From assembly GCA_030445865.1 (NCBI GenBank), contig JASUSV010000013.1, positions 1 to 38,559 on the forward strand: a stretch of 38,559 nucleotides of DNA. The letters run 5' to 3'. The position numbers were made by a program, and so were the translations under genes. This DNA is from Clostridia bacterium (lineage in GTDB: Bacteria > Bacillota > DSM-521 > Neomoorellales > Neomoorellaceae). How positions within the stretch are numbered: position 1 is the first letter of the stretch; every line of letters starts with the position of its first letter. Below, piece by piece: positions 1 through 38,559 of the stretch. The notes beneath the pieces are model-generated. The model saw only the letters and a list, made by a program, of their open reading frames with translations. It did no database searches and was not told where the DNA came from.

Positions 1-21
1 CTCCCCAAACTTTACTGACTA

Positions 22-1557
22 TTAAATTAAAATACGCCATAAGAGTAAAAAATCCCTGGCGCGGCCAGCTAATCTGGGAATTTGGCGGCTAAAAAATTTA
101 GGAGGAAACAGCCAGTCTTCGGGGTTCCACCGCCGGAAAAGGCGGTCTTCCCTTGCCACCCGCTTCTTGGCCGCCTTGAACAGCCCGAAGAGCCTGCCCC
201 AAAGCTTGAAGTGCTGCCATCCTTCCCTCGGCGACAGCATCCTCAAAATCTCTTTGGGGACCTTCTCGGTAAAACCCAAAGCCCTCCTGGCTGTTACAAA
301 GGCAGCGGCCTGGTGGGCAGAAAGGCCGTAATCCCGTGAGTATTTGAAGTATCCGATAAGCGAGGTGAACTTAGCGGGTACGGTAAAGACCGCGATACCC
401 CTCTTCCTCAGGGCCACGACAATCCGGTTGAAAAGGAGCTTCTTGCAGAAGTTATGGGTGACGCGGTTGAAGAGGCGGTTGGTGTCGTGGTCCTGGGCGA
501 AGGAGAGCTCCTCCAGGGCTACCTGCTTTACACCCAAGCTACCCAGCCATTCAGCTACGTCTTTTGCCAGGTTCCCAGCTATCCATTCCCGTTTCTCGTG
601 GGAGACGTAGACTAACTCGGGGCACCGGAAGCAGCGCGAGGCACGGAAATTGCCGTCTGGAAGGGCTATGGTTACGGCCACCACATCGGGGTTGAAGTCT
701 ATCCCTGCCAAGCTTGAGCTCTTGTCTACAGGCATATCATCGCCCAAGGAGAAAGAAATGAAGCAGTCAAACCTGCCATTTTTCCTGATTACCCTCACCG
801 TATAGGCCCCGGCTTTCGCAAGGTGTTGTAATAGCATATTACGGTAACGCCCAGGTATTTCCAGGGGCACCGTTACCCATTCTTCTTTTTTCCTCTTGCG
901 GCCACTCTTGTCTTCCGGTTCCGGCGGTATGTAAACATTGAGGCGGAAGGAGCCGGTAGCCTCATCAAAGACCACTTCTGCATTGGCGTTGCCGTATTGG
1001 CCTTCCAGCCCCTTCTGGTTGGCCTGGCCTACGGAGTAAAAGGCGCCTGCCCTGAGTTCCCGCCACTCCTCTTTAGACAGTTTTCCTTCCTGGAGCAGGA
1101 GCAGATTCCTCTTACCCCCGAATACCGCGGGCGGGACTTCGCCCCTCTCCAGGAAGCCTTTCCAATAGGCCAGCTTGCTCCGGAGTCTGGTAATACGAAA
1201 AGTCAAACCCTGGCGTTTGAGCTTGTTTTTAGTCCGCCCCAGCTTCTCTTCGGACTTTTCTATCTTGGCCTCCAGATCCGCTACATGCATCCTGACCTGT
1301 TCCTTTTGACTCTCCACGGTGGCCTTAGCGTCCTCGACAGCCCACTGGCACCAGCGGGCGTTGGGAAAAAACTTGTCATAGAGGTCTTTGACTATTTTTC
1401 CGGGTTCTTTTCCCCGCTTGAGGGCCTGGTAAGAGGTTCGTTTGGCCGCCTGGAACCGACGCATGAAGGAAACCAGCTTTTTTTCTGCCTCCCTGTCCGG
1501 GTATATCCTGCCAGGCAGGGTTATCATGTCAGCGGGCTTATTCACCTTTTGCCGCAT
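22..1557 (-). CDS. tnpB: TnpB-like RuvC protein of an IS607-type element
   Basis: This 511-residue protein belongs to the TnpB (OrfB) family, RNA-guided RuvC-type nucleases carried by IS200/IS605 and IS607 transposons. I see a basic, coiled-coil-rich N-terminal half (residues about 75-135), then RuvC motif I at AGIDFNPDVVAV (Asp287) and motif II at VALEELSF (Glu349). Where the family usually has DxNAA, this protein has SAHQAAAF (His415), so the third acidic residue appears to be missing. There is also no CxxC zinc ribbon between motifs II and III. The gene overlaps the upstream recombinase gene by 20 nt, as is usual for IS607. The stop lies 22 nt from the window edge, so the element end and any guide RNA (omega/reRNA) lie outside. 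Family assignment is firm; nuclease activity is doubtful. Confidence 0.85.
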   Translation of the reverse strand: MRQKVNKPADMITLPGRIYPDREAEKKLVSFMRRFQAAKRTSYQALKRGKEPGKIVKDLYDKFFPNARWCQWAVEDAKATVESQKEQVRMHVADLEAKIEKSEEKLGRTKNKLKRQGLTFRITRLRSKLAYWKGFLERGEVPPAVFGGKRNLLLLQEGKLSKEEWRELRAGAFYSVGQANQKGLEGQYGNANAEVVFDEATGSFRLNVYIPPEPEDKSGRKRKKEEWVTVPLEIPGRYRNMLLQHLAKAGAYTVRVIRKNGRFDCFISFSLGDDMPVDKSSSLAGIDFNPDVVAVTIALPDGNFRASRCFRCPELVYVSHEKREWIAGNLAKDVAEWLGSLGVKQVALEELSFAQDHDTNRLFNRVTHNFCKKLLFNRIVVALRKRGIAVFTVPAKFTSLIGYFKYSRDYGLSAHQAAAFVTARRALGFTEKVPKEILRMLSPREGWQHFKLWGRLFGLFKAAKKRVAREDRLFRRWNPEDWLFPPKFFSRQIPRLAGRARDFLLLWRILI

Positions 1558-2179
1558 CCGCCATGGCCTCCCTTACCTTTCTGCGGAACTCCTTGCTCCG
1601 GGAACCATAAAGCTTGGCGGAAAACATGGTGAGTATGGAGAGCATGTCCTGTACCAGCTCTTCCTGAAGGAACTTCGGCTCTTCCCCGTCGACGACCTCT
1701 ATCTTTACGCCGAAAGCGTTAAAGAAGCGCTCGATATAAGTGAAGCCGAAACGGGCCAACCGGTCTTTAAATTCGACTACCACCAGGTCCATTTTCCCTT
1801 CGCGGGCTAGCTTAAAGAGCCGTGCGAGTCCTTTGCGCTTCTCATTCAGGCCTGAACCCTGTTCTGCAACAACCGCCACTATCTCGTAGCCTCTGAAACG
1901 GCAATACTCTTCCAGTCGTTGCCTTTGGCGTTCCAGATTTCCCGCTCCGGCCTGTTTGGCTGAAGAAACGCGGGTATAAACAACAGCCCTGCGGCCGGAA
2001 GGGAGATCTTCTCCCAGAAGGCGCAAGACCTCGCTCCTGGGGAAACGCCTCTGGCCGGAGGGCGTGCGTATACAGCGTATTTTACCTTCCCTCTCCCAGC
2101 GGCGCAGGGTTACAGGATGTACGCCCAGTATTTCAGCGGCTTTACGTAATGGGTAGTGTTCTTCTAATTCAGGTTTCAT
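1538..2179 (-). CDS. tnpA: IS607-family serine recombinase (TnpA)
   Basis: The 213-residue protein has the IS607 TnpA architecture. A MerR-like helix-turn-helix at residues 9-56 (RKAAEILGVHPVTLRRWERE) is followed by a resolvase/invertase catalytic domain from residue 64. The catalytic serine should be Ser72 in YTRVSSAKQ. Downstream motifs EFKDRLARFGF and VVDGEEP fit the resolvase core. It should cut and rejoin DNA as a tetramer during transposition. ATG at 2179 is preceded by no Shine-Dalgarno sequence, but a good promoter ends 6 nt upstream, so the mRNA may be leaderless. The tnpB-like gene follows with a 20-nt overlap. The protein looks intact. Confidence 0.92.
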   Translation of the reverse strand: MKPELEEHYPLRKAAEILGVHPVTLRRWEREGKIRCIRTPSGQRRFPRSEVLRLLGEDLPSGRRAVVYTRVSSAKQAGAGNLERQRQRLEEYCRFRGYEIVAVVAEQGSGLNEKRKGLARLFKLAREGKMDLVVVEFKDRLARFGFTYIERFFNAFGVKIEVVDGEEPKFLQEELVQDMLSILTMFSAKLYGSRSKEFRRKVREAMADAAKGE

Positions 2180-2214
2180 AATTTAAGTATAGCATTGATC
2201 AAGAAAAAAGGCAA
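2180..2214 (-). promoter_or_regulatory. Promoter of tnpA, probably leaderless transcript
   Basis: Read on the minus strand, TTGCCT (2214-2209) and TATACT (2191-2186) are separated by exactly 17 nt. Only 6 nt lie between the -10 box and the tnpA ATG at 2179, so transcription would begin at or next to the start codon. No ribosome-binding site fits in between. Confidence 0.55.
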
Positions 2215-2333
2215 CTGTTGGATGGACCTGCAATACCAAACCGGAAAGAGTGGTCATCTACATTAACGAAGTCAAAAAAGAACATGCCGCGCGGGCAGGT
2301 GTTTTGCGTTGCGACGAAGAAGGTGGGGTCTAA
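2199..2333 (+). pseudogene. Possible 3' remnant of a gene interrupted by the IS607 element
   Basis: A 44-codon open stretch runs from just after an in-frame TGA (2196-2198) to a TAA at 2331-2333. It has no convincing start codon or SD. The deduced peptide ends PERVVIYINEVKKEHAARAG followed by VLRCDEEGGV, which has protein-like composition, but I do not recognise it. It may be the 3' end of a gene whose 5' part was lost when the neighbouring element inserted. It meets the IMPase-family gene tail to tail. Confidence is low because the stretch is short. Confidence 0.25.
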
Positions 2334-3283
2334 CCCCCGGCTTCACAGCCCGCACCCGGTGTAGCGCTCCGGTAGCCCAGCAAGCTTTCCAATTCTTCCT
2401 TAAGCCGGGCCGTCCCGGCCGCGATTAGCCGGAAGCGTACTTCCTTAAGTAAATTTTCTTCGGAGAGGACGCGGTAGAGGAAATCCTGGGCCAGAGCCGG
2501 GTCGCGTTCACCGTTGCGGAGGAGCTCATAGCCGAACTCTCCTCCGGCCTCGCGTACCAGGTGGTAGCTCTGGCAGACATCGGTAATCTTCAAGCGGCCC
2601 ATCGGCGAAATATAGGCATCGTACTGGCCACAGGCCACCTGGCAAAAATCCAGGATGGAGCTGCCCAGGCGCCGCTGGATTATGCCCCGCTCCAGCAGAG
2701 CCTTTACGCCGGCCGGCAACTGATGACATTCATCCAGGTCAAGGCCGATGACGCTCCTCTCCCCAAGGGATTCAAGGGGAGAGGAGTGAATTTTTTTATG
2801 AAAGCGGCCAAACTTTATATAAGCTCCCTGCCCGCTAACGGCATAGTAAACCTGTTCACCGAAGATCTCGCGGTGAATGCTCACCCGGATGGCTTCAGGA
2901 GTTTTTACTGCCTCCAGGTCCTTTAGATACCCCATGCCTAAAGACATAGAGAGGTGGGGCGCGGGAGTCAGGTAGGGCCGGATATTGGTGGAGCCGTCAA
3001 CCGGGTCGAGCAAGAAAAAATATTCCGGACAGCGGTGCAAAAATTCTACCCCCGTCTCTTCGCTAATAAGAACGCAGGGCAATTCCCGCTGGCTTTCCTG
3101 TAAAATCTGACGAATCCGGGCGTTTACCGCGGCATCGAAAGCCGTCATCATGTCGCCGGAAGGATTTACGGCGCTCAGGCGGGTATGGAGCTCGAATTCT
3201 TCCTGGATTAAACGGCGGATATAATCCGCCGTCTCGGCTAAAACGGAACAGCCCCAATCTAACAACTGTCGTTCGTTCAACAT
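2330..3283 (-). CDS. Inositol-monophosphatase-family phosphatase
   Basis: The 317-residue protein belongs to the Mg2+/Li+-dependent IMPase/FBPase superfamily. The metal-binding motifs are visible: SEETG near residue 75, then LDPVDGSTNI near residue 95. The C-terminal part (GSSILDFCQVACGQYDAYI, then KITDVCQSYHLVREAGG) matches the second signature, with TDV where inositol phosphatases usually have WD. The substrate cannot be told from sequence; inositol-1-phosphate, fructose-1,6-bisphosphate and PAP are all possible in this superfamily. The start codon overlaps the stop of the U32 gene by one base (TAATG), so the two genes are probably translationally coupled. The C-terminus ends next to the IS607 insertion but looks complete. 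Confidence 0.8.
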   Translation of the reverse strand: MLNERQLLDWGCSVLAETADYIRRLIQEEFELHTRLSAVNPSGDMMTAFDAAVNARIRQILQESQRELPCVLISEETGVEFLHRCPEYFFLLDPVDGSTNIRPYLTPAPHLSMSLGMGYLKDLEAVKTPEAIRVSIHREIFGEQVYYAVSGQGAYIKFGRFHKKIHSSPLESLGERSVIGLDLDECHQLPAGVKALLERGIIQRRLGSSILDFCQVACGQYDAYISPMGRLKITDVCQSYHLVREAGGEFGYELLRNGERDPALAQDFLYRVLSEENLLKEVRFRLIAAGTARLKEELESLLGYRSATPGAGCEAGG

Positions 3284-5811
3284 TAAATAACCCCCCGGTA
3301 ATAATGGCCCCTGGTCAACCCTGCCGGAGCCAGGGCCTCTATTTCTGCGGCTATAGATTCAAGGTCGCTTTTATGACCGGATAAGACGGCGTCCAGGGCC
3401 CGGCGGTAGAGAGAAGTAATCCGGCCCACCAAAGCCGCCTCTTTCTCCCGCAGTTCCAGGCGCAAAAATTTGAAGCCCCGGTTAATTAAATCCGGCAATT
3501 GCTCTACCAGGCATATTTCTTTAGGGTTATAAAGGTAAAAGCGGCAGCGCTCGTCGGTGGTAACCGGAAAGATTAAACCTAGCCTGTCCTGCAGGCCAAA
3601 GTAATTTTTACGGCAGGGGGCAGGGCATTTCTTTTCGCCGGCTTTACCCCCCAGGCGGGCGCCCAGTACGCAATGGGCCGAAACCATGAGGGGCAGCGAG
3701 CCTTGGACGATGACCTCCAGCGGCAGGATGTCCTGGCGCAGATTTTGCAACTGGCCCCGGTTAAGTTCCGGTGAGACCGCAGCCCCGGCAACGCCCAGTT
3801 GGGCCAGCTGCACCAGCGCCAGGTTGTTGAAAACATTAAGCTGGTAGTCGGCCCAGGCGGCCAAACCGGCGCGGGCAACCAGGGTCAGACTACCTAAATT
3901 TCCGGCCAGAACCATCGCCGCGCCGCAGTCTTTAAAAGAGGCGACCATGGCTTCTATGCGCCCGGCCTCGTCTTCCTGCCAGATGCGCGGCAGGGCCGGG
4001 ATCACCTCAGCGCCTTTTTTCGCCCCGCATTCCAAGAGCTTCTCCAGGCCGGCCTCGCCCGCCAGACGTTCCTGCCGCCATCTCTCACCGCCCAGGTAGA
4101 CCCGGTCGGCGCCGCTGGCCAGAGCCGCCTCGGCCGCTGCCGGGCTACCGGCCGCCACGGCCAGGCGGGGGATGTTTTCCGTCCCGCTAGGAAAGGCAAC
4201 CGGACGCCCGGCCACCAATAAACGCCTAATCGCTCCTTCTATCTTTGCCGCATCTACTTCTACGCGGGGCCAGGCGGAGAGCCTTGACGAGCGCAAGTTT
4301 TCTATAGCTTCCCGGCGAACTGCGTTAATCTCGCTAAAAGGTACCATAATTTCGCCGTCCAGGTGGACATTCAAGCCCTGGAGTTCATAGGGCGTATTGC
4401 CCAGGCGGTTTAACTGGCGCTCCAGGAATTCCGGGGTCAAAGAATGCTCCCTGGCGGGCTCGGCCCGGAAAACCGTAGCGCCCCGGCCTTTATGGCCTTC
4501 CGCATCCCTTACTTCTATCTCCAGCGGCCGGCCAGGTGCGGCCCAAACCTCCATCCATACGGGGACCTTCCTCTCTTCGCGGGGCCCAGTATAAGCTCTG
4601 CGGGCCTCCGCCATGAGCCGAACATCGTGGGTCTTAAAGACGCGGTCCCCTACCCTGGCCTGAGGAGGGAGTTCTAAAGCAACTACCCTGCCGGCCGGGG
4701 CTTCATCTACCTCGCGGCCATCCACCCAAAGGCGGCACACTTCCGTGCCCACATGGCCGCCCTGCTTTACCCACACCTCGATGCCGTCGCCCCGGCGCAA
4801 AACCCGCTCCAGACGCAGGTCAGCCCGCAGCCCCGGCCCCCTGGCTACAATACGGCCTAGATACACGCCGCGGTTGCTGGGCCGGCCGTAGCTCATCAGC
4901 CCGGCACCGGGGTTGCCCAGAAAATAGCCGGCGGTAAACTGGCGGTTAAAGGCCTGCGCCGCCGCCTCTTCCTCTTCAGGGAGAATCTCAAATTTCCCGG
5001 GGTCCTCAAAGTAACGATCGATGGCCCGGCGGTAGAGACGCGTGACCACGGCCACGTATTCGGGACGGCGCATGCGGCCTTCGATCTTGAAGGCGTCCAC
5101 GCCCGAGGCTATGATCTGGGGTAAAAGGGCGAGGGTATTGAGGTCCCGGGTGCTCAGGAGGTGTTCGGCCCCGCCTGCCACCGGCCGCCCCCGGGCATCA
5201 ACCAAGGTATAAGGGAGGCGGCAGGGCTGGGCACAGCGACCCCGGTTGCCGCTCCGGCCTCCGACCATGCTGCTCAAGAGGCACTGGCCAGAGTAGGCGA
5301 AGCACAGGGCGCCGTGAACGAAGACTTCCAGCTCCAGAGCGGACTTTTGGCGTATGGCGCGTATCTCATGGAGAGAAAGCTCCCGCGCCAGCACCACCCG
5401 GCTCAAGCCCAGGCGGGCCAGCATCTCTACTCCGGCGGCATTGGCCACGGTCATCTGGGTGCTGCCGATGAGTTTCAGTCCTGGCAGCACTTCGCGCGCG
5501 AGCTTAATTAGGCCCAGGTCCTGGACGATAACGCCGTCAACGCCTGTCCGGGCCAAGAAAGCCAGGTAATCGAGGGCTTGTTCCAGTTCGGAATCGGCCA
5601 GCAAAGTATTGACGGTAATGTAAGCCCGGACGCCGCGCTCGTGGAGGTAGTCTACGGCTTCCTCTATTTCTTCGGGTTCAAAATTCTCGGCAAACTCTCG
5701 CGCGTTAAAGCGGCGGCCGCCGAAATAAACGGCGTCGGCGCCACCGGCAACCGCCGCCCTTAAAGCCTCTTTACTGCCCGCCGGGGCCATGAGTTCTGGT
5801 TTGCGCTGCAA
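3283..5811 (-). CDS. U32 family peptidase / RlhA-like protein, long form
   Basis: This 842-residue protein is a long-form peptidase U32 protein. In this family, characterised members such as RlhA hydroxylate 23S rRNA cytidine and bind an Fe-S cluster. The signature runs EVFVHGALCFAYSGQCLLSS, with Cys170, Cys177, Cys193 and Cys197 as likely cluster ligands. The C-terminal third repeats the same fold: GSPAAAEAALASGADRVYLG mirrors the N-terminus, and QGSLPLMVSAHC with KKCPAPCRKNYFG mirrors the Cys region. The first Cys of that second set is absent. The start is TTG at 5811, with AAGGAG 10 nt upstream. It heads a two-gene operon with the IMPase-family gene. RNA modification is more likely than proteolysis, but this is inferred from family knowledge. 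Confidence 0.85.
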   Translation of the reverse strand: MQRKPELMAPAGSKEALRAAVAGGADAVYFGGRRFNAREFAENFEPEEIEEAVDYLHERGVRAYITVNTLLADSELEQALDYLAFLARTGVDGVIVQDLGLIKLAREVLPGLKLIGSTQMTVANAAGVEMLARLGLSRVVLARELSLHEIRAIRQKSALELEVFVHGALCFAYSGQCLLSSMVGGRSGNRGRCAQPCRLPYTLVDARGRPVAGGAEHLLSTRDLNTLALLPQIIASGVDAFKIEGRMRRPEYVAVVTRLYRRAIDRYFEDPGKFEILPEEEEAAAQAFNRQFTAGYFLGNPGAGLMSYGRPSNRGVYLGRIVARGPGLRADLRLERVLRRGDGIEVWVKQGGHVGTEVCRLWVDGREVDEAPAGRVVALELPPQARVGDRVFKTHDVRLMAEARRAYTGPREERKVPVWMEVWAAPGRPLEIEVRDAEGHKGRGATVFRAEPAREHSLTPEFLERQLNRLGNTPYELQGLNVHLDGEIMVPFSEINAVRREAIENLRSSRLSAWPRVEVDAAKIEGAIRRLLVAGRPVAFPSGTENIPRLAVAAGSPAAAEAALASGADRVYLGGERWRQERLAGEAGLEKLLECGAKKGAEVIPALPRIWQEDEAGRIEAMVASFKDCGAAMVLAGNLGSLTLVARAGLAAWADYQLNVFNNLALVQLAQLGVAGAAVSPELNRGQLQNLRQDILPLEVIVQGSLPLMVSAHCVLGARLGGKAGEKKCPAPCRKNYFGLQDRLGLIFPVTTDERCRFYLYNPKEICLVEQLPDLINRGFKFLRLELREKEAALVGRITSLYRRALDAVLSGHKSDLESIAAEIEALAPAGLTRGHYYRGVI

Positions 5812-5833
5812 ATATTTTCAACTCCTTAAACCT

Positions 5834-5839
5834 TATTAT
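5834..5839 (-). promoter_or_regulatory. Putative -10 box for the U32-IMPase operon
   Basis: A TATAAT hexamer lies on the minus strand 22 nt upstream of the TTG start of the U32 gene, right after the terminator of the preceding small gene. No good -35 match is seen at 16-18 nt, so the promoter call is tentative. Confidence 0.4.
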
Positions 5840-5840
5840 A

Positions 5841-5874
5841 CCAAAAAAATAAGCGTAGCTCGAAAGCTACGCTT
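5841..5874 (-). terminator. Rho-independent terminator after the small unknown gene
   Basis: AAGCGTAGC (5851-5859) and GCTACGCTT (5866-5874) form a perfect 9-bp stem with a 6-nt loop. On the minus strand the stem is followed by ATTTTTTT. It lies 29 nt past the stop of the small gene at 5903-6100 and insulates it from the U32 operon. Confidence 0.85.
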
Positions 5875-5902
5875 GGCATGGCTTCAGGTGTTAGGTTTAA
5901 TT

Positions 5903-6100
5903 TTAATTCTGCTCGGTACGTAAAAACACGCTCTCGATAGGGTCCTGGCAACAGTTAGATGATGCAAACCAATCCCAGTTGGAGCGCAGGCAATTATATC
6001 TTTCTTCCAGGCTAGCATACACTTCGTCAAGCTCAGGCGGAGAAAGATTGCTAAGTTCGCGGCTGTAGTCAACTTCCCCCCAAGAAAGTACCCTGGCCAT
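5903..6100 (-). CDS. Small hypothetical protein, 65 aa
   Basis: I do not recognise this protein. The ATG at 6100 was chosen over an upstream in-frame ATG at 6181 because GGGGAGG lies 9 nt before it. The protein begins MARVLSWGEVDYSRELSNLS and is acidic. It contains an adjacent Cys pair (SSNCCQDPIES) plus another Cys in YNCLRSNW, and has no signal peptide or membrane segment. It stands alone, with its own terminator at 5841-5874 and the terminator of the sigma-54 activator gene upstream, so it is a separate transcript. Strong translation signals and isolation suggest a real gene of unknown role. Confidence 0.55.
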   Translation of the reverse strand: MARVLSWGEVDYSRELSNLSPPELDEVYASLEERYNCLRSNWDWFASSNCCQDPIESVFLRTEQN

Positions 6101-6413
6101 CCTGTTTCGCCTCCCCTTTATTCTTGCCGGCCAATTTCCTGTACATATTGTAACATAGATTTTAAATATTCTATAGAGCAAAGGGTTATCCGGTCGGTTT
6201 TATAAGCCCAAATGCTAAAAATGTGCCCTGAACGGAAAATTGTACCGGCTTTCACTATCTATTTGTAGCAAAAAACATGCCAGGACATAAAAAAGCCGGG
6301 AATGGGGAGATTATCCACTAATCCCGGCATTTAAGATTGTGCTAATAAATATATTCACTAAGCCGCGCGTTCAAATTTTTGTACCAAATAGACGTCTTAA
6401 ACTTAATTTTGTT
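6101..6413. other. Intergenic region without a gene (313 bp)
   Basis: This AT-rich stretch holds the terminator of the sigma-54 activator gene (6287-6328) and the upstream region of the small gene. A weak minus-strand promoter can be drawn (TTGCTC, 18 nt, TATGTT) near 6150-6180. Nothing else is supported. Confidence 0.5.
6287..6328 (-). terminator. Rho-independent terminator of the sigma-54 activator gene
   Basis: GCCGGGA (6295-6301) pairs perfectly with TCCCGGC (6322-6328). On the minus strand the stem is followed by TTTTTT (6294-6289). It lies 86 nt downstream of the activator stop codon. Confidence 0.8.
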
Positions 6414-8684
6414 TTATCCAATTTTTTGTACCCATTTACAATTATTTGAATGGGCATTGGCCGGAGATAACTTGTATCTTTTAATCATTTCATTTAAAGT
6501 ACTGCGCTTAAGGCCCAGTATTTCCGCCGCCCTTGCCTGCACCCAGTGGCTCTCTTCTAAAGCTTTAAGCAAAAGCTGTACTTCATAGTTAGAAACAGCC
6601 TCTTTAAAAGTCATGCCTTTAGTAAAGGCCCAGCCCCCTGCTCTTGCCGCTATGCCGCGTAAATCGCGCGGCAGGTCGCCAAGCTCTATTTTGCTCCCTT
6701 CCGCCAGGATGACCGCCCGCTCAATGGCATTTTCCAATTCGCGCACATTGCCCGGCCAGTCGTACCTCACCAGGGCATCCAGGGCTTCCGGAGCAAATCC
6801 TTTAATATCTTTACGCAGCCGGGCGCAGCATTTATCTAAAAAGTGACGCGCCAGCAACGGTATGTCGTCGCGCCTCTCCCTTAAAGGCGGCAACCAAATA
6901 GTCACCACATTTAAACGGTAAAAAAGCTCGGGGCGGAAGGCTTCTTTTTTAATTGCTTCTTCCAGGTTACGGTTGGTAGCGGCAATCACCCGCACATCCA
7001 CTTTCCGGGGCCGGGTTTCCCCTAGGCGTAAAAACTCCCCTTCTTGTAAAACGCGCAGGAGCTTGCTCTGCAAGGCGAGGCCGATATCGCCAATCTCATC
7101 TAAAAAGAGGGTGCCGCCGTGGGCTTCTTCGAAAAGGCCTTTTTTTGCGGTCACGGCACCGGTAAAAGCCCCGCGCGCATGTCCGAAAAGTTCGCTCTCC
7201 AGCAAGTTCTCCGGCAAAGCGGCGCAATTTATACTGATAAAAGGCGCTTCGCTACGCAGGCTGTTGTAATGAATGGCCCTAGCCACCAGTTCTTTGCCCG
7301 TCCCGCTTTCACCGCGTATAAGAACAGTAGCATCCGTGCAGGCCACTTTCTCTATCAACCGGAAAACTTCCTGCATAGGCAGACTGTTGCCGATCATCTC
7401 TTCAAAACGACCACGCACAGTTTTTAATTCCTGTTGCAGAAGAATGTTTTTGCCCTGGAGTTGGGTTATAAGATACGGTAAACACATGCGATTCTCCGCC
7501 AGCCCCTGGTAGACGGCTACAGCCTTCTCGCGACAAGAAGCATAACCGCAGGCACCGCAGTTTAATTCATCTTCCGGAGTCATTTTTCCCAACTCGGCCA
7601 AAATGTTACGGATCTCGGCTTCGCTGGGCTGGGGGAAACGAATGCTCTTATCATGAAACTCACGCCTCAAGTTCACGCCTGTTAAATCCAGTTGTTGCTG
7701 GGGGAAGGCCTTTTCCATACCCTGCCGGGCGAAATCGGCCACTATACGCCGGCGGCGGAAAGGCGAATATTCGTTTTGCATCATGGGACCATTAATGCAA
7801 CCTTTACAAAAGAGCATATCTACCAGCTGGGGTACCATTTTACCTTCATTAATGGCCCTCAAAAATTCCAGGCAATCGTCCCTGCCTTCGACCACCAAAA
7901 CGCGATTCTCCAGTATATCGGCAGCTATCCCGGTGCTGCGGAGCAGGCCGCCGCCAATAGGGTAAAGACGGCCCAGGTAAGGGAAATCGTTATTAAAGGG
8001 GCTTTCTCCTAAAGTTTCAGGGTCAATGCCTTGAACATGCAATAATTCTTTAAGTTCGGCAAAAGTAAGTACGGCATCTACAGCGCCGGCCAGGCCGTCC
8101 TCCAGGGCTTCGGCTTTTTTGGCTACGCAGGGCCCGATGAAAACGGTCTTTACATGGGGGCCTTTCTTAGTTTTAAGATAGCGTCCCAGGGCGATCATGG
8201 GTGAAACAACCGGAATAAGTTGAGGAAGGAGTCTGGGAAAATATTTTTCCACCAAGGAAACTACGGCCGGGCAAGGGGTGCTGATCAAGCCCTGTCTCCC
8301 GTCGGCTTCTTCGCGGAGGTAAGTTAAGTACTCCTGGGTAACCAGATGAGCGCCGAACGCAACTTCGTGAACCTCATAAAAACCCAGCTTCCTCAAGGCT
8401 GCCACCACCTGCCCCGGCCATGCAGGATGAAATTCGGCTACAAAAGAGGGAGCCAGGCAGGCAATGGCTTTTCCGCCGGCAAGAAAAGCTTTGACCTTAT
8501 CAACCTCTTTCACCACTTCTTTGGCCTTTTGCGAACAGACCTTCACGCAATGGCCGCAGGCTATGCAGAGCTCCGGCACAACCTGCGCCTGGCCATCTAC
8601 AACCTTAATTGCCTTTACCGGGCAGTTGCGTACGCAAGAGTAACACATTTTACACTGTCCTGTGATTGTTTTCACTATTTCCAT
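6414..8684 (-). CDS. Sigma-54 activator with an [FeFe]-hydrogenase-like sensor domain
   Basis: The 756-residue protein joins a ferredoxin/H-cluster-like sensor to a bacterial enhancer-binding protein. Domains in order: two [4Fe-4S] motifs ([22 protein letters not shown]); an [FeFe]-hydrogenase large-subunit domain with equivalents of all three H-cluster motifs ([30 protein letters not shown]); a four-Cys Fe-S domain ([10 protein letters not shown] through RMC); a sigma-54 AAA+ domain with GESGTGKE, an intact GAFTGA loop and LFLDEIGD; and a C-terminal Fis-type helix-turn-helix. The conserved Trp of TSCxPxW is missing, so hydrogen turnover is unlikely, but the cluster cysteines are kept. ATG at 8684 is preferred to a TTG 39 nt upstream because GGGGG precedes it. 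It probably senses H2 or redox state and activates sigma-54 promoters, perhaps of the hydrogenase genes nearby. Confidence 0.9.
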
Positions 8685-8722
8685 AATAATGCCCCCATAT
8701 AGCGAAAGTTCTCCCAGGTTCA

Positions 8723-8773
8723 ATTATACAATACATTTTTCTGGATGGCGAGAGTTTTTATGAAAGCCATCCA
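8723..8773 (-). promoter_or_regulatory. Promoter/operator region of the sigma-54 activator gene
   Basis: A TATAAT box lies on the minus strand at 8728-8723. A perfect 8-bp inverted repeat, TGGATGGC (8742-8749) and GCCATCCA (8766-8773), with a 16-nt spacer lies just upstream and covers the place where a -35 box would be. This geometry fits an operator, possibly autoregulatory. A -35 hexamer matching TTGACA is not visible at the right distance. Confidence 0.45.
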
Positions 8774-8860
8774 CGCTTTCGTCAAGTTACCAAAAATTCT
8801 GGCCGCGCCCTCCGCTTGCTAAACCATACTGCCAGGAGGCCACCGCTTGCCGCTTTTTTC

Positions 8861-8889
8861 TTGATGTACGGTCCCTCCAGGGTTATAAT
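8861..8889 (+). promoter_or_regulatory. Promoter of the small two-gene module
   Basis: TTGATG (8861-8866) and TATAAT (8884-8889) are separated by 17 nt. The transcript would begin near 8896 and carry the SD GAGGGTG before the ATG at 8944. Confidence 0.75.
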
Positions 8890-8943
8890 ATGACTACATT
8901 GAGGTGGAAAATATGGAAAAGGTTGAAAACGAGGGTGAACAAT

Positions 8944-9174
8944 ATGCGTGAGTGGAAGGCGGTAGAAATTGAAAAAGAAATTACGGCCAAAATGCCAGAA
9001 ATAAACCGTAGCATAATTCGCTCCCGTAAAGAACGGGTAATCAGGAGAAGGCCTCGGGACCCGGAAGAGCAGAAAATATTGGACCGTATTTGTATTTATA
9101 AATGGCAAAAAGCCCTCGCTGAAGGAAAGGTGAAAATTTTAAACAATCGAGAGTGGTATTATGAGTTCGATTGA
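8944..9174 (+). CDS. Small basic hypothetical protein, first gene of a two-gene module
   Basis: The 76-residue protein begins MREWKAVEIEKEITAKMPEI and is rich in Lys, Arg and Glu. The ATG at 8944 is chosen because GAGGGTG lies 6 nt upstream; an in-frame ATG at 8890 falls immediately after the -10 box and has no SD. I do not recognise the family. Its stop overlaps the start of the next gene by 14 nt, and that gene begins like a nucleotidyltransferase-type protein. The arrangement resembles small two-gene modules of toxin-antitoxin type, but that is inference. The + strand orientation is opposite to all neighbours, which suggests a separately acquired cassette. Confidence 0.55.
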   Translation: MREWKAVEIEKEITAKMPEINRSIIRSRKERVIRRRPRDPEEQKILDRICIYKWQKALAEGKVKILNNREWYYEFD

Positions 9175-9303
9175 AAAGGCTCGGCAGGTTATAGCTCAGC
9201 TCGCTTCTAAAGATCGCTATGAAGTAATGGCCGAAATAACCGCTATCTTTACAGAGTTAATGGAACCTTATGGGATAAAACCAGTTATTGTCGGCGGCTT
9301 TAA
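9161..9303 (+). pseudogene. Truncated nucleotidyltransferase-like gene (5' fragment)
   Basis: The frame begins MSSIEKARQVIAQLASKDRY and reaches KPVIVGGF, which looks like the start of a nucleotidyltransferase fold, where VGG is typically followed by a hydrophobic residue and a DxD site. After 9303 the frame turns into reverse-complement sequence of the cyclase gene (NQHHSCRG and on to a stop at 9394) and no catalytic motif follows. The natural end of the cyclase lies exactly at this point on the other strand. I read this as a deletion or rearrangement junction near 9300 that removed the 3' part of this gene. Confidence 0.6.
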
Positions 9304-9907
9304 CCAACACCACTCTTGCCGGGGCCGCCTCCACGCCCACCAGAGGCAGGGGGGCAGCGATAAGGTAGTAGCGTCCGGCATTTACCTCCTTTAAGCGTAA
9401 CCCCTCGATGATGACGACACCGCGTTCCAGGAGAGCGCCATGGGTGCCGTAATCAGGCTGATCACGCTCTATCCCCAGGGCATCGATGCCGATGCCCCTT
9501 ACCCCTTTTTCGGCAAGGTACTGGGCTGCTTCTTTGGTGAGATAAATGAATTGGAAGTTAAATTCCTCCTGCCAGGAATTTTTGGTTTTGAAAAGGATAA
9601 AATCGCCCGGTTGAACGTCTACCTCTGAGAGGTGGGCGGGCTCGATCTTCTCGTCTACGTGGGTTAAGTCTAGCACCCGGCAGGGGCCAATTAAACCCTG
9701 CAAATCAAGCCCGTCAACACCGCGACCGCTTTTACTTATGTGCAGCGGCGCATCGATGTGGGTGCCGGTATGAGCGTCCAGGGTAATCTTGGTTTCCCTG
9801 AGACCCCGATCGTAATCCCTGGCCACCTCAAAGCGGGGCTGCTTTTCAGGTCTATTCTTATATACGGGCATGCCGGGGTAAATAGGCATAGAGACGTCGT
9901 AAAGCAA
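9257..9907 (-). CDS. Cyclase / kynurenine-formamidase-like metal hydrolase
   Basis: The 216-residue protein belongs to the cyclase family (PF04199, kynurenine formamidase-like). The metal motif is HTGTHIDAPLH, and LYDVSMPIYPGMPVY at the N-terminus is typical. The TTG at 9907 was chosen because AGGAGG lies 8 nt upstream and gives the usual family length; ATG at 9967 would overlap zwf and add an atypical Arg/Lys-rich tail. The start lies 34 nt after the zwf stop, so it is the last gene of the gnd-zwf operon. The final residues (about ADNNWFYPIRFH) lie beyond the usual family end and are encoded by the complement of the truncated nucleotidyltransferase gene, a sign of rearrangement. The substrate is unknown. 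Confidence 0.75.
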   Translation of the reverse strand: MLYDVSMPIYPGMPVYKNRPEKQPRFEVARDYDRGLRETKITLDAHTGTHIDAPLHISKSGRGVDGLDLQGLIGPCRVLDLTHVDEKIEPAHLSEVDVQPGDFILFKTKNSWQEEFNFQFIYLTKEAAQYLAEKGVRGIGIDALGIERDQPDYGTHGALLERGVVIIEGLRLKEVNAGRYYLIAAPLPLVGVEAAPARVVLVKAADNNWFYPIRFH

Positions 9908-9941
9908 AGGAGTCCCCTCCTGCCCTTCTTGTTTGTGGACC

Positions 9942-11450
9942 TTACTCCTGCTGCGCTGCCGGGGCATTCCACCACCGGCGGCCATCCTTAAGCAAAAGCG
10001 AGGCGGCGGCTTCCGGGCCCCACTGGCCGGCGGCGTAATTCGGAAAAAGGGGGGCAGCAGCCGCCCAGACCTTCGCAATAGGATCGATAAATCTCCAGGA
10101 TTGTTCTACTTCTTCCCAGCCAGTGAATAAAGTACGGTCTCCCCGCATGGCGTCGTAAAGCAGGCGCTCGTAGGCTTCCGGAGAATTGACGCCTGCCTCG
10201 CAGTTCTGGCAGAAGTCCAACCGGATGGGTACAATATAGTTATTATTGCCAGGCCGCTTGGCATTGAGCTGCACAAAAACGCCTTCGTAGGGCTGCACGC
10301 GGATCACCAGCAAATTGGGCTGCAATTCGCCGTACTCTTTAAAATAAAGGACTTCCGGCAGCGCCTTAAACTGAAGGATGATCTCGGTGGACTTGACCGG
10401 CAAACGCTTACCCGTACGGATGTAAAAAGGCACCCCCGCCCAGCGGAAGTTGTCGATAAATATTTTCAACGCCACAAAAGTTTCGGTTGCCGAATCCGCA
10501 GCCACATCTTTCTCCTGCCGGTAGGCAACTACCGGCTTCCCCTCGATAAAACCTTCCCCGTACTGACCCCGAACTGCGTCCCGGCGTACCGCTTCGGGAT
10601 TAAGGGACCTTAAGGAACGCAGGATTTTAACTTTCTCGTCCCTAATGGCCCCCGTTGCAAGGCTACTCGGCGGCTCCATGGCAATCATGGCTAATAACTG
10701 CAGCATATGGTTTTGTACCATGTCCCGCAGGGCGCCTGCCTTTTCGTAATACCCGCCCCTTTCCCCTACCCCTACCGTCTCAACGGAACTTATCTGGACG
10801 TGGTCGATATATTTATTATTCCAGACCGGCTCAAAAAAAGCGTTGGCAAATCGAATGACCATGATATTCTGGATCATCTCTTTGCCAAGGTAGTGGTCAA
10901 TGCGGTAAATTTCTTCCTCGGCGAAAACCTGGTCCAGCAGGCGGTTTAATCGCCGGGCAGACTCTAGGTCGTGGCCGAAGGGTTTTTCAATTATCACCCG
11001 CTGCCATCCCGAGTTCGCCAGGATGTTCTCTTCCCGGAGGCCGGCTACCAGGCGGCCGAAATGCACTGGCGCTACGGCCAGGTAGTAAACGCGATTGCCA
11101 CCGGTAGCGCGCCCTTCTTCCAGTTGCCGGAGCAGATCTTTTAACCTGGCGTATCCCTGGGGATCGTAAATATCGCTTTGGAAATAAACGCACCTGGCGG
11201 CAAAACCGGCGAAGGTTTGCTCCAGCTTGTCGGCCCGGCGGGAAAAGGTCTTTAACGAAGGTAATAAGATCTGTTCCCGGAAGGCATCCTGGTTATAGGG
11301 CCGCCGCCCGACGGCCACCAACCTCGTAGAAGCAGGTAAAAAATTATCAATGTACAGGTTATAAAAGGCGGGAAACAATTTCTTGCGGGCCAGATCTCCT
11401 GTAGCCCCGAAGATTAAAAAAAGGCAGGGATCGGGTTTAAAAGGCGCCAT
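9942..11450 (-). CDS. zwf: Glucose-6-phosphate 1-dehydrogenase
   Basis: The 502-residue protein catalyses glucose-6-phosphate oxidation to 6-phosphogluconolactone, first step of the oxidative pentose phosphate pathway. The nucleotide-binding motif LIFGATGDLARKKLFPA is at the N-terminus and the active-site signature RIDHYLGKE lies near residue 180; IEKPFGHD and FYIRTGKRL are also conserved. ATG at 11450 was chosen over ATG at 11474 because AAAGGGG lies 8 nt upstream. It overlaps the end of gnd by 14 nt. The gene follows gnd and precedes the cyclase. No 6-phosphogluconolactonase gene is seen in this window. Confidence 0.93.
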   Translation of the reverse strand: MAPFKPDPCLFLIFGATGDLARKKLFPAFYNLYIDNFLPASTRLVAVGRRPYNQDAFREQILLPSLKTFSRRADKLEQTFAGFAARCVYFQSDIYDPQGYARLKDLLRQLEEGRATGGNRVYYLAVAPVHFGRLVAGLREENILANSGWQRVIIEKPFGHDLESARRLNRLLDQVFAEEEIYRIDHYLGKEMIQNIMVIRFANAFFEPVWNNKYIDHVQISSVETVGVGERGGYYEKAGALRDMVQNHMLQLLAMIAMEPPSSLATGAIRDEKVKILRSLRSLNPEAVRRDAVRGQYGEGFIEGKPVVAYRQEKDVAADSATETFVALKIFIDNFRWAGVPFYIRTGKRLPVKSTEIILQFKALPEVLYFKEYGELQPNLLVIRVQPYEGVFVQLNAKRPGNNNYIVPIRLDFCQNCEAGVNSPEAYERLLYDAMRGDRTLFTGWEEVEQSWRFIDPIAKVWAAAAPLFPNYAAGQWGPEAAASLLLKDGRRWWNAPAAQQE

Positions 11451-12351
11451 GGGGGCTGCCCCTTTCGACTTCATGTCCGCCGAATTCGTACCTTAGGGCC
11501 GCCACCACTTTTGCGGCAAAGCTTTCTATCTGCTCCGAACGGTAGCGCATAAAAACCGAACCGGCGATGATCGGAGCCGGTATCCCCAGCTCCAAAGCCG
11601 TCATTGCCGTCCACAACCCTTCACCGGAAGAATGCACTATTCCCTTAATAGATTCTAACTTGGACTCTTTATTTAAAGCCTTTTCGAGAAGATCCATAAG
11701 CCAGCCCCGGATGACAGAACCATGCCTCCAGAGCCGCGCTATCTCCTTTAGGCTGAGTTCGAAGGGGCCTCTGGCTAAAATTTCAAAGCCCTCGCCCAGG
11801 GCTTGTAGCATACCGTATTCAATCCCATTGTGTACCATTTTGACGAAGTGGCCGCTGCCGCAGGGCCCCACGTGCAGGTAACCTCCCGGCACGCAGATGG
11901 CCTGCAACAAAGGTTCGAGGCGGTCAAAAACCTCTTTTTCCGCCCCCACCATGGCGCAAATCCCGTACCTGGCCCCTTCCACGCCGCCGCTGGTGCCCAC
12001 GTCGGCCAGGTGCAGGCCCCGGTTCCGCATAGCCCCGTAGCGGCGCAAGGTATCCTTATAATAGGAGTTGCCGCCATCGACGATGATATCACTTGCAGCC
12101 AGGAGGGGCGCCAGCCCCTCAATCAGCTCGTCTACCCCCGGCCCGGCCGGAACCATGAGCCAAATCACCCGCGGGGGCTTGAGCCGGTCCACCAGCTCTG
12201 TCAGGCCGCCCACGCCGGTAACACCTGCTTCCGTAGCCCTGGCAACCGTTGCCGGGGTGCGGGCGTAACCCACCACCTGCAAGCCCTTCTCCAGCATATT
12301 TAAAGCCAGGTTAAAGCCCATTTTACCTAGGCCGATTAAGCCTACCTGCAA
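11437..12351 (-). CDS. gnd: 6-phosphogluconate dehydrogenase, short NAD-type
   Basis: The 304-residue protein is the short form of decarboxylating 6-phosphogluconate dehydrogenase (YqeC/GndZ class), which usually prefers NAD. It converts 6-phosphogluconate to ribulose-5-phosphate and CO2. The Rossmann motif GLIGLGKMGFNLALNM is at the N-terminus; VGTSGGVEGARYG and KMVHNGIEYGMLQA are the substrate and catalytic regions. The start is TTG at 12351, with GGAGGG 8 nt upstream. It is the first gene of a gnd-zwf-cyclase operon, an order that is reversed relative to the pathway. Confidence 0.92.
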   Translation of the reverse strand: MQVGLIGLGKMGFNLALNMLEKGLQVVGYARTPATVARATEAGVTGVGGLTELVDRLKPPRVIWLMVPAGPGVDELIEGLAPLLAASDIIVDGGNSYYKDTLRRYGAMRNRGLHLADVGTSGGVEGARYGICAMVGAEKEVFDRLEPLLQAICVPGGYLHVGPCGSGHFVKMVHNGIEYGMLQALGEGFEILARGPFELSLKEIARLWRHGSVIRGWLMDLLEKALNKESKLESIKGIVHSSGEGLWTAMTALELGIPAPIIAGSVFMRYRSEQIESFAAKVVAALRYEFGGHEVERGSPHGAF

Positions 12352-12462
12352 TCTTTTTTCCCTCCTGAATTACCTACCCATAGTCTTTACTCCTGGCGCC
12401 ACTTTATTCTCAAGGGCTGCTGAAGAGCGCCCAAGGTATTACGGGTATCCGGCTGGCGAATT

Positions 12463-12490
12463 AATTGCCCCGGCTGACCGGGGCAATTTT
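12463..12490. terminator. Strong symmetrical hairpin between hydA and gnd
   Basis: AATTGCCCCGG (12463-12473) and CCGGGGCAATT (12478-12488) form a perfect 11-bp stem with a CTGA loop, followed on the + strand by TT. On the minus strand the following sequence is AATTCG, so the T-run is weak. It may back up the terminator at 12513-12541. Confidence 0.5.
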
Positions 12491-12512
12491 CTAGTAAGAG
12501 ATTCCATATGTT

Positions 12513-12541
12513 AAAAAGCCCGGTCGCACAGGACCGGACTT
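12513..12541 (-). terminator. Rho-independent terminator of the hydABC operon
   Basis: On the minus strand AAGTCCGGTC (12541-12532) pairs with GACCGGGCTT (12525-12516), including one G-T wobble, around a 6-nt loop. TTTTT overlaps and follows the stem. It lies 78 nt past the hydA stop codon. Confidence 0.8.
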
Positions 12542-12618
12542 GATATACAGCCACGCTTAATATTTCCTGGAGAATTGGTAGAAGCCTTAATATGCGGGTT
12601 AATGCTTTGATACAACGC

Positions 12619-14340
12619 TTAATACTTCCCCCGCGGCGTGTAGTGGGTGTGCAACAGGTGATGGGATTTTTCGCTCAAGGGGTGGCCTAGGAATTCGCGG
12701 TAGAGGGCCTGAATGGACGGGTTCTCATGGGATTTACGCACAGGCATATTTTTGTCGGCATTGTAAATGCCGGCTATGCGCTGGGCGCGGATCTCGGTAT
12801 TGGTAGGAATGGGCTGGCCGCCGCCGCCGATGCAGCCGCCGGGACAGCACATGATCTCGATGAAGTGGTATTGCTCCCCGGCCTTTACCCTTTCGAGCAA
12901 CTGCCGGGCGTGCCCCAGGCTGTGAGCCACGGCCACGCGCACCTGTGTACCGTCGATATTCACCACCGCTTCTTTAATGCCCTTGAGGCCCCGCACTTCG
13001 TAGAAGTCCAGGGAAGGCAGTTCTTTACCGGTTATCAGCTCGTAAGCCGTCCGCAGGGCGGCTTCCATCACCCCGCCGGTAGCCCCGAAAATTACCGCCG
13101 CTCCGGTAGATTCGCCCAGGGGATCGTCGTACTGCTCCTCCGGTAAAGCCGTGAAGTCGATACCGGCTTCCTTGATCATGCGCGCCAGCTCGCGCGTGGT
13201 AAGGACGTAGTCCACGTCCTGGTAGCCGCTGTCCCGCATTTCGGGCCGCTGGCACTCGAACTTCTTGGCCGTGCAGGGCATAATGGATACTACCACCATC
13301 TTGGCCGGGTCGATGCCCGCCTTCTGGGCGTAGAAAGTTTTGGCTACGGCCCCGAACATCTGCTGGGGCGACTTGCAGGTCGAGAGGTTGGGCAGTAATT
13401 CCGGGTAGAAGTGTTCGATAAATTTGATCCAGCCCGGGCTGCAGGAAGTGAGCAGGGGAAGCACCCCGCCTTTGGTCAACCGCTGGATGAATTCGCTGCC
13501 CTCCTCCATAATGGTGAGATCGGCCGCAAAATCGGTGTCGAATACGCGGTCGAAGCCCAGGCGTCGCAGGGCCGCCACCATCTGGCCGGTGTTGATGCTT
13601 CCCGGAGGCAGGCCGAACTCCTGGCCGATGGAAACGCGGGTCGCCGGCGCCGTCTGCACCACGACGAATTTATCCGGGTCGGCCAGGGCCGCCCAGACTT
13701 CGTTGGTGTAATCCTTTTCGTAAAGGGCGCCCACGGGGCAGACCAGGGTGCACTGGCCGCATTCGACGCAGGCCACCTCATAAAGGGGCTCCTGGAAGGC
13801 GGGGGCGATAACCGTATCAAAACCGCGTTCCAGCGGCGCTATGGCCTTAACCCCCTGAACTTTTTCACATACTGCCACGCAGCGGCGGCAGAGGATGCAC
13901 TTCTGGGGGTCGCGCACCAGCGCCGGGGTAGAGGTGTCCTTGGGATAGTCTACCTTGCGCCCCTCAAAGCGCACCTGGCGTATCCCGAGAGACTGGGCCA
14001 AACTCTGCAGCTCGCAGTTGAGGTTGCGGATGCAGGTCGGGCATTCCATGGGGTGGTTGGAAAGCAGGAGCTCGACGTTTAAACGCCTGGCCGCCCGGAC
14101 CCGGGGGGTGTTGGTGCGCACGACCATACCTTGGGCCACCGGCGCCACGCAGGAAGCCATCAAGGTCTTAGCCCCTTCCACCTCCACCACGCAGACCCGG
14201 CAGGCGCCGATCTCGTTAATCCCCTCCAGGTAGCAGAGCGTAGGAATATGGATACCCGCCTTTTCCGCCGCTTTCAAGATGGTGGTGCCGGCTTCGACCT
14301 CTACCTGGACATTATCTATAGTTAAAGTAACCGTGCTCAT
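12619..14340 (-). CDS. hydA: Electron-bifurcating [FeFe]-hydrogenase catalytic subunit HydA
   Basis: The 573-residue protein holds the H-cluster that evolves or oxidises H2. Domains in order: plant-type [2Fe-2S] (Cys36, Cys47, Cys50, Cys64); a His-ligated [4Fe-4S] site (NHPMECPTC with Cys109); two [4Fe-4S] motifs (CILCRRCVAVC, CVECGQCTLVC); and the H domain. H-cluster ligands are Cys300 in LLTSCSPGW, Cys356 in MPCTAKKFE, and Cys499/Cys503 in EIMCCPGGC. The residue after Cys300 is Ser, where many monomeric enzymes have the proton-relay Cys. ATG at 14340 has GGAGGC 7 nt upstream. It is the last gene of the operon, 31 nt after hydB. With HydB and HydC it should couple H2 to NADH and reduced ferredoxin. 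Confidence 0.95.
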   Translation of the reverse strand: MSTVTLTIDNVQVEVEAGTTILKAAEKAGIHIPTLCYLEGINEIGACRVCVVEVEGAKTLMASCVAPVAQGMVVRTNTPRVRAARRLNVELLLSNHPMECPTCIRNLNCELQSLAQSLGIRQVRFEGRKVDYPKDTSTPALVRDPQKCILCRRCVAVCEKVQGVKAIAPLERGFDTVIAPAFQEPLYEVACVECGQCTLVCPVGALYEKDYTNEVWAALADPDKFVVVQTAPATRVSIGQEFGLPPGSINTGQMVAALRRLGFDRVFDTDFAADLTIMEEGSEFIQRLTKGGVLPLLTSCSPGWIKFIEHFYPELLPNLSTCKSPQQMFGAVAKTFYAQKAGIDPAKMVVVSIMPCTAKKFECQRPEMRDSGYQDVDYVLTTRELARMIKEAGIDFTALPEEQYDDPLGESTGAAVIFGATGGVMEAALRTAYELITGKELPSLDFYEVRGLKGIKEAVVNIDGTQVRVAVAHSLGHARQLLERVKAGEQYHFIEIMCCPGGCIGGGGQPIPTNTEIRAQRIAGIYNADKNMPVRKSHENPSIQALYREFLGHPLSEKSHHLLHTHYTPRGKY

Positions 14341-14371
14341 AATCCGTGCCTCCTATCCCTTGCTAAACCCT

Positions 14372-17300
14372 TCACTCGCGCACGTCGCAGCGCAGGCAGC
14401 GGGCCGCCTCGGCCACGGCCTGTTCCTCATCAAAACCCAGCTCGACCTCCCGGAAACCGGACAGGCGGGCCTCCGCGTCCAGGGTAGCCGCTACCAGCCT
14501 GGGAGTAACATCCTCGATTACCGGGGCCGTCCGCCGCCGCTCCACTTTAACCTGCGGCACTACACACCCATCACCGCCCAGGTATTTATCGATGGCCGCG
14601 GCCGCCTGTTTGCCAGCCGCTATGGCCCCAACGACCGTGTCCGGCCCGGTTACGCAATCGCCGCCGGCAAAGACGCCGGGTATGTTTGTGGATAGCGTCT
14701 TATCGTCAACTACCAGGGTCCCAGCCCGGCTTAAAGCGATTTCCGGCGGCAGGCCGTCTCTATTGACCGTCTGACCGACGGCCGCAATAACCACATCCAC
14801 CGGGAGGGTAAAATCGGCGCCTTCAACCGAGACAGGCCGCCGGCGGCCGCTCTGGTCGAAGTCCCCGGGCCGCATACGGGCGCACCTGAGCCCATATACC
14901 CGGCCGTCCCGGCCCAGGATTTCCAGCGGCGCCGCTAGACAAGTGATTTTAATCCCTTCGCGTTCCGCCTCATCGATCTCATCGCGAATGGCCGGCATAT
15001 CTTCTTTATTGCGACGGTAGATTACGTGCACTTCTCCGGCTCCCAAACGCCTGGCCGAGCGGGCCGCGTCCATGGCCACGTTACCGCCGCCGATGACGGC
15101 TACCACTTTGTCCTTCACGTCCACCGGTTGCCCTAAATTGAGCCGGCGTAAAAAGTCCATGCCTGAATATACCCCCTGGAGGTCTTCCCCCGGCACCCCC
15201 AGCTTATGCTCGGCATGGGCGCCGAGAGCCAAAAAGACGGCCTGGTAGCCCTGCTCGCGCAAATCCGCCAGGGTGAAGTCCCGGCCCAGAGCGGTACCGG
15301 TCTTGATCTCCACGCCCACCTGGAGGATGGTATCTATCTCCGCCTGGAGGGTCTTCTTGGGCAGGCGGTACTCGGGAATACCTACGGCCATCATACCGCC
15401 GGCTACAGGCAAGGCCTCAAATACGGTAACGCCGTAACCTTTGAGCGCCAGGTAATAAGCGGCCGTCAAACCGGCCGGGCCGGAACCTATAATGGCGACC
15501 CTTTTACCGTTGGGGGGCTGTACCTGGGGTACCGGCCGCGAGCCGTTAAGAGATAAAGCGTAGTCGGCCACGAAGCGCTTCAGTTGCCGGATGGCCAGCG
15601 GCTGGTCCAGCTTGCCCCGGTTGCACTTACCCTCGCAGGGGTGATGGCATACCCGGCCGCAGACTACCGGGAAGGGATTCTCCCGGACAATAGTTTCATA
15701 GGCTTCGGTAAAGCGGCGCTGCCGGATCAAGTCGATATAAATAGGTACATCGACGTTGGCCGGGCAGGTGTTCTGGCAGGGGGAATCGAAAAGGGCGGCG
15801 CAAACCGACGCCGGGCAGCGCTTGTCGCGGATGTGGGCTTCGTACTCCTCGCGAAAGTACCTGATGGTGCTTAAAACCGGGTTGGGCGCCGTCTGGCCCA
15901 GGCCACAGAGGGCGGTATCTTTAATCTGCTGGCCGAGCTCCACCAGGAGGTCGATATCCCCTTCCCGCCCCTCGCCTCTGGAAATGCGGTCCAGGATCTC
16001 CAGCATGCGGGCGGTGCCGATGCGGCAGGGAGTGCACTTGCCGCAGGATTCGTCTTTCACGAAATCCAGGAAAAACTTGGCCAGGTCCACCATGCAGGTA
16101 TCCTCGTCCATAATGATCAGGCCGCCGGAACCCATGATAGTTCCCAAAGCGGTAAGGGAATCGTAATCGATGGGTACGTTTAAATGCGACGCCGGGATGC
16201 AGCCGCCCGAAGGCCCGCCCGTCTGGGCCGCCTTGAATTTCTTGCCGCCGGGGATGCCGCCGCCGATGTCATAAATAACCTGGCCTAGAGAGGTGCCCAT
16301 AGGCACTTCCACGAGGCCGTTGTTGTTAATTTTGCCTGCCAGGGCGAACACCTTGGTACCCTTGCTCTTTTCGGTACCGATAGAAGCAAACCACTCCCAC
16401 CCGTTGCGGACGATGGTGGGCACGTTGGCCAGCGTCTCCACGTTATTTATCACCGTCGGCTTGCCCCAGAGGCCGGAAACGGCCGGGAAGGGAGGCCGTG
16501 GCCGCGGCTCGCCCCGGCGCCCCTCGATGGAGGCCAGCAGCGCCGTCTCCTCGCCGCAGACAAAGGCCCCGGCGCCGAGGCGGATATCGATGTCGAAATC
16601 AAAGCCGGAGCCGAAAATGTTTTTACCTAGCAAACCCTTTTCCCGGGCCTGGGCAATGGCGATTTGTAGGCGGTTCACGGCAATGGGGTATTCGGCGCGG
16701 ACGTAAATGTAGCCCTGGCTGGCGCCGATGGCGTAGGCGCCGATGGCCATACCCTCCAGCACGGCGTGGGGGTCGCCTTCCAGGATGCTCCTGTCCATAA
16801 AAGCGCCGGGGTCGCCTTCATCGGCGTTGCAGACGAAATACTTCACCGGCCCCGGCGAGCGGTAGGCGAATTCCCATTTTAAGCCGGTGGGGAAACCGCC
16901 GCCGCCGCGGCCCCGGAGTCCCGACTTCTTAATGATTTCGATGACCTCGTAAGGCTGCATTTCGGTCAGGACTTTACCTAAAGCAAAGTAGCCGTCGCGG
17001 GCTATATATTCCTCGATAGATTCGGGATTGATCACGCCGCAGTTGCGCAGGGCAATGCGGAGCTGGTGCTTAAAGAAAGGTATATCTTCAAAAGATTTAA
17101 CCGCTGCTTCCGTCTCGGGCTGTTTATAAAGCAGGCGCTCTACTACCCGCCCCTTCACAAAATGCTCTTCTACCAGTTCAGGTACATCTTCAGGGTGGAC
17201 GGTACAATAAAAAGTACCCTCCGGGTAGACCATCATATTGGGGCCGAAACGGCAGAAGCCGAAGCACCCGGTATCCACAACCTTTACTTCTTTATCCAGC

Positions 17301-17410
17301 CCCCGCCTGGCGAGTTCCTTGATTAAAGCTTCTTTGGTAGCGGGGCTTTCGGAAGCGGTGCAACCCGTACCGGCACAAACGAGCACATGGGCGCGATAAA
17401 ACTCTACCAT
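14372..17410 (-). CDS. hydB: HydB: NuoF-like subunit fused to a GltD-like oxidoreductase
   Basis: The 1012-residue protein is the diaphorase subunit of the bifurcating hydrogenase with a large C-terminal fusion. Residues 1-90 form a thioredoxin-like [2Fe-2S] domain (Cys12, Cys17, Cys49, Cys53). Residues 115-525 are NuoF-like, with GRGGGGFPTG for FMN/NADH and ESCGKCTPCRIG plus Cys502 for [4Fe-4S]. Residues 530-615 carry eight Cys in two groups (CQNTCP, CGRVCHHPCEGKC), as in the small subunit of glutamate synthase and NfnB. Residues 636-990 form an FAD/NAD(P) module with GSGPAGLTAAYY and GGGNVAMDAAR. The usual HydB has about 600 residues. The added half could give a second NAD(P)H site. AGGAGGGG precedes the ATG. 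Confidence 0.92.
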   Translation of the reverse strand: MVEFYRAHVLVCAGTGCTASESPATKEALIKELARRGLDKEVKVVDTGCFGFCRFGPNMMVYPEGTFYCTVHPEDVPELVEEHFVKGRVVERLLYKQPETEAAVKSFEDIPFFKHQLRIALRNCGVINPESIEEYIARDGYFALGKVLTEMQPYEVIEIIKKSGLRGRGGGGFPTGLKWEFAYRSPGPVKYFVCNADEGDPGAFMDRSILEGDPHAVLEGMAIGAYAIGASQGYIYVRAEYPIAVNRLQIAIAQAREKGLLGKNIFGSGFDFDIDIRLGAGAFVCGEETALLASIEGRRGEPRPRPPFPAVSGLWGKPTVINNVETLANVPTIVRNGWEWFASIGTEKSKGTKVFALAGKINNNGLVEVPMGTSLGQVIYDIGGGIPGGKKFKAAQTGGPSGGCIPASHLNVPIDYDSLTALGTIMGSGGLIIMDEDTCMVDLAKFFLDFVKDESCGKCTPCRIGTARMLEILDRISRGEGREGDIDLLVELGQQIKDTALCGLGQTAPNPVLSTIRYFREEYEAHIRDKRCPASVCAALFDSPCQNTCPANVDVPIYIDLIRQRRFTEAYETIVRENPFPVVCGRVCHHPCEGKCNRGKLDQPLAIRQLKRFVADYALSLNGSRPVPQVQPPNGKRVAIIGSGPAGLTAAYYLALKGYGVTVFEALPVAGGMMAVGIPEYRLPKKTLQAEIDTILQVGVEIKTGTALGRDFTLADLREQGYQAVFLALGAHAEHKLGVPGEDLQGVYSGMDFLRRLNLGQPVDVKDKVVAVIGGGNVAMDAARSARRLGAGEVHVIYRRNKEDMPAIRDEIDEAEREGIKITCLAAPLEILGRDGRVYGLRCARMRPGDFDQSGRRRPVSVEGADFTLPVDVVIAAVGQTVNRDGLPPEIALSRAGTLVVDDKTLSTNIPGVFAGGDCVTGPDTVVGAIAAGKQAAAAIDKYLGGDGCVVPQVKVERRRTAPVIEDVTPRLVAATLDAEARLSGFREVELGFDEEQAVAEAARCLRCDVRE

Positions 17411-17422
17411 GAAACTCCCCTC

Positions 17423-17782
17423 CTACTTATTGACGACCCATTCTTCGATAATAATACCGTTTACTATATGTTGTGCCACAATTTGACGGGCTTTAAAGGG
17501 ATCAATTTTTCCGTACGTAACTTTAGGCTTCCCGGGAAAAATTACGTCCACCAGCGGTTCCTGGGCGCAGAGGCCTATGCAGCCCGTCTGGGTTACGGCC
17601 ACGTTAGTAAGCCTGCGTTTGCCCAGTTCATCCAGAATGGCGCTCATCACTTCCCGTGCGCCGGCGGCAATACCGCAGGTACCCATGCCTATAATTACCT
17701 GCACTTTTTTCTCCTGCTCGCGCAGCCGGATCTCTTCCAGTGCCTTTTCTTTAATCTGCCGCAGCTCTTCTAAAGATTTCAT
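17423..17782 (-). CDS. Small [2Fe-2S] thioredoxin-like protein of the hydrogenase cluster
   Basis: The 119-residue protein resembles the small (2Fe-2S) ferredoxin-domain subunit often found beside hydB (HndB-like). After a basic helical N-terminus it has MGTCGIAAGA (Cys36) and TQTGCIGLCAQEP (two Cys). I count only three cysteines, so the cluster either uses another ligand or needs a partner. It is also similar to the N-terminal domain of HydB, which starts 12 nt downstream. It may be an accessory electron carrier of the hydrogenase complex. Confidence 0.8.
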   Translation of the reverse strand: MKSLEELRQIKEKALEEIRLREQEKKVQVIIGMGTCGIAAGAREVMSAILDELGKRRLTNVAVTQTGCIGLCAQEPLVDVIFPGKPKVTYGKIDPFKARQIVAQHIVNGIIIEEWVVNK

Positions 17783-17807
17783 AAGGCGAACTTCACCCCC
17801 ATAAAAC

Positions 17808-18344
17808 TTATAGCCCGTTAACCTGCTCGTTAATATACTGCCGCAGCCAATTTAGGACCAACCCTTCCTGGAGGGGGATCACCCCCAATTCTTCTTCCAG
17901 CTCCTTTGAGGAAAACCTGAACTGCCGCCCGTCCCGGTAGTGGCGGTAAACCAGCTTCGGCGGGTCCTGCCGCGCCAGGGCCGCCGCCAGGCTCGCCCCT
18001 ATATCCCCCAAAGGCGGGCGGTCAACAGAGCTGAGGCGCATCCAGGCCGCCACCGTAGTGCCTCTACCCGCCTCGGATTCCAGGCTTATGCCTCCCTCGC
18101 AGGCTTCAGCCGTAGCCTTCAATAAAGGCAGGCCCAGGCCGACGCGCCGGGTGGTACGGCTGGTATAGAAGGGGCTCATGACCCCGGCGCTGGCCTCGGG
18201 CGTTAAACCCCGCCCGTTATCCCGGACTTCCAGGCGAAGCTCATCCTGCCCCGTATCCTCGTTGATGCAAATCTCGATACTTTTTGCCCCGGCGGCCAGG
18301 GCGTTTTCAATAAGATCCAGGATGTGGAGGGATAATTCTTCCAT
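17808..18344 (-). CDS. GHKL ATPase (histidine-kinase-like, without phosphoacceptor domain)
   Basis: The 178-residue protein has a HATPase_c domain at residues 1-110, with the N box DLIENALAAGAK, the G1 box DNGRGL and the G2 box GLGLPLLKA. There is no dimerisation/His-phosphotransfer domain, so it is not a complete histidine kinase. Residues 110-178 are a C-terminal extension I do not recognise. The ATG overlaps the hydC stop by one base (TAATG), so it is made together with the hydrogenase subunits. Such ATPases are known to sit between hydC and hydB in clostridial bifurcating-hydrogenase operons; their role there is not established, to my knowledge. Regulation or assembly is inferred. Confidence 0.8.
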   Translation of the reverse strand: MEELSLHILDLIENALAAGAKSIEICINEDTGQDELRLEVRDNGRGLTPEASAGVMSPFYTSRTTRRVGLGLPLLKATAEACEGGISLESEAGRGTTVAAWMRLSSVDRPPLGDIGASLAAALARQDPPKLVYRHYRDGRQFRFSSKELEEELGVIPLQEGLVLNWLRQYINEQVNGL

Positions 18345-18817
18345 TACTGGTACTGCTGCAGGACGGCTACCGCCTTTTCCGGCTTCATCAAGCCGTAGGC
18401 CCGCTTGTTAACCGTCATGACCGGACCCAGGCCGCAGGCACCCAGGCAGCGCACTACTTCCAGAGAATACCTGCCGTCGTCAGTGCTGTCACCGGCCTTA
18501 ATCCCAAGCTCTTTTTCCAGCCTCTCCAGGATCTGCGGCGACCCCTTGACGTAGCAAGCCGTACCTTTGCAGATGGAAATCTGATACTTGCCTTTAGGCT
18601 TGGTCGTAAAGTGGGCGTAAAACGAGACGACGCTGTAAACTTCGCTTAAAGACACGCCCAGCCCCTCGGCAATGGCCACCTGGACTTTTTTAGGAAGGTA
18701 ACCGATCAATTCCTGGGCCTTATGCAAAACTTCGATGAGGTCCTGGGGCCGGTTGCGGTGGGCCGCGATGATTTTATCCAGCTCCTGCCATTTTTCTCCG
18801 CACTTACAGGCTTCCAT
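18344..18817 (-). CDS. hydC: HydC: NuoE-like [2Fe-2S] subunit of the bifurcating hydrogenase
   Basis: The 157-residue protein is a NuoE-type thioredoxin-like ferredoxin. The four cluster ligands are in CKGTACYVKG and CLGACGLGP; an additional CKCG occurs at the N-terminus. An N-terminal helical bundle (LIEVLHKAQELIGYLPKKVQ) is typical. It should pass electrons between HydB and HydA. The ATG has AAGGGGG upstream. A copy of the motif GTTTCGRAAGCAT lies 26 nt before the ATG. The gene follows the PHP gene by 49 nt and overlaps the GHKL ATPase gene by one base. Confidence 0.93.
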   Translation of the reverse strand: MEACKCGEKWQELDKIIAAHRNRPQDLIEVLHKAQELIGYLPKKVQVAIAEGLGVSLSEVYSVVSFYAHFTTKPKGKYQISICKGTACYVKGSPQILERLEKELGIKAGDSTDDGRYSLEVVRCLGACGLGPVMTVNKRAYGLMKPEKAVAVLQQYQ

Positions 18818-18866
18818 TTTGTTACCCCCTTGTCGAGATTCGGATGCTTTCGAAACCTAACGTTTT
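18818..18866 (-). promoter_or_regulatory. hydC leader with conserved hyd motif (copy 1)
   Basis: On the minus strand the leader contains GTTTCGAAAGCATCC (18856-18842), followed by CAAGGGGG and the hydC ATG at 18817. The motif end and the ATG are 26 nt apart. The same motif and spacing occur before hydG and before a micro-ORF near 25351. The upstream GCTTT could pair with AAAGC of the motif. Confidence 0.55.
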
Positions 18867-19607
18867 TTAAAAAGCTTCCACCCCCCGACCTCCCAGGCCT
18901 TGCAAAGCCAAGGCTATTTCCTCAAAACTTAATTTCTCGAGATTAAATAGGGTCCGGCGCCGGCCTATATCGGCCGGAGAGTGGGCATCGGACGAAGCCA
19001 CCAGAGGCAACCCGGCACACAAAGAACCCCACTGCCGCCGCGCATCCCCAGCCCTCAACAGGCCCAGCTCTAAAGCCGCCACTTCCAGGCCCGTGGGTAA
19101 AAAACCCAGCACATTCAAGAGGCTGTATGACGGCCGGTCTACATGGGCCGGGATAACTAGTCCCCTCAGGGCCTTGACCCGGCTGGCGACCTCCGCCACG
19201 CCGGCCCGGATCCCGGTCACCAAAAGCCTTTCTTCATAACCCCTGACCTCCCCGCAGGCGTCAAGTAACAACTGTGGGCCAAAAATTTCTATCCTGTTTT
19301 TTTGCGGCGGCAGAAGGCGGTAAACTTCTTCCTGCCAGGTTTCGGCAAGTTCAATTTTGGGAAAGAGGCAGACCAGGTGAACGTCCTCTTGAGTCTGCAC
19401 TTCCATGCCCGGCAGTACCAGCAGGCCTGTTCCGGCCGCTGCCTCTATGACCGCCCGCGCGTTCCCGGCCGTATTGTGGTCGGTAATGCCGATTATGTCC
19501 AACTGCTGCCGGCCGGCGGCATCTATGATGGCCGGCGGGGTCATATCCCCGGCAGCGCAGGGCGAGAGGGCCGTGTGCAGGTGCAGGTCGGCATAGTAAA
19601 TGCGCAT
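18867..19607 (-). CDS. PHP-domain phosphoesterase
   Basis: The 246-residue protein is a PHP (polymerase and histidinol phosphatase) domain hydrolase. Metal ligands are visible in ADLHLHTALSP, ITDHNT, PGMEVQTQ, IPAHVDRPSYS and SSDAHSP. ATG at 19607 is chosen because the family starts with this motif and because it lies 1 nt after the DRTGG stop (TAAAATG), suggesting coupling; an in-frame start 36 nt upstream lies inside the DRTGG gene. The substrate is unknown. Its place between a sensor-like module and hydC suggests a signalling or small-molecule turnover role, which is inference. Confidence 0.88.
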   Translation of the reverse strand: MRIYYADLHLHTALSPCAAGDMTPPAIIDAAGRQQLDIIGITDHNTAGNARAVIEAAAGTGLLVLPGMEVQTQEDVHLVCLFPKIELAETWQEEVYRLLPPQKNRIEIFGPQLLLDACGEVRGYEERLLVTGIRAGVAEVASRVKALRGLVIPAHVDRPSYSLLNVLGFLPTGLEVAALELGLLRAGDARRQWGSLCAGLPLVASSDAHSPADIGRRRTLFNLEKLSFEEIALALQGLGGRGVEAF

Positions 19608-19608
19608 T

Positions 19609-19944
19609 TTAACCCGTAAGCAGGCGGTATAGACGGCCGGCACTGACGAAGGTCGTTTCGCCCGTAAGCAATACGGGGATCCTCTCGGCTGCAGCCCGGT
19701 TTAAAGTGGCCGCCTCGGGCCGCCTCCCGCCGGTGATAACCACCCCGGCTACCTCGGCCAGCAAAGCCACAGCGATGACATTCTCGTGGACCTGAATGGT
19801 GAACCACAAAGAATCCTTTGGGGCGTGGGCCATAACGTCGCTTAAAAGGTCCGAACAGTAACCCCAGCACACTTCCCTATCCAGGTCTACGTCAGGGTTG
19901 GCCACTTGCAGTCCTAGCTCGCGAATTATCTCGATCAGCTTCAT
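19609..19944 (-). CDS. DRTGG-domain protein (second copy)
   Basis: The 111-residue protein consists almost entirely of a DRTGG domain, a small module often linked with CBS domains and phosphotransacetylase. Recognisable parts are CSDLLSDVMAHAPKDSLWFT, a hydrophobic core, and GVVITGGRRPEAA. It is a paralogue of the DRTGG protein at 21730-22086: both share the S-D-hh-S-D-V-h-A pattern and a GxRP element. The ligand is unknown. It lies 19 nt after the H-cluster-like protein gene and is coupled to the PHP gene. Confidence 0.8.
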   Translation of the reverse strand: MKLIEIIRELGLQVANPDVDLDREVCWGYCSDLLSDVMAHAPKDSLWFTIQVHENVIAVALLAEVAGVVITGGRRPEAATLNRAAAERIPVLLTGETTFVSAGRLYRLLTG

Positions 19945-19963
19945 GTCCTTCCCCCGCGCTCAT

Positions 19964-21271
19964 TTATTTTCCCGCCATGGAAGGAGGTAACTTGCGGGCC
20001 AGTTCCACTACTTCCTCTGCCAGGATGCGGACCCTCTCGCGCAGGCGGAAGACGCAATCGGTATCCTGAGCCTGGCCGCGCACGATGTCTTCGGCCAGGG
20101 CCCGGCAGTTGGGGGAGCCGCAGGAACCGCAGTCCAGCCCCGGCAAGGTGGCCAGCGTATCCTCTAAAAGCTTCATTTTAGCGATGGCATTGTCGAGGTC
20201 CGCGTCCAGGGCCAGGGCAGGCCGCGGTTTAACCCGCCCCGCCACCTGGCACTCGCCTTCGGCAACCCGGGCTTCCAGTTCTTCAGGGGAATAACCCGGC
20301 CCGAGCTCTAAGCTGGCCAAAGCCCGGGTCAGAGCCTGGCGGGCCACAAAGGGGTTCTTTACCATAAGCGCTCCGCCGACGCAGCCCCCGGGGCAGGCCT
20401 GGGCCTCGATATAATCGATGTCGGTCACCTCGCCCTTCTCTACCCCCTCCAGGACGTTAATAACGTGGTGAATTCCGTCTACGTGGAGTAACCGGTTCAA
20501 ACCGATGCTCGCGTTTTCCCCGCCTGAAACACCCCAGCCGACACCGCGCGGACCGGCTACCGGATCCACTTCCCTCGCCGTTTCGCTTGCCCGGAGCAAA
20601 TCGGGGTAAATGGCGGCCAGAGGTAAAACGCCATCCACCTGACTGAGTAACCCGGTAGGCGGCTGGCGTACGGCGGTAATTTTCGCCGGGCAGGGCGAGA
20701 TAAAGAAAGTACCGACCTCCTCGGGCCGCAGCCCCATCTCGGCTACCGCCTTAGACCGGGCCAGCCGGGCCGCTGCGTCCATAGGCGTCTCCAGGGGAGC
20801 TATCTGATCTACCAGGGCCGGGAAGCGCACCTGAATCAGGCTAACTACCGCCGGGCAAGCAGGCGAAATAAGGGGTCTGGGGCCTCGATGCTTTAGCAGG
20901 AAATCCTTAGTAGCCGCCGCCACTACCTCGGCAGCCAAGGCGACTTCAAATACGGCATCAAAACCCAGGGCCAGAAAAGCCCCCAGAATACGGGGTACGG
21001 GTACTTCCGGGTAAAACTGCGCATAAATGGACGGCGCCGGCAGGGCCACTTTGTAGCGGTAACCGCGGATCTTTTCCAGCCCATCGCCCACGGCTATTTT
21101 GGCGCGATTGGGGCAGATGCGGATGCATTCCCCGCAGTCGATACAGCGTTCCTGGATAATGCGGGCCTTGCCTTCGCGCACGCGAATGGCCTCGGTGGGG
21201 CAGTGCTTTATACAGTTGGTACAGCCTTTACATTTTTCCTGGTCGAGCCTGACGGAGTGAAAATATTCCAT
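19964..21271 (-). CDS. [FeFe]-hydrogenase-like Fe-S protein, probable H2/redox sensor
   Basis: The 435-residue protein has two N-terminal [4Fe-4S] motifs (CKGCTNCIKHC, CIDCGECIRIC) and an [FeFe]-hydrogenase large-subunit domain with altered H-cluster motifs: ISPACPAVVSL, FISPCPAKITAV and AQACPGGCVGG. The Trp of the first motif and the KxxE of the second are not kept, but the cluster cysteines are. A C-terminal four-Cys Fe-S domain follows (CGSCGSPNC through DTDC, about residue 370-410). It resembles the sensor half of the sigma-54 activator at 6414-8684, but lacks an output domain. The output is probably given by the neighbouring GHKL ATPase and DRTGG proteins. HydS-type sensors carry a PAS domain; none is present here. 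Confidence 0.87.
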   Translation of the reverse strand: MEYFHSVRLDQEKCKGCTNCIKHCPTEAIRVREGKARIIQERCIDCGECIRICPNRAKIAVGDGLEKIRGYRYKVALPAPSIYAQFYPEVPVPRILGAFLALGFDAVFEVALAAEVVAAATKDFLLKHRGPRPLISPACPAVVSLIQVRFPALVDQIAPLETPMDAAARLARSKAVAEMGLRPEEVGTFFISPCPAKITAVRQPPTGLLSQVDGVLPLAAIYPDLLRASETAREVDPVAGPRGVGWGVSGGENASIGLNRLLHVDGIHHVINVLEGVEKGEVTDIDYIEAQACPGGCVGGALMVKNPFVARQALTRALASLELGPGYSPEELEARVAEGECQVAGRVKPRPALALDADLDNAIAKMKLLEDTLATLPGLDCGSCGSPNCRALAEDIVRGQAQDTDCVFRLRERVRILAEEVVELARKLPPSMAGK

Positions 21272-21283
21272 GATTAACCTTCC

Positions 21284-21724
21284 TCAAGTTCCCTTGATAA
21301 CGATGCGAGCCCGCAGCGTCGTGCCACGACCGACTTCCGAGGCGATCTCTAACCCATCGGCGCAGCGCTTTATATTGGGCAGCCCCATGCCTGCTCCGAA
21401 TCCCATCTCCCGTACTTCCGGCGGCGCGGTGGAATAACCTTCCTGCATGGCCAGCTCGATGTCGGCAATGCCGGGGCCTTCATCCTCGGCCACAATTTCT
21501 ATCTCCTGGGCCGTTATGCGGGCGGAAAGAGTCCCTCTATAAGCATGGATTACAATATTCATCTCCGCCTCGTAAGCCGCAATGCCTGCCCGCCGCACTA
21601 CCTGGGGATCAAAACCCACCTGCTTTAAAACGCGCCGGATCTGGCTGGCCGCAACGCCGGCACCCTGAAAATCACGGCCCTGAACCTGGAAATTTAAAAC
21701 AAGTTCCTCTTTAGCCCGGTCCAT
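21284..21724 (-). CDS. Anti-sigma-factor-like GHKL ATPase (RsbW/SpoIIAB type)
   Basis: The 146-residue protein has the compact GHKL fold of serine kinases such as SpoIIAB and RsbW. The N box is AAYEAEMNIVIHAY, the G1 box EDEGPGI and the G2 box GAGMGLPNIK. It begins 5 nt after the DRTGG gene and ends 12 nt before the H-cluster-like protein gene. No anti-anti-sigma partner (STAS domain) is seen. It may respond to the adjacent H-cluster-like protein; this is inference from gene order. Confidence 0.85.
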   Translation of the reverse strand: MDRAKEELVLNFQVQGRDFQGAGVAASQIRRVLKQVGFDPQVVRRAGIAAYEAEMNIVIHAYRGTLSARITAQEIEIVAEDEGPGIADIELAMQEGYSTAPPEVREMGFGAGMGLPNIKRCADGLEIASEVGRGTTLRARIVIKGT

Positions 21725-21729
21725 TTCCT

Positions 21730-22086
21730 TTATCCTCGCCGGCGGGAGGGGCCAGGCAGCCCGGCCCGGTAAAGACGGCCGCAGCTTTCATAGAGTAAGA
21801 GGTGGGTGCACAGGAGAGGTATTTTTTTCTCCCGGGCCGCAGCCACTACCGTCTTGTCCGGCCGCTTGCCGCGTACGAATACAATGGCGCCGGCATCGAT
21901 AATTTCCGCCGTCCGGATCACATGGCTATTAGTTAAACCTGTTAAAAGCAGAACTTTCCCGGCTGCAAAGGCAAGGACATCGCTCATTAAGTCACAACCG
22001 AAGCCGGCCTGTACCTCTTCTTCCAAGAACTCAGACCCGTAGAGCACTTCGGCTTCCAGGATCCGCTGGACTTCTTTCAACTTCAA
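21730..22086 (-). CDS. DRTGG-domain protein (first gene of the hydrogenase operon)
   Basis: The 118-residue protein is a stand-alone DRTGG domain (CDLMSDVLAFAAGKVLLLTG, then GAIVFVRGKRPDKTVV). The start is TTG at 22086 with a GGGGG run upstream. It is the promoter-proximal gene of the ten-gene operon that ends with hydA. A CRP/FNR- or Rex-like palindrome lies 50 nt upstream. A paralogue occurs three genes downstream. The ligand and partner are unknown. Confidence 0.8.
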   Translation of the reverse strand: MKLKEVQRILEAEVLYGSEFLEEEVQAGFGCDLMSDVLAFAAGKVLLLTGLTNSHVIRTAEIIDAGAIVFVRGKRPDKTVVAAAREKKIPLLCTHLLLYESCGRLYRAGLPGPSRRRG

Positions 22087-22135
22087 GGGCCCGGCCCCCA
22101 GACTAAATGCATTTAGCTTTTGGAGTCCTTAATAA

Positions 22136-22151
22136 TGTGATTAAGCTCACA
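22136..22151. promoter_or_regulatory. CRP/FNR- or Rex-like operator
   Basis: TGTGATTAAGCTCACA has perfect TGTGA and TCACA half-sites with 6 nt between them. This matches the CRP/FNR family consensus and is also close to Rex operators of the TGTGAAC-N3-TTCACA type. It lies 50 nt upstream of the first gene of the hydrogenase operon, a place that suits repression. The regulator is not encoded in this window. Confidence 0.6.
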
Positions 22152-22361
22152 CGGACTAAGTTAATAAAAATCGCTCTTTAAGAAATATATGAGTTCATTT
22201 TCACATTGAACGTTAATTTATACCTGTAATAGTGATCTCAATATTATATTCGCCAGCCATCCTTTTTTTCCTGCATACAATCTAAAAATTCTTTTTTGCT
22301 ATACAATTTTATGAATATCATATTCAATTTTTCGTATATCCATCAAATTGAACAAGATAAA

Positions 22362-22384
22362 AAGAAAAAAGGGTTTTATCCCTC
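22362..22384 (-). terminator. Weak terminator after hydG
   Basis: On the minus strand AGGG, an ATAAAA loop and CCCT are followed by TTTTTC. The stem is only 4-5 bp, so termination may be partial. It lies 27 nt past the hydG stop. Confidence 0.4.
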
Positions 22385-22410
22385 CGTACTTGCTTTACTG
22401 GTTTTGTTTT

Positions 22411-23817
22411 CTAGAAATATAAATCTCTTTCGCCGTTTTCCAAGCGCTTTAACCTATTTTTTGTTTCCTCACGTATCCGGAGATCCGGTATCTGGGCTAA
22501 ATAATGGGCTATCGTTTCCTCTCCGGTTTTCCTAGTCTCCGGGGTGGCGTAGTCGAGCAAATATTCCTTAAAGGTCAAAAGGGCGTTGGGCTGGCACAGG
22601 TTCTGGATCTGCCCCGTTTTGGCCAAAGCCATGAAACGCTCGCCGGTGCGCTCCCGGCGGTAGCAGGCCGTGCAATAGCTGGGTAAATAACCCTGGCGGC
22701 AGAGATCCTGAATTACGGCATCGGGCTGACGGTTATCTTCGATCTCAAACTGGGGAATATCCTCCTCTTGGCCGTCATAGCGCCTGCCGTAACCGCCTAC
22801 GCCGGTGCAGGAGCCGGCGCTCAACTGCGAAATGCCCAAAGCGAACAGCTCAGAGCGGAACTGCGGGCTCTCGCGCGTACTTATGATCATCCCCGTATAG
22901 GGCACCATAAGGCGGATAATGGCCACGATTTTTTTAAAATCCCTGTCGCTTACTAAGAAGGGGAAATCTTCCAGGGCAACCCCCCTGGCCGGCCGCAGGC
23001 GGGGCATAGAGATGGTGTGCGGACCTACGCCGAAGGCGCTGTCCAGGTGGCGGGCGTGATAGAGGAGCCCCATGACTTCGAATTTATAATCGTAGAGGCC
23101 GAAAAGCACGCCCAGGCCCACGTCGTCGATACCCCCCTCCATGGCGCGGTCCATAGCCGTAGTATGCCAGTCGTAATCGGCTTTGGGCCCCGAAGGATGC
23201 ATATAGTCATAAGTAGGCCGGTGGTAGGTTTCCTGGAAGAGGATATAGGTGCCGATGTTAGCCGCCTTAAGGGCCCGGTAAGCTTCTACCGTAGTAGCAG
23301 CGATATTGACGTTTATGCGACGGATGCTGCCCCTCTTTTCCGTTATTTTATAAATGCGACCTATGCTATCCAGGATATAATCCAGAGGGCAATTCACCGG
23401 ATCTTCTCCGGCCTCCAAGGCCAGGCGCTTATGGCCCAGGGATTCTAAAATGCGCACTTCCCGGTCCAGTTCCTCCGGGGTTAGGCGCCGGCGCTTGAAT
23501 TTATTGTCCCGGCGATAGCCGCAGTAACGGCAGTTGTTAACGCAATAGTCACTTATATACAGGGGGGCAAAGATTACCATGCGCCGGCCGTAGATCTTTT
23601 CCTTGACCTCCCGCGCCGCCGCATACATCTCCTGCAAAGTGGCTTCGTCTTCTACCTGCAAAAGGGCGGCCACTTCATGAGGCTCCAGCCCCCTGGCCTC
23701 CCTGGCCTTAGCGATGATCTGCGTCGCCGGCCGCCAGGGTCTTAGGGCGGCCTCGGCCAGCAAGCCCTCGATTTCTTCCTGGTTAATAAAGTCGGCGTAA
23801 TAGCCTTTAGCGGGCAT
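22411..23817 (-). CDS. hydG: [FeFe]-hydrogenase maturase HydG (radical SAM tyrosine lyase)
   Basis: The 468-residue protein cleaves tyrosine to give the CO and cyanide ligands of the H-cluster. The radical-SAM motif is YCVNNCRYCGYR. The C-terminal auxiliary cluster motif is YCTACYRRERTG, with the third Cys in IQNLCQPNA. ATG at 23817 (MPAKGYYADF) was chosen because it overlaps the hydE stop as TAATG and has GGGAGGAAGG upstream; an in-frame extension upstream lies wholly inside hydE. A copy of the conserved hyd motif lies 30 nt before the ATG, inside the last hydE codons. It is the last gene of the TM1266-hydE-hydG operon. Confidence 0.95.
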   Translation of the reverse strand: MPAKGYYADFINQEEIEGLLAEAALRPWRPATQIIAKAREARGLEPHEVAALLQVEDEATLQEMYAAAREVKEKIYGRRMVIFAPLYISDYCVNNCRYCGYRRDNKFKRRRLTPEELDREVRILESLGHKRLALEAGEDPVNCPLDYILDSIGRIYKITEKRGSIRRINVNIAATTVEAYRALKAANIGTYILFQETYHRPTYDYMHPSGPKADYDWHTTAMDRAMEGGIDDVGLGVLFGLYDYKFEVMGLLYHARHLDSAFGVGPHTISMPRLRPARGVALEDFPFLVSDRDFKKIVAIIRLMVPYTGMIISTRESPQFRSELFALGISQLSAGSCTGVGGYGRRYDGQEEDIPQFEIEDNRQPDAVIQDLCRQGYLPSYCTACYRRERTGERFMALAKTGQIQNLCQPNALLTFKEYLLDYATPETRKTGEETIAHYLAQIPDLRIREETKNRLKRLENGERDLYF

Positions 23818-24929
23818 TAATTTTCCTTCCTCCCTTTTAAGTTTAAAATGCTTCCGAAACGTTCCCCATGCCGGGGCGCATCTTGCTTCACCCCCTGGAA
23901 ATGCCCCGGTCCCCGGCCGAGATAACGGCCAATACCTGTAACCATGGCCTCCAGGCAGGAACGGCAATCCTCCGGACGCTCGTTAATGCAGATTTTATTG
24001 GGGTAAATCTGGTAACGTTCGCGGTAGCCGGGCGGCGTAAGGTTGGGCATAATCACATTGGCCCCGCCCTGCAAGGCCCTCTGGCGGCCGTCGGGAGCCA
24101 GCGTACCTACGGCCGTGGTCGCCGGCAGGTGGGCAAAAGGCAAAAGCAGGCGGGCCACCGCCAGGACGCGCAAAGTCAGGCCCAAGTCTCCGGCCGGGTA
24201 CCCGCCCAGGGGCGTTTCCGGGTGGGGAATGAAGGGGCCGATGCCGGCCATTTCCACTTTAAGTTCCCGGAGCAGGAGCAGGTCGTCGGCGAGGTCGGCC
24301 AGACTCTGGCCCGGCAGGCCCACGATGTTACCCGAGCCCACCTGGTACCCCAGCTCCTTAAGCCATTTTAGACACTCCAGGCGGCGCTTGAGGCCCATTC
24401 CGGGATGCAACTGCTGATAAAGCTCGGGGTTGGCCGTCTCGTGCTTTAAAAGGTAGCGGTCGGCGCCGGCCCGGCGCCACAGGGCGTAGTCTTCCCGCGG
24501 CCTCTCGCCCACGCAGAGGGTAACGGCTAAACCCATAGATTTAATTTCTTTTACCAGCGAAGCTATCATTTCGGCGGTATAATAAGGGTCTTCGCCCGAC
24601 TGCAGGACGATGGTTCCGTAACCGAGCTCGGCCCCCTGGCGGGCACAAGCCAGGATTTCTTCCGGCGAAAGGCGGTAACGAGCTAATTTTCTGTTATCAG
24701 CTCTCAAGCCGCAGTAATGGCAGCGGCAGCGGCAGTAGTTGGAGAATTCGATAACGCCCCGCAGGTATACGGCGTCGCCCACCGATGCTGCCCTCACGGC
24801 GTCGGCCTGCCGCCTTAAGGCTTCCTCTTCCTCCCCGGGTAAAGCAGCGAGAAGGGTAATTATCTCCTCGCGCCCGACCAGGCGGCCGGCTGCCGCCGCG
24901 GTCAGTGCCCGCCTGAATTCCCTACGCAT
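23817..24929 (-). CDS. hydE: [FeFe]-hydrogenase maturase HydE (radical SAM)
   Basis: The 370-residue protein is a radical-SAM enzyme that acts on the H-cluster precursor. The cluster motif is CRCRCHYCGLR (CxxxCxxC), and QSGEDPYY and VGLPGQSLADLADD follow as in HydE/BioB-like enzymes. The last about 20 residues (APRHGERFGSILNLKGRKEN) are encoded by sequence that matches 29 of 32 bases with the putative structured RNA between hydF and TM1266, and they include the motif upstream of hydG. This tail may therefore be a by-product of an RNA or DNA element. The ATG at 24929 has AGGTGA upstream and lies 36 nt after the TM1266 gene. Confidence 0.95.
   Translation of the reverse strand: MRREFRRALTAAAAGRLVGREEIITLLAALPGEEEEALRRQADAVRAASVGDAVYLRGVIEFSNYCRCRCHYCGLRADNRKLARYRLSPEEILACARQGAELGYGTIVLQSGEDPYYTAEMIASLVKEIKSMGLAVTLCVGERPREDYALWRRAGADRYLLKHETANPELYQQLHPGMGLKRRLECLKWLKELGYQVGSGNIVGLPGQSLADLADDLLLLRELKVEMAGIGPFIPHPETPLGGYPAGDLGLTLRVLAVARLLLPFAHLPATTAVGTLAPDGRQRALQGGANVIMPNLTPPGYRERYQIYPNKICINERPEDCRSCLEAMVTGIGRYLGRGPGHFQGVKQDAPRHGERFGSILNLKGRKEN
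23848..23879 (-). repeat. Conserved hyd motif upstream of hydG (copy 2, inside hydE)
   Basis: This 32-bp segment differs at only three positions from 25379-25410. On the minus strand it reads CCCCGGCATGGGG, then AAC and GTTTCGGAAGCAT. CCCC and GGGG can pair; in the other copy one C becomes T facing the same G (C-G to U-G), so pairing is kept. The motif ends 30 nt before the hydG ATG. Confidence 0.7.
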
Positions 24930-24965
24930 ACCGAGTCACCTTTCCTGCCATGGTAACTCCTCCAT

Positions 24966-25238
24966 CTAACCCTCCGCCTCCTTCGCCGGAGGCCTTCCCG
25001 TGAAGGCGGCGCGCACCCGCACGCCGGGGAGGACGCCCAGCTTTCCCGTTAAAGCGCCGATCTCATCTGTGGTACCGTCTACAATCAGGGCAATGACCGC
25101 CACACCCCGCTCGCGGTAAGGTATACCCATGCGCCCTATAATACAATCGGCGTAGCGGCTTAAAATAGCGTTAACCTGGGGAGCCGCCTTTTCGCGCTGT
25201 TCGATTACTATACCTATAACTCCAATGCGCCGTTCCAA
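24966..25238 (-). CDS. TM1266-type putative [FeFe]-hydrogenase system regulator
   Basis: The 90-residue protein matches the TM1266 family, small ferredoxin-fold proteins annotated as putative regulators of the iron-only hydrogenase system. It reads MERRIGVIGIVIEQREKAAP at the start. The pattern ADCIIGRMGIPYRERGVAVI and IVDGTTDEIGALTGKLG is typical. TTG at 25238 was chosen because GGAGGTGG lies 4 nt upstream and the family starts here; the longer GTG form at 25289 adds 17 residues with no SD. It is the first gene of TM1266-hydE-hydG. A 14-bp palindrome lies 36 nt upstream of the TTG. It may bind DNA or a ligand; this is not shown. Confidence 0.85.
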   Translation of the reverse strand: MERRIGVIGIVIEQREKAAPQVNAILSRYADCIIGRMGIPYRERGVAVIALIVDGTTDEIGALTGKLGVLPGVRVRAAFTGRPPAKEAEG

Positions 25239-25273
25239 AAAACCACCTCCAGGGCCTTCGGTAACCCGGGCGC

Positions 25274-25287
25274 GAAAAACGTTTTTC
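25274..25287. promoter_or_regulatory. Perfect 14-bp palindrome upstream of the TM1266 gene
   Basis: GAAAAACGTTTTTC is a perfect palindrome between the terminator at 25301-25336 and the TM1266 TTG start at 25238. It is a plausible operator, perhaps for TM1266 autoregulation. Confidence 0.4.
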
Positions 25288-25300
25288 ACTTTCAGTTTAA

Positions 25301-25336
25301 ATAAAAAACGCCTACCCTAAATATCTAAGGTAAGCG
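25301..25336 (-). terminator. Strong terminator / possible attenuator before TM1266-hydE-hydG
   Basis: On the minus strand CGCTTACCTTA (25336-25326) pairs with TAGGGTAGGCG (25319-25309) over 11 bp, with three G-U wobbles and a 6-nt loop, followed by TTTTTTA. The stem contains wobbles only when read on the minus strand, which fixes its direction. It ends the transcript from the promoter at 25727-25755. The stop of the micro-ORF lies in its 5' arm. Confidence 0.85.
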
Positions 25337-25351
25337 CATAAAGTGCCTCAT
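25325..25351 (-). CDS. Putative 8-codon leader peptide (micro-ORF)
   Basis: On the minus strand ATG at 25351 opens an 8-codon frame, MRHFMRLP, ending at TAG 25325. GGAGG lies 6 nt upstream of the ATG. Its last codons are the 5' arm of the terminator at 25301-25336, so a ribosome translating it would block the terminator stem. A copy of the conserved hyd motif lies 27 nt before its ATG, as before hydC and hydG. The small size makes chance possible. Confidence 0.45.
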   Translation of the reverse strand: MRHFMRLP

Positions 25352-25366
25352 ATATCTCCTCCCCCC

Positions 25367-25720
25367 TTGGCCTCAGGGATGCTTCCGAAACATTCCCCGT
25401 GCCAGGGCGCTGGCGCCGGCTCCTGATGGGCTCGCCAGCGAGCCGTAGGCTCACCCTCGCCCTTCGGCGGGGTTCCCGGCCAATTCGGCATCCTGCCTCA
25501 GTGGCCGGCCTCGGGCCTCCATGCCCTCGGCCCCGCCTCCGGGCTCGGTTTCGCCAACGGCTCGCAGGGCTCGCCCAAAGTCGCCTTACGCCAGCATCCC
25601 TGGCATTTTCATATTTCTTTCGGAAGCACCGCCTCGCGGAACCCTCGGCCTCAGCAACATAAAAGTACCGTCCTGTCGCGCAGGATAACCTGGAACCCGG
25701 GCGATCGGACTTCATGCTCT
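25367..25720 (-). ncRNA. Candidate structured RNA or leader, GC-rich, upstream of TM1266-hydE-hydG
   Basis: Read on the minus strand, a transcript starting near 25720 would be about 415 nt long to the terminator. An outer stem pairs GGTGCTTCCGAAA (25630-25618) with TTTCGGAAGCATCC (25390-25377). Inside it GCCAGGG (25604-25598) pairs with CCCTGGC (25407-25401) and GCTGGCG (25595-25589) with CGCCAGC (25415-25409). Further in are smaller hairpins, such as GGCC-GA-GGGC with GCCC-GA-GGCC (tandem G-A pairs) and CGCC-GAAG-GGCG. The 3' arm of the outer stem is copy 3 of the conserved hyd motif. No Rfam family was recognised with certainty. It could be an independent RNA or a cis-acting leader. Confidence 0.6.
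25379..25410 (-). repeat. Conserved hyd motif (copy 3, in the putative structured RNA)
   Basis: This segment matches 29 of 32 bases with 23848-23879. On the minus strand it holds CCCTGGCACGGGG and then GTTTCGGAAGCAT, whose end lies 27 nt before the ATG of the micro-ORF. Orientation and spacing agree with the copies before hydC and hydG. Confidence 0.7.
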
Positions 25721-25726
25721 AGTGAT

Positions 25727-25755
25727 ATTTTACACATATTTGAATAAAATAGCAA
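25727..25755 (-). promoter_or_regulatory. Promoter of the putative structured RNA
   Basis: On the minus strand TTGCTA (25755-25750) and TAAAAT (25732-25727) are separated by exactly 17 nt. The -35 box lies 10 nt past the hydF stop. A transcript would start near 25720. Confidence 0.6.
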
Positions 25756-25764
25756 GCGAGCATT

Positions 25765-26985
25765 TTAACTAATTAAGGACTGAAGCCACGGGAAAGGAGA
25801 CAAGGCCCTCCTGAGGATCCCGTGAAGGTAAGCGATGGCCACGCCGTAATTTACTATAGGCACGCCGGCCTCGCGCACGCGGGCAATACGGGCCAGCATT
25901 TCCCGGCGATTGATCATGCATCCGCCGCAGTGTACCACCAGGCTGTACTGCCCCAAATCTTCGGGAAAACTCCCGCCGCTCGCCCAGGTAAAACGCAGTT
26001 CGCCGCCTACCACCTGGCGCAACCAGCGGGGAATCTTCACGGTGCCGATGTCGTCTTCTACCCGGTGGTGGGTGCAGGCTTCGGCAATGAGCACCCTGTC
26101 GCCGGGTTTAAGTTTGTCAATAGCGGCGGCGCCCGCTACCAGGGTTTCTAAGTCCCCCTTGTAGCGCGCGAAAAGAATAGAGAAGGAAGTAAGATCCACA
26201 TCCGGGGGTGTATCGGCGTCGGCCTTCAAAAAGGCCTGAGAATCCGTGATTACCATCCGGGGCTTACGATTAAGGGTGGCGATAGTTTGTCTGAGCTCCC
26301 TTTCCTTGGTTACCAGGGCGATGGCGTCGTGGTCCAGGATATCCCGGATGGTCTGGACCTGGGGCAGGATGAGACGGCCTTTAGGCGCAGCCAGGTCGAT
26401 AGGCACCACCAGCACTACCAGGTCGCCCGGCTGCAGGAGATCGCCGACGATGGTCTGCTCCTCCCACGCCGGCGGTGAGGAGCGGATCATCTGGATCTTC
26501 AAATCACCTATGCCCTGCCGGGTGCGGGCGCTTACCGCCACTACCGGGATGCCCAGTTCCTGCGCATAGGAGTTTTTCTTATCCTCCGAAAGGGGATGGA
26601 CATCGACTTTGTTCAATACGCCAATTACCGGTATATTTCCTTCCCTGGCCCGGTTTACCAACTCCCGGTCAAAGGAAGAGATTCCTTCCCCCGCATCTAT
26701 AACCAGGAGCACCAGGTCGGATTTGCGAAATACCTTGTAGGACTGTTCCACCCGCAGTTTACCCAGAGGGCCGGTGTCGTCAATACCCGCGGTATCGATT
26801 ATTACCACCGGGCCCAGGGGGAGTATTTCCATGGATTTATAAACGGGGTCGGTAGTCGTACCGGGCACATCGGACACCACGGCTACTTCCTGGTTGGTCA
26901 GAGCATTAATCAAGCTGGATTTACCGGCGTTGCGCCGGCCGAAGATGGCGATATGCAAGCGGTTACCGCGCGGCGTATCCTGCAT
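25765..26985 (-). CDS. hydF: [FeFe]-hydrogenase maturation GTPase HydF
   Basis: The 406-residue protein is the scaffold and GTPase on which the diiron part of the H-cluster is carried to HydA. The GTPase motifs are FGRRNAGKSS (P loop), PGTTTDPV, DTAGIDD and NKVD. The C-terminal cluster ligands are in CTHHRVEDD and HCGGCMINRRE. ATG at 26985 was chosen because GGAGGGAGG lies 5 nt upstream; the TTG at 27003 lies in that SD region. It is followed by a new promoter rather than directly by the TM1266 gene, so it is probably a single-gene transcript. It is divergent from the response regulator gene. Confidence 0.95.
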   Translation of the reverse strand: MQDTPRGNRLHIAIFGRRNAGKSSLINALTNQEVAVVSDVPGTTTDPVYKSMEILPLGPVVIIDTAGIDDTGPLGKLRVEQSYKVFRKSDLVLLVIDAGEGISSFDRELVNRAREGNIPVIGVLNKVDVHPLSEDKKNSYAQELGIPVVAVSARTRQGIGDLKIQMIRSSPPAWEEQTIVGDLLQPGDLVVLVVPIDLAAPKGRLILPQVQTIRDILDHDAIALVTKERELRQTIATLNRKPRMVITDSQAFLKADADTPPDVDLTSFSILFARYKGDLETLVAGAAAIDKLKPGDRVLIAEACTHHRVEDDIGTVKIPRWLRQVVGGELRFTWASGGSFPEDLGQYSLVVHCGGCMINRREMLARIARVREAGVPIVNYGVAIAYLHGILRRALSPFPWLQSLIS

Positions 26986-27295
26986 GGCGGCCTCCCTCCG
27001 CAAGCATCAATTTTCTTTCCTGCCGAAAGGATTCGCCCCTATTATAACATAAAGGCGGGAGCACCGGAAAAATTCAGCGAACACGGCACCCTGTTCGCGA
27101 ACTTTAGGCCTCGCGCAAGCATGATGAATTCTCAAACCGGTGCCCGCCGTCTTAAAGCAATGTTATTGAAAATTATATAAAAATCGCAATGAATGTTTAA
27201 ATTATTGAATACAACTTTTCCATTGACTATACTGTAGTTGGGGAATTGAGTTGGGCAATAGAGACCGCAAGGGGTCAGGTTAAGGGGGTCGGGAT
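26986..27295. other. Divergent regulatory region between hydF and the response regulator gene (310 bp)
   Basis: No gene is seen. A minus-strand TATAAT (27046-27041) serves hydF, with TTCCGG at the -35 place. The + strand promoter at 27205-27233 serves the response regulator. Between them lies a perfect inverted repeat, GCGAACA (27077-27083) and TGTTCGC (27092-27098). A longer imperfect one pairs GGCGGGAGCACCGG (27055-27068) with CCGGTGCCCGCC (27137-27148). Confidence 0.6.
27205..27233 (+). promoter_or_regulatory. Promoter of the response regulator gene
   Basis: TTGAAT (27205-27210) and TATACT (27228-27233) are separated by exactly 17 nt. The transcript would start near 27240, giving a leader of about 55 nt before the ATG at 27296. 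Confidence 0.75.
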
Positions 27296-27928
27296 ATGAG
27301 CCGGAATCTCCGCCTTCTTCTAGTAGATCGCCATACCCTTATCCGAAAGGGTCTCCTGTTGTTAATGTCCCAGTGGGAGGGTATTGAGGTAGTCGGCGAG
27401 GCAGAGGACGGGGAAAAGGCCTTGGAGCTGGCCTTAAAACTGCGCCCCGATATCGTGCTGATGGACGTAAATTTGCCCCGGCTGGATGGACTTAAAACCA
27501 CCCGCCGCTTAAAAGAAGCCATTCCCGAAATCAAAATAATTATTTTAACTCTAAATGACGATTTAGACACTCTCCGGGCAGCCATTGATGCGGGTGCTGA
27601 AGGCTACCTTCTTAAAACAGTAGAACCACAACAGCTTTACTTTATCTTACAGGAAGTAGCGCGCGGCGAGATGCCCATATCAGCAGCCCTTACCAGGAAG
27701 CTCCTACAAGATATATCGAACACCCATTCCGGCTCTATTTTAAGCCACCGGGAAAAAGAAATCCTCCGGTTAGTTGCCAGAGGGTTAACCAACCAGGAAA
27801 TTGCCCATTGCCTCTATCTTAGCGAAAATACCGTAAAAAATCACTTGCGCAATATCATGGAAAAATTGCATACCAAAAACCGCTTACAGGCCGCTCACTA
27901 TGCTAGGCAAATTGGGCTAATTGATTAG
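27296..27928 (+). CDS. NarL/FixJ-type response regulator (orphan)
   Basis: The 210-residue protein has a receiver domain (residues 5-120) and a LuxR-type helix-turn-helix (about 145-205, SHREKEILRLVARGLTNQEI). The phosphoacceptor is Asp57 in LMDVNLP; Thr85 and Lys107 are in place. The acidic pair is incomplete: the usual DD is Asp11-Arg12 (LVDRHTL), so Mg2+ binding and phosphorylation may be weakened. No histidine kinase lies in the window, although two GHKL ATPases without phosphoacceptor domains are nearby. It sits upstream of the [NiFe]-hydrogenase operon in the same direction, which it may control. Confidence 0.9.
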   Translation: MSRNLRLLLVDRHTLIRKGLLLLMSQWEGIEVVGEAEDGEKALELALKLRPDIVLMDVNLPRLDGLKTTRRLKEAIPEIKIIILTLNDDLDTLRAAIDAGAEGYLLKTVEPQQLYFILQEVARGEMPISAALTRKLLQDISNTHSGSILSHREKEILRLVARGLTNQEIAHCLYLSENTVKNHLRNIMEKLHTKNRLQAAHYARQIGLID

Positions 27929-28128
27929 TACAAAAGTATTAGTTGGAATAGTTATCTTTAGTCTGGTTTTTAATTAAATTTTTGGTTAAAATATATTTGC
28001 GTATAGTGATTATTATTTTTTTCACAAAATGTTTTAAAAAGAGAAAGCTTAAATTTTTATATATAGGAAATAAGTTGTTTTTTTATAGTTTTAATTTAAA
28101 CAATCACAAAAAGGAGGTTAACAACCAT
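27929..28128 (+). other. AT-rich leader of the [NiFe]-hydrogenase operon (200 bp)
   Basis: This stretch is rich in A and T tracts and has no clear terminator for the response regulator gene. GTGA (28006-28009) and TCAC (28022-28025) face each other with 12 nt between, too far apart for a standard CRP/FNR site. No promoter with standard spacing was found. The SD AAGGAGG at 28111-28117 fixes the start of the first hydrogenase gene. Confidence 0.45.
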
Positions 28129-29178
28129 ATGTCGGTACCAGTGATGAAAGTAACCGAGATGAAATGGCCCGCTTTAAGCCTGCTGGACAAAGACGGCATT
28201 GCAGAGTTCGCAGAAAATCTAGCAGAACGTTATCTGGTTTTTGGGCCGGTGGCTAAAGGGTCAGAGTACGTTTTCGCGCCTGTAGGTAAAGGTGAAGTAT
28301 TAGAGTTAAACTATCATACCACGATTTTACCCCCCAAAAAGCTTTTACACCAGCCTTTTGAAGTTTTATTTTCCTTTCACGAAGATGGGATACAAGAAAA
28401 TATTGTCGAGCAACCAAAGCAAATAATTTTTGGGATTCATCCTTGCGACGTTCATGCCATCCAGATACTGGATAAAGCCTATAGTGTAGAATACGAGGAC
28501 CCTTATTACATGAATAAGCGGAAAAATACTTTGATTATTGCCCTTAACTGCTCCGAGCCGGCAGAAACCTGTTTTTGCCAGTCGCTAGGCACCGGTCCTT
28601 TCCTTAAAGACGGATATGACTTGCTACTGACGGATATAGGGGAAGCGTACCTGGTTGAAGTTGGAAGCGAGGCAGGCATGGAGTTGGTAGAGGCGGTCAA
28701 TCTGCGGCCGGCAGCACGGGTGGCTCTGGTGGAAAAACAAAAGGTATATGAAAACGCCAGGCGTAAGTTCAGGAAACGCCTACTGACTCAGGGCTTACAT
28801 GAACTGCTCGAAAGCAATTTCCGCCACCCTATCTGGGAAAAGCTTAAAGAAGAATGCCTGGCCTGCGGTTCCTGTACTATGGTTTGCCCCACCTGTTTCT
28901 GCTACAACGTGGTCGACAAACTCGACCTCAGCCTGAAAAGCGGAAAGCGGACGAGAGAATGGGATTCCTGCATGCTGCTGGAGTATGCTCAAGTGGCGTT
29001 AGGGCACAATTTCCGTAAAGACCGGGATGCCAGGGTCAAACAGCGCATTTACCACAAGTTGCTTTACTATGAGCCCCAGTTCGGAACTCTGGGCTGCGTG
29101 GGATGCGGGCGCTGCATTAAGACCTGTGTTAAAAAGATCGACATTACCGATGTGGTAAGCCGGATAAGGGGGGAGTAA
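28129..29178 (+). CDS. [NiFe]-hydrogenase beta subunit (Fe-S, sulfhydrogenase type)
   Basis: The 349-residue protein resembles the beta subunit of group 3 sulfhydrogenases and subunit A of anaerobic sulfite reductase. Two [4Fe-4S] motifs lie in the C-terminal half: CLACGSCTMVCPTC and CVGCGRCIKTC. The N-terminal part (IIFGIHPCDVHAIQILD) is typical of this family. ATG at 28129 was chosen because AAGGAGG lies 11 nt upstream; an in-frame extension from 27982 is AT-rich with no SD. It should pass electrons between the gamma subunit and the hydrogenase dimer. It is the first gene of an operon running through to hypE. Confidence 0.88.
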   Translation: MSVPVMKVTEMKWPALSLLDKDGIAEFAENLAERYLVFGPVAKGSEYVFAPVGKGEVLELNYHTTILPPKKLLHQPFEVLFSFHEDGIQENIVEQPKQIIFGIHPCDVHAIQILDKAYSVEYEDPYYMNKRKNTLIIALNCSEPAETCFCQSLGTGPFLKDGYDLLLTDIGEAYLVEVGSEAGMELVEAVNLRPAARVALVEKQKVYENARRKFRKRLLTQGLHELLESNFRHPIWEKLKEECLACGSCTMVCPTCFCYNVVDKLDLSLKSGKRTREWDSCMLLEYAQVALGHNFRKDRDARVKQRIYHKLLYYEPQFGTLGCVGCGRCIKTCVKKIDITDVVSRIRGE

Positions 29179-29181
29179 AGA

Positions 29182-30033
29182 TTGCTCAATCCTTTTAAGC
29201 CTGAAAAGGCGGTCATCAGGGAAATCATCCATGAAACAGCGGACACTACCACCTACACTTTCAGCTTTTCAGAAGCTAATTTACAAAAGGGCTTCCGCTA
29301 TCACCCCGGCCAGTTTAATATGTTAACTATATTTGGCATCGGCGAAGCCCCTATTTCCATAAGCTCGAATAATAATATGGACTCCGGCGTATTCCAGCAT
29401 ACCGTTCGCCGCGTAGGAAACGTAACCAACGCCCTGGCAAAAATGAAGGTTGGAGATAGCGTCGGCATCCGCGGGCCTTATGGGACGGGATGGCCCCTGA
29501 ACGTACTGGAGGTTAAAAACCTGCTCCTGGTAGCCGGAGGCATAGGTCTGGCCCCGTTGCGGCCTGTGATTCAAGAAGTAATGTACCGCCGGCAGGACTT
29601 CGGCCAGGTAGAGCTCCTGTACGGTGCCCGCACGCCGGGGGAACTGCTATACACCAGGGAATTCGAGCAGTGGCGGCAGGCAGGTATTATTGTCCGGCTT
29701 ACGGTAGATGCCGTACCGGAAGGGGTGACATGGGACGGCTCCGTAGGAGTAGTAACCAAATTATTCGATGAAATGTCTTCCGAGCCTTTTGATACCCTGG
29801 TCTTCACCTGCGGTCCCGAAATTATGATGAGTTTTGTCGTCCGGGGCCTCGTGAACCGCGGCTTCGTGCCCGAGCAGATCTACGTCAGCCTGGAGCGCCG
29901 CATGAACTGCGGGGTTAAGAAATGCGGCAAATGCCAGATCGGCCCCAAATTTGTCTGCCGCGACGGCCCTGTTTTTGCCTATGCTGAATTGCTTACCTTA
30001 CCGGAAGAAGTTTTAGGAGGTGTGGCCGGGTGA
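29182..30033 (+). CDS. [NiFe]-hydrogenase gamma subunit (FAD/NAD(P) reductase)
   Basis: The 283-residue protein is a ferredoxin-NADP reductase-like flavoprotein of the sulfhydrogenase gamma type. FAD-binding residues are expected in YHPGQFNMLTIFG and the NAD(P) site in LLVAGGIGLAPLRP. The C-terminal cluster ligands are in MNCGVKKCGKC and FVCRDGP, typical of a [2Fe-2S] site. The start is TTG at 29182, after a GGGGGAG SD and 3 nt past the beta stop. It should connect the hydrogenase with the NAD(P)H pool. Whether NADH or NADPH is preferred cannot be told. Confidence 0.9.
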   Translation: MLNPFKPEKAVIREIIHETADTTTYTFSFSEANLQKGFRYHPGQFNMLTIFGIGEAPISISSNNNMDSGVFQHTVRRVGNVTNALAKMKVGDSVGIRGPYGTGWPLNVLEVKNLLLVAGGIGLAPLRPVIQEVMYRRQDFGQVELLYGARTPGELLYTREFEQWRQAGIIVRLTVDAVPEGVTWDGSVGVVTKLFDEMSSEPFDTLVFTCGPEIMMSFVVRGLVNRGFVPEQIYVSLERRMNCGVKKCGKCQIGPKFVCRDGPVFAYAELLTLPEEVLGGVAG

Positions 30034-30791
30034 GCAAGCCGAAAATAGCTATTTACAAAATGAGTTCCTGCGCCGGCTGCCAGCTGGAAATACTCAATTT
30101 TGAACCCATGCTTTTAGACCTCCTAGGTGCCGTAGACCTGAGTTATTTTGTCATGGCCAAACGGGAAAATGAAGAAGGCCCTTACGATATCGGCCTGGTC
30201 GAGGGAGCCATAACCTGTGGGGAAGAAATATCCAGACTTAAAAAGGCCCGCCAGCAGTGCCGCATGCTGGTGGCCTTCGGCTCCTGCGCATGTTACGGCG
30301 GTCTGCCTTCCATTAAAAATTGGACTTCCGAACGCGAAATCGAAGAAAGGGTGTACCCCCAACCCCATTTGTTGGAATCGACTACGGCTTACGGTATAGA
30401 CCATTATGTAACGGTGGACGCCTATCTTAAGGGTTGCCCGGCAAGCCGCGAGGAATTGCTGGAATTCGTCAAAGGGGTACTTCTAGGTATAAAGCCTTAT
30501 CTGCGGCCCCACAGCGTCTGCGTAGAGTGCAAACTGCACGAAAACGTCTGCCTGTTTACCAGTCAGGGCAAAGTTTGCATGGGCCCGGTGACTACCGCCG
30601 GGTGCGGAGCGCTTTGCCCGGCCAATAACAAGCCCTGCGAGGGCTGCCGTGGCCCGGCCAACGACGCCAATACCGAATCTCTGGCCCGAACTTTTGACGA
30701 GTACGGGTTACACAGGAGCGATGTTGTACGCCTTTTCCGCAAGTTCGCCGGGATGACTCCGGAATTCAGCAGGGGAGCTGAGGTTTTATGA
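30030..30791 (+). CDS. [NiFe]-hydrogenase delta (small) subunit
   Basis: The 253-residue protein is the small subunit with the proximal [4Fe-4S] cluster ligated by SSCAGCQ (Cys14, Cys17), GSCACYGG and KGCPAS. Further Cys in ECKLHENVC, MGPVTTAGCGALC and KPCEGC bind the medial and distal clusters. There is no Tat signal peptide, so it is cytoplasmic, as expected for group 3 enzymes. The GTG start overlaps the gamma stop (GTGA). It forms the catalytic dimer with the alpha subunit. Confidence 0.92.
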   Translation: MSKPKIAIYKMSSCAGCQLEILNFEPMLLDLLGAVDLSYFVMAKRENEEGPYDIGLVEGAITCGEEISRLKKARQQCRMLVAFGSCACYGGLPSIKNWTSEREIEERVYPQPHLLESTTAYGIDHYVTVDAYLKGCPASREELLEFVKGVLLGIKPYLRPHSVCVECKLHENVCLFTSQGKVCMGPVTTAGCGALCPANNKPCEGCRGPANDANTESLARTFDEYGLHRSDVVRLFRKFAGMTPEFSRGAEVL

Positions 30792-32074
30792 CCACGCAAA
30801 CCATTCATGTAGACTACCTGGCCAGGGTGGAAGGCGAAGGCGCAATTAAAATTAAAGTTAAAGACAATGAAATTACCGATTTAGAGCTCAGGATATTTGA
30901 GCCGCCTAGATTTTTCCAGGGATTTCTGGTGGGGAGAAAATATTCGGAAGTGCCCGGGATCGTCTCGCGCATCTGCGGCATATGCCCGGCCTCCCATCAG
31001 ATCACGGCCATACAGGCCCTGGAGGATGCCCTGGGAGTAAAGGTAAGCCGGCAGACCAAAGACCTGCGCCTCCTCCTGGCTTTGAGCCAGTGGATTCAAA
31101 GCCATACCCTCCACATTTACTTCCTCGCCTTACCCGATTTCCTCGGGTATGAGAGCAGTATTTCTATGGCCAGAGATCATTTGCCGGCGGTACAGAGGGC
31201 ATTAAAACTCAAACGCTTAGGCAATGACCTGACGGCCCTAATAGGGGGAAGAGAAGTTCACCCCGTTACCCCTACCATAGGGGGCTTTACCAGGGTCCCC
31301 AGGCGGGAAGAACTCCAGGTTATAGGGGAGCGGCTGGCAGAGGCAAGGGCCGATGCCCTCGAAACCCTTGATTTAGTTGCTTCGCTGAATTTTCCGGCTT
31401 TCGAGCGTAATTGCGAACATATAGCTTTAACGGAAGAGAATGCTTATGCCGTCAACGGCGGGAGGATTATCTCCAACTGCGGCTTGAATATTCCCATATG
31501 GCACTACCGCAACCATATTAAAGAACGGCAAGTCCCTCATTCCCATGCCCTGCATTCCTATGTAGAGGACCGGGGAAGCTTCCTGGTGGGGCCGCTGGCC
31601 CGGGTTAACCTCAACTGGGATAAGCTCAACCCGCGGGCGCTGAAAGCAGTCGAAGGGGTGCGAAAGATGTTCCCCAGCTTTAACCCCTTCCACAGCATAG
31701 TGGCGCGGGCGGTAGAAGTAATTCACAGCATCGAGGTCTGCTTGGACCTCATCGAGCGCCTGGACCCGCAGCCGGAGGAACTAGACTATACGGTGCAGGC
31801 AGGAGAGGGCTTTGCCGCTACCGAGGCGCCGAGGGGTCTACTCTACCACAGTTACCGCCTGGATGAAGAAGGAGTAGTGAAGGCGGCGGATATAGTCACT
31901 CCTACCGCCCATAATGTGGCTAACATGGAGGAAGATCTCCGGGCCTTTGCCCCGGGCGTACTGGATTTGCCCCTGGAAGAAGCGACCCTGAAATGCGAAA
32001 TGGTAATTAGAAATTACGATCCCTGCATATCCTGTTCGGTACACTTCTTACGCCTGGAAATCGAAAGGGAGTAA
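30788..32074 (+). CDS. [NiFe]-hydrogenase alpha (large, catalytic) subunit
   Basis: The 428-residue protein binds the NiFe(CN)2CO centre. Ligands are Cys63 and Cys66 in RICGICPASH and Cys413 and Cys416 in DPCISCSVH. The motif VEGEGAIKI is at the N-terminus. After His419 there remain nine residues (FLRLEIERE), the tail normally removed by the maturation protease encoded next. These motifs suit group 3, most likely 3b (bidirectional, NAD(P)-linked, sulfhydrogenase). The ATG overlaps the delta stop (ATGA). Confidence 0.94.
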   Translation: MTTQTIHVDYLARVEGEGAIKIKVKDNEITDLELRIFEPPRFFQGFLVGRKYSEVPGIVSRICGICPASHQITAIQALEDALGVKVSRQTKDLRLLLALSQWIQSHTLHIYFLALPDFLGYESSISMARDHLPAVQRALKLKRLGNDLTALIGGREVHPVTPTIGGFTRVPRREELQVIGERLAEARADALETLDLVASLNFPAFERNCEHIALTEENAYAVNGGRIISNCGLNIPIWHYRNHIKERQVPHSHALHSYVEDRGSFLVGPLARVNLNWDKLNPRALKAVEGVRKMFPSFNPFHSIVARAVEVIHSIEVCLDLIERLDPQPEELDYTVQAGEGFAATEAPRGLLYHSYRLDEEGVVKAADIVTPTAHNVANMEEDLRAFAPGVLDLPLEEATLKCEMVIRNYDPCISCSVHFLRLEIERE

Positions 32075-32075
32075 T

Positions 32076-32552
32076 ATGGTAGTAGTAATCGGGTGCGGCA
32101 ACCCCCTGGCAGGCGACGACGGCGTGGGCTTAAAAGTAATAGAAGAGCTGGAAGCCGGGGGTCTGCCGGCCGGAACGAAAGTTATGGCCATAGGTTTGCC
32201 GGGACTCGGCATCTTAGAGTTGCTGGCCGGATTTGAACAGGCGGTAATTGTAGACGCGGTATGGGCCGGCCGGGAACCGGGAACCGTCCTGTGGGGCGAG
32301 CAGGAAAGCCTGAGAGGATTAAACTGGCGCCACCTATCCCTGCACGGGATAGGAATAGGAGAGGCGCTGGAATTGGCAAGAATTTTGAAGCCGGAGGATT
32401 TCCCGCAAAAAATTTATTTTGTGGGGGTGCAGATAGCCGGCGCCACACCTGGCGCCGGCTTAAGCCCTGAGGTGGAAGCGGCCATCCCCCGGGCCGCATC
32501 CGTAATCAGGGAGCTTCTGAAGGGTAAAAAGCCATGCATGAATTATCTTTAG
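32076..32552 (+). CDS. Hydrogenase maturation protease (HybD/HycI family)
   Basis: The 158-residue protein is the endopeptidase that removes the C-terminal tail of the large subunit after nickel is inserted. The family motif is GCGNPLAGDDGVGLKV, with nickel-sensing acidic residues there and at VIVDAVW; the conserved His is in SLHGIG. It starts 1 nt after the alpha stop and overlaps hypA by 19 nt. The pairing with the nine-residue tail of the alpha subunit supports its role. Confidence 0.92.
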   Translation: MVVVIGCGNPLAGDDGVGLKVIEELEAGGLPAGTKVMAIGLPGLGILELLAGFEQAVIVDAVWAGREPGTVLWGEQESLRGLNWRHLSLHGIGIGEALELARILKPEDFPQKIYFVGVQIAGATPGAGLSPEVEAAIPRAASVIRELLKGKKPCMNYL

Positions 32553-32896
32553 CGGAACAGGCGGTAAGGTTAGTTTCAGAGGATGCCGAAAAGCGGGGCA
32601 TAAGAAAGGTTAAGGGCGTTAAAATTGTCATAGGACAACTTACAGCGGTGGTGCCCGAAGCCTTTCGGCTGGCCTTCCAGTGCGCCGTTAAGGACACCGT
32701 ACTGGCCGGGGCCACCCTGGTTTTAGAAATTAAGGCCGCAGAAGCCGTATGCAGCTCCTGCGGCGAAAAATTTCAGCCTCAGGACTGGATCCTGGTGTGC
32801 CCGCGCTGCTCGACCGTTGGAGCGCACCTGCTGGCAGGAAACGAACTGGAGATAGTTTCCTACGAAGGGGAAGGGCGGGATGAAGATGGATTATAA
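32534..32896 (+). CDS. hypA: Hydrogenase nickel incorporation protein HypA
   Basis: The 120-residue protein delivers nickel to the large subunit. The N-terminal MHELSLAEQ contains His2 for nickel. The zinc site is CSSCGEKF with CPRCST. It overlaps the protease gene by 19 nt and hypB by 17 nt, so expression is coupled. Length is normal for the family. Confidence 0.94.
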   Translation: MHELSLAEQAVRLVSEDAEKRGIRKVKGVKIVIGQLTAVVPEAFRLAFQCAVKDTVLAGATLVLEIKAAEAVCSSCGEKFQPQDWILVCPRCSTVGAHLLAGNELEIVSYEGEGRDEDGL

Positions 32897-33572
32897 GGTG
32901 ATACTCGCCAGGGACCTGCGGGAAACCAACTTGAAACAAGCAGAAGAAAATCTCGGCATCTTCAATAAAGCCGGGGTTACCGTGATCAATCTCATCAGCA
33001 GCCCCGGCGCCGGTAAGACCAGCCTCCTGGAAGTTACATTGCAGAAACTTTTACCGGAAATAAACATAGGGATAATAGAGGGCGATCTGGCGACGGCCTA
33101 CGATGCCGACCGGCTGGCCCCTTATAAGATACCCCTGGTGCAGATAAATACCGCGGGAGCCTGCCACTTGGATGCGGCTATGATCCGCCGGGCCATGGAA
33201 GAATTGCCGCTGGAAGACCTGGATCTGGTGTTTATTGAAAATGTAGGCAACCTGGTATGCCCGGCAGAATTCGATTTAGGGGAAGACGCCAAGGTCGCCC
33301 TTTTAAGTGTGGCCGAAGGAAGCGACAAGCCGCTCAAATATCCTTTTATCTTTCAGAAGGCAAGGCTTTTATTAATTACCAAGACCGACCTCCTCCCTTA
33401 TACCAATTTCGATCTACCAAGCGTACACAGGCAAGTAAGACAGCTCAACCCCAGTCTTGAGATATTGCCTTTATCGGCTTTAACAGGCGAAGGTCTGGAG
33501 GGTTGGTACGCATGGCTAAAGGGGCTGGTGCACCAAAAGAAGGCCGCCAGGAAAGGGTGTGCTACCGCCTGA
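32880..33572 (+). CDS. hypB: Hydrogenase nickel incorporation GTPase HypB
   Basis: The 230-residue GTPase works with HypA in nickel insertion. The P loop is SSPGAGKTSLLE, with IEGDLATAYDADR, NTAGACHLD and TKTDLLPY as further motifs. It lacks the His-rich and CxxCGC N-terminal metal stretch of some HypB proteins. ATG at 32880 has GGGAAGGG upstream. The end overlaps hypF by about 60 nt. Confidence 0.93.
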   Translation: MKMDYKVILARDLRETNLKQAEENLGIFNKAGVTVINLISSPGAGKTSLLEVTLQKLLPEINIGIIEGDLATAYDADRLAPYKIPLVQINTAGACHLDAAMIRRAMEELPLEDLDLVFIENVGNLVCPAEFDLGEDAKVALLSVAEGSDKPLKYPFIFQKARLLLITKTDLLPYTNFDLPSVHRQVRQLNPSLEILPLSALTGEGLEGWYAWLKGLVHQKKAARKGCATA

Positions 33573-35824
33573 CGGTACAGGGGATAGTCCAGGGTATCGG
33601 CTTTCGCCCTTTCGTTTACCGGTTAGCCCAGAAAATGGCTTTGGGGGGAACGGTATATAACAGCAGTAACGGGACGGTCATAGAAGTAGAAGGAAACAAA
33701 GAAAGAGTTACAGCCTTCCTGCGGGAAATTTTAGAAAGGCCGCCCCGCCTGGCCCGTATTTCCGGCTGGACGGTAGAAGAAATAGCTCCTACGGGGAAAA
33801 CCACCTTTTATATTTCCACAAGTAAGAATTCGCGGGAACAGACGGTTACGCTGCCCCCCGATCTGGCCGTTTGCCCCGAATGCCGCCGCGAAGTAGAAGA
33901 TCCCGCCGACCGCCATTATGCTTACCCTTTTACTAACTGTACCAACTGCGGGCCGCGGTTCACCATAATTTACGAGTTGCCGTATGACCGGATGCAGACG
34001 GCCATGCGGCATTTTAATATGTGTCCGGAGTGTGCGGCAGAATATGAAAACCCCGGCGACCGGCGTTTTCACGCCCAACCCGTCGCCTGCCCCAGGTGTG
34101 GTCCTCGGATTCAACTGGTAGATAACTCCGGAAGGCCGGTAGAAGGAGATCCTGTTAAGGCCGCCGCTCAACTTTTGCGGCAGGGCGCCATTGTTGCCGT
34201 TAAGGGACTGGGGGGCTTTCATCTGGCTGCCGACGCTACCGATGAACAAGCAGTCCTTAAATTGCGGGCCAGAAAATCGAGGCTGGCCAAACCCTTTGCC
34301 GTCATGGCGCGAGATCTGGAGGTGGTTGCCAAATACTGTTACCTTTCCCCCCAGGAAGCCGAATTGTTGAATTCCACGGCAGCGCCCATTGTCCTCCTGC
34401 GCCGCCGGCAGGGGACCGGGCTGGCTCCGCAGGTAGCTCCAGGGCTCAGCACTTTAGGAGTAATGCTGCCCTATACCCCCCTTCACCTGCTGCTGCTTAA
34501 AGCCGGCCCTGAACTCCTGGTTATGACCAGCGCCAATCCATCCGACCTCCCGCTAGTTAAAGATAATGAAGTGGCTCTGGTGCATTTGCGCTCCCTGGCC
34601 GACTACTTTTTATGGCACGACCGGCCTATAGTCAACCGTTGCGATGATTCCGTAGTAGCTGTACGGTTGGGGGAACCCCACTTTTACCGCCGTTCGCGGG
34701 GGTATGTACCCCAGCCCCTGGAAGTGCCGGTCCCGGATGGGCCGGTAATGCTGGCCACAGGTGGCGATTTAAAAAACGTATTTTGCCTCCTTAAGGGGAA
34801 CCAGGCTTACTTAAGCCAGCACATAGGCGACCTGGGAAACCTGGAAACCCAGGCTGCCTTTAGAGAGAGTTTGGAGAGGTTTAAAAAACTCCTGGGAGTG
34901 GAACCAGGGGCTGTGGTCTGCGATCTCCACCCCGGCTACTACTCCCGCAGGCTAGCAGGGGAACTGGGGTTGCGAGTGGTAGAGGTGCAGCATCACCATG
35001 CCCATATGGCGAGTTGTCTGGCCGAAAACGGAGTCTCAGGAGAAGTAATCGGCGTTATTTTTGACGGAACCGGTTTCGGCCTAGATGGAGCTATATGGGG
35101 CGGCGAGTTCTTTACTGGAAGCCTTCAAAGTTTCAGCCGCCAGCTACACTTCCGATATTTCCCTTTACCTGGGGGCGACCGCGGGGTGCGGTGGCCCTGG
35201 TATATGGCCGTAAGCCTGCTAAACAGCCTGGGCCCTGAAGGAGAAAACTTTGCGCGCAAGCTGTTTTCTTCTCAGGGGAAAAACCTGGAGATAGTCCTGG
35301 AAATGCTCAGACGGCGCTTCCACACCATCCCGACTTCCAGCGTGGGCCGCCTTTTCGACGCCGTTGCCGCCTTGACCGGAATTTGCCTGGAAAACAAGTA
35401 CGACGGCCAGGCAGCCGTGGAGCTTGAAGAGGCGGCACTGGCCCACGGCGGGTTAAGCGGCCTCGACCCCTACCCGTTTTTACTCCGCGAAGGCGAAATA
35501 GATCCTCTGCCCGTAATCCAGGCCATTTGCCGCGACTTATCTCGCGGCGCCCGGGTCGAAGAAATAGCGGCGCGTTTTCACTCCACTATAATTCGGGCCG
35601 TAGCTGAAGGAGTGAAGCTTATTGCCGGGAAGACCGGTATATCCAAAGTGGCTTTGAGCGGCGGGGTGTGGCACAACACCATCTTGCTGGAAGGCACCTA
35701 CCGGGAACTTGCCGGGCACGGCTTTAAAGTTTATATCCACCGGCAGGTCCCCACCAACGATGGCGGTTTAAGCCTGGGGCAGGCAGCCGTTGCCCGATAT
35801 AAACTCCGGCAGGAAGAGGGGTGA
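33512..35824 (+). CDS. hypF: Carbamoyltransferase HypF
   Basis: The 770-residue protein makes the cyanide ligand precursor of the [NiFe] centre from carbamoyl phosphate and passes it to HypE. Domains in order: acylphosphatase (VQGIVQGIGFRPFVYR); two zinc-finger pairs (CPECRREVED, CTNCGPRF, CPECAAEYEN, CPRCGPRI); YrdC-like (VAVKGLGGFHLAADATD); and Kae1-like carbamoyltransferase (QHHHAHMASC, FDGTGFGLDGAIWGGEF). ATG at 33512 was chosen because GGAGGG lies 9 nt upstream; a TTG at 33503 directly abuts that SD. It overlaps the end of hypB. Confidence 0.94.
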   Translation: MAKGAGAPKEGRQERVCYRLTVQGIVQGIGFRPFVYRLAQKMALGGTVYNSSNGTVIEVEGNKERVTAFLREILERPPRLARISGWTVEEIAPTGKTTFYISTSKNSREQTVTLPPDLAVCPECRREVEDPADRHYAYPFTNCTNCGPRFTIIYELPYDRMQTAMRHFNMCPECAAEYENPGDRRFHAQPVACPRCGPRIQLVDNSGRPVEGDPVKAAAQLLRQGAIVAVKGLGGFHLAADATDEQAVLKLRARKSRLAKPFAVMARDLEVVAKYCYLSPQEAELLNSTAAPIVLLRRRQGTGLAPQVAPGLSTLGVMLPYTPLHLLLLKAGPELLVMTSANPSDLPLVKDNEVALVHLRSLADYFLWHDRPIVNRCDDSVVAVRLGEPHFYRRSRGYVPQPLEVPVPDGPVMLATGGDLKNVFCLLKGNQAYLSQHIGDLGNLETQAAFRESLERFKKLLGVEPGAVVCDLHPGYYSRRLAGELGLRVVEVQHHHAHMASCLAENGVSGEVIGVIFDGTGFGLDGAIWGGEFFTGSLQSFSRQLHFRYFPLPGGDRGVRWPWYMAVSLLNSLGPEGENFARKLFSSQGKNLEIVLEMLRRRFHTIPTSSVGRLFDAVAALTGICLENKYDGQAAVELEEAALAHGGLSGLDPYPFLLREGEIDPLPVIQAICRDLSRGARVEEIAARFHSTIIRAVAEGVKLIAGKTGISKVALSGGVWHNTILLEGTYRELAGHGFKVYIHRQVPTNDGGLSLGQAAVARYKLRQEEG

Positions 35825-35828
35825 GACC

Positions 35829-36068
35829 ATGTGCCTGGCAGTACCGGCAAAAGTACTGGCCATTAAACCCGACGGGCTGCACGCCGAAGTCGAAAGCCAG
35901 GGAGTCAAAGCTACGGTAAACCTTTCGCTGGTAGAGGGGTGCGAGCCGGGGAGCTATGTGCTGGTGCACGCAGGCCATGCTATTGCTATACTAGATGAGG
36001 TAGAGGCAGGGATTCGCCTTAAGTTATGGAAGGAGCTGGCAGATCTTGGAGGTATGGGCGAAATATAG
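35829..36068 (+). CDS. hypC: Hydrogenase assembly chaperone HypC
   Basis: The 79-residue protein starts MCLAVPAKVLAIKPDGLHAE, and Cys2 is the essential iron/large-subunit-binding residue once Met is removed. ATG at 35829 was chosen for this reason and because AGGGGTGA lies upstream; an in-frame ATG at 35790 would bury Cys2. It starts 4 nt after hypF and overlaps hypD by 23 nt. It carries the Fe(CN)2CO unit together with HypD. Confidence 0.94.
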   Translation: MCLAVPAKVLAIKPDGLHAEVESQGVKATVNLSLVEGCEPGSYVLVHAGHAIAILDEVEAGIRLKLWKELADLGGMGEI

Positions 36069-37158
36069 AGAAGCCGCGCTAGGGCGAGGTCTTGCCGGCA
36101 AGGTTCGTCTCCAGGCATCCCGATTGGCCGAAAAACTGGGGAGACGCCCGGTAATAATGGAAGTATGCGGTACGCATACGGTGGCCTTAAGCCGCTGGGG
36201 TATCAGGAGCCTGCTTAAGGACGTTTTAGATTTGAGAAGCGGCCCAGGTTGCCCTGTATGCGTCACTGCACCCGAGGATATAGACGCTATTCTGGCCCTG
36301 TCGGAACAGCCGGAAATAGTGGTGGCTACTTTTGGGGACATGGTGCGCGTGCCCGGAAGCCGGGGTTCCCTCGAAAGCGCCAGGCTGCGGGGGGCAAGGG
36401 TGCAGGTATGCTACAGCCCGGAAGAGGCGGTTGCCCTCGCCGCTACCGAAACCGATAAGGAAGTTGTCCTTATAGGTATCGGGTTTGAAACTACTGCGCC
36501 TACCGTAGCCCTAGCCCTTTTGAAGGCTAGAAAACAGGGGATAAAAAATTTCAGCGTATATAGCGCTCACAAGCTTGTGCCTCCGGTCCTGGCCGCCCTG
36601 GCCGAAGATGCCGCCATCCAGATCGACGGGCTGATCTTGCCGGGACATGTAAGCGTGATTCTGGGGCGCAGGGCCTTTGATTTTCTGGCGTTAAAATATG
36701 GAATACCGGCGGTTATAGCCGGGTTTGAGCCCGTAGATATTTTAGGGGCTTTAAAGGAACTTTTAGAAACGCTGCTGGCCGGAAGAGCCGAGGTGTTCAA
36801 CGCTTACCCCCGGGCGGTAACCGAAGAAGGCAATAAAAGAGCGCAGGAACTTTTAAGAGAGGTGTTTAATACCGGGCCTGCCCGCTGGCGGGGAATAGGA
36901 GAGATCCCGGAAAGCGGCCTGGAAGTAGGCCTTGATTACCGGCCCTGGAACGCAAAGGCGAGATGGCGGATTAACATTGAGCCGCCGGTAATACCGCGGG
37001 GTTGCAGGTGCAACAATGTGCTCAAGGGGCAGTGCCTGCCGGTGGACTGCGGCCTTTTCGGGCGGTCCTGTACCCCGACTAACCCGATAGGTCCCTGCAT
37101 GGTTTCTTCCGAGGGCGCCTGCGCGGCCTACTTTCGCTATGAACGGAGGCAGATATAA
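36046..37158 (+). CDS. hypD: Fe-S scaffold protein HypD
   Basis: The 370-residue protein assembles Fe(CN)2CO with HypC. Key motifs are MEVCGTHTVAL, SGPGCPVCVT and FGDMVRVPGS. The C-terminal [4Fe-4S] ligands lie in GCRCNN, GQCLPVDCG, RSCTP and EGACAAYF. The start is TTG at 36046, with AAGGAG 10 nt upstream; no ATG fits before the conserved region. The stop overlaps the hypE start (TAATG). Confidence 0.93.
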   Translation: MEVWAKYREAALGRGLAGKVRLQASRLAEKLGRRPVIMEVCGTHTVALSRWGIRSLLKDVLDLRSGPGCPVCVTAPEDIDAILALSEQPEIVVATFGDMVRVPGSRGSLESARLRGARVQVCYSPEEAVALAATETDKEVVLIGIGFETTAPTVALALLKARKQGIKNFSVYSAHKLVPPVLAALAEDAAIQIDGLILPGHVSVILGRRAFDFLALKYGIPAVIAGFEPVDILGALKELLETLLAGRAEVFNAYPRAVTEEGNKRAQELLREVFNTGPARWRGIGEIPESGLEVGLDYRPWNAKARWRINIEPPVIPRGCRCNNVLKGQCLPVDCGLFGRSCTPTNPIGPCMVSSEGACAAYFRYERRQI

Positions 37159-38156
37159 TGTATATTTCCCTTGCCCACGGCGACGGCGGCGAACTTACCC
37201 ATAAACTCGTAAAGGAATTGATCCTTAAATACCTACGGCACGAGGCCCTCGTTAATCTGGGCGATGCCGCGGTGTTACCGCCTGTAGCCGGGAGAGTGGT
37301 ATTGAGTACGGATTCCTTTGTAGTAAAACCGCTGTTTTTCCCCGGCGGCAATATCGGCAGCCTAGCGGTTAACGGCACCATAAACGATCTGGCGGTGAGC
37401 GGAGCCCGCCCCCTTTATCTCACCTTAGGCCTCATTTTGGAGGAAGGTCTTGCCCTGAGCACCCTGGAAGAAACAATAAAAGCCATTGCCGCTTCTTCGG
37501 AAAAGGCCGGCGTCCCCGTAGTGACAGGAGACACCAAGGTAGTGGAGCGGGGCCACGGCGACGGAATTTATATTAACACCACGGGCCTGGGCCTTGGGTT
37601 AGAAAAAGCAGAGCTGGGGTATGAAAAAATCCGGCCCGGCGATGCCGTAATCGTAAGCGGTACGGTAGGAGACCACGGCCTGGCGGTCCTGGCGGCGAGG
37701 GAAAACTTCGGCCTGACCGGGTTAGAAAGCGACTGCGCCGCCCTGCACGGGCTTATATTGCCCCTGCTGGAGGGTTTTCCAGGCCAGATTAAACTCATGC
37801 GCGATCCTACCCGCGGCGGCCTGGCTACCACCCTTAAAGAGATAGCCTTGAGCGCGGGTATAGACATATATCTAGAGGAAGAAGCCATTCCTGTAAAACC
37901 CGAAGTCCGCGGCGGGGCCGAAATTCTGGGGTTAGACCCCCTTTATCTCGCAAATGAAGGAAAATTTTGCGCCATCATATCACCGGAAGCAGCCAGCAGT
38001 GTCCTGCACTTTCTACACGAGCATTCCCTCGGAAAGAAAGCGGCGATGATAGGAGAGGTAGCCGAAGGAAAAGGCCGCCTGTTTCTGCGTACACCTTTGG
38101 GAGCTACCCGCGAGTTATTTCTTCTGAGCGGCCTGCAATTACCACGTATCTGCTAG
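37158..38156 (+). CDS. hypE: Hydrogenase expression/formation protein HypE
   Basis: The 332-residue protein is a PurM-like ATPase that dehydrates the S-carbamoyl group on its C-terminal Cys to thiocyanate. The protein ends LPRIC, the required terminal motif. HGDGGELTHKLVKE, LSTDSFVVKPLFFPGG, TGDTKVVERG and MRDPTRGGLATTL are conserved. ATG at 37158 overlaps the hypD stop. It is the last gene of the [NiFe] operon; the downstream hairpin lacks a T-run. Confidence 0.94.
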   Translation: MYISLAHGDGGELTHKLVKELILKYLRHEALVNLGDAAVLPPVAGRVVLSTDSFVVKPLFFPGGNIGSLAVNGTINDLAVSGARPLYLTLGLILEEGLALSTLEETIKAIAASSEKAGVPVVTGDTKVVERGHGDGIYINTTGLGLGLEKAELGYEKIRPGDAVIVSGTVGDHGLAVLAARENFGLTGLESDCAALHGLILPLLEGFPGQIKLMRDPTRGGLATTLKEIALSAGIDIYLEEEAIPVKPEVRGGAEILGLDPLYLANEGKFCAIISPEAASSVLHFLHEHSLGKKAAMIGEVAEGKGRLFLRTPLGATRELFLLSGLQLPRIC

Positions 38157-38559
38157 CCCCAAAAAGGGGGCCATCACTGCCGCTACAGCTAGCGTATCCC
38201 CAATTTCATATCCGCATCTTCCTCCGACGGGGACATAAGCTCCGGGCGAAACCGATTGTTTCCAAAGAGATCGCCGGTCGCCCCATCCCGTTCACCGCCG
38301 TAAAGCTTTCGGCTTCGGGCAAGTATCCTTAGGTTTCGAATCAAGTCACCCTCTGCCTACATCCCCAACCTTCGTAATATGAAACTGGGTACACGCCAAC
38401 TAGCCATAGCCCTGGCTTTGGCTTTGTAGCGGCTTAGTCCTCCGGTCGGATATGAAATCCCGAGCCATTTGCGCTGATCTGAAACGAAGGCAAATAGGCT
38501 GTTTTAGGGCTGCGGCAAAAACATTTTACCCCGGCACGAACCAGGTTTTATGCGGGTTT
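38157..38559. other. Non-coding right end with repeated ATATGAAA motifs (403 bp)
   Basis: No gene is supported. A small hairpin (GCCCC, A5, GGGGGC) follows hypE without a T-run. ATTTCATATCCG (38203-38214) and CGGATATGAAAT (38447-38458) form a perfect 12-bp inverted repeat. A longer form of the first, 38192-38211, also faces 38377-38396 with 17 of 20 matches. These alternative pairings, and sequence such as GCCGAAAGC on the minus strand, suggest the end of a mobile element or a structured RNA whose gene lies beyond the window. Confidence 0.4.
38203..38458. repeat. Inverted repeat pair with a third related copy
   Basis: The arms are 38203-38214 and 38447-38458 (12/12). A third copy, ATATGAAACTGGG, at 38377-38389 can pair with 38199-38211 as an alternative to the second arm. 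Three related copies in 260 bp are more than expected by chance. Confidence 0.55.

Follow-up and report, generated by a model that had tools for sequence, protein, structure and literature searches.

In the 38,559-nucleotide stretch of DNA analysed here (the window), hydF is separated from the TM1266 regulator gene, hydE and hydG by a structured interval that ends in a terminator. Is this interval a leader that serves the H-cluster maturation genes, a possibility raised by the first-pass annotation, or something that occurs elsewhere as well? An intergenic region that is structured and flanked by a terminator can also turn out to be a dispersed repeat and not a private riboswitch.

A dispersed repeat between hydF and TM1266

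The source genome is a draft assembly of 2.08 Mb in 90 contigs, and its host belongs to the same family as Moorella (genus g7 in our sample). Family models confirmed the annotated gene order hydF, TM1266, hydE, hydG, with all four genes on the minus strand. The features of the interval are as follows.

25765-27003, minus strand: hydF (TIGR03918)
25727-25755, minus strand: weak promoter-like site after hydF, outside the repeat (TTGCTA-17-TAAAAT)
25631-25638: target-site duplication copy 2, GCCTCGCG (flank comparison)
25378-25630, minus (RNA) strand: 253-bp transposable repeat, defined by its copies, ends and target duplications
25618-25630, minus strand: terminal inverted repeat at the RNA 5′ end, GGTGCTTCCGAAA (end-pattern search)
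25378-25390, plus strand: terminal inverted repeat at the RNA 3′ end, reading GATGCTTCCGAAA on the plus strand (end-pattern search)
25370-25377: target-site duplication copy 1, GCCTCAGG, identical to copy 2 at 6/8 positions
25356-25366, minus strand: Shine-Dalgarno sequence GGGGGGAGGAG directly after the element (from the sequence)
25325-25351, minus strand: 8-codon ORF MRHFMRLP, with its ATG start 26 nt past the element
25308-25337, minus strand: intrinsic terminator of 13 pairs and a T run, outside the repeat
24966-25238, minus strand: TM1266 regulator gene (TIGR03959), start placed by sequence and homologue alignments

The terminator assigned to the end of the interval was recovered (minus strand 25337-25308). 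A promoter with 17-nt spacing had been placed after hydF; the site exists (minus strand 25755-25727), but it matches at only 9/12 positions, and the region holds two such sites where 0.4 would be expected. Two things had been overlooked, namely that the interval contains a repeat dispersed in dozens of copies, and that a Shine-Dalgarno sequence and an 8-codon ORF follow it. This ORF is preceded by a strong Shine-Dalgarno sequence and stops within the terminator stem, ahead of TM1266; it could encode a leader peptide or be what is left of a lost gene. For TM1266, a start at TTG 25238, behind the Shine-Dalgarno sequence GGAGGTGG, is more likely than one at GTG 25289 (window 24966-25289).

A DNA search of the source genome found the repeat at no fewer than 40 places with 83-100% identity, complete copies being bounded at window positions 25378-25630; the flanks of the repeat had no other match in the genome-wide search. 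A covariance model gave 62 matches in the same genome, many of them truncated by contig ends. The terminal inverted repeats are 13 bp long, and the end pattern GRTGCWTCCGAAA was counted 65 times in the genome and not once in a reversed control. The 13-bp outer stem that had been noticed in the interval is formed by these ends of the element. Target duplications were counted in 37 complete copies from the source genome (G000) and one relative, G018. Duplications of 8 bp agreed at 6/8 or more positions in 25/37 copies and at 8/8 in 13/37, while mismatched flanks reached at least 6/8 in 0.7% of pairs; an exact 9-base duplication was found in 0/37. These ends and duplications are like those of a miniature inverted-repeat transposable element (MITE). 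Two core-less derivatives of 97 bp retain the ends and the outer stem and lie between perfect 8-bp duplications (CACTCCAG and AGAAAGTG), indicating that the core is dispensable for mobility.

Relatives carry similar RNA cores inside repeats whose ends differ. In G005, related cores are bounded by ends of the CTGAGTTATCCCC type, with duplications of about 9 bp such as ATTATTCAT, GGGAAGGAG and GGTACTTAG.

Searches with the exact end pattern and for the ISL3 family did not find the parent transposase. No exact-end pair at transposon spacing, as expected of a full-length parent, was seen in the source genome, the draft assembly of which breaks at copies. An ISL3 transposase was rejected as parent, being absent from G000 and present in G005 in copies without matching ends; L053 in G007, which has one matching end, is merely a solo remnant. 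Phages gave no match to the element. A 74%-identical copy (L265) lies at 19559-19737 of NZ_CP061968.1, a 27-kb record without annotation that bears the label of a Klebsiella pneumoniae plasmid and is possibly a contaminant. In the closed genome G142, the copies listed on contig C1 are all on the plus strand, and two of them are 1.7 kb apart. A T-box leader was seen near an element copy in G003 (L045, 1707-1978), scoring 90.6 bits against the Rfam cut-off of 93.

RNA structure and covariation

The minus strand from 25376 to 25631 folds into a long rod at -167.5 kcal/mol with a z-score of -11.0, compared with -8.6 for the plus strand. The parts of the fold used below are these.

25411-25589, minus strand: conserved RNA core, a rod with tandem G-A loops and an apical three-way junction (model R1)
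25509-25530, minus strand: apical hairpin 1, CCGAGGGCAUGGAGGCCCGAGG, with GGA at 25520-25518 and a tandem G-A at its base (alignment)
25483-25499, minus strand: apical hairpin 2, GAGGCAGGAUGCCGAAU, with GGA at 25493-25491 (alignment)

The window core scored 156.9 bits (E 6e-36) against model R1, in which this copy is itself included. Shared cores were found throughout the order and beyond, and in the sampled phylum the RNA family extends over 32 bacterial families.

Covariation was assessed in 37 diverged copies, aligned without reference to structure. In the RNAalifold consensus, 26/34 pairs showed two-sided changes. In a 58-pair structure, two-sided changes were observed at 47/58 pairs against a mean of 28 in shuffled alignments, and in 256 cells against 88.5; none of 500 shuffles reached either value, in a test that is inflated by related sequences. 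When the partners were slid by 1-3 columns, paired cells fell from 86% to 32-42%, a control that is partly favourable by construction since the same alignment had yielded the structure. Pair types vary widely, and AU, GC and CG all occur in hairpin 1. In our own phylogenetic covariation test the signal of sub-family structure prevailed, with only the top pair above the null, and we therefore relied on the counting test with its two controls. The scale of the covariation and the variety of pairs leave little doubt that the RNA structure is real.

Seven two-by-two internal loops have GA opposite GA in 20-31 of the 37 copies. This is the geometry of tandem sheared G-A pairs and is present solely on the minus strand of the window. 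GGA lies in the loop of hairpin 2 in 35/37 copies and of hairpin 1 in 28/37, the other 9/37 lacking it there; the window copy has both. Well-aligned GGA columns are 92-100% conserved and their neighbours are variable. Thus both the structured RNA and the tandem G-A motifs of the first-pass annotation have held up, the former through the strength of the minus-strand fold and through covariation in homologues, a check named in advance. The same annotation had named, as grounds against its RNA, a match to a dispersed repeat lacking any RNA signature; the element is indeed a dispersed repeat, but one with a strong RNA signature.

Orthologous sites in Moorella and in g91 were also compared. Paired positions differed in 43/696 cases and unpaired positions in 52/386 (p 8e-5), a difference to which base composition could contribute. 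Pair-keeping changes made up 17/36 at these sites, against 25% from a simple neutral rate (p 0.003); among single changes alone they made up 10/29, and the excess was not significant (p 0.17).

Sub-families (L001-L030, L043-L045 and L110-L149) differ through block swaps at helix tips, in which GA/GGA-bearing segments give way to segments of the TTAA type (CCGCCGAAGGGCG versus CCGCCTTAAGGCGCG and ACTGAGGCAGGATGCC versus ACTTAAGTCTGCGATGCC are examples). Like swaps were seen in different genera.

Position of the copies relative to genes

Complete copies in G000 and G018 were scored for a Shine-Dalgarno sequence and start codon within 70 nt on one side alone. By this measure 21 copies were in the sense orientation and one was antisense (p 1.1e-5), and 19 of the 21 sense-side starts fell 18-31 nt past the element, at around 25 nt. 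The start of the MRHFMRLP ORF has the same spacing. Sense copies about 25 nt ahead of a start would place the RNA, if transcribed, in a 5′ leader or an intercistronic region. In Moorella the orientation bias was weaker, at 18 versus 5 hand-listed sites. Among the downstream genes, family models identified rpmF, pth, aroF (DAHP synthase), hbd (3-hydroxybutyryl-CoA dehydrogenase), spoIIGA, atpD (ATP synthase beta), fba (class II aldolase), hisI/E, AIR carboxylase and ybaB, which have no obvious common theme. Copies often lie between co-directional genes.

Three core-less short derivatives, the two of 97 bp and one in L014, likewise face a Shine-Dalgarno sequence. Placement and orientation may therefore stem from target choice and not from a function of the RNA.

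The whole element is inverted at leuC between Moorella species (L113 versus L137/L038), and between species of g91 at the single-copy site between ctpA and glycerate kinase (L213 versus L210/L214). At different Moorella genes (L120, L121, L125, L126, L130, L135 and L148), the Shine-Dalgarno sequence directly adjoins the element's 3′ tail, AAGTTATTTTC, as though part of the region for translation initiation came from the element.

Relation to TwoAYGGAY, CsrA and other systems

An Rfam search, one of the checks suggested for the interval, returned nothing relevant for the window at either gathering or permissive thresholds, and the Rfam model of TwoAYGGAY (RF01731) had no match in the source genome. 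Two related copies in G032 (L047 and L147) scored 39.6 and 42 bits against TwoAYGGAY, where the cut-off is 43; R1 finds both at E near 1e-12, and neither sequence is part of the R1 model. R1 and RF01731 mark the same places in G128, G138, G243, G149, G078, G232 and G168 (for example contig C34 of G128, at 64526-64707 and 64539-64696). A search with the Rfam model showed TwoAYGGAY itself to be multi-copy in many genomes. As that model has no match in the source genome, the element is to be regarded as a divergent relative and not as a scoring member of the class; that it is a mobile TwoAYGGAY-like element we take as nearly certain. TwoAYGGAY is an orphan class with tandem G-A in a stem, for which CsrA binding was proposed in 2014 from two GGA hairpins (PMC4333381); its function is unassigned in the literature found. 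Our literature search did not find the family described as mobile.

The csrA gene of the source genome is canonical, with fliW upstream and the usual LVLTR and VRRE residues, and the window copy has the paired GGA-loop hairpins looked for in a CsrA-binding RNA. In a sample of 299 genomes of the phylum, in which related genomes are not independent, CsrA was present in 59/62 R1-positive and 154/237 R1-negative genomes (p 4.5e-7). With either model (R1 or TwoAYGGAY) the figures were 74/78 with a match and 139/221 without. CsrA is common in the group, so that the association is partly phylogenetic; co-occurrence of CsrA with the RNA is supportive, not decisive.

We consider it probable that the element is a MITE-like non-autonomous repeat whose cargo is a TwoAYGGAY-type RNA, a mobile 5′ leader predicted to bind CsrA. 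For the CsrA mechanism we offer a tentative proposal, which may or may not hold: the two GGA hairpins of one element RNA would bind one CsrA dimer, each copy would tag its transcript for CsrA-dependent control, and all copies together would titrate CsrA. At the hyd site the RNA would arise downstream of hydF, ahead of the 8-codon ORF and the terminator. A more speculative extension, which we think rather unlikely, is a transposable regulon in which a MITE sets a CsrA-responsive leader at a fixed distance before dozens of unrelated starts, different transposons in different genera having captured the core, so that CsrA regulons would be rewired by transposition.

Equally doubtful, in our estimation, is that the copies are useless, their fold being inherited from a functional ancestor and their oriented insertion being a property of the transposase. 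The clean target duplications and inverted ends, the mobility and similar placement of core-less derivatives, the whole-element inversions and the lack of a theme among target genes are all as such a plain MITE would have them. Covariation among copies with different ends, however, requires selection on the RNA in many lineages, and the lower divergence of paired positions at orthologous Moorella and g91 sites also speaks against it, with the reservation on base composition given above.

The location upstream of genes, often between co-directional ones, recalls the Correia (NEMIS) elements of Neisseria, which occur upstream of genes, undergo inversion and are cleaved by RNase III (PMC10969869). 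A CsrA-independent transcript-processing element of this kind, with a stem that an endoribonuclease would cleave or that would shield the mRNA downstream, is improbable here: conserved G-A pairs interrupt the rod every few base pairs, which would make it unlike a perfect RNase III substrate, and the conserved GGA loops would be left unexplained. We give slightly less weight again to a trans-acting CsrA sponge with no local effect. Dozens of copies with two GGA hairpins each, in a genome that encodes CsrA and FliW, would suit it, but the copies lie in leaders and not in free-standing sRNA genes, and most other genomes have fewer of them (g91 just one).

A riboswitch or attenuator dedicated to H-cluster maturation, suggested by the position between hydF and TM1266-hydE-hydG and by the Shine-Dalgarno sequence, short ORF and terminator that come after the RNA, is extremely improbable and largely refuted by the dispersal of the element: the same element precedes unrelated genes, the strong terminator separates it from TM1266, which has its own Shine-Dalgarno sequence beyond, and no association of element and hyd genes was found in relatives. 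There the gene order differs from that of the source genome (the hydF-TM1266 site was sought as a strict empty site), and none of the TM1266 homologues searched has hydF directly upstream. As far as these analyses reach, the cis-acting leader of the H-cluster genes proposed at first is not borne out, and a specific sensor for hydrogenase maturation is not supported.

The mobile TwoAYGGAY-type leader that we favour ties an orphan RNA class to mobile DNA and to a defined position in mRNA leaders, and thereby opens the function of the class to concrete tests. Should the RNA act in cis, the element would be a clear example from bacteria of RNA-based control spread over many genes by a transposon.

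Among known systems, Correia/NEMIS, ERIC, BOX and RUP elements are likewise short, have inverted ends and many copies, often lie upstream of genes and can invert (PMC10969869), but the cargo of the present element, unlike that of Correia/NEMIS and other MITEs, is an RNA with strong covariation and tandem G-A loops. HEARO and the IscB omega RNA are also structured RNAs within mobile multi-copy elements. The element studied here differs in having target duplications and inverted ends; an identity with these RNAs was rejected, as there was no Rfam match and the IscB N-terminal domain is absent from the source genome and most copy-rich relatives. With CsrB, CsrC and RsmX/Y/Z, to which Rfam gave no match either, the element shares GGA in hairpin loops and possible titration of CsrA; those sRNAs are free-standing and most of them have more sites, whereas the element has two GGA hairpins, lies in leaders and is mobile. 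The closest likeness is to TwoAYGGAY (RF01731), in the three-way junction, the two GGA-loop hairpins, the tandem G-A, the overlapping matches and the multi-copy occurrence. The difference is that here the RNA is carried by a repeat that has inverted ends and target duplications, that its rod is longer and that it is positioned at gene starts.
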